This document shows positions 1-64,000 of a DNA stretch of 64,000 bases, one piece after another. Where the stretch lies: the NCBI RefSeq assembly GCF_002494345.1, contig NZ_NXNI01000001.1:186001-250000 (forward strand), read 5' to 3'. The DNA comes from Natrinema ejinorense (GTDB lineage: Archaea; Halobacteriota; Halobacteria; Halobacteriales; Natrialbaceae). Every line of letters starts with the position of its first letter. Position 1 is the stretch's first letter. A model generated the notes under the pieces. The model did not search any database. It was not told the origin of the DNA and worked only from the letters and a program-made list of their open reading frames with translations. Position numbers and translations under genes: made by a program.

Positions 1-708
1 TTTCATTCCGGAGACACCGGGCAGAACGTTCTCTTCGGGAACGGACACGCCGTTGAGTCCGATCTCGCCCGTGATCGAGGCGCGCAGCGAGAGCTTGTCG
101 TCGATCTTGTTTGTCGTGACGCCGTCGCGGTCGGTCTCGACGAGGAACCCGCGGACCGGGTCGTCCTCGGCCGACGTGTCGCGGGCCCAGACGATAGCCA
201 CATCAGCGATCGGCGAGTTCGTGATCCAGGTTTTGGAGCCGTGCAGCACGTAGCCGTCCCCGTCGGCTTCGGCGCGGGTCTCCATCGCCGACGGGTTCGA
301 GCCGTGTTCGGGTTCGGTCAGCCCGAAACAGCCGACGGCCTCGCCGTTGCCGAGTTTCGGCAGCCATGCTTCCTTCTGCGTCTCTGAGCCGTAGGTGTGG
401 ATCGGGTACATCACGAGCGCGCCCTGTACCGACGCCATCGACCGCAGCCCCGAGTCACAGGCCTCGAGTTCCCGCATCAAGAGCCCGTAGGCCGTCTCGG
501 AGACGTTGGGCGAGCCGTAGCCCTCGAGATTGGGTGCGTAAAACCCCATATCGCCCATCTCCGGGATCAACTCGGTGGGGAAGGTCCCGTTCTCGAAGTG
601 GTCGCCGATGTCCGGACGTATTCGGTCGTCGACGAACTCGCGTGCCGTGTCCCGGATCAGGCGCTCTTCGTCCGTGAGTTCCGACTCGAGGTCGAGGAAA
701 TCGAACAT
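1..708 (-). CDS. gcdH: glutaryl-CoA dehydrogenase, C-terminal part outside window
   Basis: FAD-dependent acyl-CoA dehydrogenase of the glutaryl-CoA type, which oxidises and decarboxylates glutaryl-CoA to crotonyl-CoA. The 236 residues visible cover the N-terminal helical and middle beta domains. The segment around residues 124-165 (CFGLTEPEHGSNPS, then KTWITNSPIAD) closely follows human GCDH as I recall it. Glu82, Arg89 and Ser90 sit in the RELEACDSGLRS stretch, matching the Glu87/Arg94/Ser95 trio that binds the substrate gamma-carboxylate, which favours glutaryl-CoA over a generic acyl-CoA. The catalytic glutamate lies in the missing C-terminus. The start ATG overlaps the stop of the upstream aminotransferase (TAATG), so the two are translationally coupled and probably act in one catabolic route. 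The name is well supported; the pathway is inferred. Confidence 0.85.
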   Translation of the reverse strand, partial: MFDFLDLESELTDEERLIRDTAREFVDDRIRPDIGDHFENGTFPTELIPEMGDMGFYAPNLEGYGSPNVSETAYGLLMRELEACDSGLRSMASVQGALVMYPIHTYGSETQKEAWLPKLGNGEAVGCFGLTEPEHGSNPSAMETRAEADGDGYVLHGSKTWITNSPIADVAIVWARDTSAEDDPVRGFLVETDRDGVTTNKIDDKLSLRASITGEIGLNGVSVPEENVLPGVSGMK

Positions 709-2081
709 TAGTTGGTCCCCTCCGTGGTGGTCGCTCGAATCGCGTGACAGAGAATGTCCATCCCGACTTCCGCCTGTTCACGGGTGAGCACGAGCGGCGG
801 TATCAGCCGCAAGACGTTCCCGTGTCGACCGGCGTTCCAGACGAGGAGCCCGTTTTCGTAACAGCGGGTCTGGATCGCTTCGACCAGGTCGGCGTCGGGG
901 TCGCCGTCGGCGTCGACGAACTCCGCGCCGACGAAGAGCCCTTTGCCCCGTACGTCCACCAATTCCGGCGTCGTCTCCGCGACCTCGTCGAGTCGATCGC
1001 GGAGGTACTGTCCGAGCGCCGTCGCGTGGGACAGCAGGTCGTGAGATTCGATGTACTCGATCGCTCGAAGCCCGCCGACCATCGCCGGCGCGTTGCCGCG
1101 GAAGGTCCCGACGTGGCCGCCGGGTCCCCACGTGTCGAAGTCCTCGTGATAGAGCATCGCCCCGATCGGCAGTCCGGTCCCGCCGAGTGCCTTCGCCATC
1201 GTGATCGCGTCTGGAGTGACGTCGAAATGGTCGGTCGCGAACCACTCGCCGGTTCGTCCCAGCCCGGTCTGAATCTCGTCGACGATCAGCATCGCATCGT
1301 TGTCGTCCGCGATGTCACGAAGCCCCTGGAGAAAGCCCTCCGGGGGGACGACGACGCCGCCCTCGCCTTGAATCGGCTCGACCCAGATTCCGGCGGGCGT
1401 TTCGTGACCGCCGTAGGGTGCCTCGAATTTCCGCTTGACGGCGTCGAGACACCGCTCACAGGCCTCTCGGCCACCCGCGCCCGCGTCCCGCGTCGGATAC
1501 GGGACGTGAACGGCGTCCGCCAGCAGCGGCCCGTACCCCTTTTTGTACTTCTTGCCCGCGGTGAGACTGAGTGCGCCGGCGGTCGTCCCGTGATACGCCC
1601 CCTCGAAGCCCAGGATCCCGTGGCGTCCGGTGTTGTGTTTGGCGAGTTTGATCGACCCCTCGATCGCATCACTCCCGCTTGGACCGCCGAACACGACGTT
1701 GCTCGAGCCGGCCAAGCCGCCGGGAGCGATCGTTCGTAGTTTCTCGATGAGGTCGATCCGTGCTTCGGTCGGGAAATCGATCGTATGTGCGACCGACTCG
1801 AGTTGCTCCTGGGTCCCCTCGAGGACGTAGGGGTTGGAGTGACCGACGTTCAGGACGCCGATCCCCGCGAAAAAGTCGAGGAACGTGTTCCCGTCGACGT
1901 CCCGAACCGTCGCCCCCCGTGCCTCCTCGAGCGCGATGGGAATCCGGCGCGGATACGCCACCGCGTTGCTATCGATCTCTCGTTGCCGCGTCAGTAGTTT
2001 CCGTGAGTTCGGTCCCGGCACTTCGTCGACCGCTGGTTCGGTCGCGAAGTGAAGGTCGTCGATCGATGGGCCTACGGCCAT
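708..2081 (-). CDS. class III omega-aminotransferase (GABA / 5-aminovalerate type)
   Basis: A 457-residue PLP-dependent class III aminotransferase. Residues 268-278 read [11 protein letters not shown], the family signature holding the Asp that pairs with the pyridine nitrogen of PLP, and Lys297 in MAKALGG is the expected Schiff-base lysine. Length is normal for 4-aminobutyrate and related transaminases. The next gene in the operon is a glutaryl-CoA dehydrogenase, so 5-aminovalerate (giving glutarate semialdehyde) is a natural substrate guess, as in bacterial DavT. GABA, diaminobutyrate or ornithine cannot be excluded from sequence. A TATA-like element lies about 25 bp upstream of the ATG, consistent with a leaderless transcript. 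A divergent amino acid permease shares the control region. Confidence 0.8.
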
Positions 2082-2432
2082 GGGTCGTAGTCACACTCCT
2101 AGGGTATATTTGGTTCGGTTCTGATTATATGGGCCACAAATGGGAAATTAGACAACATAGGAATTTTTATTGGATGTGGTACAGAGTGGTTGGTTGAGCG
2201 ATCGTTTAGCCGATAGTCCTCGAGCAATGGTTCTCGAGCGCTGGTGGTTGCCCGCTTCCGCCGGGGAGCCCCCACCGCTGACATCCGTCTGCTATAAAAT
2301 GTACAATATGGGTTGTGTAAGTTGGATTCTGACCATTATCTAGTGCTGTATTTGCTATATATACAACATCAGCGAAAAGTATAAGTACGGTCGTATTTAT
2401 GCGACATATGCTACGGTATCACAACCAATACC
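2082..2432. promoter_or_regulatory. divergent intergenic control region
   Basis: About 350 bp without a convincing gene, AT-rich compared with its surroundings, between the aminotransferase and the permease. It holds promoters in both directions: a TATA-like element at 2102-2110 for the minus side and an ATTTATG-type element about 32 bp before the permease ATG. Half-sites GTTGTGTA near 2312 and TATACAAC near 2360 form an imperfect inverted pair that could bind a shared regulator, but this is weak. A 61-codon open frame here has no protein-like features. Confidence 0.4.
2102..2110 (-). promoter_or_regulatory. TATA-like promoter of the aminotransferase-gcdH operon
   Basis: Read on the minus strand the motif is AAATATACC, centred about 25 bp before the ATG at 2081. 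That is the usual spacing for a haloarchaeal leaderless message. Seen directly; promoter activity is inferred. Confidence 0.5.
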
Positions 2433-3839
2433 ATGTCAGAGACCACACAGAGCGGCTTGGAGAAGGCACTGGGGAGAAAAGAGATGCTGATTCTGGCGTT
2501 CGGAGCGATGATCGGGTGGGGATGGATCATTCTCGCTGGTGACTGGATCCACGAAGGGGGCCCACTGGGAGCGATCGTCGCGTTTCTCGGCGGTGCGTTC
2601 GTCGTCGGGATCGTCGCGATAATTTACAGCGAACTCGCCGCTTCGATGCCGTTAGTCGGGGGTGAACACGTCTATAGTCTCCGCGCTCTCGGGCCGATCG
2701 GCTCGTTCGTCTGTACATGGGCGATCATCTTCGGGTACGTCACCGTCGCCGCGTTCGAAGCAGTCGCGCTCCCGTCCGCGATGGCCTTCATTATCCCCGG
2801 CTTCAATGCAGTCCCGCTCTGGGATATCGCCGGCGAACCGGTGTACGCGACGTGGGTTCTCGTCGGTGTCCTCGGAACGATCGGCATCACGTACCTGAAC
2901 TATATCGGGATTCGGATCGCCGCACAGTTCCAGATCATCATGACCCTCATTATCGCGTTCGCCGGTGTCGTCTTGATCTCCGGGGCGATTACCAACGGAC
3001 ACCCGTCACCGGATAGCGCGTTCGGTGCAGGGACCGCTGGCATCTTCACCGTCGTATTGATGACGCCGTTTATGTTCGTCGGCTTCGACGTCATTCCGCA
3101 GTCGGCCGAAGAAGCCGACATTCCGGCGCGAACGCTGGGGCTGTTGATCATCCTCTCCGTCGGGTTGGCCGCAGTGTTTTATATCGCCGTCATCTGGGGC
3201 TCGAGTCGCGCGCTCCCCGGTAGCGCCCTGATCGATAGTTCGCTGCCTGCGGCGGCGGCGATGGCCGAACTGTACGACAGTCCAGCCGCCGGCCAAATCA
3301 TGGCTCTCGCGGGTGTTGCGGGCATTCTCACGAGTTGGAACGCGTTCATCATCGGCGGCAGTCGAGCCCTCTTTGCTCTCTCCGAGTCGGGAATGATTCC
3401 GGCACCGCTCTCGAAAGTCCACCCGGAACACAATACCCCGAGTAACGCGATCCTGCTGGTCGGCGGTCTGTCCGCGCTTGCGCCGTTTTTCGGCGAACAG
3501 ATGCTCACGTGGATCGTCAACGCGGGCGGACTCGGTATCGTCGTCGCCTGGTTCATCGTCGTCGTCTCGTTCCTGGTCTTGCGCTATCGCGAACCCGACA
3601 TGGATCGGCCATACAAAGTCCCGGCGGGTCCGGTCGTCGGGATCGTCGGGTTCGTGACGACGGCGATTTTCATCGCGCTCTATCTGCCGGGCGGTCAATC
3701 CGCACTGCTGTGGCCCTACGAGTGGCTCATCGTCCTCGGATGGTGCGTCCTCGGGGTCGTCCTGTACGCGTTCTCGGGCGAAACGTCGGTCGAAACGGCC
3801 GACGAGGTGGTGAGCAGAATAGAAGCATTAGACGAGTAA
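2433..3839 (+). CDS. APC-family amino acid permease
   Basis: A 468-residue integral membrane protein with about 12 hydrophobic spans. The N-terminus carries the APC-superfamily helix 1 pattern, a hydrophobic stretch with the GAMIGWGW motif near residues 24-31. Members import amino acids or polyamines by cation symport or exchange in the cytoplasmic membrane. It is divergent from an omega-aminotransferase and glutaryl-CoA dehydrogenase and probably brings in the substrate they degrade (lysine, 5-aminovalerate or GABA are candidates). The substrate cannot be read from sequence. The C-terminus is short and acidic, as usual for haloarchaea. Confidence 0.85.
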   Translation: MSETTQSGLEKALGRKEMLILAFGAMIGWGWIILAGDWIHEGGPLGAIVAFLGGAFVVGIVAIIYSELAASMPLVGGEHVYSLRALGPIGSFVCTWAIIFGYVTVAAFEAVALPSAMAFIIPGFNAVPLWDIAGEPVYATWVLVGVLGTIGITYLNYIGIRIAAQFQIIMTLIIAFAGVVLISGAITNGHPSPDSAFGAGTAGIFTVVLMTPFMFVGFDVIPQSAEEADIPARTLGLLIILSVGLAAVFYIAVIWGSSRALPGSALIDSSLPAAAAMAELYDSPAAGQIMALAGVAGILTSWNAFIIGGSRALFALSESGMIPAPLSKVHPEHNTPSNAILLVGGLSALAPFFGEQMLTWIVNAGGLGIVVAWFIVVVSFLVLRYREPDMDRPYKVPAGPVVGIVGFVTTAIFIALYLPGGQSALLWPYEWLIVLGWCVLGVVLYAFSGETSVETADEVVSRIEALDE

Positions 3840-3900
3840 CGGACCCGTCCGTGCCCGGCCGAACCCGCTCGTCGACCCCTTCTCCCTCCATCCGGTTCCA

Positions 3901-4299
3901 CTACCGTTCCCGGTGTCGACGACGCGAACGACCAGTCTCGATGCCGTCCTCGGCACCGAAATCGTCCGCGTCGAGCACCCCTTCGAGTTCCCGTTCGAAC
4001 TCCGCGTCGCCGAGTTCGCCGGCGACGTACCGCGAGCGAAGGTGTGCTTCCGGATCGACTCGGCCTCCGGACCGCTCTGGGGGCTGTGAGTCGCGTTCGG
4101 TACCGCCACCGACGAGGGACCCCAATCCGATGATCGCCAGGACGAACACGGCCAGGACGGCGACCGTCACGATCACCGAGAGGACGGTTGCGAGGACCGA
4201 GAGCGCGATACCGACGATCGTCCCGACGACGCTCAACACGACGAACGCGAGTACGAGCACGCCGATTCCCTTCAGCAGGACGGAACTGAGTCGTCCCAT
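3901..4299 (-). CDS. small membrane protein with SHOCT-like C-terminus
   Basis: 132 residues from the ATG at 4299. A longer frame begins at 4416, but its extra 39 residues are Arg/Pro/Ser-rich and look non-coding, so the internal start MGRLSSVLLKG is chosen. Two long hydrophobic spans fill residues 8-65. The C-terminal part is a short charged helix pair with RSRYVAGELGDAEFERELE, which resembles the SHOCT oligomerisation domain found at the ends of many haloarchaeal membrane proteins. No enzymatic motif is present. Function unknown; a membrane-anchored oligomeric protein is the most that can be said. Confidence 0.65.
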   Translation of the reverse strand: MGRLSSVLLKGIGVLVLAFVVLSVVGTIVGIALSVLATVLSVIVTVAVLAVFVLAIIGLGSLVGGGTERDSQPPERSGGRVDPEAHLRSRYVAGELGDAEFERELEGVLDADDFGAEDGIETGRSRRRHRER

Positions 4300-4434
4300 A
4301 CGCGACGTTCGGCCGATGGATACAAAAACCACGCGGGGCGGGGAACGCGACGGGAACGGCTCGGGAGCCCGATACCGAGGCGATCGGTCACGACTTCGCG
4401 GTCGGGTACCGTTCACGCCCCTGTCGGGATCCGC

Positions 4435-4815
4435 TTACGTCCGCGAGTGAATCTCGTCGGGGCCGGTCGCCAGCGCCTCGGTCCGCTCGGTCAGCCCGAT
4501 GAGATAGACGTCGAGCAGGCAGATCAGCAGGATCGCGAGCGGAACGGCGACCTCGGTATAGCTCACCGCGTCGAACTGCAATGCCGTCACGACGAAGGGG
4601 TCGCCCGGCTCGAGTGCGCCCGAGAGCGACCGTGCGCTCAGGAACGCGAGGGCGAGTCCGTAGCAGACGAACCAGATCACGCCGCGCTTCCACCGGCCGA
4701 GGTAGCAGTGGCCGAGCCCGGCGACGAGCGCCGACAGCGGGTACGACGGCCAGACGGGTCGTGACAGTTCGCTCATAGCCGTTCCTACGTCGTCGACGCT
4801 AATCGGTGTTGCCAT
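4435..4815 (-). CDS. small multi-span membrane protein, TM2-like
   Basis: 126 residues with three hydrophobic spans at roughly residues 26-42, 45-62 and 90-110. The first pair, LGHCYLGRWKRGVIWFVCYG, resembles the TM2 or DUF-type helix hairpin of small archaeal membrane proteins, with Gly-His-x-Tyr-Leu-Gly and a basic turn. The start could be 4815 or the second methionine (MSELSRP, 4776); codon use fits both. It lies between two other small genes on the same strand, with spacing too wide to prove an operon. Function unknown. Confidence 0.6.
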   Translation of the reverse strand: MATPISVDDVGTAMSELSRPVWPSYPLSALVAGLGHCYLGRWKRGVIWFVCYGLALAFLSARSLSGALEPGDPFVVTALQFDAVSYTEVAVPLAILLICLLDVYLIGLTERTEALATGPDEIHSRT

Positions 4816-4828
4816 CGGTACGGATCGA

Positions 4829-5107
4829 TCATTTCCTGTACGTACGGATCCCGAACCGGTCGTAGCCGCCGTATGCTGCCTCGAGCGATCCGATCCACCA
4901 GTTCCACCGCTCCGGTGGCCCCCCGTCGGGAGCGGCCGCCAGTTCGTCGATGACGAGGTCGTTCGTCAGCGTCGTCCCGGCGTCGTCCTCGTACTGGCCG
5001 GAATCAGCGAGATCGACGGCCTGTCGGACGACGACGCGCGACCCGCCGCTCGTCCCGCCGAATTCCTCGTGCAGCCGTGTTTCGAGTCGATCGGGATCGA
5101 TGAACAC
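4829..5107 (-). CDS. hypothetical haloarchaeal protein
   Basis: 92 residues, acidic, no membrane span and no signal peptide. It has a Trp-rich patch (RWNWWIG) near residue 68 and aromatic-rich ending YGGYDRFGIRTYRK. Base composition and codon use match real genes around it, and it ends 13 bp before the next gene on the same strand starts. I recognise no family. Probably a soluble lineage-specific protein. Confidence 0.5.
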   Translation of the reverse strand: MFIDPDRLETRLHEEFGGTSGGSRVVVRQAVDLADSGQYEDDAGTTLTNDLVIDELAAAPDGGPPERWNWWIGSLEAAYGGYDRFGIRTYRK

Positions 5108-5181
5108 ACCGATCCGTAGGGGGTGGACGTACTTGACTGTTCGAGCGGCCGCCGGTCACCGACGGATCCAAACGGCGACGA

Positions 5182-5340
5182 TCAGAGCACGTCCCGGGAA
5201 CGGAGGTCGTCGATCTCCTCGCTCGAGTAGCCCAGCGCCTCGAGTACGTCGTCGGTATGTTCGCCCAGCGCCGGCATCGGTTCGGCAGCGAACTCGAGGG
5301 AGTCGGAGTCGATCGGGGTACCCACATCCAGTCGGGAGAA
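5182..5340 (-). pseudogene. C-terminal remnant of a CaiB/BaiF class III CoA-transferase
   Basis: Reading the minus strand into a TGA at 5182-5184 gives about 50 codons with the typical last residues of CaiB-family CoA-transferases: GTPIDSDS, then PMPALGEHTDDVLEALGYSS, then EEIDDLRSRDVL and stop. There is no start codon and no upstream body of the gene, because the acyl-CoA synthetase ends at 5389. The remnant is therefore a decayed or deleted gene. It lies directly downstream of the ligase on the same strand, so the two may once have formed a CoA-activation operon. Confidence 0.75.
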
Positions 5341-5388
5341 AAGCGTTGTGCCACACTCCCTCGGTTTCCGGAATTGCAGCCCTGTTCG

Positions 5389-7104
5389 TTACGCTCCGAA
5401 CCGATCCCGGACCCGCTCTCGGAGGACCGTCTTCTGAACCTTTTCCCCGTTTGGCCCGTCCGTCGTCGGGAACTCGTCGACGAACTCGAACGTCGCAGGA
5501 ACCTTGTAATCGGCCACGCGATCGTCGAGGAATCCCTCGAGCTCCCCGGGAGTCAGGGCCTCGCCGTCGGGAACGACGAACGCGACCGGCACCTCGCCGT
5601 GGCGCGGGTGCGGGGCACCGACGACCTCACACGAGTACACGTCTGGATGCTCCTCGACGGCGGTCTGGATCTCGGGGGGCGCTACGAGAAAGCCACGTAC
5701 CCGCAAGGCGTCGTCGAGGCGCGACCGGTAGTAGACGTAGCCGTCGGCGTCGGTCTCGGCCAGATCGCCCGTGTAGAACCACCCCTGATCGTCGAAGGCC
5801 TCAGCTGTCGCCTCGGGCGCTCCGAGATAGCCGTCCGCGAGGAGATAGCCCCGAATAGCGAGTTCGCCTTCCACGCCCGCCGGTCGCTCCTCGCGCGTCT
5901 CGGGATCGACGATTTTCGCCTCGATAGCCGGATGGATCGGCGGCCCGCCGACCCGCTTTCGTCGCTCGGCCGGGTCCGACGGCTCGCCGACGAAGATCTG
6001 GCTGTTGGCCTCCGAGAGGCCGTAGGGCTGGACCACCGGGAAGCCGAACGTCGATTCGATACGATCGAACAGGGCCTCGTCGAATCCCTTGCTGATGAAA
6101 CCGACGACGCCTTTACCCACCGTCTCGACTCGCGGGGGCTCGAAGACGTCGTGCTCGAGCATGCGTTCGAACATCACGCCGAGTCCCGTGAGAGACGTCG
6201 CATCGTGTTCGTCGACGAGCCGGATCGTCTCGCCGGGATCGAAGTGGGTCTGTACGACGAGCGTTCCGCCCGTCGCGAGGACGCTGAAGAGGGTGTTGTA
6301 CCCCCAGATGCCACAGAAGGGGAGCGTCGCGACGCCGACGTCGTCCTCGGTCACGCCGAGATGGGTCGCGACGTGGGCGGCGTGGTTCAGCAGTGACCGA
6401 CTCGATTGCAGACAGCCCTTCGGCTCGCTCGTCGTCCCGCTCGTGTAGAAGATTGCCGCCGGTGCCCTCGGGTCGGTCGCGGGCTCGAACGCCGCCGACT
6501 CTCGTTGCGCACCGGCCTCGAGGACGTCGTCGTAGCCCCGAAGTGCCGGCAGGGCAGCCGACGGCTCGAGACTCACGACCGCCTCGAGGTCCGGAATCGA
6601 AGCGGGATCGAACGCCTCGGCCGACTGTTTCGCGACCTCGGGAACGGCCGTCGCCAGCATCTCGTGGTAGTCCCGTCCACGTAGCGCGTCCTGGGTGACG
6701 AGAACGCTCGCGCCCGAATCCCGGAGCATGTACTCGAGTTCGTGGGTTCGATACCGAGTGTTGACCGCGACCACCGCCGCGCCCAGCGCGGCGGTCGCGA
6801 GCTGGCAGGCGATCCACTCCGGGCGGTTGCCGAGCCAGACGGCGACGACGTCGCCTGCCGAGACGCCGAGGTCGGCGAGCCCACGGGCGAGCGCACGGCT
6901 CTCCGCGAGCAGGTCGCCGTAGCTCCATACCGTTTCCTCGAAGACGACGGCTCGACGGTCGGGATGGGACGTCGCGACTGCCGCGACTCCCTCGTAGAGC
7001 GTCTCGTCCGGCCAGGTGAGCATCTGTTTCGGACGTGGTATCGAAGACCACAGATAAAACGGTTGTGCGCTCGCGCCCGGTCGTTCGACGATGTCCCTGC
7101 TCAT
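5389..7104 (-). CDS. AMP-dependent acyl-CoA synthetase
   Basis: 571 residues from ATG 7104; a frame from 7170 adds 22 implausible residues. An ANL-superfamily ligase activating a carboxylic acid to its CoA thioester through an acyl-adenylate. Visible motifs: the P-loop-like TSGTTSEPKG at 221-230, YGLSEAN at 361-367, YTGDLAETDADGY at 444-456, the hinge with RLDDALRVRG at 462-471, and the C-terminal catalytic lysine region GEKVQK at 553-558. No signal peptide, so cytoplasmic. The substrate is probably a fatty or aromatic acid but cannot be assigned. Downstream lies a dead CoA-transferase tail; upstream is a 2Fe-2S protein 75 bp away. Confidence 0.85.
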   Translation of the reverse strand: MSRDIVERPGASAQPFYLWSSIPRPKQMLTWPDETLYEGVAAVATSHPDRRAVVFEETVWSYGDLLAESRALARGLADLGVSAGDVVAVWLGNRPEWIACQLATAALGAAVVAVNTRYRTHELEYMLRDSGASVLVTQDALRGRDYHEMLATAVPEVAKQSAEAFDPASIPDLEAVVSLEPSAALPALRGYDDVLEAGAQRESAAFEPATDPRAPAAIFYTSGTTSEPKGCLQSSRSLLNHAAHVATHLGVTEDDVGVATLPFCGIWGYNTLFSVLATGGTLVVQTHFDPGETIRLVDEHDATSLTGLGVMFERMLEHDVFEPPRVETVGKGVVGFISKGFDEALFDRIESTFGFPVVQPYGLSEANSQIFVGEPSDPAERRKRVGGPPIHPAIEAKIVDPETREERPAGVEGELAIRGYLLADGYLGAPEATAEAFDDQGWFYTGDLAETDADGYVYYRSRLDDALRVRGFLVAPPEIQTAVEEHPDVYSCEVVGAPHPRHGEVPVAFVVPDGEALTPGELEGFLDDRVADYKVPATFEFVDEFPTTDGPNGEKVQKTVLRERVRDRFGA

Positions 7105-7179
7105 ACGGGCTCCCGTCAGCGTCCGCCCAGCCGCGCGCCGCTGTGGGGGTGTGCCGGGTCCCGGTGACAACGGCCCGTA

Positions 7180-7509
7180 TCAGCCGTCGTCGATCCGCTC
7201 CGCGTTCGGCCCGAACGCCGACTCGAGCAGTTCGGGAACCGTCTCGGGTGTCACGTCCGAGTACCAGGTGTTGCGGGGCTGGATCGTCATCGCGGTCCCG
7301 TCCTCGCTGCACAGCCCCAGACACGAGGTTTCGCTGACCGACACCGCCGTCCAGAACGCGTCCCGTTCCCGGAGCCACGATTTGACCGCCGTGACCGTCT
7401 CCTCGGCACCGGCCGTACCACAGCTCGCGTACTCGGAGTCGCGGTCGTTCGTACAGACGAAGACGTGTGCGTCGAGGCGTTCGCGATGTTCCTCGGTACG
7501 GTTCTTCAT
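7180..7509 (-). CDS. thioredoxin-like 2Fe-2S ferredoxin
   Basis: 109 residues from ATG 7509. Four cysteines at 19, 30, 63 and 67 (VCTN, SCGT, SCLGLC) match the spacing of the thioredoxin-fold 2Fe-2S ferredoxins related to NuoE. Its start overlaps the stop of cbtA (ATGA), so it belongs to the cobalt uptake operon. Ferredoxins of this kind accompany cobalamin genes in haloarchaea, where they may serve cobalt reduction in corrin ring synthesis; here that role is inferred from position. Cytoplasmic, no signal peptide. Confidence 0.75.
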   Translation of the reverse strand: MKNRTEEHRERLDAHVFVCTNDRDSEYASCGTAGAEETVTAVKSWLRERDAFWTAVSVSETSCLGLCSEDGTAMTIQPRNTWYSDVTPETVPELLESAFGPNAERIDDG

Positions 7510-8291
7510 GGACTGGCCAGGAGGTCGTCGCGTCGATCGGTCGCCGATCGAACGCCGGCCCGCGTCTGGAGCCAGCCGAACGAGCCGGCGACGAGCGCCC
7601 AAAGTGCGGCCTGGCTCAGCACGGTCAGTCCGCGGAACGCAGCCACGAGATCGGCCGGCATCGCACCGGAGTCGACGATCGCCGGCGCTGCGACCGTGGT
7701 AATCGCGACGAGCGCGACGATCGGGACCGCAGCGGTGATGCCGCCGAGTGGTCGACTTCGCTTCGAGACGCGCTTGTAGCCGTAGATCGAGAGTACAGCG
7801 ACGCCCGCACCGACGGCCATCATCCCGACGTACATCGCGATCCGGAGCGTGGGATCGAACGCCTGTTCGGCACCGGGCGTCGTCGGGGGAAGCACCAGCC
7901 ACGGCGCGACCGAGGCAGTGAGAAAACCGGCCCCGGCCAGCACGTAGGTCTTTGCTCGCCCGCGGCCGGGCAGGGCCGGCTCGAGGAAGTAGAAAGCGAG
8001 CGCGAAGATCCCTCCGAGCAAGATCCCCCAGAGGACGCCGCTGCCGATACTCACGGCAGCGGTGGTCGCCTCGCTTACCGCGTGGGCGTGCTCGCCCGCT
8101 TCGTGAGCGTGGCCGCCGGCAGCGTGGGCGTGTTCGCCCGCTCCGTGAGCGTGGCCCTCGGCCTCACCACCGTCGGCGAGTCCCTCCATGTGGCCGATCA
8201 GTGGATTCGCGACGAACGTCATGTATGCTCCGTACGCGATGCCGGCGACCGAACCGGCGAGCACGCCCCGCTCGAGGTAGTCGATGAGCAT
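7506..8291 (-). CDS. cbtA: cobalt transporter subunit CbtA
   Basis: 261 residues with about six hydrophobic spans, and CbtB immediately upstream. CbtA and CbtB form a cobalt uptake system known from cobalamin-regulated clusters. Between spans 1 and 2 is a histidine-rich loop with HAH at residues 47-49, 54-56, 61-63 and 68-70, an exact seven-residue period, plausibly binding metal outside the membrane. The gene starts 4 bp after the cbtB stop and its own stop overlaps the ferredoxin start. No cobalamin riboswitch was recognised upstream. Confidence 0.85.
   Translation of the reverse strand: MLIDYLERGVLAGSVAGIAYGAYMTFVANPLIGHMEGLADGGEAEGHAHGAGEHAHAAGGHAHEAGEHAHAVSEATTAAVSIGSGVLWGILLGGIFALAFYFLEPALPGRGRAKTYVLAGAGFLTASVAPWLVLPPTTPGAEQAFDPTLRIAMYVGMMAVGAGVAVLSIYGYKRVSKRSRPLGGITAAVPIVALVAITTVAAPAIVDSGAMPADLVAAFRGLTVLSQAALWALVAGSFGWLQTRAGVRSATDRRDDLLASP
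8082..8153 (-). repeat. in-gene heptad repeat encoding HAH motifs
   Basis: Three full 21-base units plus a fourth HAH within cbtA encode His-Ala-His every seven residues, joined by small residues (GAGE, AAGG, EAGE). The regular spacing suggests expansion of one unit. Probably a metal-binding loop. Confidence 0.7.
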
Positions 8292-8295
8292 GGTC

Positions 8296-8481
8296 TCAGT
8301 GACAGACGACGCCGGCCGCGTGTCGGAAGTTGTGCATCGAGTCGTGGGCCAGTGGCTCCTGAAGGAACAGCAGCGTAAACAGCACCGCCGCGGCGAGTGC
8401 GAAAACGGCCAGTAGCTGTGCGGTCGTGAGTTCGTTACGTGCGGTTCCGATTCGGTCGTGAACGGTTTCGGTTGTCGTCAT
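8296..8481 (-). CDS. cbtB: cobalt transporter subunit CbtB
   Basis: 61 residues with one transmembrane helix (residues 22-42) and the family's C-terminal histidine cluster, AHDSMHNFRH, ending in VVCH. This matches the small CbtB partner of CbtA, in which the histidines are thought to bind cobalt. It heads the cbtB-cbtA-ferredoxin operon. The upstream region contains a near-perfect inverted repeat that may be an operator shared with the divergent Mrp operon. Confidence 0.85.
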   Translation of the reverse strand: MTTTETVHDRIGTARNELTTAQLLAVFALAAAVLFTLLFLQEPLAHDSMHNFRHAAGVVCH

Positions 8482-8562
8482 GCAAGTTAGCTTGGTCTAC
8501 TGAAACTCGGATTGTAAAACTACCGATCGCCCGCCGGCGGGGACGGATTTCATTTCTGCCGA

Positions 8563-8579
8563 CCGTTCGGCCCGAACGG
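8563..8579. promoter_or_regulatory. perfect inverted repeat between cbtB and the mrp operon
   Basis: CCGTTCGG, one base, CCGAACGG. It lies 82 bp before the cbtB start and 149 bp before the mrpE start. A dimeric regulator site is plausible; which side it controls is unknown. Confidence 0.35.
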
Positions 8580-8727
8580 GGCCTGAATGTCACGATCGTT
8601 TCAGGGAACGGCACGGAAATGGGGGACAACTGGGGAATAACGAAATCGTTTTCCTACGGCTACCGCTTGACTCGAGTACCAACGAGTGCTATGAGTATCC
8701 AACGACGGTCACCAGGAGGGAGACGCC

Positions 8728-9762
8728 GTGGCGGTTGAACGCCTGCTCGTTCCGCTGTCGGACACGGTGACCGTCCGGCAGACGGTTAGCTACGCCGTCC
8801 AGTCGGGGCTCGAGGGGGCTGACTCGCTCGAATGCCACCTCGTCGTCGCGATGCCCTACGACGCCGATGTCCCCGAGAGCGACCAGTACCGCGAGGACGC
8901 CGACGGACTGCTCTCGCGAGCGCGCAACTGGGTCGAGGAGGACGCGGGCGAGGCCGACGTGACGATCGAAACGGCGCGACTCGGTGCCGACGAGTACCTC
9001 TTCGGTCCCCGCGACTACGCGGAGATCTTCGACGCCTACGCCGACGACCACGGGATCGACCGCGTCGTTCTCGATCCGGAGTACCAGCCCGGCGTCACCG
9101 CACAGCTGCTCCAGCCCCTCGAGCGCGAGCTCGAGCGCATCGGGCTGGCCTACGACGAGGCACCGGTCGAGCGATCGGCTCGCCGCGGACGCCTCACCGG
9201 CGGGACCGAGGATTTCGACCGCCTGTTCGCGACCTTCCTGATTTCCTATGGCTTCTATCTCGTGCTCGGCGATCCGACCTACTGGTTCGATCTCGTGACC
9301 GGCGCGGCGGTCGCCGGTATCGTCGCCGTCTCGCTCGCACGGGTGACGTTTACCGTCCCCCTCGATCGCGTTCAGTCTCCGCTGCGGGTCGTCCGGTTCG
9401 CTTTGTACATCCCGTATCTCCTCTGGGAGATCGTCAAGGCCAACATCGCGGTCTCGGCCGTCATCCTTCGGCCGTCGATGCCGATCGAACCCACGCTGAC
9501 GCAGGTCAACTCCCGCGTGCGAAGCGGGCTACCCCTGACCGCGTTAGCCAACAGCATCACGCTCACGCCGGGCACGCTGACGGTCCGGGCCAACAACCAG
9601 CAGCTGCTGGTCCACACGCTGATTCCCGCCGCCCGCGAGGACCTCTTCGACGGCGGCCTCGAGCGCGGGATCCGGTTCGTCTTCTACGGCCGCGATTCGG
9701 CGGCGATCCCCTCGCCGCGCGAACGCGACGACGCGGAAATCGTCGGGGGTGACGAGCTGTGA
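8728..9762 (+). CDS. mnhE: Mrp antiporter subunit E with N-terminal USP-like domain
   Basis: 344 residues from a GTG start, preceded by GGAGG ten bases upstream. Residues 1-150 form a soluble acidic domain resembling a universal stress protein fold (VERLLVPLSDTVT at the start, later DRVVLDPEY). Residues 160-320 are the MrpE/MnhE membrane domain with TMs and the conserved PYLLWEIVKANI and TLTPGTLTV segments. MrpE is a structural subunit of the multi-subunit Na+/H+ antiporter in the cytoplasmic membrane. The bacterial subunit lacks the N-terminal domain, which may sense a ligand. First gene of a nine-gene operon; the next gene starts within its stop codon. Confidence 0.85.
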   Translation: MAVERLLVPLSDTVTVRQTVSYAVQSGLEGADSLECHLVVAMPYDADVPESDQYREDADGLLSRARNWVEEDAGEADVTIETARLGADEYLFGPRDYAEIFDAYADDHGIDRVVLDPEYQPGVTAQLLQPLERELERIGLAYDEAPVERSARRGRLTGGTEDFDRLFATFLISYGFYLVLGDPTYWFDLVTGAAVAGIVAVSLARVTFTVPLDRVQSPLRVVRFALYIPYLLWEIVKANIAVSAVILRPSMPIEPTLTQVNSRVRSGLPLTALANSITLTPGTLTVRANNQQLLVHTLIPAAREDLFDGGLERGIRFVFYGRDSAAIPSPRERDDAEIVGGDEL

Positions 9763-10040
9763 CGCCGACGTCGCTCGAGGACGTCTTCCTCGCTGCGGCC
9801 GGGCTGTTCGTCGTGCTGGCGATCGCGATGTTCTATCGCGCCGTCGTCGGACCGACGACGCAGGACCGGCTGCTCGCGGTCAACGTTCTCGGGACGAACA
9901 CGGTCGTCATCCTCGCGCTGTTAGCTGCGGGGCTCGACCAGGCGTGGTTCCTCGACGTCGCGTTGATCTACGCCCTGTTGAACTTCCTGATGTCGATCGC
10001 CATCTCGAAGTTTACCGTCGAGCGAGGTGGTGTGCTGTGA
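9759..10040 (+). CDS. mnhF: Mrp antiporter subunit F
   Basis: 93 residues, three TMs. The segment FYRAVVGPTTQDRLLAVNVL is the typical MrpF loop joining the first two helices. GTG start overlapping the TGA of mnhE by two bases, so translation is coupled. Part of the Na+/H+ antiporter membrane complex; individual function of MrpF is structural. Confidence 0.85.
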   Translation: MTPTSLEDVFLAAAGLFVVLAIAMFYRAVVGPTTQDRLLAVNVLGTNTVVILALLAAGLDQAWFLDVALIYALLNFLMSIAISKFTVERGGVL

Positions 10041-10390
10041 TCGAGACGATCCGGTTCTGGACGATCGTCGTCCTGCTGGGACTGGGCGTGTTCTTCACGC
10101 TCGTCTCGACGATCGGCGTCATCCGGCTCCCGGACATCTACGCGCGGGCCCACACCGCCTCCCAGACGGACACGCTCGGCGCGGGCTTTGCACTCGCCGG
10201 CGTCGCAGTGGCCTTCGGCTGGAAACAGGGGGCGATCTACACCGTCCTCCTGCTGTTCTTCGTGTTCATCACGAACCCGACGGCGGCCCACGCGATTGCC
10301 CGCTCGGCCGCGGAAACGGGCGTCGAACCGATCCTCGCAGAGGAGGGAACGGACGCGGAGACGGACGAAACGGACGGTGAAACGACATGA
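10037..10390 (+). CDS. mnhG: Mrp antiporter subunit G
   Basis: 117 residues from a GTG that overlaps the mnhF stop; a frame open from 9749 is ignored because it overlaps mnhF. Three TMs and the family signature GVIRLPDIYARAHTASQTDT at about 27-46. The C-terminal 20 residues are acidic and probably disordered. Structural subunit of the Mrp complex. Confidence 0.85.
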   Translation: MIETIRFWTIVVLLGLGVFFTLVSTIGVIRLPDIYARAHTASQTDTLGAGFALAGVAVAFGWKQGAIYTVLLLFFVFITNPTAAHAIARSAAETGVEPILAEEGTDAETDETDGETT

Positions 10391-10926
10391 GTCTGTTCGC
10401 CTATTCCCTGGTGGTCTTCGTCCTCGCGACGGCCGTCGCGACGGCGCTGTTCCGGGACGTGCTATCGGTGATCGTCGTCTTCGGAGCCTACAGCCTCGGG
10501 ATGGCCATTCTCTACACGTTCCTGCTGGCTCCCGACGTGGCGATGACCGAGGCCGCGATCGGGGCCGGCGTGACCACGCTCTTGCTCTTGCTAACGATCG
10601 CACGCACGACCCGACCCACGACCGACCGGCTCAGAGAGCGGATCCACCTGCCGGCGGTCGCCGTCGTCGGCGCGTTCGTGCTCCTGCTGTGTACTGCAGT
10701 CGTGCCCGAAATGTACCCGGTCGGCAGCACGGAGACGCCGGTCTGGTCGAACCTCGACGTTACCCAACACTACATCACGGAGACGTACAACGACACCGGC
10801 GTCGAGAACGCGGTAACGGCCGTGCTCGCGGCCTATCGTGGCTTCGACACCTTCGGCGAGGCGGTCGTCGTCTTCGCCGCCGGCGTCTCGACGCTCGTCG
10901 TCCTGAAACGCGAGGTGTTCGCCTAA
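10387..10926 (+). CDS. DUF4040 / MbhD-like antiporter subunit
   Basis: 179 residues, about five TMs. The LSVIVVFGAYSLGMAILYTF region and DVAMTEAAIGAG segment match the DUF4040 (MbhD-type) domain that in bacteria is fused to the C-terminal part of MrpA. Here it is a separate gene, as in other archaeal Mrp and membrane-bound hydrogenase operons. ATG overlaps the mnhG stop. It probably forms part of the proton/sodium channel module next to MnhB. Confidence 0.8.
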   Translation: MSLFAYSLVVFVLATAVATALFRDVLSVIVVFGAYSLGMAILYTFLLAPDVAMTEAAIGAGVTTLLLLLTIARTTRPTTDRLRERIHLPAVAVVGAFVLLLCTAVVPEMYPVGSTETPVWSNLDVTQHYITETYNDTGVENAVTAVLAAYRGFDTFGEAVVVFAAGVSTLVVLKREVFA

Positions 10927-11456
10927 TGTCCGTCGACGATACCTACACCGAGAGTCAGGTGATCATGACCGCCGTCAAGATCATCGCACCGTTTACGCTC
11001 ACTTACGGGCTGTTCATGACCTTCCACGGGGGCGACGCCCCCGGGGGCGGCTTCCAGGGTGGTACCATCGTCGGCGTCACGGTCCTCATGCTCGCCTTCG
11101 CCTTCGGGATCGAACCGACCCGCCAGTGGCTGCGAAACTCCGTCCTCGTCGGCCTTGTCACCGGCGGCGTCGTCATCTTCGGGGCCATCGGCCTCGCGAT
11201 GGTCGCCCTCGGCGGGGAGTTCCTCGAGTTCTACCAGCTCAAAGAGGTCTTCCACATCAAGCCAAAGTGGGGGCTCGAGGCCGTCGAGATCGGCGGCATC
11301 TCGCTGATCGTCTCGGGGGTCATCATCAGCCTCTTCTTCACGATGGCGGCGGGCTTTACGCCCGAGCGGCCCAGCGGAACCGGCGGTATCCGCGAGACCG
11401 ACACCGCCGACGAGAGTTCCGACTCGACCGACGTGGAGGTGAGCGACGATGATTGA
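10926..11456 (+). CDS. mnhB: Mrp antiporter subunit B
   Basis: 176 residues. The motif FHGGDAPGGGFQGG at 34-47 is diagnostic for the MnhB/MrpB domain. Four TMs follow, then an acidic tail of about 25 residues. ATG shares a base with the preceding TAA (TAATG). Together with the previous gene it replaces the C-terminal end of bacterial MrpA plus MrpB. Confidence 0.88.
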   Translation: MSVDDTYTESQVIMTAVKIIAPFTLTYGLFMTFHGGDAPGGGFQGGTIVGVTVLMLAFAFGIEPTRQWLRNSVLVGLVTGGVVIFGAIGLAMVALGGEFLEFYQLKEVFHIKPKWGLEAVEIGGISLIVSGVIISLFFTMAAGFTPERPSGTGGIRETDTADESSDSTDVEVSDDD

Positions 11457-11820
11457 GTTCCTTTCGAACTACTACACGTACGTGCTGATGGTCGTCCTCC
11501 TGGGGATCGGGCTCTACATGGTGATCGCCAGCGAGAACCTCGTGAAGAAGCTGATCGGCGTCAATCTCTTCCAGACGGCCATCTTCCTGTTTTTCATCTC
11601 GATGGCCTACATCGAGGGAGGGTCGGCACCCATCGTTCCCCACGAGGGCGTTCCTGGAGAGGTCATGGTCGCGAGCCCGCTGCCTCAGGTTATCGTCCTG
11701 ACCGCCATCGTCGTCGGCATCGCGCTGACCGCGGTCGGCCTGGCGCTGATCATCCGCATCTACGCGGAGTACGGGACGCTCCGCGAGGATACCCTCAGGG
11801 AGGTGCGTGCCGATGAGTAG
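11449..11820 (+). CDS. mnhC: Mrp antiporter subunit C (NuoK-like)
   Basis: 123 residues, three TMs, homologous to NuoK of complex I. Conserved features include the YMVIASENLVKKLIGVNLFQ segment with the membrane Glu and Lys residues typical of NuoK/MrpC, and the LPQVIVLTAIVVG helix. Overlaps mnhB by eight bases and the next gene by eight. Confidence 0.88.
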   Translation: MIEFLSNYYTYVLMVVLLGIGLYMVIASENLVKKLIGVNLFQTAIFLFFISMAYIEGGSAPIVPHEGVPGEVMVASPLPQVIVLTAIVVGIALTAVGLALIIRIYAEYGTLREDTLREVRADE

Positions 11821-13354
11821 CGTCGACCTGCTGTTGCCGCTGTTGATCGTCGGCCCGCTCCTCGCGGCGACGCTCCCGATCGCGCTGGGTCTCTGGTTCG
11901 ACCGGACCGGCTGGTCCGTCGCCGGGCTCACGACGCTTGGCCTGTTCGGCGCAGCCGTCTCTCTCGCGAGCGTCGTCTACACCGGTGGAGAAGAGGTGCA
12001 TCACAAGCTCGGTGGCTATCCACGGACGTACGGGATCGAACTCGTCGCCGACGAGTTCTCGATGCTGATCGTCCTGCTCGTGACCGCAGTCGCCACCGGC
12101 GTCCTCGCGTACACGCGACGGGGCGGTCCGCGCGGAAACACGTTCTACACCGCCTACCTGCTGCTCGTCGGCGGGCTGCTGGGAATCTCGCTGACCGGCG
12201 ACGTGTTCAACCTGTTCGTCTTCCTCGAGATCACGAGCCTCGCGACCTACGCGCTGGTCGCGAGCGGCGACGGTCCCGAGTCGGCGGTCGCCGCCCTGAA
12301 GTACCTGATTCTGGGAACGATCGCCGCGTCGATGTACCTGATCGGCGTCGCCTTCGTCTTCATGGCGACGGGGACGCTGAACATGCTCGAACTCGCCGAC
12401 GCGATCCCCGCTGCGGAGAGTCAGACGCTGATCCGGACCGGCTTCGCGTTCATCGTCGTCGGCTTCGCCGTCAAAGTCGCCCAGTGGCCGCTGCACACCT
12501 GGCAGCCAAGCGCCTACCAGCAGGCCCCCGACGGCGTGACGCCGCTGATCGCGGCGCTCGTCTCGACGGCCTCCGCGTACGCCTTCGGCCGGCTGATCGT
12601 CACCGTCTTCGAAGTCGAGTATCTGGCGGGCATGTCGAACGCGGCCGCGATCGTCCTCACCGTCGGCTGCGTGAGCGTCCTCGCGGGTACGGTGCTGGCC
12701 GTGATCCAGACCGAGGTCAAACGGATGCTCGCGTACTCCTCGGTCTCGCAGTTCGGGCTGGTCATCGCCGCCTACGGGGTCGTCATCGCCGGCAGTTCCG
12801 AGACGGCGTTTATCGGAGCCGCGATCCACCTCGTCGGCCACGGACTCCTGAAAGCCGGTCTCTTCCTCGGCGTCGCGCTCGTCGCCGCGAGCTACGGAGC
12901 TCGTACCGTCGACGAGTACGCCGGCCTCGCGAAAGAGCGGCCGATCGTCGCCGGTTCGATGGCCGTCCTCTTGCTCTCGCTGGTCGGCGTCCCGCCGGGC
13001 GTCGGCTTCGTCGGCAAGTGGTACATCGCGCTGGGTGCCGTCGAGTCCCGGCTCTGGCCCGTCGCCGCCGTGATCTTCCTCAGTACAATGCTCACCCTCG
13101 CCTACGCCGCCCGCCTGCTCGAGAAGATGTACTTCACGCCGCCCGCGGCCGTCGAATCGCCGCGCGCGTCCGGCCCGGTCGCGACGGACGGCGGTGATGC
13201 CGACGCCGCGGCCGAGATTGACCGCGCAGACGCCGTTTCGGTCGGCATGGTCGCGGTCGTCGTCGTCGCCGCGCTGGGTGCCGTCGCCCTCGGCTTCTCG
13301 GGCGGTGCGTTCGCCGACCTGCTCGAGCCGTTCCTGACGGAGGTGTTCAACTAA
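11813..13354 (+). CDS. mnhD: Mrp antiporter subunit D, first copy
   Basis: 513 residues from ATG 11813 (a GTG at 11807 in frame is the alternative). About 14 TMs, homologous to the antiporter-like subunits NuoM/N/L. The membrane glutamate is in FNLFVFLEITSLATYAL and a membrane lysine in FAVKVAQWPLHTW, the pair used for proton relay in this family. The C-terminal third has an Ala/Asp-rich loop before the last TM. First of three large antiporter-like subunits in the operon. Confidence 0.87.
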   Translation: MSSVDLLLPLLIVGPLLAATLPIALGLWFDRTGWSVAGLTTLGLFGAAVSLASVVYTGGEEVHHKLGGYPRTYGIELVADEFSMLIVLLVTAVATGVLAYTRRGGPRGNTFYTAYLLLVGGLLGISLTGDVFNLFVFLEITSLATYALVASGDGPESAVAALKYLILGTIAASMYLIGVAFVFMATGTLNMLELADAIPAAESQTLIRTGFAFIVVGFAVKVAQWPLHTWQPSAYQQAPDGVTPLIAALVSTASAYAFGRLIVTVFEVEYLAGMSNAAAIVLTVGCVSVLAGTVLAVIQTEVKRMLAYSSVSQFGLVIAAYGVVIAGSSETAFIGAAIHLVGHGLLKAGLFLGVALVAASYGARTVDEYAGLAKERPIVAGSMAVLLLSLVGVPPGVGFVGKWYIALGAVESRLWPVAAVIFLSTMLTLAYAARLLEKMYFTPPAAVESPRASGPVATDGGDADAAAEIDRADAVSVGMVAVVVVAALGAVALGFSGGAFADLLEPFLTEVFN

Positions 13355-15360
13355 TGGTCGAAGACATCCGACCGCTCGCCGCCGTGTTGGTGTCGGCGGT
13401 CGCCATCGCCCTGATCGTCGCGTCGCATCGCCGGCCGAACCTCCGCGAAGGGTGGTCCGTGCTGGCCGCACTCACGAAGTTCGGGATCGTCGTCAGCATG
13501 CTCCCCGCGGTCATGGGCGGCGAAACCTTCCGGTGGAGCCTCGCGGACTCGACGGGGATCCAGTTCCTCGCGGGAGTCGACTTCGCCCTGCGTGCCGATC
13601 CGCTGGGGGTCTTCTTCGCCTTGCTCGCGAGTTTCCTCTGGATCTTCACGTCCTTTTACGCAACGGGCTACATGCGCGGGCTCGACGAACACTCCCAGAC
13701 GCGCTTTTTCGCTTCCTTCGCGGCCAGCCTCTCGGCCGCCGTCGGGATCGCGTTCGCGGCGAACCTGGTGACGATCTTCGTCTTCTACGAGTTGCTGTCG
13801 CTGGTGACCTACCCGCTGGTCGCTCACAACGAGGACAGCGAGGCCCGCATCGCCGGCCGGAAGTACCTCACGTACACGTTCTTCGGCGGCGGGGTCTTCC
13901 TGCTCGCCGGCACGGTCATGATCTACTGGCTGACGAGCGTAGTCGGCGACCCGACGCTGGCCTTCGAGGCCGGCGGGATGGAGGCACTCGCGACGGCCGC
14001 GGGGGCCGAGCCGGTCTACGCACAGGCCGCCTTCTTCCTCCTGATCGCCGGCTTCGGCGTCAAGGCCGCGCTGATGCCCTTACACTCGTGGCTCGCCGAC
14101 GCGATGGTCGCGCCTACGCCCGTCTCCGGGCTGCTCCACGCCGTCGCGGTCGTCAAATCCGGTGCGTTCGGCATCGCTCGCGTCATTCTCGAGGTCTACG
14201 GGCCCGGACTGATTCACGACCTGCCACTGGACGTGCCCGGTATCGGCGAGGTCGGGTTGAACATCCCGGTCGCGCTCGTCGCCGCGTTCACGCTGACCGC
14301 TGCGAGCATCATCGCGATGCGGAAGGATCACCTCAAGCGCCGGCTCGCCTACTCGACGACGGCACAGCTCTCTTACATCGTCCTCGGCCTCTCGATGCTC
14401 CATCCCTACGCGATGGTGGGTGCTCTCTTCCACATTCCGGCACACGCCTTTGCGAAACTCACGTTGTTCTTCTGTGCCGGTGCGATCCACGTCGAGACCC
14501 ACACCGACTACATCAGCGAGATGGCCGGCATCGGCAAACGGATGCCGCTGACGATGGCTGCCTTTACGGTCGGCGCGGCCGGCATGGCCGGGCTGCCGCC
14601 GATCGCCGGCTTCGTCAGCAAGTTCTACATGCTGATCGGAGCCGGTTCCATGGGCGGCGAGTACTGGCTGTTCGCCGCCGCACTGCTCCTGTCGGCCGTC
14701 CTCAACGTCGCCTACTTCTGGCCGGTCGTCTACACCGCCTTCTTCGAGAGCGAGGACCGACACGACGCCAAACCGCTGCTCGAGTTCCCCCGAGGCGGCG
14801 TGCTCCGCTCGTACGGGCCCGGTGAACCGGACGACGGCATCGCCACGGACGGCGGTGAACAGGGCCGACGCGACCGAGAACCGTCGGACTCCTCGGCGGT
14901 GTCCGACACGGAACCCACAGGTCAACCGGACGGGGACGCCGAGTACGCCGTCGACAAATACCCGAGCGACCACACGACCGCCGACGCAGCTGATGCGTCG
15001 CCTGATCCAACCGAAGTCGCCGATCGCTCCGATGACGACCCCGTCGATCACGACGACACTGGTGACGACCACGACGACGCCGTCGACGCCGTCGACCACC
15101 ACGGCGATCACGACGACCACCTCACGGGCGGGCCGCCCGCCGACGGCTGGCAACGACACTCGCCGTTTACCGAGAGCACGTGGCTCATGCTCGCGCCGAT
15201 CGCCGTGATCGCGACCGGTGCGGTCGTCCTCGGGATCGGCCCCGATTACGCCGTCTTCCTCGACCTGGCGAGACAGATCGTCGAGGGTGTCTTCGGGATG
15301 CCGTTCGATAAGCTGGGAACCGCTCCCCTCGATGAACTCGTGACGGAGGTGACCGACTAA
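13354..15360 (+). CDS. Mrp antiporter-like subunit, second copy, with Asp/His-rich insert
   Basis: 668 residues, 14 or more TMs. The glutamate of IFVFYELLSLVTYPL and lysine of GFGVKAALMPLHSWL mark it as a proton-pumping antiporter-like subunit. Residues about 466-605 form a long hydrophilic insert before the last TM; it is unusually rich in Asp and His (for example VDHHGDHDDH), unlike the short loops of its sister subunits. Starts on the last base of the previous stop. The multiplication of large subunits, as in complex I, suggests several ion channels in series. Confidence 0.85.
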   Translation: MVEDIRPLAAVLVSAVAIALIVASHRRPNLREGWSVLAALTKFGIVVSMLPAVMGGETFRWSLADSTGIQFLAGVDFALRADPLGVFFALLASFLWIFTSFYATGYMRGLDEHSQTRFFASFAASLSAAVGIAFAANLVTIFVFYELLSLVTYPLVAHNEDSEARIAGRKYLTYTFFGGGVFLLAGTVMIYWLTSVVGDPTLAFEAGGMEALATAAGAEPVYAQAAFFLLIAGFGVKAALMPLHSWLADAMVAPTPVSGLLHAVAVVKSGAFGIARVILEVYGPGLIHDLPLDVPGIGEVGLNIPVALVAAFTLTAASIIAMRKDHLKRRLAYSTTAQLSYIVLGLSMLHPYAMVGALFHIPAHAFAKLTLFFCAGAIHVETHTDYISEMAGIGKRMPLTMAAFTVGAAGMAGLPPIAGFVSKFYMLIGAGSMGGEYWLFAAALLLSAVLNVAYFWPVVYTAFFESEDRHDAKPLLEFPRGGVLRSYGPGEPDDGIATDGGEQGRRDREPSDSSAVSDTEPTGQPDGDAEYAVDKYPSDHTTADAADASPDPTEVADRSDDDPVDHDDTGDDHDDAVDAVDHHGDHDDHLTGGPPADGWQRHSPFTESTWLMLAPIAVIATGAVVLGIGPDYAVFLDLARQIVEGVFGMPFDKLGTAPLDELVTEVTD

Positions 15361-17210
15361 TGGCACTCGACGTCCTCTCGATGGCCTACCCGCCGCTTTT
15401 GGTCTTCGCGGCGGCGCTGCTCGTGCTCGTCCTGCCACGGATCGCCGGCTTCGCCGTCGGCGCACTCAGCCTCGCGGCCGTCCTGGCGGTCTCGCTGGTC
15501 GCACCGGAGGGCCAACACCTGGCTGGAACCTTCCTGGGCTTCGAGGTCGTCCCCTTCTACGTCGACGACTTCTCCCGGATGGTCGGCCTCGGCCTTGGCT
15601 TCCTCGGGGTCTGTAGCGTCATCTACGCCTACTCGAGCGAGGCCAGCGAGACGCTGGTCGCGCTCGCGCTCGTCTACGTCGCCTCGTCGATCGGGGCGGC
15701 CTTCGCCGGCGACTGGCTCGTGCTCTTGTTCATGTGGGAGTTGATGGCCGTCACCAGCACGCTCGTGGTCTGGCACTACGGCGGCGAGGCGGTCCGAGCC
15801 GGCTTCCGGTACGCGCTGTTCCACGGCACCGGCGGCGTGCTCGTGATGATGGCGGTCGCCGTCCACTACATCCAGGCGGGCACGTTCGTCTACGACGCGG
15901 GCGGTATCGCTGACGGCATTCCGGCCTTACTCGCCGTACTCGGGATGGGCGTCAACGTCGCTTTCATCGGCGTCCACACGTGGCTGCCCGACACCTATCC
16001 GCGACCGCACATCGCGGCCTCCGTCTTCCTCTCGGTGTACACGACGAAGACGAGCGCGTTCGTCCTCTACCGGGCGTTCCCGGTCGATGCCCAGAGCGAC
16101 CTCGGGATCTATATCGCGTACATGGGCGGGCTGATGGCCGTCTACGGCGCGACCTTTGCGCTATTACAACACGACATGCGGGCGCTGCTGTCCTATCACA
16201 TCCAGGCGCAGCTGGGCTACATCGTCGCCGGAATCGGGATTGGGACGACGGTGTACTCCGAGCTCGCCGTCGCCGGCGCGATGAGCCACCTGTTCAACAA
16301 CATCCTGTTCAAGAGCCTGCTGTTCATGGCGGTCGGCGTCGTCATCTACCGGACCGGCGAGGAGGACCTCTACAAACTCGGCGGGCTTTGGCGTGAGATG
16401 CCCCTGACCGCGATCGGGTTCGGGCTCGGCGCACTCTCGATCACCGCGATTCCGGGCTTCAACGGGTACGTGAGCAAGGGGATGCTCTTCGACGCGGCCA
16501 ATCCTCACTACTACGGGGAGCCGGAACTCCAGGCGCTGTATTGGTTGCTCTGGCTCGGCGCGATCGGCACTCTCCTATCGTTCATCAAGCTCGGCTACTA
16601 CGTCTTCTTCCACGGCGAGAGCGATATCGAGGTCGCCGATGCCAAACCCGGACAGACCGTCGCGATGCTCGGACTGGGCGGTGCCTGTCTTCTCTTCGGC
16701 GTCTGGTGGCAAGGGTTGGCGGACTTGGCGCCGACGATTCACGAAAGTGCGGGTCACTTCGAGTTCGCGTATCCTAGCGGCGAGAGCAAACTCCACCCCT
16801 ATAGTGCCAGTCACCTCCGGACAGCGGGCATCCTGACGGCGCTCGGCCTCGTCGGGTTCGCCGTCGTCCGGAAGCCGCTCTCGAAACTCGACCTCGGCGA
16901 TCCGGCGATGGTCGTCTACCCCGCGACCTACAGCGTCAGCCGCTGGACGATGCTCGCCGTCACCGAGACCTATGCTGCCGTGGACCGGGCCGTCGTGGGC
17001 GCGGTCACGCGCTGTTACTGGATCGGCAACAATCCCGTCCTCGCGGTCGACGCAGCCGCCGGCCGGCTTCCAAACTGGCTGGTCGACGGCGACGAGCGCC
17101 AACCGACCGACGGCGGTCGCCCGTCCACGATCCACCTCCGGACGGGTATCGGGACGACCGTCCTCCTCTTGACGCTCCTCCTGACGGTACTCCTCTGGCT
17201 GCTCGTCTAG
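15360..17210 (+). CDS. Mrp antiporter-like subunit, third copy (MrpA/NuoL-like)
   Basis: 616 residues, about 15 TMs. Conserved charges: Glu in LLFMWELMAVTSTLV, Lys in VYTTKTSAFVLYRAF, and the HTWLPDTYPRPH loop typical of the family. A helix break at GIGTTVYSELAVAGAMSHLF and a long C-terminal part with two further TMs resemble MrpA/NuoL-type subunits more than the D type. Last gene of the operon; starts on the last base of the previous TAA. The complex exports Na+ in exchange for H+ and supports pH and salt homeostasis. Confidence 0.83.
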   Translation: MALDVLSMAYPPLLVFAAALLVLVLPRIAGFAVGALSLAAVLAVSLVAPEGQHLAGTFLGFEVVPFYVDDFSRMVGLGLGFLGVCSVIYAYSSEASETLVALALVYVASSIGAAFAGDWLVLLFMWELMAVTSTLVVWHYGGEAVRAGFRYALFHGTGGVLVMMAVAVHYIQAGTFVYDAGGIADGIPALLAVLGMGVNVAFIGVHTWLPDTYPRPHIAASVFLSVYTTKTSAFVLYRAFPVDAQSDLGIYIAYMGGLMAVYGATFALLQHDMRALLSYHIQAQLGYIVAGIGIGTTVYSELAVAGAMSHLFNNILFKSLLFMAVGVVIYRTGEEDLYKLGGLWREMPLTAIGFGLGALSITAIPGFNGYVSKGMLFDAANPHYYGEPELQALYWLLWLGAIGTLLSFIKLGYYVFFHGESDIEVADAKPGQTVAMLGLGGACLLFGVWWQGLADLAPTIHESAGHFEFAYPSGESKLHPYSASHLRTAGILTALGLVGFAVVRKPLSKLDLGDPAMVVYPATYSVSRWTMLAVTETYAAVDRAVVGAVTRCYWIGNNPVLAVDAAAGRLPNWLVDGDERQPTDGGRPSTIHLRTGIGTTVLLLTLLLTVLLWLLV

Positions 17211-17297
17211 GGAAACCGACCGGCTCCCACAACCCGAACCGCCGCTTCCTGTGGCTACCCGACTATCGACTCCTCCGACAGCAACCCGGTGCTTTCA

Positions 17298-18422
17298 TCA
17301 GTCGGTTTCCGTCGACTCGTCGTGGGGCCCCGCGTCGATATCGCGAATCGACGGCTGGTCGTTCGGCACGGCGATCGACTGCTCGAGTACCGATGCCCGA
17401 AGCGTCGGCTTCGATGCCGTCGCCTCGCGTCGATACGGATCGTCGGTCTCCGCTCGACGGACACCCCGTGGCGTCAGGTAGTTCCCGTCGACGTCGACGC
17501 CGGCCCCTTCACAGAGGCGCTTCAACACCGATCGGGCGCCCTCGGTCGTGATCGCTGGGGGCGCGATCGATCGCTCGCGTGCGAGTTCCATCGCCGTCGC
17601 GTCCGTGAACAGGGCGTCGATCTCGCTCTCGTCGTACCCCCGTTCGTGCAGGCTCGCTCGCACCCGACTCGCGATCGACGGCGCGTGCCCCGTGGGAAAC
17701 AGCGGCCAGTCGTTCGACGGCGGATCGAGAACGACCCGATACCGACGCAACGGCGTCCGGGCACGGGCGGGGAGGGGAACGTCCTCGAGGCGCTGGGACT
17801 TCCCCAGCACGCGGATCGTCCCCGTATAGAAGTCGACGTCGTCCCAGGTCGCACCCGTTCGTCGGTCGTCTTCGGGCGCCCGGAACAGTTCGGCCCCGCG
17901 GACGCTCGAGTGGGCGAGGACGGCCACCATCGCGTACTCGCGCAACCGCGTGCGTCGCTCCCTCGTCGAACGCGAGCCGGCCTCGAGTGCCCGCTCCCTG
18001 ACGTATCCTTCGAGTTCGCGGCGCCGATCGGCCGTCCAGGAGTCGTTCGGCGATCGCGTCTCGGCCGTCGGTAGCGCAGCCTCGGCGCGGTCGCTCGCCG
18101 CGGGATTGTCCTCGAGGATCCCGCCGCGGACACACCACGAGAGAAACGCCCGCACCACGGCGTAGTAGGTGTCGGCGGTCGACGCAGTGTACTCCCCGCG
18201 TTCGGTTCGACGACGCAGTTCCGTGGCGTAGGCGTGCATGTGCTCAACCGACAGCGCGACGATCGAACCGATCTCGTGTTCCCGCTCGAGCCACTCGGCC
18301 CATCGCCGGAGGATCGACTCGGCGTTGGCGGCGTAGGCACCCGCACCCGAGCTGTCGGGATCGCCGACGGCCTTTCGCTGGAGATAGGCGTCGACTGCGT
18401 CCGTGATCGCGACCGCGGTCAC
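17298..18422 (-). CDS. tyrosine recombinase-like protein, catalytic residues degenerate
   Basis: 374 residues. An N-terminal SAM-like core-binding domain (residues 5-110) is followed by a catalytic-fold domain. Box I arginine is present (Arg175 in HSSVRGAELF) and a beta-hairpin lysine (Lys208 in LGKSQR). Box II, normally H-x-L-R-H, reads TPRGVRRA at 317-324, so both histidines are Arg. The nucleophilic tyrosine expected about 35 residues later is absent; the only Tyr after box II is Tyr330, much too close. It probably binds DNA without cutting. Lies alone, convergent with the Mrp operon, at the edge of a transposon-rich patch. Frame and codon use are good, so it is maintained rather than decaying. 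Confidence 0.7.
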   Translation of the reverse strand: MTAVAITDAVDAYLQRKAVGDPDSSGAGAYAANAESILRRWAEWLEREHEIGSIVALSVEHMHAYATELRRRTERGEYTASTADTYYAVVRAFLSWCVRGGILEDNPAASDRAEAALPTAETRSPNDSWTADRRRELEGYVRERALEAGSRSTRERRTRLREYAMVAVLAHSSVRGAELFRAPEDDRRTGATWDDVDFYTGTIRVLGKSQRLEDVPLPARARTPLRRYRVVLDPPSNDWPLFPTGHAPSIASRVRASLHERGYDESEIDALFTDATAMELARERSIAPPAITTEGARSVLKRLCEGAGVDVDGNYLTPRGVRRAETDDPYRREATASKPTLRASVLEQSIAVPNDQPSIRDIDAGPHDESTETD

Positions 18423-18982
18423 GGGCCGATCACCTGCTCGAGACGGATCGTGAGCGTGCCACCACGGATCATCTCGTCCGATACTGTTTCACGAGGCTAA
18501 ATCCGTGTTTCGGTCTCACGGGGTCGGAAAAATACGAGCGCCGACGGCCGGAAGCACCACACGTCCGGGCACGTTTTCGGGATCTAACACCGCTACAAAC
18601 GAGATCGAAGAGAAGTCAGCTCGATTTGAGACGTTTGTACCTGAATCCGCTGGTGTAGTTCACCGACGATCGGTGATCTGCAGTTACACGACCCACCACG
18701 CAAGATTCAACAGAAAGGACGGATGCTGTGGCTCTCCGCGGGGAGACTACGGAACGTGCCTGCAGTTTCAGCCGCCCTCGCGGAGATATCGTCCGGCCGG
18801 TGATGAGCGAATATCACGGCCCATTCCGACGTTCACTAGATAGGCCGTGAGTCGCCAGAGATCGTACAGCAGTGCGACAAAGGTGAACGTGAACAACCGA
18901 ACACGGCTCCACCGCTGCGCCGTCTCGAAGTCCGTTTCCCAGTAATTCCGTCCGAGGGTACAATTTTGTTAATGGTGTTGGT
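18423..18982. other. gene-poor stretch with transposase debris
   Basis: 560 bp before the AI-2E-type gene. Apart from the transposase tail at 18768-18950, I see no convincing coding frame. A 112-codon plus-strand frame from 18505 has unnatural composition and crosses the transposase tail in antisense. Confidence 0.5.
18768..18950 (-). pseudogene. C-terminal remnant of an IS transposase
   Basis: About 60 codons read on the minus strand to a TGA at 18768-18770. The order NYWETDFETA, then RVRLFTFTFVALLYDLWRL, is the characteristic helix near the end of IS4/IS5-type haloarchaeal transposases (charged turn, then hydrophobic helix with LLYDLW). A stop codon just upstream (minus-strand TAA near 18960) and loss of the rest show it is dead. 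Confidence 0.6.
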
Positions 18983-20197
18983 ATGGTATCACTATCTATG
19001 GATGGAACCAATTCACGGATCCGGAACGTCCGCGTCTGGCCGGCTCACGACCGCCTCGGGTGGTGGATTCTGGGGCTTGCGTTGCTGGCCGTGTTGGGAC
19101 TTGTCGTCGACCAGTACCTCCCATGGCTCGTCCTCGGGCTGTTCGTTTACTACGTTGCGCGGCCGATCACGCAGCGACTCGAACGGCGCATCGCCTCGCC
19201 GACCCTCGTCGCGGCGCTGACGCTGCTCCTGATCGTCGTCCCGATCGTGATGATGCTCGGTGTGATTTTGCTCGTCGCGCTCGGGCAACTGGTGACGGCG
19301 GTCGCTGACCTGCCGATCGACAGAATCCTCGCGCAGTTGCCGGTTCAGGTTACCGACCTCCCGAACACACCTTCGGAGGTGTACGACACCACGGCCGTTC
19401 TGATCCAGGACCCGTCGGTGCAGACCCTGCTCGGTTCCGTTGGTCAGGCGGTTGGGGCGATCGGCGCGGTGCTGTTCAACATGTTTATTTCGCTGCTGAT
19501 CGCGTTTTTCCTGCTGGTCAGCGACCGCGACATCGCCGACTGGTTCGAATCGAACGTATTCGGCGAGGACAGCCTAACGACCGAATACTTCTCGGCCATC
19601 GATCGCGGACTGGGTTCGATCTACTTCGGCTACACGATGACGATCTTCGCGGTTATCATCCTCTCGGCGATCGTCTACACGCTGTTTAACGTCGTCGCGC
19701 CCGGCGGACTGGCGATCCCATCGGCGGTGCTGTTCGCCGTCGTCACAGGGCTATTCACGCTCGTCCCGCTCGTCGGTCGGTCGATCGTCTACTTCGCGAT
19801 CGCCGGGGCCCTCGCGGTTCAGGCGGCGACGGTCGATCCGCGACTCCTCTGGTTCCCGATAGCGTTCCTCGCGGTCATGGTCGTCGCGTTCGACAACCTC
19901 GTCCGGACGTACATCCGGCCGTACCTCTCCGGGCGACTGCTCAACACTGGGCTCGTGATGTTCGCGTACCTGTTCGGCCCGCCGCTGTTCGGCTGGTCGG
20001 GCATCTTCCTCGGCCCGTTCCTGATGGTGTTCATCGTGACGTTCGTTCGGATGATCCTGCCAGTGTTGGCCGACCCCGATCACGAGCGCGTCGACGTCGA
20101 ACCCGAACACACGCTTGATGAGTTCGCAGAGACCGTCGGCGAGATGGAAGACGTCCCTCCGTCCGAAACGGACCGGACCGACATCGGAACGGGGTGA
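18983..20197 (+). CDS. AI-2E family (PerM-like) membrane protein
   Basis: 404 residues, about eight TMs with the central hydrophilic domain between spans 3 and 4 that is typical of the AI-2E/UPF0118 family. Conserved parts include FFLLVSDRDIADWF and the last-half helices with PLVGRSIVYF and DNLVRTYIRPYLSGR. The start may instead be ATG 18998. Members have been linked to autoinducer or sodium/proton export; in haloarchaea the substrate is unknown. Ends with an acidic tail. Confidence 0.8.
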   Translation: MVSLSMDGTNSRIRNVRVWPAHDRLGWWILGLALLAVLGLVVDQYLPWLVLGLFVYYVARPITQRLERRIASPTLVAALTLLLIVVPIVMMLGVILLVALGQLVTAVADLPIDRILAQLPVQVTDLPNTPSEVYDTTAVLIQDPSVQTLLGSVGQAVGAIGAVLFNMFISLLIAFFLLVSDRDIADWFESNVFGEDSLTTEYFSAIDRGLGSIYFGYTMTIFAVIILSAIVYTLFNVVAPGGLAIPSAVLFAVVTGLFTLVPLVGRSIVYFAIAGALAVQAATVDPRLLWFPIAFLAVMVVAFDNLVRTYIRPYLSGRLLNTGLVMFAYLFGPPLFGWSGIFLGPFLMVFIVTFVRMILPVLADPDHERVDVEPEHTLDEFAETVGEMEDVPPSETDRTDIGTG

Positions 20198-20487
20198 ACC
20201 GTACCCATGGGAGATTCCGTCTCCGCCCGTCGCCGAGCGACTTGGTCCCCGAAATCACGTCAACGCGCTCGCTGTGGTGCCGGGTCCGATTGGCAGCGAC
20301 GCAACCACAAACGAGTGCAGGACCTATGAAAAAGAGAAAGTAACATACATATAAATGTAATAACACTAATTGCCGTTGCTGGCTTACGGTTCTCCGAGAG
20401 AAGGAGATTGATGTTGTCTATGGCGCACGTTCCGAAAAACGGGGGTGCCGGTCGGCAGAACGAATCGGGTCATGAGAGGGACGAGTC

Positions 20488-21120
20488 ATGAGCCTCGTAC
20501 AAGTACTCCCACTGGCCATCGTGATGATTGCGGGCCCACAGATACTTTCCCCTATCTTCCTCGCCACAAGCGAAAAGTGGCGAGCGAACTCGACGGCGTA
20601 CGTCTTCGGTGCGTTCCTCTCGATCAGTCTCGTCGTCGGCATCGCGTACCTCCTCGGGAACAGTTTCGGTGGTGGTGGCGGATTTCTCGGTGCAAGCGCA
20701 AAACAGTTGCTCTACGTCGTCGTTCTCGTCCTCCTCTTCTATGCAGCGGTGGACACCTACCGGAAGCGGAACGTGTCTGAGCCACCGGCGTGGATGGGCA
20801 AGCTGACCACCGCGACGCCGCGGTTCTCGTTTCGACTGGGGTTCCTCCTGTTGGGTTTCTTCCCGACCGACATCGTCACTTCGATGAGCGTCGGCACCTA
20901 CCTCGCGGCGAACGGCGCCCCGGTCACGGATGCGGCCGGGTTCGTCCTGCTCACGCTGTTCATCCTGGCACTTCCGTCGCTTGGCGTATTCGTGCTGGGC
21001 GAGCGAGCGGAAACCACGCTCCCGAAGATCCGCGACTGGATGAACGGCAACGCCTGGATCATCTCCGAAGCGGTGATTCTGCTCTTCGTCGTCTTGACCC
21101 TCCAGAATCTCTTCGGATAG
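20488..21120 (+). CDS. GAP/LysE-like membrane protein
   Basis: 210 residues, six TMs. The pattern LPLAIVMIAGPQILSPIFLA at the N-terminus, with the helix-loop-helix halves of the LysE/GAP (Sap) group, indicates a small transporter of that superfamily, related to mycobacterial glycolipid-addressing proteins. No enzymatic motif. Substrate unknown. The 290 bp upstream contain an AT-rich block near 20330-20375 that may hold the promoter. Confidence 0.65.
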   Translation: MSLVQVLPLAIVMIAGPQILSPIFLATSEKWRANSTAYVFGAFLSISLVVGIAYLLGNSFGGGGGFLGASAKQLLYVVVLVLLFYAAVDTYRKRNVSEPPAWMGKLTTATPRFSFRLGFLLLGFFPTDIVTSMSVGTYLAANGAPVTDAAGFVLLTLFILALPSLGVFVLGERAETTLPKIRDWMNGNAWIISEAVILLFVVLTLQNLFG

Positions 21121-21352
21121 CCGTCCACGAACCTCCGATCAACGCCTCAGGAGCGGAAAGGGCCAGAGACTAGAACGCTCCACGCCGTCCTGTCGGCGCG
21201 TTCTCCCTCTTGACTGTCCCGTAGTCGATTTCCGAACGTATTGTCACACAACAAATATGGAAAGATATATTTTAAGTAAATCGTATCGTTCTGCGGTAAT
21301 CGTACGGAATCTATCTTCTAACATCGATTTATATCATATTACGTAGGTATTG

Positions 21353-21360
21353 TTTATCTG
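21353..21360. repeat. target-site duplication, left copy
   Basis: TTTATCTG directly before the left inverted repeat. An identical copy lies at 22106-22113. Eight bases is the usual duplication length for IS6-family elements. Confidence 0.9.
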
Positions 21361-22105
21361 GGCACTGTCTAGTTCTGGATCACCTCGACTGGCGCTTTTC
21401 CATCGAGAGCTTGATGCGGTCTTTGGTGGTTGTAGTAATGCACGAACTGTTCAAGCCACTCTCGGACGCTTGACCGACTGCCCACCCATGAATTATGGAA
21501 CCGGTCGATGCGCATTTTGAGGGTATGAAACCACTTTTCGATGAGGTTTCGGTCGGTATAGTTGACCCGACCGCTCAGTCCGACTCGGGAAAGGGCAGTC
21601 CGATAGCCAAATTGATCGACGAGAAACTCAGCCTCGGAGAGATCATGTTTCTCGCGGAGTTTCTGCAGAAACGCAGCCGCCGGATCGGTGCCATGTCGAC
21701 TAAACAACGCAACGTCGAGAATTACTTTTGTCTCGATGTCTATTGCAGCATACAACCAAGACTACTCGCCGTTGATCTTGACAGCAGTTTCGTCGACAGC
21801 GACCCGCGACGGCGTCGCCGTCGGCGGGTCGCATCCACTGTTAGACAGCCGATGAACCCAGTTCCAAACCGCTCCGTGAGAACGTTCAACGCCTAATTCA
21901 GCGAGAATCGTTGTTGTCTCCCGAAGCGAACAACCAGTCTGGTGGAGGCGGACGGCGAACGCCCTGACGGGCGTCGCCGTCCGCTCGTTCTCCCAAGATT
22001 CTTCTAAATCCGCCGCATAGCTCTCGCTGAGCAGGTCTGCGAGCATCTTAGCCAATTCACTCAACGACCTGCTCATTTCTCAAACTGACTCAACTAGACA
22101 GTGCC
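21361..22105 (-). mobile_element. IS6-family insertion sequence, 745 bp
   Basis: Perfect 14-base terminal inverted repeats: GGCACTGTCTAGTT at 21361-21374 and its complement at 22092-22105. Flanked by a perfect 8-base duplication (TTTATCTG). One transposase frame on the minus strand fills the element. Ends and flanks are undamaged, so insertion is recent, though the transposase carries an in-frame stop. The element sits in an AT-rich intergenic region and interrupts no recognisable gene. Confidence 0.92.
21369..22076 (-). pseudogene. IS6-family DDE transposase with in-frame amber stop
   Basis: The 236-codon frame opens with MSRSLSELAKMLADLLSES, then an HTH region (SLRETTTILAELGVERSH) and the first catalytic Asp in VAVDETAVKINGE. 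There a TAG at about 21762-21764 stands where I expect the Trp of GEWSWLYAA; the frame then continues intact through the second catalytic Asp (LVDQFGY) and the Glu of the C-terminal HHQ/NHQRPHQAL region (ending VEVIQN). A single TGG to TAG change explains it. Without readthrough only a 104-residue DNA-binding fragment is made. Confidence 0.88.
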
Positions 22106-22113
22106 TTTATCTG
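22106..22113. repeat. target-site duplication, right copy
   Basis: TTTATCTG immediately after the right inverted repeat; matches the copy at 21353-21360 exactly. Confidence 0.9.
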
Positions 22114-22178
22114 TATAATTGGATTATCTCTATCTTCGGAAGTGTTCTTTATATCGTTTGACAGCGTACTAACAATTG

Positions 22179-22586
22179 ATGATGAGTATCAAATGGTCAG
22201 CTGTAATAACTGGGTTCGTCGTGACCCTCGCACTCGGGTTCATTAGCGGTCTCATATACGTGGGATCCGAAGCCTCGATGGTGGTATTGTACTCGGGAAC
22301 GATCGGCGTCCTCGGTGGGCTCACCGCCGGCTACCTCGCTGGCGGAACGATGAGTTCTGGCGCGGTTCATGGCGGTATAGCAACCGTCTTCGGATCGCTA
22401 GTCGTGTTAGCCTTTGCGACATTCACGACCCTCCTCTTCGGGGGCCTCGTCGCATCGACTGGCGTGTTCATCCTCGGCATACTCGTGCTCGCGTTCTACG
22501 CTATCCCCGGTGCGCTGGGTGGCGCGATCGGCTCGTGGGCGAAGAGTCGCCGGATTGCTCCAGAACCGGCAGGCGTACGGGCCTGA
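22179..22586 (+). CDS. small four-span membrane protein, DUF5518-like
   Basis: About 135 residues; start is ATG 22179 or 22182 (a TTG at 22176 is also in frame). Four hydrophobic spans rich in Gly and Ala, with the glycine-rich hairpin GGLTAGYLAGGTMSSGAVHG near residues 45-65, a pattern of the haloarchaeal DUF5518 group. The gene begins about 75 bp downstream of the IS element, so its promoter region was split or moved by the insertion. An ATATCG block at 22150 may now serve as TATA. Function unknown. Confidence 0.65.
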   Translation: MMSIKWSAVITGFVVTLALGFISGLIYVGSEASMVVLYSGTIGVLGGLTAGYLAGGTMSSGAVHGGIATVFGSLVVLAFATFTTLLFGGLVASTGVFILGILVLAFYAIPGALGGAIGSWAKSRRIAPEPAGVRA

Positions 22587-22952
22587 TAGTTGCCAGCAAC
22601 GGCAACTTCCTCACTCTGAACTGGCCAAACCGCGTTCTACCCGCAGCGTCTCGCCGAACCGATGTTTCAGTGTAAAGATTTCCTCGATAACCGATAGCCG
22701 ACGATAGACGTCCCCGTCGGTTAGATTCGCACGTAGTGGCCAGTGTCTTCACTGCAATAATGTTCTAAACGAAACCGTCAACAGACTCTCCTGCTGTTCT
22801 CACACAACTTGTACGTACACTGGTGGTTTGTGGATATCAATATCCCGAACTTGCCCCGAGCCGATCGGACGAGTTTGATATATCGTTATGCCATTTAGAT
22901 CTGGTTCCGACGACGGTTCTCACGAGCGGGTCGCCTCACACCGAGGCGACGG
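22584..22952. other. intergenic region with a decayed coding tail
   Basis: About 365 bp. The left third carries the tail described at 22611-22745. The remainder shows no protein-like frame in either direction; AT-rich blocks occur around 22770-22890. Confidence 0.4.
22611..22745 (-). pseudogene. unidentified C-terminal coding remnant
   Basis: 44 codons read on the minus strand into a TGA at 22611-22613, opening after an upstream in-frame TGA. The translation contains NLTDGDVYRRLSVIEEIFTL and then KHRFGETLRVERGLASSE, with a protein-like mix of charged and hydrophobic residues and normal codons, unlike the shadow frames nearby. No start codon. I do not recognise the parent family; given the neighbourhood a transposase or regulator tail is likely. 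Confidence 0.35.
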
Positions 22953-23117
22953 TCAGGACGGGTGCTGGTGTCTGATTTTCTCCGCGGTCATCCCTGGGAC
23001 CGGCGTCCCACAGTCCGTACACTTCCAGCTCGGCGTTACCGTTCCCCGCTCTTTCTCGAGGTCGTGTCTGAATTCGATGCGGGCACCACACGGACACTGG
23101 TACGTCGTGCGGGTCAT
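22953..23117 (-). CDS. small double zinc-ribbon protein
   Basis: 54 residues from ATG 23117. Two cysteine pairs, CPC (residues 8 and 10) and CTDC (33 and 36), with the outline MTRTTYQCPCGARIEF and later WKCTDCGTPV, look like a compact zinc ribbon. Short charged C-terminus ending RHQHPS. Haloarchaea have many such proteins of fewer than 60 residues, some needed for stress responses; the role here is unknown. Not part of an obvious operon, though it sits 190 bp downstream of the MaoC-like gene on the same strand. Confidence 0.65.
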   Translation of the reverse strand: MTRTTYQCPCGARIEFRHDLEKERGTVTPSWKCTDCGTPVPGMTAEKIRHQHPS

Positions 23118-23310
23118 ACTCGTGACAACCTGGCGAGGAGCGATAAGCGATTCGACGGTCGAGGCTCACGACGTGTTCACGGCCCCATTCTCTGTGGACA
23201 GCGCTCGAGAAGCGAGACGGACCGCTGTCAGTCAGCGTCGGCAACCCCACAACTCGTCCGTGGGTCGCCGGTCACTCGGGCCAGCAACCCGTATGACGGC
23301 GGCCGGCCGT

Positions 23311-23697
23311 TCACGCGTCTTTCAGAATGATTCCCTCGATCGTCGCGGTCAACACGGTCTCCCCGGCCTCGTTCTCACAAACGACGTCCGAGGTGAATTC
23401 GTAGCGGTCATCTCGCTCGACGACAGTGTCGTACGTCGATCGACACGTGATCGATTCGTCAGTATAGACTGGCTGGTGGAAGTTAAACTCCATCGTACTG
23501 GCCAACACTTCGGCATCGCTCCCCATTTTCGTCGGCAGGGTCGCGGTCAGCAACCCCTGTACCATCACTCGCCCGTCCTCGTCCGGTTCGGTGTGTCGGG
23601 GTTGGTCGTCACCGGAAAGTGCTGCGAACTGCTGGACGTCTTCGACTGTGAACGTTCGCTCGAACGTTCTCGTCTCGCCCTCGATTGGCTGAGTCAT
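23311..23697 (-). CDS. MaoC-like hot-dog dehydratase family protein
   Basis: 128 residues, the size of a single hot-dog domain. The LSGDDQPRHTEPD stretch at 27-39 corresponds to the catalytic D-x(4)-H region of R-specific enoyl-CoA hydratases (Asp and His retained), followed by the GRVMVQGLLTATLPTKM helix. The usual Asn after Asp is Gln here. It probably hydrates or otherwise handles acyl thioesters in the cytoplasm; the actual substrate is unknown. Stands alone. Confidence 0.72.
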   Translation of the reverse strand: MTQPIEGETRTFERTFTVEDVQQFAALSGDDQPRHTEPDEDGRVMVQGLLTATLPTKMGSDAEVLASTMEFNFHQPVYTDESITCRSTYDTVVERDDRYEFTSDVVCENEAGETVLTATIEGIILKDA

Positions 23698-24184
23698 TGA
23701 GATCTACGTCTCTCATTCGGATCTCGATAGAAGAAGCAACTGATAGGGAGACGAGGCCGGTTCTAGTACCCGAACCGATTCACGGGCTGGTCGCACTCGC
23801 GCGGCCAGCGAACCGAGGGCCGGCCCGTCGTCGAGAAGGAGTTCGCGAGGTTCTCCGCTTCCAATATTTGAACCCGAAGATCGTCTTCCCGATAACTCGT
23901 GGGCGGCCCTCCTCGAGGAGTGCTGGAGTGTTTTTCAGTCACGGACAGCCGAGTACTCGAGCGTGCAGCGACGCAGACGTGGTTATCGCGGTCGTTCGCC
24001 GTCGAACGATCGGACGAGCACGCCGTCGTCCTCTCCTGATAAACCAAAAGACGATATATTGAATCCGAATTTCGGCGTGGGAACTCCCGAGTAGTGACCA
24101 GACCGATCCGATCGCCGAGTCGATACCACGTCGAACGCATCGAGAACCAGCGCTACAGCGCCGCCCGTTCGACGATGAGCCTCG
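23698..24184. other. intergenic region without recognised gene
   Basis: 487 bp. A 125-codon minus-strand frame (23763-24140) has low-complexity, Arg/Thr/Ser-rich composition and no motif, so it is not called. An AT-rich patch ACGATATATT at 24051-24060 could be a promoter element but has no gene correctly placed after it. I see no RNA gene or repeat. Confidence 0.45.
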
Positions 24185-24967
24185 CTACCGATCGATGCCG
24201 TTCCGAATGCGGGTTTCGGCTTCCTCGAGCGCCCGCTCCCGGTCGAAGTCGTCGGTAATCGCTCGCAGCCGTGCCTCGTCCGCGTCCGCCAACTCGCGCG
24301 CGTGGTCGGTCACGTTGGGGATCGCACGGATGATGTTGTCGACGATCGGCACGTCGGCGACCTGTGGCGAGCGCGAGAGCGGATTGAGATCGATCACGAT
24401 TTCGGTCTTCCCCATCTCGTCGAGGGCTTCGGCGCGGTCGCCGTCCTCGAGGGGGACGAGCACCACGTCGGCCTCGTAGATGCCGTCGGCGTCGACTTTC
24501 GCCCGCTTGTGATCCAGGTTCGGAATGTGCGCGTCGGCCTCGAGTCCCTTCACGTCGGCAGCGCCGTGCTCCCGAAGGTGGTCGGCGATGGCCTTGATCC
24601 GCTCGGGCGTGCGGTTGAAGAGGTTGACCTCGAGGTCGGCGTCGACGGCGTCGGCGAGGGCGGCCATTTCGCCGGGAACCAGCGCCGCGACGTTGCCGTT
24701 GATCGAGAGGACGGGGTGATCCGCCAGCAGGAGGTGGGCTGCGGCGGCCCGTTCGGCCGCGTCGGCGCTGGGCAGGGTTTCCTCGCCCAGCAGGTAATCG
24801 AAGGCGCTGCCACGTCCCTCGGCGTGCATCCCCTGGAGGTGTGTGATTCCTTTTTCGACGCCCTTCTCGATCCGATGCCGGGTGAGTAGGTCCTGATATC
24901 TGGGGTGGTCCTCCGGGATCTCCTCCTCGTGCTCGACGTCGGCAGAGACGGTGTCGTAGTCGCTCAC
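24185..24967 (-). CDS. 4-phosphopantoate-beta-alanine ligase (phosphopantothenate synthetase)
   Basis: 260 residues, GTG start. Matches the archaeal PPS family (DUF137): HPRYQDLLTRHRIEKGVEKG near 20-40, LSINGNVAALVPGE near 88-101, NLFNRTPERIKA, and the ATP-binding NPLSRSPQVADVPIVDNIIRA region at about 205-225. With pantoate kinase it replaces the bacterial PanC/PanK steps of CoA synthesis: it joins phosphopantoate to beta-alanine, using ATP. The pantoate kinase gene lies about 195 bp upstream on the same strand, so the two form a pathway pair. Confidence 0.9.
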   Translation of the reverse strand: MSDYDTVSADVEHEEEIPEDHPRYQDLLTRHRIEKGVEKGITHLQGMHAEGRGSAFDYLLGEETLPSADAAERAAAAHLLLADHPVLSINGNVAALVPGEMAALADAVDADLEVNLFNRTPERIKAIADHLREHGAADVKGLEADAHIPNLDHKRAKVDADGIYEADVVLVPLEDGDRAEALDEMGKTEIVIDLNPLSRSPQVADVPIVDNIIRAIPNVTDHARELADADEARLRAITDDFDRERALEEAETRIRNGIDR

Positions 24968-25162
24968 GATCGATTACTGGATTGGGTCGATAAAAAACGG
25001 CCCGATCGGTCGGCGGCGGCCGCGAACCGCCCAGCCGATCGCTCGCGTGACACACCGCCGCGGGGGTCGGTCCGATACCAGCCGAACGCGATGGTGTCGG
25101 CCCGCTCGCAGGCGGCCGGGAGGACTGCGCGTGAGACGGTCCCCGTCCGCTCAAGCGAGCGC

Positions 25163-25990
25163 TTACTTCAACACCGCACCGGCCGGATGCGTCGCACAGA
25201 CCGACGGATCGTACCCCGCATCGGACAGCCCCGTTCCGAGCGCGAAGACGGTCTCACCGAGCATGGCCATCGATGCCTGGCCGTCGACCGCCGAGACGTC
25301 GGTGATCGCCTCCGTGACCCGCTCCGTGAGGAGGCCGGCATCGCGTGCGAACAGCCGCGACGCATACATGAACGACAGTAGCGTCGGCTCCTCGACCAGC
25401 CGGGAGAGCGCCTCCGTCCCGGCGGCCGTCAGTTCCTCGGTCTCCCCCGAGAGCACGTCGGCCGTCGAGAGTTCGCCGAACGAGACGTATTCGACGCGCG
25501 CCCGCGACGGAATCGCGTCGAGTTTGTTGTCCTGTGGGCCACCCGGCTCGAGGCGGATCGGAACGCCGCCGTGTGCCTGGGCGACGACGTCGCCCAGTCC
25601 CGTCCCGGCCTGGACTTCGGCACCGTGGGCGACCGTCACGAGTTCGTTCGCGGAGAGTTTGCGCTCGAACACGCGGTTGGCCGCGAGTGCCGTGCCAAGC
25701 GCCATTGCACCGGAGACACCGAACCCAGCCCCGATCGGCAGCTCGGAGTCGGCCTCGACGCGGGCGGTCACCTCGAGGGTCTCGAGGACGGTCGTCACCG
25801 GTTCGACGTCGGTTTCCGCCCCGTCGAGGACGATAGTTGGTTCCTCCGCCGGTTCGACCGTTACTTCGACACCGTCAGTAAGCGTTAGTCCCGCTCCCCG
25901 TGAGCCGGCTTTCGTCGGATCCTCGTCCGGGTGCGTGCTAAAAAAGCCCGTAACGTGGCCGGGGACGAACGCCGTCGCCTCCTCGCGCAT
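25163..25990 (-). CDS. pantoate kinase (GHMP family)
   Basis: 275 residues from ATG 25990; a longer frame from 26110 adds 40 unlikely residues. GHMP-kinase fold: N-terminal AFVPGHVTGFFSTH, then the phosphate-binding loop PIGAGFGVSGAMALG near residues 119-133, and C-terminal GLSDAGYDPSVCATHPAGAV. Archaeal pantoate kinase phosphorylates pantoate with ATP, the step before phosphopantothenate synthetase, whose gene follows. Cytoplasmic. Pairing with PPS makes the assignment firm, since other GHMP kinases also share the loop. Confidence 0.87.
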   Translation of the reverse strand: MREEATAFVPGHVTGFFSTHPDEDPTKAGSRGAGLTLTDGVEVTVEPAEEPTIVLDGAETDVEPVTTVLETLEVTARVEADSELPIGAGFGVSGAMALGTALAANRVFERKLSANELVTVAHGAEVQAGTGLGDVVAQAHGGVPIRLEPGGPQDNKLDAIPSRARVEYVSFGELSTADVLSGETEELTAAGTEALSRLVEEPTLLSFMYASRLFARDAGLLTERVTEAITDVSAVDGQASMAMLGETVFALGTGLSDAGYDPSVCATHPAGAVLK

Positions 25991-26110
25991 TACCGCCACG
26001 CTTTCGGCCCGACCGATATAACGTTGAAGGTTCCACTCGCCGTTTCGGCGGGCAGCCCGTCGGAAACTGTCGGCAGACCTATTAGAGAGCGATCGCCCGG
26101 ACGCAGTCAC

Positions 26111-27097
26111 CTATCGACGATCGACGCGTCGGATCCACGACCCCGGCGCGTCGAGTTCGTCGTGACTCGGCAGGTACTCGGGTCCCTCCCAGACGAGACT
26201 CGCCGTCTCGAGGTCCCGGACCGCGACGACGTGCTCGAAGAAGTTCTTGCCGCGTTCGTACTGGCGTTCCTTCAGCCCGAGCCCGAGCAGGCGACGGAAG
26301 AGCTTCTGGAGCGGGCCCCGGCCCTGCCGTCGCTCGTCGAGTTTGCGCCGGAGGTCCTCGTACTCCTCGTCGAAGGCATGATCCATCAGGAGTTCGGCGT
26401 ATCCCTCGACGACGGTCATCGCCGCGTCGAGATCGCGGAACGCCTCCCGGTCGAACGAGCCCTTCGAGAGCGTCGCGATCCCCTCCTCCATGCGGGTCTC
26501 GAGGTGATCCGAGAGCCACGGTGCGGCCCCGAACTCGGCGGCGTGGGTCACCTCGTGGAACGCGATCCAGCGGCGGAACCGATCGGCGTCAACGTCGAGT
26601 TTCTCGGCGGCGTTGAGGATGTTCGGCCGGACGAAGTACAGGGCGTGATCGTTCGCGGGCGCGTCGGCGAGCAAGAGCGGATCGTACTGGCCGAGGACGT
26701 TCCGCCCGAGAAACGAGAGGAGGACGGTCATCGTCCCCGTGTTGATCGTCCGGGCGACGCCGGGGAACGCGCCGGTGTGGGTCTCGAGGGTGCTCATGAC
26801 GCGCTCGAAGGTGGCGACGTTGGCGTCGATCCAGTGGTGGCGGTTCTGGATCTCGACGGTCTCGGGGACGTCGAACTCGACGCCGGAAACCGTTCGAACG
26901 GCCGCTCGTGCGTCACGGACGTCGCGTGCGTAGGCCTCGCGTTCGCCGGACTCGAGGACGAGCGACCCGGGGTCGGTCGCCGCCTTGGCGGCGTCGGCGG
27001 CCGAGCGCCAGTCGATCGCGTCGTCACCGGACGCTCCGGCGACGGCCCGAGCGCTACGATAGAGGTTCACGACTACGGGTACGGGAAGGAAGCGCAA
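26111..27097 (-). CDS. zinc-dependent metalloprotease-like protein (DUF2342)
   Basis: 328 residues. The motif FHEVTHAAEFG (residues about 179-189) is an HExxH zinc site, and the later EGYAELLMDHA helix supplies the third-ligand region, the layout of the DUF2342 family often annotated as F420-biosynthesis-associated. No signal peptide, so probably cytoplasmic or peripheral. Start MRFLPVPVVVNLYRSARAV is the first plausible. Peptidase activity has not been assumed; only the fold and metal site are visible. Confidence 0.78.
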   Translation of the reverse strand: MRFLPVPVVVNLYRSARAVAGASGDDAIDWRSAADAAKAATDPGSLVLESGEREAYARDVRDARAAVRTVSGVEFDVPETVEIQNRHHWIDANVATFERVMSTLETHTGAFPGVARTINTGTMTVLLSFLGRNVLGQYDPLLLADAPANDHALYFVRPNILNAAEKLDVDADRFRRWIAFHEVTHAAEFGAAPWLSDHLETRMEEGIATLSKGSFDREAFRDLDAAMTVVEGYAELLMDHAFDEEYEDLRRKLDERRQGRGPLQKLFRRLLGLGLKERQYERGKNFFEHVVAVRDLETASLVWEGPEYLPSHDELDAPGSWIRRVDRR

Positions 27098-27165
27098 AAG
27101 CGTTCGGCTCGGTCGGGACCCGGTGCCGTCGGCCGGTTGGCGGGCCGTCGCCGGACGGTCGGCGG

Positions 27166-27477
27166 TTAGTTGACGATGACGTCCGGCTCCTCTTCGGGCT
27201 CGAGTTCCGACTCCTCGTCATCGCCCCGGAACTTCCTGACGGCGGCGGCGATCCCGACGAGGACGACCAGTGCGATCAGTGCGCCGGCGGCGCTTTTTCC
27301 TTTGCCGCCGGAGTCGTCCGCGGCCACGCTCTCGTCGGGTTCGGTCTCCGTCTCGGAATCCGTCTCCGCTGTCGAACTCGTTCCGCCGATCGGGAGCGCC
27401 TCGCCGATCGTTCCGGGTCCGAACTGCGTGTCGCCGTCGAAGTGCAACTCGATGATGGTGAATTTCTTCTCTCCCAT
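27166..27477 (-). CDS. small acidic membrane-anchored protein
   Basis: 103 residues: a conserved-looking beta-rich N-terminus (MGEKKFTIIELHFDGDTQFG), a Ser/Thr/Glu-rich linker, one TM helix at residues about 64-82 ending at KFRG, and an acidic tail. It has the plan of a haloarchaeal surface or membrane-associated protein without a cleavable signal. No enzyme motif. Function unknown. Confidence 0.6.
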   Translation of the reverse strand: MGEKKFTIIELHFDGDTQFGPGTIGEALPIGGTSSTAETDSETETEPDESVAADDSGGKGKSAAGALIALVVLVGIAAAVRKFRGDDEESELEPEEEPDVIVN

Positions 27478-27655
27478 GATCAGTCGGTCAACGAGCGTAC
27501 ACTTAGCCGTTTGGTTCGCCAGGGGGACGATGCCGCCACCTCGCCACGCGGTCTCGGACTCGAGACGACCGTCGAAACGCCACCCGTGTCTCGCCGAGCC
27601 ACGGCAGGGAGTAGCGTCCTCTCGCCGTCAGACGACGGAGTCCGGACCGGTACGA

Positions 27656-27662
27656 TTAAGTA
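27656..27662 (+). promoter_or_regulatory. TATA-like promoter of the LSm-L37e operon
   Basis: TTAAGTA ends 22 bp before the LSm ATG at 27685, the spacing of leaderless haloarchaeal promoters. Confidence 0.45.
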
Positions 27663-27684
27663 TCCATCTCCTGCGGTGTTGCGT

Positions 27685-27912
27685 ATGAGTGGACGACCGC
27701 TGGACGTCCTCGAGGCGTCGCTCGGCGAACGCGTTTCGGTGCGGCTCAAAAGTGGCGACGAGTACGTCGGCGAACTCGCCGGCTACGACCAACACATGAA
27801 CCTGGTCCTCGAGGACGTCACGATTCCCGTCGAGGGCGGCATCGACGACGAGGCGCCAGTCGAAGACACAACCATTATACGCGGCGATAACGTCGTCTCG
27901 ATCACTCCATGA
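27685..27912 (+). CDS. archaeal LSm (Sm-like) RNA-binding protein
   Basis: 75 residues with the two Sm motifs: [20 protein letters not shown]-type strand pattern in residues 17-38 followed by HMNLVLEDV, and the second motif [10 protein letters not shown] at 64-73. LSm proteins form heptameric rings that bind U-rich RNA and are linked to tRNA and small RNA metabolism. Its stop overlaps the L37e start (ATGA), an arrangement widely conserved in archaea. Confidence 0.92.
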
Positions 27913-28085
27913 CTGGTGCAGGAACCCCAAGCCAAGGAAAGAAGAACAAGACGACCCACACCAAGTGTCGTCGCTGCGGAGAGAAGTCCTATCACACGAA
28001 AAAGAAAGTTTGCTCGTCGTGTGGCTTCGGCAAGTCCGCCAAACGCCGCGACTACGAGTGGCAGTCGAAGACCGGCGACAACTGA
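27909..28085 (+). CDS. rpl37e: 50S ribosomal protein L37e
   Basis: 58 residues. Zinc-ribbon cysteines CRRC and CSSC (residues 20, 23, 35, 38) with the basic context [14 protein letters not shown] and [13 protein letters not shown] identify ribosomal protein L37e, a large-subunit protein. Overlaps the LSm gene by four bases and is probably co-transcribed with it. Length is normal. Confidence 0.95.
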
Positions 28086-28218
28086 TCTCTTCGTTCTCTC
28101 GTTCGGGTCACCGACTCCGAGACTCACCGCTCGCTTCGATCGCGATCGATCGCCGCTCCCCGCGTCGGACTGAGCCGTCGATGGACAACCCTTAGTTCGG
28201 AGCCGCGAACATCCCAGT

Positions 28219-29409
28219 ATGAACCTGACAGCCGCCTTTGACGGCCTCGAGTGTGTCGACTGCGGGGCCACCGTCGACGCCGCCGAATCACACCAGTGTC
28301 CGGCGTGTGGCGGTGCGCTCGATCCGACCTACGAGTACGACGCGATCGACCTCGATCGCGAGCGGCTCGCATCTCGGCCGTTCGACTCGCAGTGGCGCTA
28401 CGCGGAACTGCTGCCCGTCGCCCGTGAGTCCGCGGTCACGACGGCGGAAGGAGCCACGCCGCTGGTCGACTGTCCCGATCTGGCCGACGAACTCGGCGTC
28501 GGACGCGTCCTGATCAAAGACGAGGGCCGGAACCCGACGGGCTCGGTCACGGATCGCGGCGCGTCGATGGCCGTGACGGCAGCACTCGAGCACGGCGCGA
28601 CCGACGTCGCGCTCCCCTCGACGGGCAACGGCGGCCAGGCCGCCGCGGCCTACGCAGCCCGCGCGGGACTCGAGGCACACGCGTATCTCCCTTCACGGTC
28701 CGGCTTTACGAACAAGGCGATGGTCAACGTCCACGGCGGCGACATGAACGTCGTCGGCGGTCGCTTCGACGACGCCGCCGCTGCGTTCGAGGAGGGACTG
28801 GCCGAACACGACGACTGGTACTCGCTCCGGTCGTTCGACACTCCCTACCGTCACGAGGGCGCGAAGACGCTGTTCTACGAACTCGCCGAACAGCTCGAGT
28901 GGGCGGTGCCCGACGCGATCTGTTATCCGACGGGAGCCGGCACCGGACTCGTCGGCCTCGCCAAGGCCACACGGGAGTTCCGAGAACTGGGCCTGATCGA
29001 CGAGACGCCGGCCCTCTACGCCGCGCAAGCGTCCGGCTGTGCGCCGATCGTCGATGCCCTCGAGGACGGCCGCGACGAACACGAACCGGTCGACCACCCG
29101 GACACGATCTGTGGCGAACTGGAGGTGCCGGACCCGACCGCGAGCGCGCGGGTGCTCGAGGTGATCCGCGAGACCGACGGCGGCGCGGTCGCGACCGACG
29201 ATCCCGACATCCTCGAAGCCGCCGTCCGGGTGGCCCAGACGACGGGCCTCGAACTGATCCCCAGCGCAGGGGCGGCCGCGAGCGGCGCGTGGGAACTCGC
29301 CGAACGCGGCGCGTTCGACGGCGACGAAACCGTCGTCATCGTCAACACCGGCTCCGGGAACAAGGAAGCCGACGTGTTGCGCAGCCACCTGATGAGTCAG
29401 GGCGTCTAG
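28219..29409 (+). CDS. threonine synthase-like protein lacking the PLP lysine
   Basis: 396 residues, fold-type II PLP family. N-terminal zinc ribbon Cys12, Cys15, Cys27, Cys30 as in archaeal threonine synthases. The Schiff-base motif that usually reads NPTGSFKDRG is NPTGSVTDRG here (105-114), with Thr111 in place of the lysine. The phosphate-binding parts are retained: STGNGGQAAAA near 131 and PTGAGTGLVG near 240, plus the C-terminal NTGSGNKEAD. It may still bind PLP or a substrate without the usual chemistry, or regulate; a true ThrC elsewhere in the genome is expected. Codon use is normal and the frame intact. Confidence 0.8.
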   Translation: MNLTAAFDGLECVDCGATVDAAESHQCPACGGALDPTYEYDAIDLDRERLASRPFDSQWRYAELLPVARESAVTTAEGATPLVDCPDLADELGVGRVLIKDEGRNPTGSVTDRGASMAVTAALEHGATDVALPSTGNGGQAAAAYAARAGLEAHAYLPSRSGFTNKAMVNVHGGDMNVVGGRFDDAAAAFEEGLAEHDDWYSLRSFDTPYRHEGAKTLFYELAEQLEWAVPDAICYPTGAGTGLVGLAKATREFRELGLIDETPALYAAQASGCAPIVDALEDGRDEHEPVDHPDTICGELEVPDPTASARVLEVIRETDGGAVATDDPDILEAAVRVAQTTGLELIPSAGAAASGAWELAERGAFDGDETVVIVNTGSGNKEADVLRSHLMSQGV

Positions 29410-29631
29410 CGGCAGTCCACGCCCGTACTGGGGGGTCGAAACTGACCCGCGTGTTGTCTCGACCGTGCTGTCGGCGCTCGCGAACGTCTCAGTCCGATCG
29501 CCGTCAGTAGCCGGTGGTATCCCCGAGTATGACGGGTCGAATCGATAGCACGGGTCCACTTCGGGCGCGACGACCGAACTCTTTCACCGACAAAGTCTTG
29601 ACCGGGAGACGAGTAGTTCAACCGAGTTCAA

Positions 29632-29805
29632 ATGTGTGAACATTCACCAGAGTGTTCGAACGGGGGTACCTGCCAGCTCGTCCTCGAGAACGGAGAGACC
29701 GGTCTCGAGACCGCCGAATACTACTGCAAGGCCCACCTCGTATTGCGGATCTGGGAAGTCGAGAACGACAGCTCGCTCCGCGCTGTCAGCGCCGAACAGC
29801 TGTGA
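29632..29805 (+). CDS. small Cys-rich hypothetical protein
   Basis: 57 residues. Three cysteines near the N-terminus (Cys2, Cys8, Cys14) and Cys32 with His4 and His35, in MCEHSPECSNGGTCQLVL and YYCKAHLVLR, suggest a zinc-bound mini-domain. The remainder is acidic and helical (IWEVENDSSLRAVSAEQL). Normal codon use and clear stop. No family recognised; resembles the many short zinc proteins of haloarchaea. Confidence 0.55.
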   Translation: MCEHSPECSNGGTCQLVLENGETGLETAEYYCKAHLVLRIWEVENDSSLRAVSAEQL

Positions 29806-30056
29806 CCTGACGGCATCAGCGACGCAGTGACCGGCTCTGGACCCCAGACTTCGCTGGTCCCGTCTCACGAGCACCGGTCCCCGTCTCCGCGAGGCGTTTC
29901 GATCGGTCCCGGCCGTCGATCGTGATCGGGGGGCGGTTACCCCCCACCTGTCGCCCCGAGACGTTCGACGGATCGTTTCGACGCCTATCTCGATGATGGG
30001 GCTCGGAACGGGGCCGTTCCGTAGCGTTTTTGCTGGTTGTCGGGAAACGACGCGGT

Positions 30057-30758
30057 ATGACTACCCCCTGGGATGACTGGAACCATATTCTCAAGCTCGA
30101 TCCGGACAAGGAGTTACCGGAGGGTGTGACCTACGGCGATCTCTGTGCAACGGGCACCGACGCGATCGAAGTCGGCGGCACCATGGGCATCACCGAGGAG
30201 AACATGAGCGCCGTCATCGAGGCCTGTGCCGAACACGACGTCGCCCTCTATCAGGAGCCCTCCAACCCCGAGGTCGTCCTCGAGGACGACGCGCTGGACG
30301 GCTATCTGATTCCGACCGTCTTCAACGCCGGCTCGCCGTTCTGGATCACCGAGGCCCACAAGGAATGGGTGCGACTCGAGGGGGACCTCGACTGGGAACG
30401 GACGACGACGGAGGCCTACATCGTGATGAACCCCGAGGCCGACGTCGCGGAGCTAACGGAGGCCAACTGCGATCTCGGCGCGGACGACGTCGCCGCCTAC
30501 GCGACGGTCGCCGAGCACATGTTCGGGCAGGAGATCGTCTACGTCGAGTACTCCGGCATCCTCGGTGACGAGAGCGTCGTCGAGGCCGCGGCCCACGCCA
30601 CCGACGAATCGACGCTGTTCTACGGCGGCGGGATTCACGACTACGACTCCGCGTATTCGATGGCCCAGCACGCCGACGTCATCGTCGTCGGTGACCTCGC
30701 GCACGACGAGGGCATCGAGGCGGTTCGACAGACCGTCGAAGCGGCCAACGACGCCTGA
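30057..30758 (+). CDS. geranylgeranylglyceryl phosphate synthase
   Basis: 233 residues from ATG 30057 (an upstream frame adds nine residues). A PcrB/GGGPS TIM barrel: [11 protein letters not shown] at the N-terminus, [13 protein letters not shown] near residues 34-46, the substrate-stabilising [10 protein letters not shown] at about 161-170 and phosphate-binding YGGGIHD near 184-190 with VVGD following. It joins sn-glycerol-1-phosphate and geranylgeranyl diphosphate, the first ether bond of archaeal membrane lipids. Cytoplasmic, membrane-peripheral. Confidence 0.93.
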
Positions 30759-30870
30759 CGCGCGCCGTCGATCCCGTTCGAGCGCGTCTCCCCCCGGTCT
30801 CGACTGTTTTGTCAGACGCCGACGCCGTCACTCTCCGTCGAGTGCGCGAGCGAGTCCCTCGAACGCCCCA

Positions 30871-31668
30871 TCACTCGAGGACGAGGTCCCGTAATCGAGG
30901 GAGGCTGTCCGTCACGTCTTCGCGAGAGACGATGTCCGCGATCCCATCGACCGGCGTCGACTCGAGGTTGAGGATGCCGACGGTCGCGCCGGTCGATGCG
31001 GCGAGTCGCGGGAGCGAGGCTGCGGGCTCGACGACGAGCGAGGAGCCGATCGCGAGGAAGACGTCGCTCTCGCGGGCGAGCGATCGAGCCCGCTGGATGA
31101 CCGCCCCCGGGAGCTGCTCGCCGAAGAGGACGACGTCGGGTTTGAACACGCCACCGCAGTCACAGGTCGGCGGCAGGTCGCCGTCGGCTGCCCGTTCGAA
31201 GATCGGATCGCCGTCCCGGCGGTTCCCGCAGTCGGTACAGCGGACCCGCTGGGAGTTGCCGTGAAGCTCGAGGACGGTCGGGTCCGTGTCGCGCGCAGTG
31301 TTGGGTTCGGCGTCGTTCGTTTCGCCGCCGACCGCCGCTGCCTCGCCGTGTAATCCGTCCGTGTTCTGGGTGAGGATGGCCTCGAGGTCGCCGTCCCGTC
31401 CCATCGCGGCCAGCGCTTCGTGGGCCGTGTTCGGTTCGAAGTCGCCGTCGAACATCGTCCGCTGTAACTCGACGCGGTCTTCCCAGAACCCCTCGGGATC
31501 GCGCTGGAACCGGCCGTAGGCGAACTGTCTTTCGTCGAATCGCTCCCAGACGCCGTCGTCGCCCCGGAACGTCGGCACGCCCGAGGGAGCCGAAATACCG
31601 GCCCCGGTGAAGGCGACGACCGTGTCTGCCCGACGAACGTCGTCGGCGAGTCGCTCGAGGTCGCCCAT
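30871..31668 (-). CDS. Sir2-family NAD-dependent protein deacylase
   Basis: 265 residues from ATG 31668; a 16-residue upstream extension is rejected. Sirtuin signatures: GAGIS at 22-26, QNTD at 101-104, catalytic His136 in ELHGNS, zinc cysteines at 144, 147, 169 and 171, and GSSLVVEPAASLP. Removes acyl groups from lysine using NAD+. An acidic insert of about 25 residues (110-134) separates QNTDGLH from the catalytic His, probably a haloarchaeal surface loop. Monocistronic and convergent with the gene upstream. Confidence 0.92.
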   Translation of the reverse strand: MGDLERLADDVRRADTVVAFTGAGISAPSGVPTFRGDDGVWERFDERQFAYGRFQRDPEGFWEDRVELQRTMFDGDFEPNTAHEALAAMGRDGDLEAILTQNTDGLHGEAAAVGGETNDAEPNTARDTDPTVLELHGNSQRVRCTDCGNRRDGDPIFERAADGDLPPTCDCGGVFKPDVVLFGEQLPGAVIQRARSLARESDVFLAIGSSLVVEPAASLPRLAASTGATVGILNLESTPVDGIADIVSREDVTDSLPRLRDLVLE

Positions 31669-31808
31669 ACTTCCACACAGTGCGTGAGGCGACAAAAAGA
31701 GGACGGACGAGGACATTTGTCGACCGATGTGGATCCCTAGCCGAACTCGTGGGAGCGCTCGAGGAGTGAATCCGATCGGCGAGACGAGCGCGACTCCGAA
31801 CGACTGTG

Positions 31809-31815
31809 CTTAAGT
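31809..31815 (+). promoter_or_regulatory. TATA-like promoter of aspS
   Basis: CTTAAGT ends 23 bp before the chosen ATG at 31839; its position supports that start over the frame beginning at 31806. Confidence 0.45.
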
Positions 31816-31838
31816 TCCGCCTGCGTCAATCGGGTGGT

Positions 31839-33143
31839 ATGCAGGATAGAACCTACACTGCCGACGCCGAGCCGGGCGACGACGTGACGGTCGCCGGCTG
31901 GGTCCACGAGATCCGCGATCTCGGGGGCATCGCCTTCCTGATTCTCCGGGATACCTCGGGCAAGATCCAGATCAAGTTCGAGAAAGACGAGATGGACGAG
32001 GACCTAGTTGAGACGGGACTCGACGCGTCCCGCGAGAGCGTCGTCAAAGTCTCCGGTGCGGTCGAGGAGGAACCGCGCGCGCCGACGGGCGTCGAAGTCA
32101 CGCCCGAGTCCGTCGAGGTTATCGCCCCCGCCGACCCGGAACTCCCCCTCGACCCCTCCGGCAAGGTCGACGCCGACCTCTCGACGCGACTCGACAACCG
32201 CACCCTCGACCTGCGCAAGGACGAGGTGCAGGCGGTCTTCGAGATCCGTTCGGAGATCCTGCGTGCGGTTCGCGAGCAGTTCCGCACGTTCGACTGCACG
32301 GAGATCAACACGCCAAAGATCGTCGCGACCGGTACCGAGGGCGGTACCGAACTCTTCCCGATCACCTACTTCGGCGAAGAGGCCTTTATGAACCAGTCGC
32401 CCCAGCTGTTCAAGCAGCTGATCGCCGGTTCGAACGTCGAACGCGTCTTCGAGATCGGTCCCATCTTCCGCGCCGAGGAACACAACACGCCGCGTCACCT
32501 CAACGAAGCGACCTCGATCGACTTCGAGGGTGCCTTCTGCGACCAGAACGACGCCATGGACGTCGTCGAGGGCGTCGTCCGCGCCGCCTACGAAGCGGTG
32601 GCAGACAACTGCGCCGACGAACTCGAGGCGCTGGGCCTCGAAGACGAATTCAGCGCACCCGCGGAAGCCTTCCCGCGCATCAGCTACGAGGACGCCATAG
32701 AGCGGATCAACGCGACGGGCGAACTCGACGAACAGCTCGTCTGGGGCGACGACCTCTCGACGGAGGCCGAGAAGGCGCTGGGCGACGACGTCGGCGGCCA
32801 CTACTTCATCACGGACTGGCCAAGCGAGATCAAGCCCTTCTACATCAAAGACCACGACGACGATCCGGAGCTGTCGACCGGCTTCGACCTGATGCATCCG
32901 CGCATGGAACTGGTCTCGGGCGGCCAGCGCGAACACCGTCACGAGAAGCTCATCGAGGGCTTCGAACAGCAGGGGCTCGATCCCGACCAGTTCGAATACT
33001 ACACGAAGATGTTCAAGTACGGCATGCCGCCCCACGCCGGCTTCGGGCTCGGCGGCGAACGCCTCATCATGACGATCCTCGGACTGGACAACATCCGAGA
33101 AGCGGTCCTCTTCCCGCGAGACCGTCAGCGACTCTCACCGTAG
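31839..33143 (+). CDS. aspS: aspartyl-tRNA synthetase
   Basis: 434 residues from ATG 31839. An OB-fold anticodon-binding domain (residues 1-105, starting [20 protein letters not shown]) and a class II catalytic core. Motif 2 is [20 protein letters not shown] and motif 3 [16 protein letters not shown]. The short archaeal/eukaryal-type AspRS, lacking the bacterial insertion domain. Charges tRNA-Asp; in some archaea it also charges tRNA-Asn, which I cannot decide here. The last residues [11 protein letters not shown] are partly duplicated downstream. Confidence 0.95.
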
Positions 33144-33419
33144 CGAGGTCGCTGACCGTTGAGCGGGAGCCAGAGAGGCGAACGCAGTGAGTCTCTCGCT
33201 GTTCCCGCGAGATCGCCAGCGACTGCGTCCATGGGACGCACTCTGGGAGCGCGTGGAAACCACGAGCGCGTAGCGCGAGTCGGTTTCCTCGATATCGTCA
33301 ACGTCTGAGTCCGTAGACGAAGCCGTTGAGAGCAAGCGAAACGAGTGAACCGAGTTTCGCGTGACCCCCAGCGTTTGTCGCCGTAGGCGACAAACCCGGA
33401 AGCCAGTTCGGACACGCGG
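33144..33419. repeat. repeat-rich spacer with aspS tail duplication and hairpins
   Basis: Contains a 23-base near-copy (33202-33224, two mismatches) of the aspS end (33111-33133), still encoding LFPRDRQRL. Also a 10-3-10 hairpin GTTTGTCGCC/GGCGACAAAC at 33373-33395 and a smaller CGTGG-AAA-CCACG at 33252-33264, and GAGTGAACCGAG-like oligonucleotides common in haloarchaeal spacers. The region lies between two convergent genes. Confidence 0.6.
33373..33395. terminator. hairpin between convergent genes
   Basis: Perfect 10-base stem with a three-base loop (GTA), between aspS and the oppositely oriented gene ending at 33420. No U-run follows, so termination is only a guess; RNA stability is another. 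Confidence 0.3.
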
Positions 33420-33644
33420 TCACTCGGTCGTAATCCAGAGCAGATACCAGAGCAACGCGCTCCCGGCGGCGACGCCGCCGAGTATCGCCGCGCCGATGAC
33501 CAGCGGGGAGGCGCCGCTCTGAAGGGCGATCGAGCCGCCGGAGAGTCCGACCAGCAGGACGAAGACGGCCTTGAGTTGTCTGGCCCCGTCAGTTACCCCG
33601 CTCGAGCGCGAGGGGCCGCGTCCCGAACCGCGACTCCGGCTCAT
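33420..33644 (-). CDS. small two-span membrane protein
   Basis: 74 residues from ATG 33644, which overlaps the stop of the upstream gene (ATGA); the longer frame from 33860 would overlap that gene wholly. A basic, Ser-rich N-terminus is followed by two TMs (about 25-42 and 48-70), the first with GLSGGSIAL and the second GAAILGGVAAGSALLWYLLW. Function unknown; co-translated with the NTF2-like protein. Confidence 0.6.
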   Translation of the reverse strand: MSRSRGSGRGPSRSSGVTDGARQLKAVFVLLVGLSGGSIALQSGASPLVIGAAILGGVAAGSALLWYLLWITTE

Positions 33645-34045
33645 AACTCGTGTGGTGCGCTGACGTGCATCGTGGTAAAGGCCCAGTCGCTCTCGCTCGA
33701 GTCGTCCGGATCGCGTTCGACTAGCGTGGCGCTCCAGCGGCTGTCGAACCGGTAGCGTTCGCCGGTCGTCGTTTTCGTCCAGGCCATCACCACCTCGTCG
33801 GCGACCGTCGCGAATCCGTCGCGTTCGGTGACGACGAGATGGCCGCTCTCGACGACCCACTCGTCGGTCGTCTCGGTCTGTGTCTCGAGGGCCGCGGCGA
33901 CGTCGTCACCGCCGAACAGGGACTCGCTGATGCCGAACTTGACGGTCGAGTCGGCGTCCGAAAAGTAGGGTGAAAGCGGGTCGCCGTCGCGGAGTGCGTC
34001 GTAGTAGTCGCGGACGACGGCCTCTGCGCTTGCGCTCGGTGGCAT
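33641..34045 (-). CDS. SnoaL/NTF2-like protein
   Basis: 134 residues from ATG 34045 (MPPSASAEAVVRDYYDALRDGD); a nine-residue longer start at 34072 is less likely. The N-terminal helix with YYDALRDGDPLSPYF and the curved sheet with VVESGHLVVTE, EVVMAWTK and WSATLVER follow the NTF2-like cone fold of SnoaL proteins. Catalytic use varies widely in this family, so no reaction is assigned. Operon with the small membrane protein that follows. Confidence 0.65.
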   Translation of the reverse strand: MPPSASAEAVVRDYYDALRDGDPLSPYFSDADSTVKFGISESLFGGDDVAAALETQTETTDEWVVESGHLVVTERDGFATVADEVVMAWTKTTTGERYRFDSRWSATLVERDPDDSSESDWAFTTMHVSAPHEL

Positions 34046-34135
34046 GGCTCTACCGTCGAAGCCCGCTCCCAAAGAGTCATCGGACGCAGACGCAGGCGAC
34101 GGGCGTCGCTGGTGACCTGCCGAGTCGGACCCCGC

Positions 34136-34687
34136 TCACATGAAGCCTCGATCGACCTCGTCGGTCTCGATCAGGTCCTCGAGTTCCGCGTTCAGCAGGT
34201 CGTCGGCCTCCTCGAACCGCTCGGCCAGTTCCTCGAGTTCGTCGGGCCGGTCGTACTGGTCGTACTCCATCGGCCCGAAGGCGGGGCTCTCGAGGGCCTC
34301 CATCACGTCGTCGAAGAGGTCCTGTGGCCGGGTCGGTGCGTCCGCGTGGGTCTCGAGGACGGTCTCGAGGCGCTTCCCGACCGTCTCGGCCTGCTCCTCG
34401 TCCTCGGGCGGGGACTGGACCGCAAAGCGCCCGCCGGAGTCGCGTTCGGGCATGAACGAGCCGATCTCGTCGTCGAGGTTGCGGGCGACGTGCGTGCCGA
34501 CGCCGCGAACCTCGAAGGGGTTCTTCGCGTACGTCTTCAGGACGAAGACGCCGGCCCGAGGATGCGCGAGATACATGTCTTCGCCGACGCCGCCGGCACG
34601 GTCGCCGGCGACTGCACGCCAGTCCTCCGGATCGACGGTCCGTTCGGTGACGTCCTCGAGTATATCCTGCCACTCGCGAATCCGCAT
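34136..34687 (-). CDS. conserved haloarchaeal protein, unknown function
   Basis: 183 residues, acidic, no membrane span. An N-terminal alpha/beta domain (MRIREWQDILEDVTERTVDP, then LAHPRAGVFVLKTYAKNPFE near residue 42-61) and a C-terminal helical acidic part with EELAERFEEADDLLNAELED. It contains no catalytic motif I know. Even codon use and a clear AT-rich upstream region support it as real. Confidence 0.6.
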   Translation of the reverse strand: MRIREWQDILEDVTERTVDPEDWRAVAGDRAGGVGEDMYLAHPRAGVFVLKTYAKNPFEVRGVGTHVARNLDDEIGSFMPERDSGGRFAVQSPPEDEEQAETVGKRLETVLETHADAPTRPQDLFDDVMEALESPAFGPMEYDQYDRPDELEELAERFEEADDLLNAELEDLIETDEVDRGFM

Positions 34688-34841
34688 ACGCGAGGGTTGG
34701 ACTGCCGGCAGAATGAACGTATCGATTGCACCGAACGGAACCGGACGCGGACTGTTCGGTCTTCCAACAGCCGATTCGAGCTATGCGAATCAAAAGGAAT
34801 ACGTTGGCTCCCCCGAAGTGAGCGTAACCGACACTTTCCCC

Positions 34842-35087
34842 ATGTCCGGTCGCCACTCACTCTCGTTCGTCGAACTGTTTCGGGCCACTCCCGCCAAGAG
34901 CGCGCTGTTGACGCTGGCCCCGCTCTCGCTGGCGCTCGGTCAGGTATGCAATAGTTACGTCAACGGCGTCTCGCCGGCGGTTTCGATTACCTTCGCCGTC
35001 ATCATGGTCGGTTTTTCCGTCGTCGCGATGGGTCACCACGCCGCCGAACACCGCGTCAAGCGCCTCGAGACCGAGTACGGGGTCTAA
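34842..35087 (+). CDS. small two-span membrane protein
   Basis: 81 residues from ATG 34842, taken from a longer open frame whose N-terminal part is antisense to another gene. Two TMs: residues 20-38 and 45-65 (ITFAVIMVGFSVVAMGHH), then a basic C-terminus with the ending RLETEYGV. Function unknown. Its end overlaps the end of the convergent gene by four bases. Confidence 0.55.
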   Translation: MSGRHSLSFVELFRATPAKSALLTLAPLSLALGQVCNSYVNGVSPAVSITFAVIMVGFSVVAMGHHAAEHRVKRLETEYGV

Positions 35088-35659
35088 GCACCCGGTCCGG
35101 ATTCGGTCGCGACGGTTCGGGCTTCGCGGGCCTCGTAGGCGTTGTATCCCGCCAGTCCGGCGATCAAGAACCCGGTGGCGAGCGTACTCCAGAACAGCCC
35201 GCCGGTCATCTCGAGCAGTGCGGCCGAGACGATCACCCAGACCCCGACGAGAGCGAGCAGTGTGGCGATGCCGGCACTGAGTGGGACGTCGTTTTTCACC
35301 CGGTAGTAATTGTAGCCGGCGGCGACGACGACGACGAGGCCGACCAGGACGTTGTTCCACAGCGACGCGGCCGCAGCGTCGAAGACCAGCACCGAGAGGG
35401 CGATCCACGCGCCGAACACGGCGACGAGGAGGCTCAGGGTCGACGTGCCACGCCGGCGCTCCTCGTTTGCGACCTGGGTGGACTCGTGGCGCGGGTCGCT
35501 CCCCGTCTCGGTCCGGTCCCCGACGCCGGTGCCGGAGTCGATATCGGCGGACGCTTCTTCCCGTCGATTGGTCGGTCCGTCGGGAGCGTCGGTCCCGGTA
35601 TCGACTCCCGGTTCGGACTCGTCGCTCGTCCGACGATCGTCGCCGTTCGGGTCACTCAT
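35084..35659 (-). CDS. SPW-repeat-like membrane protein
   Basis: 191 residues from ATG 35659. Residues 1-72 are hydrophilic, Asp/Thr/Gly-rich and probably disordered. Four TMs follow in two similar halves, FGAWIALSVLVF and VGVWVIVSAALLEMTGG, which resemble the SPW repeat (G-x-W-x-x-x-S-x-x). SPW proteins are small prokaryotic membrane proteins of unknown role. A longer frame from 35863 is not needed. Confidence 0.65.
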   Translation of the reverse strand: MSDPNGDDRRTSDESEPGVDTGTDAPDGPTNRREEASADIDSGTGVGDRTETGSDPRHESTQVANEERRRGTSTLSLLVAVFGAWIALSVLVFDAAAASLWNNVLVGLVVVVAAGYNYYRVKNDVPLSAGIATLLALVGVWVIVSAALLEMTGGLFWSTLATGFLIAGLAGYNAYEAREARTVATESGPGA

Positions 35660-35857
35660 GCCATCGAACGTAGGGTTCGCGATCCCAAAAGCGCCGTGTC
35701 CGTTCCGGCCACCGTAATCGCTCGAGCGAGATCGAAACCGTCGGTAAAACGTCGTTACCGGGATCGAACGCCGGTCGACGGACGGGTTCGAGCCGGTTAC
35801 TCGATCGGGATCCCGTGACCGATAGCGTTTTTGATCGCTCGACCGTTGACGATAGCT

Positions 35858-38587
35858 GTGCACGTACGCGGAACCGTCGCGGGCGAGGTCGACGTACGGT
35901 CGGTAGCCACGAGCTACGGTGAAAGCGAACTCGCGGAGGTGCCGCTTCGGCCGGCCGACGACGCACGGAACGGCGAGTCACCCGCTCGCGGCGACGGCGG
36001 GACGGCGACCGTCGCGGACGGTCGCGAAACGACGACGGTAACGCTGTGGAACAAGTGGACCGAGTCGGCCGAACTGCTCGAGCCGGGGATGGAACTGCTC
36101 GTGACGAACGCCAAAGAAGAGGAGTACCAGGGGGAGACGCAGTACGCGACGACGGGCGACTCCTACGTCGTCGTCGAACCCTCCTTTCTCGTGAGCGTGA
36201 CGTCGATCCGTAACTGGGTCGAGTGTCCCCGACTCTACTACCTGAACAAGCTCTCGGGAGTGCCACTGAACTACCCCGTCGTCAAGGGGACCCTCGTCCA
36301 CGAGGTCTTCGGCGACCTGCTTCGTGGCCGCGACCTCGAGGAATCGATCGAGGCTCGCGTCGAGGAACGCGGGCTCCAGCTCGGCCTGCTCGGCGAGACG
36401 CCAGCGGCCGTGAAAGAGGAGATCAGGGAGAACGCGACGGCCATCGAGGGCTGGCTCGAGCAGGGTCGGCTGACCGAAGAAGACAGCTGGCGGTCGGAAC
36501 AGCTCCTGATCAGCGAGACGTTCGGCATTCGGGGCCGGGCCGACGCCGTCAGACGGGGCGCGCCGGTCGAACTCAAGACGGGCAAGAACCTGAAGAAAGA
36601 GCCCCGCTTCAAGGACAAGGTGCAGGCCGCCTGTTACGCGCTGTTGCTCGAGGAACACGGTGGGGACGTCGATATCGGGACCCTCCTCTACACGAAGAAC
36701 TCGGCGCTGGATCGCAACGAGGAGACCGGCGACCTGACCCCCGCAAAGGAGTTCACGATGGGCGATGGCCTCCTGAAGTACGTCGTCCGGCTGCGCAACG
36801 AGATCGCGGCGATGGAGACGGCGGGCGATATTCCGACCGGCTACGAGGCCGACGCGAAGTGCGAGTACTGCTTCGAACAGGACACCTGCATGGTCGTCTC
36901 CGGCCGGCTGGATCAGGAGTCGAAAGCCGGTCAGATCGGCCAGTCGTTGCCCGACGAGGAACTCGAGTACTTCGATCGCTTCTACCGGGCGATCGAGGAC
37001 GAACGCCGGGAGGTTCACCGCGAGTACGCCAAACTCTGGGAACAGACGGCCGAGGAGCGGGCCGACGACGACCGCGCGCTCATCGATCTCGAGTTCCTCG
37101 AGAAGCGACCGCTCGAGGGCGGCCGCTGGGAACTCAGGGCGCACAACACGGGCGGCGCGAACTCGAAGCTCCGGGAGGGAGATCTGGTGCTGGCAAGCGA
37201 CGGGGATCCGGTTCGCGGTAGCTCCGAACTCGCCCGAATCGAGCGGTTGGACGACGAAATCGTCATCACGGCTGACGAACCGGTCGAGGTCACCCGGCTC
37301 GACGTCTATCCATCGGAGTTGACGACCGATCGCCTGCTCGTCGCGATGCACGACGCGCTCCTGAAAGGCGACGACCGGCGAAAAGAGATCCTGTTCGGAC
37401 GGGCAAAACCGGCGTTCGACACCATCGAGGAGACGTTCATCGACAACAACGACCGACAGAACGAGGCCGTCACGAAGGCGGTCGGGGCGACGGATTGCGC
37501 GCTGATCCACGGGCCGCCGGGGACCGGGAAGACCTACACCATCGCTCGGGCCATCCGCGCGATGGTCGAACGCGGCGAGCGGGTCCTGCTGTCGGCCTTT
37601 ACCAATCGCGCCGTCGACAACGCGCTCGAGGCCTTGCTCGAGCAACTCGAGGACGTGATCGACGAAGATCGGGTCGTCCGCGTCGGCTCGGAAAGCGGCA
37701 TCCGCGACGACATGGAACCGTACCGGCTCGAACGGGCGGGTGATCCCGAAGATCGCGTCGCGACGCTGCAGAACGCGCAGGTAGTCGCGGCGACGACGTC
37801 GACCTGCGGCTCGCGGGTGATGAAAGAGCAGGCGTTCGACGTCGCGCTGGTCGACGAGGCCGCACAGCTCACCGAACCCGGAACCTGCGCGGCGATCAAC
37901 CTGGCCGAGCGATTCGTCCTCGTCGGCGACCACGAGCAGCTTCCGCCCGTCGTTCGGGCCGAAAACGACCTCACCGAGTCGCTGTTCGAACGACTCGTCG
38001 ATCTTCATCCCGAAGCCGGCGTGATGCTCGATCGCCAGTACCGGATGAACCAGCGCATCCAGGCCTTCGCCTCGAACGAGTTCTACGACGGCCAACTCCG
38101 GCCCGCGACGCCCGATGTCGCGGCGCGGACCCTGGACGATCTCGAGGGCGTCTCCCGGGATCGCCTTCCCGAGTCGCTGCAGGATCCGGTCTCGTTCGTC
38201 GACGTCGAGGGCGATCGGAGCCAGTACACCGACAGCGCGGAGGCCGCGCGGATCGCGGCGCTGATCGAGGCCTACGAGGCAGCGGGCCTCGAGCGCTCGG
38301 AGATCGGCGTCATCGCCCCCTTCCGCGCGCAGGTGTCGGAGATATCGACGCACGTGCCCGACGACGTCGCCGTCGACACCGTCGATCGCTTCCAGGGATC
38401 GAGCCAGGAAGTCATCGTCGTCTCCTTTACCGCGACCGGCTCGCTCGAGGGGCCGATCTTCGAGGACTACCGACGGATCAACGTCGCCCTTACCCGACCC
38501 AAGCGCGCGCTGGTGCTGGTCGGCGACGCGGCGGCGCTGGCGTCCGATCCGGTCTACGAGCGAATGCTCGAGTGGGCTCGCCGGTGA
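35858..38587 (+). CDS. Cas4/Dna2-like nuclease-helicase fusion
   Basis: 909 residues from GTG 35858 (VHVRGTVAGEV); the frame opens at 35831. Order: an N-terminal beta-rich part (1-110), a PD-(D/E)XK nuclease with one Cys at about 123, His148, Asp229, and Glu238-x-Lys240, closed by CEYCFEQDTC at 335-344 for a 4Fe-4S cluster as in Cas4/AddB, then an SF1B helicase. Walker A GPPGTGKT is at 552-559, Walker B VDEAAQLTEPG, GDHEQLPPVV, QYRMNQRI, DTVDRFQGSSQEVI, and INVALTRPKRAL. A Dna2-type enzyme for DNA end or flap processing. Strongly supported; no cas genes nearby. Confidence 0.92.
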   Translation: MHVRGTVAGEVDVRSVATSYGESELAEVPLRPADDARNGESPARGDGGTATVADGRETTTVTLWNKWTESAELLEPGMELLVTNAKEEEYQGETQYATTGDSYVVVEPSFLVSVTSIRNWVECPRLYYLNKLSGVPLNYPVVKGTLVHEVFGDLLRGRDLEESIEARVEERGLQLGLLGETPAAVKEEIRENATAIEGWLEQGRLTEEDSWRSEQLLISETFGIRGRADAVRRGAPVELKTGKNLKKEPRFKDKVQAACYALLLEEHGGDVDIGTLLYTKNSALDRNEETGDLTPAKEFTMGDGLLKYVVRLRNEIAAMETAGDIPTGYEADAKCEYCFEQDTCMVVSGRLDQESKAGQIGQSLPDEELEYFDRFYRAIEDERREVHREYAKLWEQTAEERADDDRALIDLEFLEKRPLEGGRWELRAHNTGGANSKLREGDLVLASDGDPVRGSSELARIERLDDEIVITADEPVEVTRLDVYPSELTTDRLLVAMHDALLKGDDRRKEILFGRAKPAFDTIEETFIDNNDRQNEAVTKAVGATDCALIHGPPGTGKTYTIARAIRAMVERGERVLLSAFTNRAVDNALEALLEQLEDVIDEDRVVRVGSESGIRDDMEPYRLERAGDPEDRVATLQNAQVVAATTSTCGSRVMKEQAFDVALVDEAAQLTEPGTCAAINLAERFVLVGDHEQLPPVVRAENDLTESLFERLVDLHPEAGVMLDRQYRMNQRIQAFASNEFYDGQLRPATPDVAARTLDDLEGVSRDRLPESLQDPVSFVDVEGDRSQYTDSAEAARIAALIEAYEAAGLERSEIGVIAPFRAQVSEISTHVPDDVAVDTVDRFQGSSQEVIVVSFTATGSLEGPIFEDYRRINVALTRPKRALVLVGDAAALASDPVYERMLEWARR

Positions 38588-38690
38588 CATCCTCCTCGCG
38601 GTAAACGGGGAGGGATCGAAGATCCCTCAGGCAGTCGGGCACAGCCCGACGACGGCGAGGCTTCCCCCATAGGGAATACCAGTCAGTCGA
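38583..38690 (-). repeat. solo structured element, possible IS200/IS605 right-end remnant
   Basis: Four stem-loops in 100 bases after the helicase gene: AGGGATC-GAA-GATCCCT (38611-38627) and GTCGGGC-ACA-GCCCGAC (38634-38650) are perfect, flanked by CCTCCTCGCG/CGGGGAGG at 38590-38608 and a GGCGAGGCTTCCCC block near 38655. Read on the minus strand it begins with GGGGGAAGCCTCGCC and ends CGCGAGGAGGATGTCAC, phrases I associate with TnpB element right ends in haloarchaea. No tnpB gene is present. Identification is tentative. Confidence 0.4.
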
Positions 38691-38761
38691 ACCCGCGACC
38701 ATGAGGTATAGGTACTGAACTAAAACTCGTCGGGTCCCTCGGGACGGACGGAGGCACGTTC

Positions 38762-39070
38762 ATGACACGACACGACGGGACGTCGACGGCGAATTCACCG
38801 GGCGATGGCTCCGACTCCGAGCCGTATACCGCCCGGTACGACTGGGACGGGACCGACCTGCCGTCGTCGTCGATCGTTCGGACGGTCGCGGCCGTCACGG
38901 GCATGGAGCCAGCCGACATGCGACCGCTGTACGACGTCGTCGATGCGGAGGCCGTGGACCGACTCTTTACGCGCACCCGGGGCCGGGCACGACCCGAACG
39001 CCTCTCCTTTCGCTTCGAGGACTGCGACGTCACCGTCCACGGCGATGGGCGAGTCGTCGTCGCAGTGTAA
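38762..39070 (+). CDS. HalOD1-domain protein
   Basis: 102 residues. The core from residue 30 (LPSSSIVRTVAAVTGMEPADMRPLYDVVDAEAVDRLF) and ending FRFEDCDVTVHGDGRVVV resemble the HalOD1 output domain found in haloarchaeal signalling proteins, with the alternating helix and strand layout. N-terminal 28 residues are polar. It may act as a stand-alone response module. Convergent with the HTH-10 regulator (20 bp between their ends). Confidence 0.7.
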   Translation: MTRHDGTSTANSPGDGSDSEPYTARYDWDGTDLPSSSIVRTVAAVTGMEPADMRPLYDVVDAEAVDRLFTRTRGRARPERLSFRFEDCDVTVHGDGRVVVAV

Positions 39071-39090
39071 CACCGAGACCCTCGAGCGCG

Positions 39091-39813
39091 TCAGTGCCGA
39101 TGCGTCTCTCGAGTCCGCTCGAACACCATCGTGAGGAGCTTTCGTTCGGCAGCGTGGATGTGTTGTGAGAAGGTCGGCGACGTGATCCCGAGTTCGGCCG
39201 CGACCGCTTCGCCCGAGCACTCGCGGGGCCACTCGTAGTAGCCGGCCTCGAACGCGGTCTCGAGTACTTCGTGTTGTCGTTCCGTGAGCCGTGACCGAAG
39301 CTCCTGGTGGAACGCGATCTGACTAAACGGGGTCGTGAGCGCGTCTTTCGTACGCTTTGCGGCGAGTGCTGCCGCCGGGAACCGCTCGAGGAACGAGTCG
39401 ATAACCGCACCCGTCTCGTGTTGTGGCGGTACTTCGGCGACGATGTGTCCAGTGCCGCTGTTCCCGTGAACGATCTGCGGAAGCGCCCCGAGTTCGGCAA
39501 GCGCCACCGCGGGACAGTCGATCGAAACGAGGAATTCGAAGAGCGCACCGTTTTCGTACTCGCTGAGAAGGTGGGCGTCGACGCGTTCGTGAGCCTCGGC
39601 GAGGCTGACAACCTGGGATGGGTCACCGCCGGTTACAGTGAAAAACTCCGCGTACTCTCCATCGCCGCGTGGGAGTATTTCGGCGAGATCGACCCGACAA
39701 TCGATCCGCTCCGAGACGGCGACGAACGGATACGCACACTCGTCGAACGTGAATTCGATCTCTCGCACCGGTGGTGGCTCCCCTTCTTGTCTTCTGTCTG
39801 ACATCGTCACCAC
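39091..39813 (-). CDS. HTH-10 (Bat-type) transcriptional regulator
   Basis: 240 residues (an inner start at 39804, MSDRRQEG, is possible). The C-terminal HTH-10 DNA-binding domain is clear: LTERQHEVLETAFEAGYYEW, then ECSGEAVAAELGITSPTFSQ and HIHAAERKLL. The N-terminal two-thirds match the bacterio-opsin-activator-type sensory region of the family, with alternating beta and alpha, and contain no obvious cofactor motif. Target genes unknown. Confidence 0.85.
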   Translation of the reverse strand: MVTMSDRRQEGEPPPVREIEFTFDECAYPFVAVSERIDCRVDLAEILPRGDGEYAEFFTVTGGDPSQVVSLAEAHERVDAHLLSEYENGALFEFLVSIDCPAVALAELGALPQIVHGNSGTGHIVAEVPPQHETGAVIDSFLERFPAAALAAKRTKDALTTPFSQIAFHQELRSRLTERQHEVLETAFEAGYYEWPRECSGEAVAAELGITSPTFSQHIHAAERKLLTMVFERTRETHRH

Positions 39814-40010
39814 TCCTGGTCTCTCATCCTAACGTTCTCGTCTTTGAAACCCGTTCCGAAAATTGATAACCCAGTTATGTGTTACTGATCGCTCCGGGGC
39901 CGGCGATGCAGTACGCTCACGGCCAGGAAACGCCGACTCGAGGCGACGAGGCGTTCGCTGAAACGAACTCGCGCAGACAAAACAGCTACTCGGCTACTTC
40001 TCCGGCCGAC

Positions 40011-40376
40011 TCAGAGCGGTGCCCGTTCGCGGATCTCGGGCTTTTCTTCGGTTTGCCTGAACTGCTCGAGCAGGGGTTTGATGTCGTCGAATCCGTCCGC
40101 AAGGACGATGTCACCGCTGCGCAGGTCGTACTCGATGATGTCGTAATCCGCGAGTCGCGGCAGGTGGTTGTGGACCAGCGAAACGTAGACGCGCTGTCGA
40201 ACCTCTTTGTCGATCGCGTCGGCACGGGCGTCACACTCCCAGGCTGCGACCTGCGTGACGACGTCCTCGAGGTTCACCGTTCGATCGTCGGCCAGCTGGT
40301 AGAGCAGGAACCGGCGTTCGGATTCCGCGAGGAGCGCACAGGCCGCTTCCATCCGGCTGGCAGTCGTCTGGTTCAT
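40011..40376 (-). CDS. DUF7344-type winged-helix protein
   Basis: 121 residues. The pattern LLAESERRFLLYQLADDRTVNLEDVV followed by VYVSLVHNHLPRLADYDIIEYDLRSGDIVL is the haloarchaeal DUF7344 winged-helix layout (R-x-L/Y core, then the SLxHxHLPxLxxxxLIxYD motif). Probably a transcription factor; target unknown. Two regulators lie in succession here (HTH-10 then this gene), with 197 bp between them. Confidence 0.78.
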   Translation of the reverse strand: MNQTTASRMEAACALLAESERRFLLYQLADDRTVNLEDVVTQVAAWECDARADAIDKEVRQRVYVSLVHNHLPRLADYDIIEYDLRSGDIVLADGFDDIKPLLEQFRQTEEKPEIRERAPL

Positions 40377-40881
40377 ACACTCTCCAGGTACCCGGTGATA
40401 TTACACCTACTGCCAACACAGATTGGGAGTCCGGTCCCGATCGATCCGACACCGTCCGCGAGGACGTCAGTTGTGAACGTCGAACCCCTCGATTTCGTCG
40501 AATTCGGGTCGTATATACCGTCTCGAGACTGTTTCGATGTCAGATAATTGTCCGTCAGCGCCACGAATCGAGGCCGGTCGGTCGTCCGCTCGCGTCCGCG
40601 CTGTCAGACGCTCCGGCGGTGGCCGCCGATCCGCGAGCGAGCGTTCACCGACGGACAGCGAGACCCCTTCTCGACGCCCGCGTGCTCGACGGGGTCGCCG
40701 AGACGCGGTACGGTGGTGCGGTCGTGGACGCGGTACATCCCGGTGTAGTCGTGGCCGATCGGGGAGTCGAGACGGTCGGACTCCCCGGACGTTCGTCGAG
40801 GAGCGCGCCTCTCGGGACGAGTTCGTCGCACGGATCGAGTACTGGCATAACTTTAAGAAACCTACACCGCGTACTACTGGT
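40377..40881. other. gene-poor stretch before the RNase H gene
   Basis: 505 bp. Minus-strand frames contain a protein-like tail, ending IRPEFDEIEGFDVHN before TGA near 40469, and another frame (40604-40831) with SPIGHDYTGMYRVHDRTTV. Neither is complete, so this may be a frameshifted old gene, or chance in GC-rich DNA. A GTATATAC block sits at 40511-40518. Confidence 0.35.
40852..40857 (+). promoter_or_regulatory. TATA-like promoter of the RNase H-like gene
   Basis: TTTAAG ends 24 bp before the ATG at 40882, the distance expected for a leaderless transcript. It supports starting the gene there rather than at the frame's first codon at 40537. Confidence 0.5.
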
Positions 40882-41523
40882 ATGGCCGCTCACGGCCGGC
40901 CCGCACTGCGGGACTTGTTCGACGAGTCGCCCACGCCCCACATCGCCCATCCCCCGCGGACCCACCATCGTGACTTCTACGTTGCTACCGACGGGTCCTT
41001 CCGGGGACCGGGCGGCGGACTGGGCGCCGTTATCGAAACGCGCGACGGCACCCGCGTCGCACGCGTCGCGACCGCGGACACGCCGCCGGACAACAACGTC
41101 GCGGAGTATCGGGCACTCCACCTCGGACTGGACGTCCTCGCCGCGCGAGCGCCACGAGACGCCTCGGTCGGCGTCCTCATCGACCACGACGCGCTCGCCA
41201 GTAACGTCAACAGTGCCATCCTCGCGACGCGACATCCGGACGGGAAGCCGCCCCGTCCCGTCTCCATCCCGACCGCGACGCGGTATCACTGGCGCGGCAT
41301 TCGCGCCCGGCTCAACGGATTCGACGAAGTGCGGGCCGCCCGGATCGACAGCGATCAAAACCCCGCCCACCCGCTCGCGAACGCGCCGGACCAGTACCGC
41401 CACGTCAACCGGGAACCCGACCGCTGTGTCCTCCCCGACGTGCCGGAGCCGACTGCCGCCGAGTTCCCTCCACCGTCCCGGGCGGACCGAAACAGCGGTG
41501 GCGGCGGTCGCGCGTCCGACTGA
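40882..41523 (+). CDS. ribonuclease HI-like protein
   Basis: 213 residues from ATG 40882. Catalytic carboxylates of the RNase H fold: Asp37 in VATDGSFRG, Glu75 in NNVAEYRAL and Asp101 in GVLIDHDAL; the last acidic site is replaced or shifted near DSDQNPAHPLAN. Close to the archaeal type 1 RNase H group. The 30-residue N-terminus is rich in His/Pro, unlike bacterial RNase HI, and the C-terminus is a polar Gly/Ser tail. Likely cleaves RNA in RNA-DNA hybrids. Confidence 0.8.
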   Translation: MAAHGRPALRDLFDESPTPHIAHPPRTHHRDFYVATDGSFRGPGGGLGAVIETRDGTRVARVATADTPPDNNVAEYRALHLGLDVLAARAPRDASVGVLIDHDALASNVNSAILATRHPDGKPPRPVSIPTATRYHWRGIRARLNGFDEVRAARIDSDQNPAHPLANAPDQYRHVNREPDRCVLPDVPEPTAAEFPPPSRADRNSGGGGRASD

Positions 41524-41605
41524 TCGCCACCGGACGGCGCTCCGTTCGCCCCCGAATCGACCGGAACCGCCATCGTTTTCTCACCGCTCGAGCAAGTCGT
41601 CTCCG

Positions 41606-42064
41606 ATGAGCCTTCGCGTCGCGGTCGCCGCCCCGTTCATCCAGAACGGCACCCGTCGCCTCAAGGAAAACGAGTTCGTCGTCGCCCTCTCGCTCGATCG
41701 GGACTGGTTCTCCCCCGATCAAGCCAAGCGACTGATCGATATCGCGACCAAGGAGGGGCTCCTCGAGCGCGACGACGATGGCCTCGCGGTCACGTTCGAT
41801 CCCGTCGGCGTAACGGTGCCCGAGGAGTTCGTCCCCGACGAGGACCTCCTGCGGGAACGGTCGGCGTTCGAACGGGTGCTCGATTCGCTGGTCGCCGAAG
41901 GGATGGAGAAACACGAGGCCGTCGGCGCGATCAACACCCTCCAGCGGGAACTCGGCCTGACGATCGAGGCCGCCGCGGTGGTCTACGCCCGCCGCGAAGG
42001 CATCGACGTCGACGATCTCGTCCCGATCGCCCGGTCGGCCGTCCGCGACACCGAAGACGGTTAA
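41606..42064 (+). CDS. DUF2240 family protein
   Basis: 152 residues from ATG 41606. Two parts: an N-terminal winged-helix-like region (FIQNGTRRLKENEFVVALSL, then FSPDQAKRLIDIATKEGLLE) and a C-terminal helical bundle (ERVLDSLVAEGMEKHEAVGA). This matches the archaeal DUF2240 family of unknown function. The winged-helix appearance suggests DNA or protein binding. A short spacing (23 bp) links it to the next gene. Confidence 0.75.
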   Translation: MSLRVAVAAPFIQNGTRRLKENEFVVALSLDRDWFSPDQAKRLIDIATKEGLLERDDDGLAVTFDPVGVTVPEEFVPDEDLLRERSAFERVLDSLVAEGMEKHEAVGAINTLQRELGLTIEAAAVVYARREGIDVDDLVPIARSAVRDTEDG

Positions 42065-42087
42065 TCCCGCGAGACCGAGCGACGGAC

Positions 42088-42480
42088 ATGGTCGAGGATC
42101 GGATCACCGACGGTCGCCGGATCGCCGAACTCCTCTCGAGCGAAGTCGACGGCCGCGAGGACGGCCAACTCGCGTCCTTCGCCGTGAGGAACGCCGATCG
42201 AGACGTCGAACCGACGCCCGACGGCGCTCGCGCCTACGACATCGCTCGCCGCGACGACCGACTCGCTCGCGTGTTCGTCCACGAGGATCGTGCTCGCCTC
42301 GAGTTCGAGGCCGGGCAGGAGACAGCGGCCGAGACGGCCAGGGAACTCGACCTTCGGGTACGACCGACGGCGACGACCCCGCCACGAACGCTCGTCTTCG
42401 TCGAACGCGGTGCCGACGTCAAACGCGCGACCGACGTCTTACAGCGAGTGAGCCGTCGACTCGAGGACGACGACGCGTAG
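42088..42480 (+). CDS. hypothetical haloarchaeal protein
   Basis: 130 residues, acidic, no membrane span. Starts with VEDRITDGRRIAELLSSEVDG and has a regular beta-alpha order with DRLARVFVHEDRARLEFE and RTLVFVERGADVKRATDVLQ. Compatible with a small alpha/beta domain; no family recognised. Lies 23 bp after the DUF2240 gene, so it is probably co-transcribed. Confidence 0.55.
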   Translation: MVEDRITDGRRIAELLSSEVDGREDGQLASFAVRNADRDVEPTPDGARAYDIARRDDRLARVFVHEDRARLEFEAGQETAAETARELDLRVRPTATTPPRTLVFVERGADVKRATDVLQRVSRRLEDDDA

Positions 42481-42668
42481 CGAGGGCTCGGCGTCGCACA
42501 CGGAAAACCGGGAGACGCGCCCGAAATCGGGGGCATACGGATCGTTGTCAGGCAATTCCGGCGCTCCCACGACCCGTCCGTGGAGTCGCCGGTTGCTCGG
42601 GACAGGGGACCGTCTCATTCGTTGCCACCGTCGCAATCCCCTTGACGGCGCTTCCCCTACGCCGCGAT

Positions 42669-43640
42669 ATGGCGACCGTCAGCGCGGGGGCGCGACTCCA
42701 CGTCGGCTTCCAGAACCTCTCGCTCGCTCGCGATCGGCTTTACGGCGGTATCGGCATCGGACTCGCGGAGCCGCGGGTAACCGTCACCGCTGACCCCGCC
42801 GCTTCCGTCGAGGCCGACGATCCGTTGGTCCTGGAGTACGCGAACTGCGCCGCCGACATCCTCGAGGTCCCCGGCGTCGCGGTCGCGCTCGAGGAATCGC
42901 TGCCACGCCACGTCGGTCTCGGGAGCGGGACCCAGCTCGCACTCGCCGTGCTCACGGCGACGGCGCGTGCCCACGGTCTCGAGGCACGAATCCGCGAGCA
43001 CGCGCCCGCGATGGGTCGGGGCGGCCGCAGCGGCGTCGGGGTCGCGACGTTCGAGGGCGGCGGGTTCGTCGTCGACGCCGGCCATCCGACGAACCGATTT
43101 ACGACCGAGCCGCCGGCGGCGGGTGACTGGACGGTCCCCCCGGTCGTGGCCCGTCACGAACTGCCCGCAGACTGGCGGTTTCTGGTCGTCGTCCCCGACG
43201 CCGACCCCGGCCGCAGCGGCGACGACGAGGACGCGAGCATGCGGACGGTCGTCGAACGCGCGGATCCCGCGATCGCCGACGAGATCGCCGGCGTCGTCAC
43301 TCGACGACTGCTCCCGGCCGCGGCGGCTGGCCGCCTCGAGGCGTTCGGCGAGGCGATCGCCGAGATCGGGCGCAAGAACGGCGTCTGGTACGCCGACGCC
43401 CAGGGGGGCGTCTTTCGGCCACCCGCGGGCGAACTCGTCGAATCGCTCCGGGAGTGTCCGGTTCTCTCGGGGGTCGGCCAGTCGTCGTGGGGACCGGTCG
43501 TCTACGGCGTCACCGATACCATCCACGCCGACGAGGCCACGGCTGCGGCCGAAGACGCGCTCTCGGCTCGCGGACTCGAGGGAACGGTCGTTCTCACGGC
43601 GGCGGCCGAGACCGGGGCTCACGTTCGGACGGACGAGTGA
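42669..43640 (+). CDS. beta-RFAP synthase-like protein (GHMP fold)
   Basis: 323 residues from ATG 42669. N-terminal SAGARLHVGFQNLSL and the loop PRHVGLGSGTQLALA near residues 79-93 indicate a GHMP-fold enzyme; GRGGRSGVGVATFEGGGFV near 116-134 is typical of beta-ribofuranosylaminobenzene 5-phosphate synthases. In methanogens that enzyme joins PRPP and 4-hydroxybenzoate or pABA on the way to methanopterin. Haloarchaea are not thought to make methanopterin, so its product here is uncertain. Soluble. Confidence 0.8.
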   Translation: MATVSAGARLHVGFQNLSLARDRLYGGIGIGLAEPRVTVTADPAASVEADDPLVLEYANCAADILEVPGVAVALEESLPRHVGLGSGTQLALAVLTATARAHGLEARIREHAPAMGRGGRSGVGVATFEGGGFVVDAGHPTNRFTTEPPAAGDWTVPPVVARHELPADWRFLVVVPDADPGRSGDDEDASMRTVVERADPAIADEIAGVVTRRLLPAAAAGRLEAFGEAIAEIGRKNGVWYADAQGGVFRPPAGELVESLRECPVLSGVGQSSWGPVVYGVTDTIHADEATAAAEDALSARGLEGTVVLTAAAETGAHVRTDE

Positions 43641-43744
43641 TGCCAGCGGTCGGTGAAGCGGTTTCGGTCGACCCGCTCTCGACGCCCGTCAACGAAGCGG
43701 AAGTTGCCCACAACACGTAAGCGGATCCGACTGAACGGACACGT

Positions 43745-44581
43745 ATGGAGCGGATGCCGCTGGGAATCTCGCGGCTCGATCGGATGATCGGTGGTGGAGC
43801 ACCGACCGGGAGCGTCGTCCTTCTGGCGGGCGAACCCGGGGCCGGCGCGCGGGAGTTCTGTTACACGAGCGCCGCGATGAGCGGGCTCATCGACGCCGAT
43901 CCCGAGCTGTTCGATCTCTACTACGGCGACCTCGAGCCCGGCACGACGGTTCCCGACGACGTCCACTACGTCTCGTTTACCGACGAACGGAGTGCCGTCG
44001 TCACCGAGATGGAGTTCGTCATGGACGACGAACTCGTCCGGACGGGAATGGACGACGTAACGTACGTCGAGTTCGCCGAGGAGTACTTCCAGCTGACGCC
44101 GGTCCCGACCGACTGGTACGCCGAGAGCATGGCCGACATCACCGAACTCGGCAGTCACAACGATCGGACCGACGTCCTCGAGGCGCTGGGGGAGTACCTG
44201 ACCGACCACGCGGCGGATAGCGTGGTCGTGATCGATTCGGTCACTGACCTGGTCGCAGCGGCCGACGACCGGCTCGGCTGGTCGGACCTGACCGTCCTGT
44301 TGAAGGGGCTCAAACGCGCCTCTCATCGATGGGGCGGCCTGATCCTCCTGCTGGTCAACTCGGAGCTCCTCGAACAGACCGAGCTCGGCCGGCTCAAGGA
44401 AGCCACCGACGGGACCCTGCTGTTCGAGTGGGAAAGCGGCGGCTCGGAACGGGCCAGAACCCTCGTCGTCGAGCAGTTCCGCGGCGTGCTCTCCCGACTC
44501 GAGGACGAGGACATCGTCCGGTTCGAAACGGAGATTCACGACGGCGGCTTCGACATCAGTAACGTCCGAAAGATCCGGTGA
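43745..44581 (+). CDS. RecA-fold HTR-like ATPase relative without P-loop lysine
   Basis: 278 residues. The fold resembles KaiC/RadA-type (HTR-like) ATPases: LGISRLDRMIGGGAPTGSVV at the N-terminus and SVVVIDSVTDLVAA as Walker B. The Walker A loop reads GEPGAGAREF (29-38), with Ala35 where Lys is required and Arg36 for Ser/Thr, so ordinary ATP hydrolysis is doubtful. The remainder is intact. In haloarchaea members of this group are sometimes annotated as RAD55 family; function unknown, maybe a regulator. Confidence 0.75.
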   Translation: MERMPLGISRLDRMIGGGAPTGSVVLLAGEPGAGAREFCYTSAAMSGLIDADPELFDLYYGDLEPGTTVPDDVHYVSFTDERSAVVTEMEFVMDDELVRTGMDDVTYVEFAEEYFQLTPVPTDWYAESMADITELGSHNDRTDVLEALGEYLTDHAADSVVVIDSVTDLVAAADDRLGWSDLTVLLKGLKRASHRWGGLILLLVNSELLEQTELGRLKEATDGTLLFEWESGGSERARTLVVEQFRGVLSRLEDEDIVRFETEIHDGGFDISNVRKIR

Positions 44582-44654
44582 CGGCTGGTTTCGATCGGGG
44601 GACGCTCTAAACTCTCACAAACTCTTATACGGTTGATGTCCCTACTACGGGTAG

Positions 44655-45500
44655 ATGCCGAGTCAGGATCGCGACGAGGGCAGCGTCTCCGTTCCACTCC
44701 CGCCAGGGGTCGACGACTGGGTGGTGGCGGAAGCGACGCGACGCGGCGAGAGCCGCGACGATTTCTGTCGTCGCCTGGTGACGGCCGTCCGGACCGTCGC
44801 GACCGACGACGACTTCGAGGTCGCCGACCGTGACGAACTCGAGGCCCAGCGCGACGAGTTCACCGATCTCCTCGCGGACGTCCGTGCTCGCGTGGTACAG
44901 CTCAAAGGGGAACTCGACGACAAAGCTCCGGCGGACCACCGCCACCCGGATCGAGCCACCGCGGACGATCTCGAGGCGACCCACAGGGACCTTGCGGCCC
45001 TCGAATCGACCGTGGAGGGCGGGTTCGACAACTTCGAGATCGTCCTCGACGACCTCCTCGCGGAGACGGACGGACTCGCCGACCGATCGACGCTGCTCGC
45101 TCGGGCGGTCGTGGATCTCCGGGAGCAGCGCGAGGAGCTCGCCGCACAACAGCGCCGGCGAACCGCCACGGACCGACTCAAACTGGCGGCCAACAGGCTC
45201 GGAATCACGACGGCGAACTGTGAGGACTGTGGCTCGAGCGTCGGCATCGCGTTGCTGACCGCACCCGAGTGTCCCCACTGTGCGAGCGCGTTCACCGATG
45301 TCGCGAAAAAGGCGTCCGTCTTCGGCTCCAACCGACTGCAGACGGCCGATCCGCCGGCCCTCGAGGGCCGCGTGGAGGCCGACGACGGGCCGACGACCGC
45401 GGGGGTCTTCGCGGCGGTCGAAGCGGAGGCCGAATCGGTCGACGATGACGCCGAGACGCCGGTTTCACCGACCGAAACGGAGGACCCTCTCGATGACTGA
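44655..45500 (+). CDS. coiled-coil protein with zinc ribbon
   Basis: 281 residues. N-terminal 45 residues (VPLPPGVDDWVVAEATRRGE, then SRDDFCRRLVTAVRTV) could be a ribbon-helix-helix-like unit. Next is a long coiled coil (about 60-180, with FTDLLADVRARVVQLKGEL), then a zinc ribbon (NCEDCGSSVGIALLTAPECP, then HCASAF) and an acidic tail. No named family recognised. Overlaps the next gene by eight bases, so they act together. May be a DNA-associated or scaffold protein; inference only. Confidence 0.6.
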   Translation: MPSQDRDEGSVSVPLPPGVDDWVVAEATRRGESRDDFCRRLVTAVRTVATDDDFEVADRDELEAQRDEFTDLLADVRARVVQLKGELDDKAPADHRHPDRATADDLEATHRDLAALESTVEGGFDNFEIVLDDLLAETDGLADRSTLLARAVVDLREQREELAAQQRRRTATDRLKLAANRLGITTANCEDCGSSVGIALLTAPECPHCASAFTDVAKKASVFGSNRLQTADPPALEGRVEADDGPTTAGVFAAVEAEAESVDDDAETPVSPTETEDPLDD

Positions 45501-46083
45501 CGGGTCGGATTCTGCGGCCGAGGACCGCTTCGAATTCACGCATCCCGACGAGTCGAATCCGCCGGCGGCTGGCGATTCCGACGACGAGGGCGACGATCCC
45601 GACCCGATGGCGGCTGGCGACCCAGACGACGAAGGCGATGGCGATCCCGACCCGGTGGCGGCTGGCGCTTCCAGCGGCGACACCGACGCTGATGGGAGTC
45701 GTCGATCCGCTCCACTCGGTGACCTCGCCGCGAGCGCCGAGGGAGCGGCCGACGGAACCGACTCGGATCGGTCACCATCGAGCGCGCCCGACTTCGACGA
45801 ACTGTTCGACCGGCAGGAGACCGGTGAGACCGACAGCGACCGTCTGTGGGCACGACTCGAGGCCGCCGACGCGGACGGGCCATCGGGCGGGCCGGACGGT
45901 CGGGTGATCCGCGAGGTCGAGAAGCGATCCTACTGCCAGGGCTGTGATTACTTCTCGGAGCCACCCGACGTCGCGTGCGCTCACGAGGACGCCGAGATTC
46001 TCACCGTGCCCAGCGTATCGACGTTCCGCGTTGCGGACTGTCCGTTCGTCCTCGAGGACGAGGCACTCGAGGGGACGGAGTGA
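45493..46083 (+). CDS. acidic repeat protein with C-terminal Cys cluster
   Basis: 196 residues. The first 120 residues are disordered and very acidic, with an imperfect internal repeat (AAGDSDDEGDDPDP, then AAGDPDDEGDGDPDP, later AAGAS). The C-terminal 60 contain SYCQGCDYFSEPPDVACAHE and ADCPF, a four-cysteine cluster that could bind zinc or Fe-S. The start ATG lies inside the end of the preceding gene (ATGACTGA overlap), so they form a pair. Unknown function. Confidence 0.6.
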   Translation: MTDGSDSAAEDRFEFTHPDESNPPAAGDSDDEGDDPDPMAAGDPDDEGDGDPDPVAAGASSGDTDADGSRRSAPLGDLAASAEGAADGTDSDRSPSSAPDFDELFDRQETGETDSDRLWARLEAADADGPSGGPDGRVIREVEKRSYCQGCDYFSEPPDVACAHEDAEILTVPSVSTFRVADCPFVLEDEALEGTE

Positions 46084-46142
46084 GTTTGCTGGTTGCCGGC
46101 CAACTGGTGTGTTTTTGCGTGCCGAGTTCGTAGACGGGAAGT

Positions 46143-46472
46143 ATGCAGTTTTGCGACGACTGCGGTTCGATGATGAAAGCGCAGGGCGAGCGCATGGTCT
46201 GTACGAACGACGACTGCGGGGCCTCGAGCGAACGGGACCGCGAGCAGGAAGACGCGTTCGTCACGACGGAGTCCCAGACCGACGATGACGTGATCGAGTC
46301 GAGCGAGGAGGCCAACTTCGAGGGCAAACCGAAGGCGACGGATATCATCTGCGACGAGTGCGGTGCCGAGGAAGCCTGGTACACGCTCAAGCAGACGGCG
46401 TCGGCCGACGAACCGCCGACGCGGTTTTTCAAGTGTACCGAGTGTGGGTACCGCTGGCGGGAGTACAACTGA
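46143..46472 (+). CDS. tfs: transcription factor S (TFS)
   Basis: 109 residues. N-terminal zinc ribbon with Cys4, Cys7, Cys20 and Cys25, and C-terminal ribbon with Cys70, Cys73, Cys98 and Cys101. Asp89-Glu90 in SADEPPTRFFKC is the acidic pair that inserts in RNA polymerase and stimulates cleavage of backtracked RNA, as in TFIIS. Complete and of normal length; monocistronic or last of the preceding group. Confidence 0.93.
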   Translation: MQFCDDCGSMMKAQGERMVCTNDDCGASSERDREQEDAFVTTESQTDDDVIESSEEANFEGKPKATDIICDECGAEEAWYTLKQTASADEPPTRFFKCTECGYRWREYN

Positions 46473-46564
46473 CGGCCGTGTAGCGTGCACACTCGAGACC
46501 CGTTTACCCCGTCAGTCACGGGGCACAACGTTCACGTCCGTTCGGACGTATCGACGGGTAACGA

Positions 46565-47860
46565 ATGTCCGACGGGCCGCGACTCCCGGGCGTCGAGAGC
46601 GAGGACGACGAGGATCGGATCGTCTGTCACGTCGACGCCGACTGCTTCTACGCCTCCTGTGAGCGGTTGCGCGAGCCCGAACTCCGGGGCGAACCCGTCG
46701 TCGTCGGCATGGGTTACGAGGACGGCGAGACGATCGGTGCCGTCGCCACCGCCAGCTACGAGGCCCGCGAGTTCGGCGTCGAGAGCGCACAGGCGATCTC
46801 GACGGCCCTCGAGCGGCTCCCCCGGCGCGGGGCGTTCGAGGACGACGAGGTCGACGACGACCTCGAGCGCGAGGCGACCGGCTACTACCGCCCCGTCGAC
46901 ATGGACTACTACGAGGCGGTCGCGAGCGACGTCCGGGAGATCCTCCACGACTGTGCCGACGTCGTCCGCGAGGTGAGCATCGACGAGGCCTACCTCGACG
47001 TGACCGAGCGGACGGCCTGGGAGGTGGCGGAGGGGTTCGCCCGGCACGTGAAAGATCGTATCCGCCGGGAGGTCGGCGTCACCGTCAGCGTCGGCGTCGC
47101 ACCCACGATGAGTACGGCAAAGATCGCCAGCGACTTCGACAAGCCAGACGGCCTCACCGTCGTCGACCCCGACGGTGTGCAGGCGTTCCTCGCCCCGCTC
47201 GAGGTCGACTTGCTCCACGGCGTCGGTCCCGTGACGGCCCGCGAACTGCGGGCGCTGGGGCTGGAGACGGCGGGCGACGTCGCCGAGGCCGACCCGGAAC
47301 CGCTGGTCGAGCGATTCGGCGAGCGCGGTCGGGAGCTGTACGACCGCGCGCGCGGCGAGGACGACCGGCGGGTCGAACCGAAAGGCGACCCTAAGAGTTT
47401 CTCACGGGAGTCGGCGTTCGCCGAACCGGTCGACGACCCGGCCCCGAAGTACGACCTGATCGAGACGCTTGCGGCCGCCGTCGCCGACCGCGCACGGCGG
47501 GAAGGCGCGCTATACCGGACGATCGGGGTCAAGGCCGTCACGCCGCCGTACGACGTCAACACCCGCGAGCGGTCGCTGCCCGGCCCCGTCGACGATCCCG
47601 ACCTCGTCGACCGCATCGCTCGCGACCTGTTCGCCGAGTTCGATCGCGAGCCCGTCCGCAAGCTCGGCGTCCGCGTGGCGAACCTCGAGTTCGCGGCCGC
47701 CGATCAGGCCAGCCTCGAGAGCTGGGAGGGCGACCCAGCGGGCGCGAACACCGATCCGGACGGGGCGTCAGCCCCTGAGGGAGCGGCGCCGGGGTCGGAT
47801 CTGGAACCGGCCCACGACGATCGGTCGGCCGGCCAGTCGTCGCTCGGGGATTTCTCCTAA
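46565..47860 (+). CDS. dinB: DNA polymerase IV (DinB, Y family)
   Basis: 431 residues. Catalytic acidic residues in VCHVDADCFYASCERL near 20-35 and SIDEAYLDVT near 138-147, the fingers YEAREFGV and the HhH part (LLHGVGPVTARELRALG). The last eight residues QSSLGDFS form a Q-x-x-L-x-x-F-type PCNA-interaction motif, and an acidic linker precedes it. Translesion polymerase. Complete. Confidence 0.93.
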   Translation: MSDGPRLPGVESEDDEDRIVCHVDADCFYASCERLREPELRGEPVVVGMGYEDGETIGAVATASYEAREFGVESAQAISTALERLPRRGAFEDDEVDDDLEREATGYYRPVDMDYYEAVASDVREILHDCADVVREVSIDEAYLDVTERTAWEVAEGFARHVKDRIRREVGVTVSVGVAPTMSTAKIASDFDKPDGLTVVDPDGVQAFLAPLEVDLLHGVGPVTARELRALGLETAGDVAEADPEPLVERFGERGRELYDRARGEDDRRVEPKGDPKSFSRESAFAEPVDDPAPKYDLIETLAAAVADRARREGALYRTIGVKAVTPPYDVNTRERSLPGPVDDPDLVDRIARDLFAEFDREPVRKLGVRVANLEFAAADQASLESWEGDPAGANTDPDGASAPEGAAPGSDLEPAHDDRSAGQSSLGDFS

Positions 47861-48074
47861 TCGGGGCGCGTTCGGCCGACGCGGTCGCAATACTCCCGGT
47901 TCCGGAGCGTGGAACCGACGCCGTTGGCTATGCACCGGGCGGAGCGTCGCCGGCCGGGCAGTCGAACACCTTCGATGCCGCCCGTTCGGCCGTATAACCG
48001 AACTGGAAAGAGCACCGAAATTATAACCCCTCCCCGCTAATCCCCGTAGCAGACCACATCGATCCCCCGCTCAT

Positions 48075-49337
48075 ATGACAGACGATTTCTATGATCTGCT
48101 GGAGATCCCGCCCGATGCCTCTCAGGACGAGATCAAGGACGCCTATCGCGACCAGGTTCGCGTCTACCACCCCGACCTGAACGACGACGATCGCGCACAG
48201 GCCCAGTTCACCGCCGTTCAGACGGCGTACGATATTCTCGGCGATCCGGTCGAGCGACAGGCCTACGATCGACTCGGCCACGAGGAGTACGTCGCGAAAC
48301 GGACCAGCGGGCTCCCCTCACCCGACGTCTGGAAGACCGACGACGGCGACGAGGACGACTCCGACGGGACGGAACTGAGCTACTCGGAATCGGAGACGGC
48401 GTCCGCGTCCGCGTCCTCGGCGGCCGGCGCGAGCGGCGCGAAATCGGCGGCCGGGGTGGGGGGTGGGACCTCCTCCTCGGCAGCGGCCGGTTCGAGCGCG
48501 TCGACGGCCGGTACGACTGGTGGGACGTCGACCGGGACCGGTGGAACGGGGCGTCGCGGATCGGGATCGAGCAGTCAACGCGAACGCAGGGACGGCGCGA
48601 GTGCGAACGGGACCGGTCAATCCCGCGGGACGCGCTCGCGATCCGCGTCTCGATCGGACGCTGAATCCTCGATCGCGGCCTGGTGGCGACGGCGAAACCT
48701 CTCGTTGCCGTTGCTCTGGCTCTCAGTGCTCGTCTACGCGGCCGGTCTCGGTCAGTTTGCCATCGAGCATCGGGCAGCGCTCGACTCGCTTCGGGCGGCC
48801 CTGCGTGTGACCGGTGGCGATCCGGCGGCCGTCTGGACGCTGCTCTCGGAGAGCCGCCACGGTCTCGAGACACCTGTGGGGTTCGTCCGGACCGTCACGG
48901 TCGTGACCCCGCCACTCGAGGGGTGGCTCTGGTACGGCGTACTAGCGGGCGTCGTCGCCCTCGCGGTCCTTGGCCTGCTCGTCGTTCGAGTGGTTCGTCG
49001 GGAGAACACGTGGGGGCCGCTGACGATCGACGAGACGATCGTCGTCGCGCTCGTGCTGGCGGCCACGACGACGCTGATCGGCGGTCCGTTGCTCGCGGGA
49101 GCCGTCCTCATGCCGCTGTTGTTCGGCGTGATCGTCCGCCACACGAGACGCGGCGCGGGCTGGACGCCGTCGTATCTCTACGTCGTTCCAGTGCTCGCCC
49201 CGCTCGCTGGGTTCGGCGTGTCGCTGGCCGGCTCCGCCACGTTAGCCGTCGACCTCGCCGTATTCGCGTTTCTCCCCGTGGTGGGCGGGCTGGCGCTGCC
49301 GTTGCGGGCGACGGTCCTGAAGTACGGCGGTCGCTAG
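48075..49337 (+). CDS. DnaJ-domain membrane protein
   Basis: 420 residues. N-terminal J-domain (2-65) with the HPD motif in YHPDLNDDD, needed for stimulating DnaK. Residues 85-195 are Ser/Gly/Thr-rich and presumably disordered. C-terminal half has about six TMs, opening LSLPLLWLSVLVYAAGL. Unlike cytosolic DnaJ, the Gly/Phe and zinc regions are missing, so this is a membrane-tethered J protein, perhaps recruiting Hsp70 to the membrane. Confidence 0.82.
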   Translation: MTDDFYDLLEIPPDASQDEIKDAYRDQVRVYHPDLNDDDRAQAQFTAVQTAYDILGDPVERQAYDRLGHEEYVAKRTSGLPSPDVWKTDDGDEDDSDGTELSYSESETASASASSAAGASGAKSAAGVGGGTSSSAAAGSSASTAGTTGGTSTGTGGTGRRGSGSSSQRERRDGASANGTGQSRGTRSRSASRSDAESSIAAWWRRRNLSLPLLWLSVLVYAAGLGQFAIEHRAALDSLRAALRVTGGDPAAVWTLLSESRHGLETPVGFVRTVTVVTPPLEGWLWYGVLAGVVALAVLGLLVVRVVRRENTWGPLTIDETIVVALVLAATTTLIGGPLLAGAVLMPLLFGVIVRHTRRGAGWTPSYLYVVPVLAPLAGFGVSLAGSATLAVDLAVFAFLPVVGGLALPLRATVLKYGGR

Positions 49338-49523
49338 CGACATCCCACGGCGATCCGAGGGGAGCCAGTTCGTCGCGACATCGATCCCGGAGTCGACTCG
49401 TGGACGGGACCGGGTTTTGCGTGGCACGCTCGAGCCGACACTCGGGCGATCCCCGTGAGACGGTGTGTCGTCGGCCGTCCGTGCTACCGATTAGTTGAAA
49501 TGCGACAGATGCCAAGGCCTCGC

Positions 49524-50048
49524 ATGGCCAAATACTCGACCGGTTCGTCCGGTGGCGGTGGCGGGACGAACTGCGAACTCTGTGGTGCCGAGAGCGATTC
49601 ACTCACGCTCGCATCGGTCTCCGGAGCCGAGCTCGAGGTCTGTCCGGACTGCGCGCCACACGACGACTCGAAGACACACGGCGAGGACCGGAATCGGGCG
49701 CGGAGCGAGCAGGACGCGGGCTCCGACGACGAACCGAGCCGCCGGCAGAAGGCAGCCCAGAACGTCGCGAAAGCGAACCCCGTCTGGGACGGTGACTCCA
49801 AACACTGGGAGAGCGAGGGAACCAATTACGACGACGATCCGCTGCCGTACCTGGTTTCGGACTACGGCGAGGCCCTCGTCGAGGCACGGCGGGAGGCCGG
49901 CCTCCAGCGGGAAGAACTCGCCGACGAGCTCGGGGCCTCGGAGACGGACATCCTCGCAGTCGAACAGGGGCGCGCGACGCAGGCCGGCGTCGGTGGCGGT
50001 CTGATCGAAGCCCTCGAGGAGCGACTGGACGTGACCCTCGCGGAGTAA
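49524..50048 (+). CDS. MBF1-type HTH protein with zinc ribbon
   Basis: 174 residues from ATG 49524 (MAKYSTGSSGG); an upstream ATG (MRQMPRPR) is less likely. Zinc-ribbon NCELCG and CPDC at about residues 12-36, a linker, and a C-terminal Cro/C1-type HTH: LVEARREAGLQREELADELG, then ASETDILAVEQG. The order zinc ribbon plus HTH is that of archaeal multiprotein bridging factor-like regulators. Confidence 0.85.
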   Translation: MAKYSTGSSGGGGGTNCELCGAESDSLTLASVSGAELEVCPDCAPHDDSKTHGEDRNRARSEQDAGSDDEPSRRQKAAQNVAKANPVWDGDSKHWESEGTNYDDDPLPYLVSDYGEALVEARREAGLQREELADELGASETDILAVEQGRATQAGVGGGLIEALEERLDVTLAE

Positions 50049-50121
50049 CGGGGGGTCTATTCTCGGCTCGGAGACGGTCTCGGCGGCCAGACTTTTAAGC
50101 GCCGACGACCCACTGTGACCG

Positions 50122-51003
50122 ATGACCGGGCAACGGGCGGCAGCGGAGCCGTACGTGACGCGATTCGAGACCGAGGTGACGGCGATCGACGGCCGGCAGG
50201 TCTGGCTCGAGCGCAGTCACTTCTACGGCGCGGGCGGTGGACAGCCGGCCGATCGCGGGACGATCGGCGATATCGCGGTGACGGACGTCCAGCTCGTCGA
50301 CGGCGAGGTCGTTCACGTGCTGGCCGCAGAGCCGTCCTTTCGGCCGGACCAGCGCGTCCTCTGTTCGGTCGACCGGTCGTTCCGGATGTACTGCACGCGG
50401 GCCCATACCGCCGGCCACGTCCTCGTCGGGGCCGCGCGGCGGCTGCTCGAGGACGTGACGGACGCCGGTCTCGAGATCGGATCGGAGACGGTTCGGGTCG
50501 ACCTCGAAACGACCGCGACCCTCGACGACGAGACGCTGATCGAACTGGACGAGCGCGTCAACCGCGTCGTCTGGGAGTCGCGGCCGGTATCGTGGGACGA
50601 CGTGTCGATTTCGGCGGCCCGCGAGCGCGACGACATCGGCTTCGATCCGGAGATCGACGCGGCCGCCGTCGAGAAGGGGCGGGTCCGGATCGTCACGATC
50701 GCGGACGAAACCGACAGAGTGAGCCGAGAGGGCGTTACCGGAACGACCACCTCGAGGGAGCCCTGGGACGCCACGGCCTGTGGCGGGACCCACGTGCGGA
50801 ACACGCGCGAAATCGGCCCCGTCGCGGTGGTCGGCTGCTCGAGCCCTGCCGAGGGCGTCCGTCGGATCGAGTTCGCCGTCGGGCCGGCGGCGATCGACCG
50901 ACGCACCGCGGAAAAACGAGCCGCCTTCGCGGCGATGGAGTCGCTCGAGGTCGACCTCGAGGACGTCCGCGACGAACTCGAGCGTGAGGCGAGTCGCCGG
51001 TAA
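50122..51003 (+). CDS. alanyl-tRNA editing protein AlaX-like
   Basis: 293 residues. Metal-binding His95 and His99 (HTAGH) and Cys220/His224 (CGGTHV) are the editing-site motifs H-x3-H and C-x3-H of AlaX and the AlaRS editing domain. The N-terminal domain has HFYGAGGGQPADRG, conserved in such proteins. It hydrolyses mischarged Ser- or Gly-tRNA-Ala in trans. The acidic C-terminal extension after 255 is haloarchaeal. Standalone gene. Confidence 0.9.
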   Translation: MTGQRAAAEPYVTRFETEVTAIDGRQVWLERSHFYGAGGGQPADRGTIGDIAVTDVQLVDGEVVHVLAAEPSFRPDQRVLCSVDRSFRMYCTRAHTAGHVLVGAARRLLEDVTDAGLEIGSETVRVDLETTATLDDETLIELDERVNRVVWESRPVSWDDVSISAARERDDIGFDPEIDAAAVEKGRVRIVTIADETDRVSREGVTGTTTSREPWDATACGGTHVRNTREIGPVAVVGCSSPAEGVRRIEFAVGPAAIDRRTAEKRAAFAAMESLEVDLEDVRDELEREASRR

Positions 51004-51133
51004 CGGTCAGTGACGCCGCGCTCTCGCTCGAGGAGAGCGGGCGACCGTTGCAAGCAACGGCTTCATTCGTCTCGGGTCCGATGTTCCGACCAGCGACGAC
51101 ACCGGTACCGCGTCCACGGGAGGTAGAAACTAT

Positions 51134-51149
51134 TACTACCATTGGAGTG
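51134..51149 (+). promoter_or_regulatory. possible TrmB-type site before the gluconate dehydratase
   Basis: TACT, seven bases, GAGTG. The published TrmB motif in Halobacterium is, as I recall, TACT-N7/8-GAGTA; only the last base differs. It lies 12 bp before the start codon of 51161. Confidence 0.3.
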
Positions 51150-51160
51150 AATGTCTATCC

Positions 51161-52399
51161 ATGGGAGTCGACTACTCACAGCTGCACGATCCGAACGCCG
51201 AGTACACGATGCGAGACCTCTCGGCAGAGACGATGGGGGTCACTCGCGAGCGTGGCGGTGGCCGGGACGTCGAGATCACGGACGTCCAGACGACGATGGT
51301 CGACGGCAACTTCCCGTGGACGCTCGTGCGGATCTACACGGACGCGGGGATCGTCGGCACCGGGGAGGCCTACTGGGGGGCCGGCGCGCCGGAACTCATC
51401 GAACGGATGACGCCGTTCCTGCAGGGCGAGAACCCGCTGGACATCGACCGGTTGACCGAACACCTCGTCCAGAAGATGTCCGGCGAGGGCTCGATCGGCG
51501 GCGTCACCGTCACCGCGATTTCGGGGATCGAGGTCGCACTCCACGACCTCGCCGGCAAGATCCTCGAGGTGCCGGCCTACCAGCTGCTCGGTGGCAAGTA
51601 CCGCGACGAGATGCGGGTCTACTGCGACTGCCACACCGAGGAAGAGGCCGATCCCGAGGCCTGCGCCGACGAGGCCGAGCGCGTCGTCGAAGAACTGGGC
51701 TACGACGCCCTGAAATTCGACCTCGACGTGCCGAGCGGTCACGAGAAGGACCGCGCGAACCGTCACCTCCGGAATCCCGAGATCGAACACAAGGCTGCGA
51801 TCGTCGAAAAAGTCACCGAGCGCGTCGGTGACCGTGCGGACGTCGCCTTCGACTGTCACTGGACGTTCTCCGGCGGCAGCGCGAAGCGTCTCGCGAAGCG
51901 ACTCGAGGAGTACGACGTCTGGTGGCTCGAGGACCCCGTGCCGCCGGAGAACCACGACGTCCAGCGGGAGGTCACACAGTCGACGTCGACGCCGATCACC
52001 GTCGGCGAGAACGTCTACCGCAAGCACGGCCAGCGCCGCCTGCTCGAGGAGCAGGCCGTCGACATGATCGCGCCGGACATGCCCAAGGTCGGCGGCATGC
52101 GCGAGACGCGGAAGATCGCCGACCTCGCCGATATGTACTACGTCCCGGTCGCGATGCACAACGTCGCCTCGCCGGTCGCGACGGTCGCCAGCGCCCACGT
52201 CGGCGCAGCGATCCCGAACTCGCTTGCGGTGGAATACCACTCCTACGAACTCGGCTGGTGGGAGGACCTCGTCGAGGAGGACGTCATCGAGGACGGCTAC
52301 ATCGAGATCCCCGAGGACCCCGGTCTGGGCGTCACCCTCGACATGGACGCCGTCGAGGACCACATGGTCGAAGGCGAGGAGCTCTTCGACGAGGCGTAG
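51161..52399 (+). CDS. gluconate dehydratase-like enolase superfamily enzyme
   Basis: 412 residues. Mandelate racemase/muconate lactonizing group: N-terminal capping domain, then metal ligands and catalytic residues in ALKFDLDVPSGH, FDCHWTFSGG, WLEDPVPPEN and VGENVYRKHG, with AMHNVASPV and EYHSYELGW following, all as in archaeal D-gluconate (GnaD) dehydratases of the Entner-Doudoroff route. It makes 2-keto-3-deoxygluconate from gluconate. Xylonate or galactonate dehydratase is the alternative. KDPG aldolase and glucan enzymes nearby support a sugar acid role. Confidence 0.8.
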   Translation: MGVDYSQLHDPNAEYTMRDLSAETMGVTRERGGGRDVEITDVQTTMVDGNFPWTLVRIYTDAGIVGTGEAYWGAGAPELIERMTPFLQGENPLDIDRLTEHLVQKMSGEGSIGGVTVTAISGIEVALHDLAGKILEVPAYQLLGGKYRDEMRVYCDCHTEEEADPEACADEAERVVEELGYDALKFDLDVPSGHEKDRANRHLRNPEIEHKAAIVEKVTERVGDRADVAFDCHWTFSGGSAKRLAKRLEEYDVWWLEDPVPPENHDVQREVTQSTSTPITVGENVYRKHGQRRLLEEQAVDMIAPDMPKVGGMRETRKIADLADMYYVPVAMHNVASPVATVASAHVGAAIPNSLAVEYHSYELGWWEDLVEEDVIEDGYIEIPEDPGLGVTLDMDAVEDHMVEGEELFDEA

Positions 52400-52449
52400 G
52401 CGGAGCGCTCACTGCGGCCGACAGCACGGTCGGTCGTCGTCCGGGAATC

Positions 52450-52469
52450 GTGGTGTACCAATACACCAC
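52450..52469. promoter_or_regulatory. perfect 20-base inverted repeat before the GH13 gene
   Basis: GTGGTGTACCAATACACCAC: eight-base arms with a four-base spacer. It sits just upstream of a TATA-like ATTTAG (52472-52477), itself about 23 bp before the ATG at 52500, where a regulator would touch the basal promoter. Candidate operator. Confidence 0.55.
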
Positions 52470-52499
52470 ACATTTAGTTTCCGAGCCGGAAGCTATTCC

Positions 52500-54578
52500 A
52501 TGGACTGGCGACGGCTCTGTGCAGACGGCGGCGAACCCGACTCCACTCCTCGACTCGAGAGCGGCGACGGCTCACACCACCCCGGGCCGCCGCGGTTCGT
52601 CACCGTCGACGAAGGTATCGTCGACCCGACCGGAAACGAGATGGAGGCGCGCGACGACCTCGCGCCGTGGAATCCCGACGGCGACGCCACGTACGACTGG
52701 ACGGTGCTCGATTCGCCCGCGGACTCGACGGCGACACCGACCGACGGCCCGGTCGCCGAGTTCGAACCGGACGTGCCGGGCGAGTACACGCTCGCGCTCG
52801 AGGCCCCCGACGGAACGCACGAACTGGCGGTTCGCGCGTTTCCCGAGCCGGACGACGACGCGCCCCGACCGCAGGTCGAACTCGACGCGACGGTCGCGGA
52901 CGGCCGGGTACACCTCTCGGCGACCGCGAGCGTCGTCGGCGACGGCAACCCAGATATCGAGTTCTACGTCGACGACCGGAACGAGGACGTCCTCGAGGCC
53001 GACGGCACGATTCCCGTCAGCGCGATCGACGAACCGACCCGCGTCTACGCCGTCGCCGTAGACGAGCGACACTCCGTTCCGGATGCGGTCGAACTGGTCC
53101 CCGACGGCGAGGGGACGGAGGCAACGGTCAGCGTCGTCCACCCGTTCGAACCGCCCGAGTGGGCCGTCAACTCGGTCGTCTACGAGATTTTCACGCGCCG
53201 GTTCCCGGATCGGGACGATCCCACGTTCGAGACGATCGCGGATCGACTCGATCACCTCGAGCGCCTCGGGATCGACGTCCTCTGGTTGACACCGTTTCTC
53301 GAGGCCGAAAGCGGGTTCGGAACGCCGATGGAGTTCGGTGGCCCACACGGCTACAACACGACCGACTACTACAGCGTCGACCCGGATCTCGGGACGATGG
53401 CCGACCTCGAGGCGCTGGTCGACGCCTGCCACGACCGGGGTATCCGCGTCGTCTTTGACCTCGTGATCAACCACACGGCGGATACGCATCCGTTCTACGA
53501 GGCCGCAGTCGACGAGACGCATCCCGATCACGACCGATATCGAGACTGGTACCGCTGGGAGGATTTCGACGAGCGGGACGCGGATACCTACTTCGGCTGG
53601 GACGGCATTCCGAACCTGAACTACGGCAATCCCGAGGTCCGAGCGTACCTGCTGGAAGTCGTGGACTTCTGGGCCGACAAAGTCGACGGGTTTCGGGCCG
53701 ACGTCGCCTGGGGCGTGCCCTTGAGCTTCTGGACCGAGGTGTACGACCGGGTCGGCGGCAGCGATAGCGAGTTCTTTCTCCTGGACGAGACGCTGCCCTC
53801 CGATACCGAGATGGGTGGCGGCCGATTCCACATGCATCACGACGACGTCCTCCACGACACGCTCGAGCAGTTGGGTGAATCGTTCGCTGACGGTCGTGCC
53901 GACGACTCGCGCACGAGCGACGGGACGGACGACCCTGCCGACGAGGCGACAGCGACCGAGGAGGACGCGGTCGCCGACGAGTTTACCGACTCCGCGGCCG
54001 GGCTGGATACGACGACCGCCGACGCGATCCTCGAGGCGGTCGAGAACCGGCAGCGCCGCGGTTCCCACCCCGACTCGCAGTGGTTGCTGTACGTCGAGAA
54101 CCACGACACCGATCGCTATCTCGCCGAGCACGGACGGGCGGCGCAACTGGCCGCGGGCGCTGTGACCTTCACACTCCCCGGCTCACCGATGCTCTACTAC
54201 GGACAGGAAACCGGCGTCACGGGACGACGCGACCCGATGAACTGGGACGCGTTCGACGAGGAACTGCTCGAGCACTACGAGCGACTCATCGACCTTCGGA
54301 AAACCGATCCAGCGCTGCAAGCCGGGGCGGAACTCGAGCGGATTCCCTATGACGTGGACACCGACGCCGCCGTCGCGTTCGCTCGGCGGGACCCCGAAAG
54401 CGGTCGCCGCCTCGTCGTGGCGCTTCACTTCGGAGCGGGGACCGCAACGGTCGAGATCGACGAACCTGTCGTCGAAACCGACCTTCTGACTGGGTCGAAC
54501 GTGGGTGACGGTGTCGACGGACAGCGGTCGCTCTCGGTCGAGACCGTAGTCGTCCTCGAGAGCGACGGGAGCCATTGA
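52500..54578 (+). CDS. GH13 alpha-amylase family enzyme, cyclomaltodextrinase/neopullulanase-like
   Basis: 692 residues from ATG 52500. N-terminal beta domains occupy 1-210, and the TIM barrel starts at about 222. Region I DLVINH (320-325), nucleophile Asp401 in GFRADVAWG, acid Glu430 in LLDETLP and Asp536 in ENHDTD are all present. No signal peptide, so it probably acts inside on imported maltodextrins. An acidic insert (about 462-500) breaks the region between strands, and is likely a loop. Separated from the upstream dehydratase by about 100 bp with its own operator-like repeat. Confidence 0.88.
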   Translation: MDWRRLCADGGEPDSTPRLESGDGSHHPGPPRFVTVDEGIVDPTGNEMEARDDLAPWNPDGDATYDWTVLDSPADSTATPTDGPVAEFEPDVPGEYTLALEAPDGTHELAVRAFPEPDDDAPRPQVELDATVADGRVHLSATASVVGDGNPDIEFYVDDRNEDVLEADGTIPVSAIDEPTRVYAVAVDERHSVPDAVELVPDGEGTEATVSVVHPFEPPEWAVNSVVYEIFTRRFPDRDDPTFETIADRLDHLERLGIDVLWLTPFLEAESGFGTPMEFGGPHGYNTTDYYSVDPDLGTMADLEALVDACHDRGIRVVFDLVINHTADTHPFYEAAVDETHPDHDRYRDWYRWEDFDERDADTYFGWDGIPNLNYGNPEVRAYLLEVVDFWADKVDGFRADVAWGVPLSFWTEVYDRVGGSDSEFFLLDETLPSDTEMGGGRFHMHHDDVLHDTLEQLGESFADGRADDSRTSDGTDDPADEATATEEDAVADEFTDSAAGLDTTTADAILEAVENRQRRGSHPDSQWLLYVENHDTDRYLAEHGRAAQLAAGAVTFTLPGSPMLYYGQETGVTGRRDPMNWDAFDEELLEHYERLIDLRKTDPALQAGAELERIPYDVDTDAAVAFARRDPESGRRLVVALHFGAGTATVEIDEPVVETDLLTGSNVGDGVDGQRSLSVETVVVLESDGSH

Positions 54579-54687
54579 ACGCCGATCTACAGCCGTCGAA
54601 CGGTCGGGACGGCACCCGACGTCTCGGCATCGCTGGCGAGTTGCGGTAACGACTAGTTGCGAACGAAATGACCGCTCGAAAGCGTCC

Positions 54688-55590
54688 TCAGCCCTCCATG
54701 CCGCCGAAGGAGAGGCCGCTCTCGACGTAATTCTGTGCGAAGAAGTAGATGATCGCGACCGGGGAGGCAAACAGGAGCGCGAACGCCGAGAACTGGGTCC
54801 ACGGCGTTTCGAACCGGCCGGATTGCGCGAGCGAGAACAGTTCGACCGCCAGCGTGTAATTGTTCGGCCGGAGTAGCGTCTGTGCGATGATGAACTCGTT
54901 CCACCCCGCCAGGAAGGTGAAGACGAGCACGACTGCGATACCGGGTTTCGACAGCGGCAGGATCACTTCCCGAATGACGTCCCACCGGCCGGCGCCGTCG
55001 ACGATCGCGGCCTCCTCGTAGGAGACCGGGATGTTGTCCATGAACGTCTTGAGCAACCACGTGTTGAACGGGATCGCCCCGGCTGCGTAGAACAGACCGA
55101 GTACGAGAAGGTTGTTGCTCAGTCCGAGATTAACGAACAGCGCGTACAGCGCGATCAACGTCGCGATCGAGAGGCCAGCACCGACCTGTGTGAACAGGAC
55201 GTAGCCGTAGAGGATCTTCTCGCGGCCGAGGAAGTCGCGTCGCGAGAGTGCGTACGCACCCGGGATGACGACCGACATCGACACGCTGACCGTGACGAAG
55301 ACGACGACCAGGCTGTTGACGAGCGCGTCCTGGAACGCCGACTCGAAGAGGACCCACCGATAGGCCTCGAGGTTGTAGCTGGACGGATCGGCGAAGATGC
55401 CCTCGGTACTCATCAGTCCCGATCCCTGGGAGAGCGACGCGGTGAAGACCCAGTAGATGGGGAACATGAGCACTACCAGGATGCCGATCGCTCCGCCGCT
55501 TGCGGCGATCGTCTTCGCGGTATCTCTCAGGTCTCGACCGTTACTCCCGATCTGCTCGTCGACCTGCGTCTCGGTTTCGGACGATGTCAT
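54688..55590 (-). CDS. ABC sugar permease, MalG type
   Basis: 300 residues from ATG 55590; the frame to 55638 is ignored because it would overlap the upstream gene. Six TMs and the EAA loop EEAAIVDGAGRWDVIREVIL near residue 195-215, which contacts the ATPase. Start overlaps the MalF-type stop (TAATG). Forms the membrane part of an ABC importer for a maltodextrin-like sugar with the gene before. Confidence 0.9.
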   Translation of the reverse strand: MTSSETETQVDEQIGSNGRDLRDTAKTIAASGGAIGILVVLMFPIYWVFTASLSQGSGLMSTEGIFADPSSYNLEAYRWVLFESAFQDALVNSLVVVFVTVSVSMSVVIPGAYALSRRDFLGREKILYGYVLFTQVGAGLSIATLIALYALFVNLGLSNNLLVLGLFYAAGAIPFNTWLLKTFMDNIPVSYEEAAIVDGAGRWDVIREVILPLSKPGIAVVLVFTFLAGWNEFIIAQTLLRPNNYTLAVELFSLAQSGRFETPWTQFSAFALLFASPVAIIYFFAQNYVESGLSFGGMEG

Positions 55591-56627
55591 TACGCGTTCA
55601 CCCCTTCGGCGAGGTCGCCTTTCCTCACCGCGAGCCACATGAACAGGCCGATGAACGCGATAGCAGTCACCATGATCGCGGAGCCGAAGGCGTACTCGTC
55701 GAGGGCGGTCGCCTCACGGTAGCCGTAGACGAGGATGAGTTCGTTCTGGCGAGAGGGGCCGCCCTTGTTGAAGATCCACGGGACGAGGAACTGTTGAAAC
55801 GACGTCGCAGCGGTCAGGATCGAGCCGAACATGACCGGGCGCTTGATCGACGGGAGCGTGACGTGCCGGAATCTATGGAGGTAGCCCGCACCGTCGACCT
55901 TCGCCGCATCGTGGAGCTCCGCCGGGACGTCCTGAAGCGCGCTCACGATTATGATCACCATGAACGGGTATGCTAGCCAGACTTCCGTCGTGACGTACGC
56001 GAGGAACGCGCTCCATCGACCGCTGGTGAGCCACCCGACCGGGACGTCGGCGAGTAGTAGTTCGGGCGCGTTGATCGTCGCGAAAACGACGACCGTATCG
56101 ATCGCGCTCACGAGACCCGTGATGGCACTATTGTAATAATCGAGCAACTGGTTCAGCGGGCCGAACCGAGCACCGCTGAACAGCCCTTTCCAGACCGTGA
56201 TCGTAAAGACCGTCGGGAACCCCATCGGGACGATGACGACGGCCCGCATGAATCGCTTGCCCACCACGCGAGCGTGCGTGAGGACCATCGCCAGCCCGAG
56301 CGAGAGCGCGATCTTGACGACCAGACTCACGCCGACGAACAACCAGGTGGTTCCAAACGAGGTCCAGAACTGCGAATCCGAATAGAGTTGCTTGTAGTTT
56401 TCGAGTCCGATCACGCTCGAGCCGCCCCCGATGACTGTTCCGGCGTGGGTCGCGTCGGTCAGCGACAGGTAGATCAGGAAGGTGATGGGGAACAGCATGA
56501 ACGAGCCAAACAGGACGACGCCGGGCAACACGAGGAGAAGGCCGAACAGATCGATCTCCGTCGCGTCGCCGGGAAGCCGCTGTTGACCCCGTTCGGACAC
56601 GCGTTTGAGGAATGATGACGTTGACAT
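55590..56627 (-). CDS. ABC sugar permease, MalF type
   Basis: 345 residues, about six to seven TMs. EAA-type loop ELHDAAKVDGAGYLHRFRHV near 240-260. Its N-terminal hydrophobic part resembles MalF-type permeases. Lies between the binding protein (23 bp upstream, on the same strand) and MalG. Substrate inferred from cluster content. Confidence 0.9.
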   Translation of the reverse strand: MSTSSFLKRVSERGQQRLPGDATEIDLFGLLLVLPGVVLFGSFMLFPITFLIYLSLTDATHAGTVIGGGSSVIGLENYKQLYSDSQFWTSFGTTWLFVGVSLVVKIALSLGLAMVLTHARVVGKRFMRAVVIVPMGFPTVFTITVWKGLFSGARFGPLNQLLDYYNSAITGLVSAIDTVVVFATINAPELLLADVPVGWLTSGRWSAFLAYVTTEVWLAYPFMVIIIVSALQDVPAELHDAAKVDGAGYLHRFRHVTLPSIKRPVMFGSILTAATSFQQFLVPWIFNKGGPSRQNELILVYGYREATALDEYAFGSAIMVTAIAFIGLFMWLAVRKGDLAEGVNA

Positions 56628-56649
56628 GGAGTGAAGCTATTGAGCGCGG

Positions 56650-57870
56650 TTAGTCCCAGCGGCTGCGGATCTCTTCGGCGGCCGACGTCATCGCTTCTTT
56701 GGCACCCGCCTGATCGTTGAAGACCTTCTCGAGTCCGCTCTCGAACGTGGTCCAGAACGCCTGGTTCACTCGCGGATCGACCGGCATCGGCGTCCCCATA
56801 TCGACGCTTTCGGCAAACATTGCGACGTCCTCGCCGAGATCGTCGGAGCCGGTGTACTCCTGGTGAACGGGAATCAGGCCGTGTTCGGTTGCGTTGTCCA
56901 TGATGACGTCCTCGCTGGTCGCGTACCACTCCGCCCACTCCATGGTCGTATCGAACGCCGCCTCCTCCGCACCGTCGAGTTCCGACGTGAAGTACCACGT
57001 CTGCACGCCCGTGTACGGCGTGAGACTGCCACCGTCGACCTCGGGAAGTGGTGCGACAGTAGCGTCGACGCCACTGTCGCGGAAGCCACTGACCTGCCAC
57101 GGACCGTTGATCGCGAACGGCGCGTTGCCGTCGGCGAACGGCGGCATCTGTCCACCGTACGTGGTATCGTCTGCGACGTACTCCCAGACGGTGTTCTCGA
57201 GGAGTTCGAGTCCTTCGATGAACGCGTCCGACTCGATACCGACGTCCCGGTTCTCTTCATCGTAGATGTTTCCGCCGAAGGCCTGCAAGAACGCGCTCAC
57301 GAAGTAGCCCGTCGTCGGCGGACAGGAGAGCCCCCACGTGCTGTTTTCGGGTTCGTGGTGCTCGTCCATGATGTCGACCATCTCCGAGACCGTTTCCGGC
57401 GGTTCCTCGACCAGATCCGGATTGTACATGAGTGACACCGTCTCGGACCCGTAGGGGAGGCCGTAGACGCCGTCATCCCACTGAACTGCCGCTGCAGCGT
57501 TTTCGGTGAACGTTCCCTCGAGGTCGAGGTCGACATCCTTCGCCGCGTCGTAGAGGAAATCCTGGCTCTGATACTTCCCGATCCGGTCGTGGGCCCATGG
57601 GAAGGTGTGCGGGCCGTTCCCTGCCGGGATGGCCGTCTTGAGTTGTCCTTCCAGATCGGAGAGGTTCTCGGACTGGAGTTCGTCGTCCCGCCCCTCGTTG
57701 AACGTCTCGAGGTGTTTGTCGAGGGTTTCCTGCTCGCCTTCCGTGAACTCGTTCCAGAGGGTCGTCCCCTGGTCACCGCCACCGAGCAGTCCGCCGAGAC
57801 ATCCCGCGAGTGTTAGCGACGTTGTAACCCCGCCGATCCCCTTGAGTGCGTTCCTGCGATACAGTGTCAT
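56650..57870 (-). CDS. Tat-exported lipoprotein sugar-binding protein
   Basis: 406 residues. The twin-arginine signal YRRNALKG and lipobox LAGC (21-24, lipidated Cys24) place it on the outer face of the membrane. The body is a family 1 solute-binding protein, with TLWNEFTEGEQETLDKHLET near 35-55 and aromatic residues typical of maltodextrin binders. It is the first gene of the SBP-MalF-MalG operon. Confidence 0.9.
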   Translation of the reverse strand: MTLYRRNALKGIGGVTTSLTLAGCLGGLLGGGDQGTTLWNEFTEGEQETLDKHLETFNEGRDDELQSENLSDLEGQLKTAIPAGNGPHTFPWAHDRIGKYQSQDFLYDAAKDVDLDLEGTFTENAAAAVQWDDGVYGLPYGSETVSLMYNPDLVEEPPETVSEMVDIMDEHHEPENSTWGLSCPPTTGYFVSAFLQAFGGNIYDEENRDVGIESDAFIEGLELLENTVWEYVADDTTYGGQMPPFADGNAPFAINGPWQVSGFRDSGVDATVAPLPEVDGGSLTPYTGVQTWYFTSELDGAEEAAFDTTMEWAEWYATSEDVIMDNATEHGLIPVHQEYTGSDDLGEDVAMFAESVDMGTPMPVDPRVNQAFWTTFESGLEKVFNDQAGAKEAMTSAAEEIRSRWD

Positions 57871-57881
57871 GGCAAACAGTG

Positions 57882-57906
57882 ATGAATAATATCTTCATAT
57901 ATTTAA
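57882..57906 (-). promoter_or_regulatory. promoter of the binding protein operon
   Basis: TATA-like TTAAATAT (minus strand, 57899-57906) about 30 bp before the ATG, next to an inverted pair ATGAA-N7-TTCAT (57882-57898). The pair lies between TATA and start, where a repressor could act. Confidence 0.4.
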
Positions 57907-58101
57907 TTGTTAGGATGCTGCCCCGTCAGAGGGGGAACGCATACCGTGTATCGATGTTTATCGGCTTCTATCGTCGTTTCAGGGCCTCTCGCTCGATGTA
58001 CGGGCCTGTGTCGAACTGACTCTTCGACGTGTCTGCCGCCTCCCGTCCTGTCGCGCATTCGGACGAAAAGACAATAGCCGATATATTTGGTGTAATATTA
58101 C

Positions 58102-58125
58102 TTCCCAAATTCTATCTTTTGGGAA
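58102..58125. promoter_or_regulatory. inverted repeat before the ABC ATPase gene
   Basis: TTCCCAAA, eight bases, TTTGGGAA, perfect arms. It lies 36 bp before the ATPase ATG at 58161, in an AT-rich segment (TAATATTAC and ATTATACG nearby). Candidate sugar-regulated operator. Confidence 0.5.
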
Positions 58126-58160
58126 AAGATTATACGTCGCCTAACCGAACGGACACGAAA

Positions 58161-59297
58161 ATGGCACGAGTAACGGTCGAATCGCTGCGGAAGGAATACG
58201 ACGCCGGGTCGGTCGTCGCCGTCGACGACCTCGACCTCGAGATCGAGGACGGCGAGTTCGTGACCGTAGTCGGCCCGTCGGGCTGTGGGAAAACGACGAC
58301 GCTTCGGATGTTCTCCGGCCTCGAGCAACCGACGTCCGGACGAATTCGGATCGGCGACGAAGACGTTACGGACGTCCACGCGAAGGATCGCGACGTCGCG
58401 ATGGTGTTCCAGAATTACGCACTCTATCCTCACAAAACCGTCTTCGAGAACATGGCGTTCGGGCTCCGGATGAGTACCGACTTGAGCGAGTCCGAGCGCG
58501 AGCAGCGGGTCGTCGAAACGGCCGAGATGATGGACATCGAGGAGCTCCTCGAGGACAAACCGGACGAGCTGTCGGGCGGTCAGAAACAGCGGGTGGCGCT
58601 CGGGCGAGCGATCGTCAGGGAACCCGATCTGTTCCTGTTCGACGAGCCACTCAGCAACCTCGACGCCAAACTCCGGACGAGTATGCGCGCCGAGATCCAG
58701 CGGTTGCAAAACGAACTCGGGATCACCGCCGTCTACGTCACGCACGATCAACACGAGGCGATGACGATGGGCGATCGAATCGTCATCCTCGATGGCGGAA
58801 AACTCCAGCAACAGGGGAAGCCAACCGACGTTTACGAGAACCCGGTCAACGAGTTCGTCGCCGGCTTCGTCGGCTCGCCGTCGATGAACTTCCTCGAGGT
58901 CGCCGTCGAACCGAAGGGTGACCGACTCCGCTTGACCGGTCCCGACGGCGGGTTCGAGTTCGAACTCTCGGCGGCGTACGTCGACAGCCACGAGGAGGGA
59001 CTCCAGTCGAGTCGGTATACGCTCGGTGTCCGCCCGGAAAACGTCAGGATCGCGGACCGGGGTGCAGCCAACTCGATCACGGCGACCATCGACGTTGTCG
59101 AACCGGTCGGCTCCGACAACTTCCTCCATCTCGACCTGAGCAGCGAGTTCATCGCCCGCGTCGACTCGGACGTCGACCTCGAGCCGGGCGATCGGGTCTC
59201 GCTCACGTTCGACGAGTCGGACGTTCACCTGTTCGACTCCGAAACCGGTCGTAACGTCGTCTCTCACGAACGCAACGCGCCGCCAGCCACGACCTGA
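58161..59297 (+). CDS. ABC sugar importer ATPase (MsmK/UgpC type)
   Basis: 378 residues from ATG 58161; the frame open from 58029 is not used. Walker A GPSGCGKT (38-45), Q-loop FQNYALYPHKTV, signature LSGGQKQR (137-144), Walker B LFLFDEP (157-163), and a C-terminal OB-type TOBE regulatory domain (GVRPENVRIAD). The shared-type ATPase that powers sugar ABC importers. Divergent from the SBP operon; presumably its partner. Confidence 0.92.
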   Translation: MARVTVESLRKEYDAGSVVAVDDLDLEIEDGEFVTVVGPSGCGKTTTLRMFSGLEQPTSGRIRIGDEDVTDVHAKDRDVAMVFQNYALYPHKTVFENMAFGLRMSTDLSESEREQRVVETAEMMDIEELLEDKPDELSGGQKQRVALGRAIVREPDLFLFDEPLSNLDAKLRTSMRAEIQRLQNELGITAVYVTHDQHEAMTMGDRIVILDGGKLQQQGKPTDVYENPVNEFVAGFVGSPSMNFLEVAVEPKGDRLRLTGPDGGFEFELSAAYVDSHEEGLQSSRYTLGVRPENVRIADRGAANSITATIDVVEPVGSDNFLHLDLSSEFIARVDSDVDLEPGDRVSLTFDESDVHLFDSETGRNVVSHERNAPPATT

Positions 59298-59342
59298 TCC
59301 GGCGTCGACGCCCGGTTTCCGTTCCGAAGCAATCGAGATCCG

Positions 59343-61385
59343 TTAGTCCCGCACCGGCACACGCTCCTCGTCGTCGGGACGCGTCAGTGGCCCCGTCTCC
59401 GCGAGTGCGCTCGCCGTCGCGAGCCGGATCGCGTGGGGCCATCCCAGCGGCGTCGCGCTGTCGGCCGTGCCGTCGTCGAACACCTGTTCGGGGAGGTAGC
59501 CCCCGGCCCGGCGAAGCGGGCCGTCGGGGCCGACCAGTTCCAGCAGGGACCGACCGCGATCGTCGAACGTCTCGGCTTCCTCCCGGTCGTTTGCGGCCAG
59601 TACGTCACGGAGTTCGATCGCGGCGTGGGCGCCCCAGGCCGTCGTCACCGTCCAGATCTTTTCGCCCTCCTGTTCGCGTCCGCGCCAGGGGTCTCCCTCG
59701 AAGCGAGCGAGCCCCTCGACTGACCCCTCCGGGTTCCGATAGAGCCCGTCGATGGTCGTTTCGACGTGGGAAACGAGCCGATCGAGCCGGTCGTCCTCGA
59801 CGCCCTCGAGTGCGTCGTATTCCGTGTGGGCCGACGCCAGCGCCAGCGTACTCCCGTCGAGTCGGTCGTCGACCTCGCCGTCCTCGATCCGCATCGCGTA
59901 GCTCCCGCGTTCGGGCACCCAGAGGTCGTCGAGGGCCTCGTAGACCGTTCGGGCACGCTCTCGGGCCCGCGCCGCGAGCGCCTCGTCGACCGGTGCTCGC
60001 GCGATCGCCGCGTAGGCCTCGAGGAACGTCGCCGAGGTGTGTGTGAACCGTCCGGTCATGTTCTCCCAGGCGTTCTGGACGCGTTCGGGGAGGCCGTCAG
60101 CGGCGAGCGACGCGTCCAGGCCGTCGACCGCGGCCGCGAGCGTCTCTCGAATCAGTTCGTCATCGGGATCGACGTGACGGAGATACGTCGCGAGAAACGC
60201 CGCCACGCTCGCGGTCTGGTCGGCCTGATACTCCGCCGACTCGCCGTTTTCGACCCGGCCGTGTGCCCAGCCGGGTGCGAGCCGGCCGCTGTGTGGCCAC
60301 ACTCGGTGTGGCCAGGTCCCGTCGGCCAACTGCGTTTCGGCGTAGAAACGGGCGCTCTTCGCGTGCCACGACCCGAGCCCGAGTTCCAGCCGCCGATCGG
60401 TCTCCAGTAGGAACCGCGATATCTCCGCATCGTCTCGGAACCAGGTGTAGCCGTAGCCGCCGGAATACCGGTAGAACGGGTCGAACTCGGGGCCGGCCAT
60501 CCGTGCCCCCGTCGGCGCCCGTAACAACGCGAGCGCGCGGAGATCCGAGGTCCCATCTTCGATGCCGTGATCCGGAACGGGCAACTGATCCGTAGCCTGT
60601 TCGCGACCCGCCGCGAGCACGGCCTCGAGATCAGCGTGTTCGGCGACGCTGGTCCGGATGCGCTCTAGCGTGTCGGCTCGGTCGCCGTCGTCCGAGAGCA
60701 ACGTCGCGACGGTCGCGCTCGGGGCCGAGCCGACAAGCTCGATTTCGGCCATCGCGGTCGGACTGAGCCGGGCTTCCTCGTAGCGGTCGTCCGCCGGCGA
60801 TCGGGGGAACTCGGTCGGCTCCGCCGCGAGGAGCTCCGCGAATCGCTCGGGGACCTGCCCGCTCACGGTGAGGCCGGTCGAGGCCGCGAGGAAATCCCGC
60901 TCGGTGTCGTGGTGGACCTCGACGGCGTCGTCGTGCCAGAGCTGACCGACCCGTCCGGCTCGCCCCTCCGGAGCGAACCCTAGGCAGGCATGGAGCGTGA
61001 CGTCGCCGGAAATCCCGGCATCCTCCTCGAGGACGAAATGAGTCAGATGGAGCCGCCCGATCGTGACGTCGTACTGCATACAGCTCGAGTCGCCGACGGT
61101 GTGGGCCGTTTCGACGATCGCGGTGTTCGCGAGGTACCGTTGTTCACAGCTGTCGTCGAACCAGCGAACGTCCCCATCCGTTTCGAGCCCGAAGCGGGAA
61201 CGGTCGATGCCGGACAGCCCCGAGAGCGGATAGGAGTAGTCCCTGATCGATCCGTCGGCGGCGACGTGGACGAGACGCTCGTCGAGTCCCGAGAAGAGTC
61301 CCGCCGTGGATCTGCGCTCACCGGGAAACCGCCGTGGGTCTCCCTGTGACCGTTTGAAGTCATTGAGGGCGCCGTGTAGTTCCAT
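59343..61385 (-). CDS. GH15 glucoamylase-like enzyme
   Basis: 680 residues from ATG 61385; the longer frame is dropped because its first 85 residues are Ser/Arg-rich. Glycosyl hydrolase family 15 core with the YGYTWFRDDAEISRFLLE barrel segment, WENMTGRFTHTSATFLEAYA with the general acid Glu, and the base Glu in GYLPEQVFDDG near the C-terminus. It releases glucose from the non-reducing ends of glucans. No signal peptide, so intracellular. Lies convergent with the ABC ATPase (45 bp). Confidence 0.9.
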   Translation of the reverse strand: MELHGALNDFKRSQGDPRRFPGERRSTAGLFSGLDERLVHVAADGSIRDYSYPLSGLSGIDRSRFGLETDGDVRWFDDSCEQRYLANTAIVETAHTVGDSSCMQYDVTIGRLHLTHFVLEEDAGISGDVTLHACLGFAPEGRAGRVGQLWHDDAVEVHHDTERDFLAASTGLTVSGQVPERFAELLAAEPTEFPRSPADDRYEEARLSPTAMAEIELVGSAPSATVATLLSDDGDRADTLERIRTSVAEHADLEAVLAAGREQATDQLPVPDHGIEDGTSDLRALALLRAPTGARMAGPEFDPFYRYSGGYGYTWFRDDAEISRFLLETDRRLELGLGSWHAKSARFYAETQLADGTWPHRVWPHSGRLAPGWAHGRVENGESAEYQADQTASVAAFLATYLRHVDPDDELIRETLAAAVDGLDASLAADGLPERVQNAWENMTGRFTHTSATFLEAYAAIARAPVDEALAARARERARTVYEALDDLWVPERGSYAMRIEDGEVDDRLDGSTLALASAHTEYDALEGVEDDRLDRLVSHVETTIDGLYRNPEGSVEGLARFEGDPWRGREQEGEKIWTVTTAWGAHAAIELRDVLAANDREEAETFDDRGRSLLELVGPDGPLRRAGGYLPEQVFDDGTADSATPLGWPHAIRLATASALAETGPLTRPDDEERVPVRD

Positions 61386-61410
61386 CGTTCTTACACTCCA
61401 CTCGGGGGCC

Positions 61411-61418
61411 AATAAACT
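61411..61418 (-). promoter_or_regulatory. TATA-like promoter of the GH15 gene
   Basis: AGTTTATT on the minus strand, ending 26 bp before the ATG at 61385. Confidence 0.45.
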
Positions 61419-61575
61419 TTGTTGAAAAATGTATTCCCACTTTGCAGACGTAGCGCGGGACGGGGCGGTGCCCAGCGACCGGATCCCGTCCAGCGGTCGC
61501 CGATCCGTTCGCAGGCGGCGGCCGGACCGTGCATACTTTACATCGACCGCTCGATCTGTGACGTACTGGATACAC

Positions 61576-62634
61576 ATGGACGACGACGAGCTTGCGGCAC
61601 TGCTCGAGCGATTCGGGCTCTCCGAGAAGGAAACTGACACCTACCTCGCGATTCTCGATCACGGGGAATCGAAAGCGAGTACCATCGCCGACGCCGCCGA
61701 CGTCTCGAAGCGCTACGTCTACAGCATCAGCGAAGAGCTCGAGGAGCGTGGCTTCGTCGAGGTCGACGACCACTCGGTCCCGACGGTCATTCGCCCCGTC
61801 CAGCCCGACACGGTCGTCGGTCGGCTCACTGATAGCATCGACGAGATCGAGCCGGAGCTGCAATCGCGGTATACGGCGACCGAACGCGCCGACGAACAGT
61901 TCGAGGTGATCAAATCCCGGCAGACGGTACTCAAGCGACTCGAGAACCTGCTGGCCGGGGCCGAAACGGAAGTGACGCTTTCCCTGCCCGCCGCGGTGCT
62001 CCCGCAGATCCGGTCGACGCTCGAAGCCACGGTCGAGCGGGGCGTGCTCGTCCTCCTCCTGTTAGGTGCGACGGAGGGGGACCAGGACATCGCCTCGCTG
62101 GCCGGAACGGCCAGTACGGTCCGTACCTGGGACGCGCTCGTCCCGACGATGTTGACGGTCGACGGCCAACACGGGCTGCTCGCACCCAGCAAGATACTCA
62201 CGACCGCCACGAGCGACACGCGGGCGATCGCACTCACCCAGGAGCAACTCGTTCCCGTCCTCGCCGGCTCCTTCCTGGCGAACTACTGGCCGACTGCCGA
62301 GGAACGGTACGTCACGACTCCCAACGACCTTCCCTGTACGTACGAGGGATTCCGGAGCGCGGTCTTCCAGATCGCGCTCTATCGGGCGACGGACACCCGC
62401 ATCGAGGCGTCGGTTACCGGCTCACCGGTCGGCGACGCCGACCTCCCGTCGTCGCTCACCGGCGAGGTCGTCGACGTTCGACAGAGTCTCGTCCGGCCGG
62501 TCACCTCGACGCTCCCGATCGAGAACGCGTTTGAACTCGAGGTCGACGGCGAGCGCTACACCGTCGGCGGCACCGGCGCGTTCCTCGAGGATTACGAGGC
62601 CCAGTCGGTCACTATCCGCAAGCTCGAGGACTGA
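61576..62634 (+). CDS. trmB: TrmB-family sugar-responsive regulator
   Basis: 352 residues from ATG 61576. N-terminal winged helix (FGLSEKETDTYLAILDHGES, then KASTIADAADVSKRYVYSIS), a short coiled coil (85-115), and a C-terminal sugar-binding domain of the TrmB type. TrmB proteins of archaea repress or activate sugar transport and central carbon genes in response to glucose or maltose. Divergent from the GH15 gene across 190 bp; likely controls this cluster. Confidence 0.88.
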   Translation: MDDDELAALLERFGLSEKETDTYLAILDHGESKASTIADAADVSKRYVYSISEELEERGFVEVDDHSVPTVIRPVQPDTVVGRLTDSIDEIEPELQSRYTATERADEQFEVIKSRQTVLKRLENLLAGAETEVTLSLPAAVLPQIRSTLEATVERGVLVLLLLGATEGDQDIASLAGTASTVRTWDALVPTMLTVDGQHGLLAPSKILTTATSDTRAIALTQEQLVPVLAGSFLANYWPTAEERYVTTPNDLPCTYEGFRSAVFQIALYRATDTRIEASVTGSPVGDADLPSSLTGEVVDVRQSLVRPVTSTLPIENAFELEVDGERYTVGGTGAFLEDYEAQSVTIRKLED

Positions 62635-62779
62635 CGCGTCGGTATCCTCGATTGTCTCTATTGTGAGTAAATTTCTTGAACTCGGGGTGCGCAGTCCTCT
62701 CTGTAATGTACATCCTGTCGAAGCACGCACGGTTCGCACACGGGCGTCGAACAACGACCACTGGGGGCGGGGCAGCCGC

Positions 62780-63433
62780 ATGATCGAGAAACGAACTGTC
62801 CGGGACCGGATCGTCGAAGGCGGCGTTATCGCCGTCCTTCGCGGTGTCGACGAGGAGCGGATCGTGCCGGTCGCACGCGCGATTCACGACGCCGGCGTCG
62901 ACGCGCTCGAGATCACGGCGGATGGAACGCGCGCGGCCGAACAACTCGCGGCCGTCGACCGGGAACTCGCCGACACCGACGCCGTCGTCGGCGCGGGGAC
63001 CGTCCTCGACGCCTCGAGCGCTCAGTCCATGATCGACGCGGGCGCATCGTTCGTCGTCTCGCCACACGTCGACGCCGACGTCGTGCGGACCTGCAACCGA
63101 CACGGGGTCCTCGTCGCGCCTGGGGTCATGACCCCCACGGAGGCCGTGACGGCGATGGAAGCCGGCGCGGATCTCCTCAAACTGTTTCCCGCGTCGACGG
63201 TCGGACCCAGCCACATCGGCGCGCTCGCGGGGCCGCTGGGCGACGTCGACGTCGTTCCGACGGGCGGCGTCTCGCGGGACAACGTCGCCGACTTCTTCGA
63301 CGCCGGCGCGGCGGCAGTCGGTGCGGGCGGTGCGATCATCGACGATGCGGCCGTCACCGACGGCGATATGGCGCAGGTCCGAGAGACGGCCGCGTCGTTC
63401 GTCGACGCGGTCGAGTCGGCACGCGAGAACTGA
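62780..63433 (+). CDS. KDPG / KHG aldolase
   Basis: 217 residues from ATG 62780. Schiff-base Lys134 in LLKLFPAST and Glu44 in LEITADGTR, GAGTV at 71-75, and GGVSRDNVADFFDAGA near the C-terminus, the standard class I 2-keto-3-deoxy-6-phosphogluconate aldolase. Cleaves KDPG to pyruvate and glyceraldehyde-3-phosphate, the last step of the semi-phosphorylative Entner-Doudoroff route; the kinase is not in this window. Downstream of trmB by about 145 bp. Confidence 0.9.
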   Translation: MIEKRTVRDRIVEGGVIAVLRGVDEERIVPVARAIHDAGVDALEITADGTRAAEQLAAVDRELADTDAVVGAGTVLDASSAQSMIDAGASFVVSPHVDADVVRTCNRHGVLVAPGVMTPTEAVTAMEAGADLLKLFPASTVGPSHIGALAGPLGDVDVVPTGGVSRDNVADFFDAGAAAVGAGGAIIDDAAVTDGDMAQVRETAASFVDAVESAREN

Positions 63434-63505
63434 CGTCCCGTTCTCGACCGGCACAACCCGGCAGTCCGTGGGAACGGGTTCGATCGCTGCCCATGCTGGT
63501 TACCG

Positions 63506-63511
63506 TTTTAT
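63506..63511 (+). promoter_or_regulatory. TATA-like promoter of the htrA-like gene
   Basis: TTTTAT ends 26 bp before the GTG at 63537; supports the GTG as the start of a leaderless message. Confidence 0.4.
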
Positions 63512-63536
63512 CCACCTCATCGAAGTGGGATCTGGC

Positions 63537-64000
63537 GTGACGCCAGATCCCGACCACTGTTCTCGCAGACGGCTATTGACCGCCGCCGGGGCCGCGACAG
63601 CGTTCGGTCTCGGCAGTGTCATAACCGGCGGTGCACAGAACGACGACGCGAGTTCGAACGAGACGACGCCGGACGAACGGGGACCCGATCAACTCGAGAG
63701 CCAGTATTCGACCGTCTACCAGGAGACGATCGACTCGGTCGTCCTCGTCACCGTCGCCGGGACGGGCGGCCCCGGTCCCGGTGGCGGTGGCGGACTCGGA
63801 TCCGGGTTCGCCGTCGACGACCAGCACATCGTGACGAACAACCACGTCGTCCAGACCGCCCCCGAGGACGGCATCGAAATTCAGTTTCGCAATCAGGAGT
63901 GGCGAACCGCGTCGATCGTCGGCACGGACGTCTACAGCGATCTCGCCGTCCTGGAAGTCGACGATATGCCGGAGATCGCCGCTGGGCTCTCGTTCGTCGA
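63537..64000 (+). CDS. HtrA/DegP-like serine protease, partial
   Basis: 154 codons visible from GTG 63537; the gene runs past the window. Tat signal SRRRLLTAAG (9-18) followed by an Ala/Gly hydrophobic stretch. After a Thr/Asp/Glu linker comes the trypsin-fold domain: a Gly-rich loop, GSGFAVDD, the catalytic His in IVTNNHVVQ and the catalytic Asp in YSDLAVLEVDD. The Ser and any PDZ domains lie outside. Exported protein quality-control or regulatory protease. Confidence 0.85.
   Translation, partial: MTPDPDHCSRRRLLTAAGAATAFGLGSVITGGAQNDDASSNETTPDERGPDQLESQYSTVYQETIDSVVLVTVAGTGGPGPGGGGGLGSGFAVDDQHIVTNNHVVQTAPEDGIEIQFRNQEWRTASIVGTDVYSDLAVLEVDDMPEIAAGLSFV

Follow-up and report, generated by a model that had tools for sequence, protein, structure and literature searches.

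The element at the 3′ end of the helicase gene

The window (the whole 64,000 nt stretch of DNA analysed) carries a gene for a Dna2-like nuclease-helicase on the plus strand (nt 35831–38587; Pfam Dna2, PDDEXK_1 (PD-(D/E)XK), AAA_11 and AAA_12), followed in the same orientation by a HalOD1 gene (nt 38762–39070; Pfam HalOD1), and the neighbouring genes also include one matching BAT/HTH_10. Extending from the end of the helicase gene towards HalOD1 is a 106 nt minus-strand sequence (nt 38584–38689), which homology identifies as the 5′-truncated right (3′) end of an IS1341-type IS200/IS605 element, the kind that carries the RNA-guided nuclease TnpB. These 106 nt are all that remains of the element. 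The 5′ limit is set by homology to tnpB-linked right ends, which reaches CGACTGACTGG (nt 38689), and the 3′ border (TCAC) by a related element for which an empty site is known. The original prediction had placed a structured, tnpB-free IS200/IS605 right end at nt 38583–38690, packed against the stop of a Dna2-like gene; the borders were off by one base on each side, and the position held good, the helicase stop codon (TGA, nt 38585–38587) lying inside the element. No tnpB or tnpA is found among the genes next to it.

Read on the minus strand, the whole element is CGACTGACTGGTATTCCCTATGGGGGAAGCCTCGCCG TCGTCGGGCTGTGCCCGACTGCCTGAGGGATCTTCGATCCCTCCCCG TTTACCGCGAGGAGGATGTCAC, in which the middle block is an insert described below; from nt 38668 to nt 38584 it reads GGGGGAAGCCTCGCCG ... 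CCGTTTACCGCGAGGAGGATGTCAC. It belongs to a haloarchaeal class with right ends of the form ...CGACTGACTGGTATTCCCYATGCGTGGGAAGCCTCGCCG(insert)TTTACGGCGAGGAGGATGTCAC. The terminal motif GGATGTCAC (nt 38584–38592, minus strand) stands at the 3′ border, and its positions G78, G81, T82, C83 and A84 are invariant in 51 copies. The guide position follows directly, so that the would-be guide, placed relative to the TCAC border, would be CGGCGAGCCCACTCGA (nt 38568–38583, minus strand), antisense to the 3′ end of the helicase gene. A scan of the element region against Rfam returned no family.

Homologues and their linkage to tnpB

Of 125 family genomes searched with this stretch, 94 contain matches, many of them multi-copy, with best identities of 91–95% over nt 38584–38666. 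In many related genomes the homologues (77–95% identity) lie directly 3′ of an intact tnpB, as the original prediction required. Among 90 right-end loci, a tnpB ORF of intact length stops a few tens of bases short of the right end in 24, seven have a tnpB remnant and 59 no tnpB. These proportions are rough, as the loci were picked by similarity to the right end. The proteins upstream match Cas12f1-like_TNB, and L007 also OrfB_IS605 (Pfam). At least three TnpB types go with the right-end sequence, one about 89% identical to L007 of the window's own genome, one about 45% identical to L008 of that genome and one of the L003 type (about 57%). On this homology, the identity of the right end is secure.

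Pattern, model and homology searches were run on the genome of the window copy. A covariance model returned the window copy as its best match (E = 3e-24) and, second, the right end of the intact tnpB at C1:1492029. Weaker matches were right ends without evident tnpB (C2:362872-362909, C1:1327229-1327266 and C1:1640788-1640825), from which the insert is absent. The genome has seven matches to TnpB domains, one of them an intact protein of 423 aa. Five of the seven fall within about 50 kb (C1:1492000-1541000), possibly an island of mobile elements.

Conserved helices

Folding energy was dropped as evidence of structure, the region by itself being unremarkable (z = −1.1, not significant), and for this reason covariation and homology were used. 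It is homology (E down to 1.7e-36) together with covariation that raises the element above chance. In an alignment of 51 copies and 85 columns, three helices have 95.7% of cells paired, with eight pairs and 47 cells changed on both sides; none of 500 shuffles was as good, and slid controls were 36–56% paired.

The outer, right-end stem is formed by a 5′ arm at nt 38653–38660 and a 3′ arm at nt 38594–38601 (both minus strand), with 94.4% of cells paired and two-sided changes in four of its eight pairs. It varies freely, as CCTCGCC/GGCGAGG, CCGCGCC/GGCGCGG, CCCCGTC/GACGGGG or CCTTGCC/GGCAAGG, so that a subterminal stem-loop is kept by compensatory changes close to a conserved 3′ terminus (G-GTCA, invariant in the 51 copies). 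The 85 nt 3′ half of the window copy shows few differences from the 51-copy consensus, one of which breaks a pair of this stem; nt 38654 and 38600 face each other as C–C. On the 5′ side of the right-end stem, direct reading and the alignment place a TTCCC/GGGAA stem (nt 38662–38676, minus strand), in which nt 38672–38676 pair with nt 38662–38666.

A 47 nt double-hairpin insert

The apical loop of the right-end stem holds a 47 nt insert (nt 38606–38652, minus strand) made up of two hairpins, which occupy what would otherwise be a TTTA loop. Hairpin 1 (nt 38634–38650) is GTCGGGC-TGT-GCCCGAC, with 97.8% of cells paired over 51 sequences, and is a perfect 7-3-7 stem-loop as first described. Hairpin 2 (nt 38610–38628), GAGGGATC-TTC-GATCCCTC, had been given the same form and proved to be one pair longer, a perfect 8-3-8; one of its pairs exchanges between UA, GC and CG in 16 sequences, and 95.1% of cells are paired. 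With a double hairpin defined as two perfect stems of at least 7 bp no more than 15 nt apart, the window copy is the only one in the 64 kb, and of 12 first-order Markov controls nine had none and three had one.

Right ends with and without the insert can be compared directly. That of L007 reads GGGAAGCCCCGGCG-TTTA-CGCCGGGG, i.e., without the insert, whereas L042, whose TnpB is 94% identical to L007, has the same kind of right end with 47 nt in the loop. In the other class, L132–L136 lack the insert and L018 has it, at the same point (GCCG^TTTACGGC). The insert of the window copy is unique in its own genome. The core of the insert has 48 exact matches in the 125 genomes, all of them in TnpB-type right ends: 42 have the terminal motif downstream within a set distance, and the other six proved on inspection to be degenerate or truncated right ends. 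A 47 nt module spreading as a free mobile repeat was rejected on this distribution. The hairpins were likewise not found as ordinary terminators after unrelated genes, an outcome that the original prediction had named as evidence against itself.

IS1341-type elements carry several different double-hairpin inserts of about 45–60 nt, each at a fixed position: in the loop of the left end (L033, L085–L088), at GGGAAG^CCTCG (L034, L041), before CGACTGACTGG (L018, L133, L135) and in a scaffold stem (L026, L092). Not counting those in right ends, the 500 bp upstream of right ends contain 26 double hairpins, against two in the other 206 kb of the loci. The comparison points to a testable theme in haloarchaea, the gain and loss of sequence-specific double-hairpin inserts in the loops of TnpB guide-RNA scaffolds. 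In the ISDra2 omega-RNA, removal of the distal stem 3b raises activity (PMC10097598); as that stem is dispensable, inserts in distal scaffold loops could, by analogy, be harmless.

Two intergenic regions of the window copy's genome contain clusters of several hairpins (C1:2862862-2863007, L139 and L150; C1:3436482-3436662, L147 and L148). One hairpin of these clusters, GTCGTCGGCGCTTCGCGCCGACTGCTCGAGGGAGCAACGCTCCCGCTCAG, resembles a diverged insert, outside any evident TnpB context.

Proposed insertion at the helicase stop codon

Multi-copy relatives are bounded by CTAT^CTTTCTTCAAGGAGAGAATCCCG on the left and TCAC^ on the right. When the flanks of one such element (L087) were joined and the genus was searched, an uninterrupted site was found in G074, reading CTATCCGG. 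This empty site shows that L087 spans from the C after CTAT to TCAC (CTAT^C...TCAC^), having inserted 3′ of a short fixed target without target duplication, and the empty site restores CTAT. For the window copy, the corresponding ancestral site would be CTAT^CGGCGAGCCC, or GGGCTCGCCG^ATAG on the plus strand, i.e., Arg(CGC)-Arg(CGA)-TAG; the bases next to the border, CTAT^CGGCGAGCC, represent CGA TAG. This site is reconstructed, the nearest allele differing from it at one base: genome G060 is element-free and has CGC-CGC-TAG, so that its empty allele reads CTAG, not CTAT.

The current stop codon of the helicase gene is transposon sequence. Insertion would have converted CGC-CGA-TAG to CGC-CGG-TGA, leaving the protein end (WARR-stop) unchanged. 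None of 28 congeneric loci and none of 80 named orthologous loci has an element at the helicase 3′ end, which suggests that the insertion was recent and local.

Probable loss of the 5′ part

After a few bases 5′ of CGACTGACTGG, the window reads CCTCATGG, which is the HalOD1 promoter sequence in reverse. This host promoter region (CCATGAGGTATAGG, nt 38699–38713, plus strand) marks the left limit of the element, and similar sequences precede HalOD1 in relatives with the same gene order (CCATGAG-TATAGG in L057 and L063, CCATGAGATTTAGG in L052). Other members of the class have, in place of the host promoter, GCAGATGACGCTCAC...GAGTCGGAACCC...CCAG, a sequence that can also be given as GCAGATGACGCTCAC...GAGTCGGAACCCTCTACCAGCG. 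No left end, with target motif and subterminal palindrome, was recognised on the minus strand upstream of nt 38689.

The missing part includes a strand of a putative pseudoknot. Once inserts are removed, L018 and L132–L136 carry TGAC 103–105 nt from the 3′ end, where it could pair with the terminal GTCA, a geometry matching the pseudoknot of the ISDra2 omega-RNA, in which −105..−103 pair with −5..−3 (PMC10097598); the window copy has no such TGAC. It thus lacks both features expected of a functional omega-RNA, the 5′ scaffold helices and a pseudoknot strand some 100 nt 5′ of the guide. As these parts, needed by a TnpB guide RNA, are gone, the window copy most likely has no role other than to terminate the helicase reading frame. 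No convincing minus-strand promoter was seen at the element by eye; the accompanying promoter scan was one for bacterial promoters.

A sequence of events can be proposed. A parent IS1341-type element would have inserted immediately 3′ of a CTAT overlapping the old helicase stop codon, and its right end would then have provided a new stop without altering the protein. Everything 5′ of CGACTGACTGG (the left end, the tnpB gene and half of the omega-RNA scaffold, on its 5′ side) would then have been lost, leaving 106 nt between the helicase gene and the HalOD1 promoter. Two points count against this account: the deletion step was caught in no strain examined, and the 3′ half is well preserved, which recent decay or weak selection could also explain. 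Taken as a whole (insertion at CTAT at the helicase stop, use of the right end as stop codon, loss of the 5′ part and a non-functional remainder), this account is very probably correct. The window copy would then be an example of a transposon end that takes over as the stop codon of a host gene, leaves the protein unchanged and afterwards decays in place.

The alternative offered in the original prediction, an orphan guide RNA, supposes that the minus strand is still transcribed and that a TnpB from elsewhere uses the RNA to cut element-free helicase alleles, maintaining the fragment without a tnpB of its own. In its favour, the right end is intact together with its terminal motif and the guide position, the genome's 423 aa TnpB has in L042 a close relative whose right end bears the same insert, and the nearest relative, G060, contains a near-perfect target (CTAG CGGCGAGCCCACTCGAGCATTCG). 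However, 47 of the 106 nt kept are insert, and the 5′ scaffold and putative pseudoknot strand are gone, which disfavours this reading for the window copy. In addition, none of the genome's TnpBs is closely related to the L018/L019-class proteins (about 45% at best), the omega-RNA of its L007 type has a different upstream scaffold, and the G060 site is CTAG whereas element insertions adjoin CTAT. We consider an orphan guide highly unlikely here. In the open-access library searched, no publication describes solo right ends of TnpB elements acting as orphan guides in archaea.

Comparison with transposase-free elements of haloarchaea

Terminal-only remnants of IS605-type elements and PATEs have been described in Haloquadratum walsbyi, along with deletions of the element core that take out tnpB and with short mobile repeats inserted into near-terminal palindromes (Dyall-Smith et al. 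2011, PMC3119063). The window copy shares with these PATEs and terminal-only IS605/IS1341 elements the character of a transposase-free haloarchaeal remnant recognised by its near-terminal palindrome. The Haloquadratum terminal-only forms, however, fuse both ends (52 bp, through a repeat-mediated deletion), whereas only the right end is present here, and the inserted repeats of Haloquadratum are about 110 bp long with terminal inverted repeats, while the window insert is 47 nt without evident ones (PMC3119063).

A further alternative is mobility of the fragment in its own right, as a short non-autonomous PATE or MITE with terminal palindromes and a transposase acting in trans. Mobility has been suggested for the 52 bp terminal-only element (Dyall-Smith et al. 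2011, PMC3119063), and TnpB-free, two-ended copies of 420–476 bp are multi-copy and near-identical in relatives (L032, L085–L088). In the window copy no left end can be recognised, and host promoter sequence stands in its place; this copy is the only one in its genome with this insert, and no second copy with the same left border was found there. A PATE is transposase-free, with near-terminal IS605-type palindromes at both ends and no inverted repeats; as only the right palindrome is present, the window copy is not a PATE in the strict sense, and independent mobility is very improbable. The "MITE-like relic" first proposed thus stands as a relic, more exactly a 5′-truncated one with its left end missing. 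The preferred reading is a truncated relic with close similarity to the terminal-only elements of Haloquadratum, a further, one-ended example of an already known kind of haloarchaeal IS605-type remnant.

That the hairpins are an ordinary terminator or regulatory structure of the helicase gene, resembling a TnpB end by chance, is refuted: strong stem-loops directly at the 3′ end of a gene would suit such a role, but a scan found no terminator-like site, no orthologue examined has the element, and the insert core is confined to TnpB-type right ends.

The relic can also be set beside TnpB-linked guide RNAs. The omega-RNAs (sotRNAs) of Halobacterium salinarum lie at the 3′ ends of IS200/IS605 tnpB genes and have a right-end hairpin and a pseudoknot (Picinato et al. 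2025, PMC12558985). Both they and the window copy are haloarchaeal and IS1341-type, with a right-end hairpin and a 3′ terminal motif followed by the guide; the sotRNAs, in contrast, are tnpB-linked, transcribed and provided with a pseudoknot, whereas the window copy lacks tnpB and the 5′ scaffold (PMC12558985). The omega-RNA of ISDra2 TnpB (Deinococcus radiodurans) follows the same plan, with the scaffold 5′ of the guide and a guide-adjacent 3′ motif pairing about 100 nt upstream, and a distal part of its scaffold is dispensable, as the apical insert of the window copy would suggest (PMC10097598). That scaffold is complete with its pseudoknot, whereas this part is lost in the window copy (PMC10097598).

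TnpB-free relatives with a conserved scaffold

The TnpB-free elements of 420–476 bp (L032, L037, L043, L084–L088, L092 and others) retain the CTAT^ left border, a left end with a palindrome, a TATTTAAG-like (TATA-like) box and the right end, and no TnpB coding match is left in them. They also keep the scaffold helices ACTCC/GGAGT and GGCGG/CCGCC. Over tnpB-linked and TnpB-free copies, 97.4% of the cells of these helices are paired and six pairs show two-sided changes, a result reached by none of 500 shuffles. A second testable theme is that haloarchaeal TnpB-free multi-copy elements keep a compensatorily changing guide-RNA scaffold though the protein coding is gone. These elements, rather than the window copy, are the more plausible candidates for guide RNAs used in trans. 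A broader proposal, that double-hairpin modules are exchangeable parts in the scaffold loops and left ends of haloarchaeal IS1341 elements and that the 420–476 bp derivatives propagate as independent guide-RNA transposons using TnpB supplied in trans, is tentative and rather unlikely as it stands; were it true, the window copy would be a dead fragment of that world. Near-identical TnpB-free copies occur in three genomes (G057–G059), e.g., L085 at G057:C7:11027-13910.
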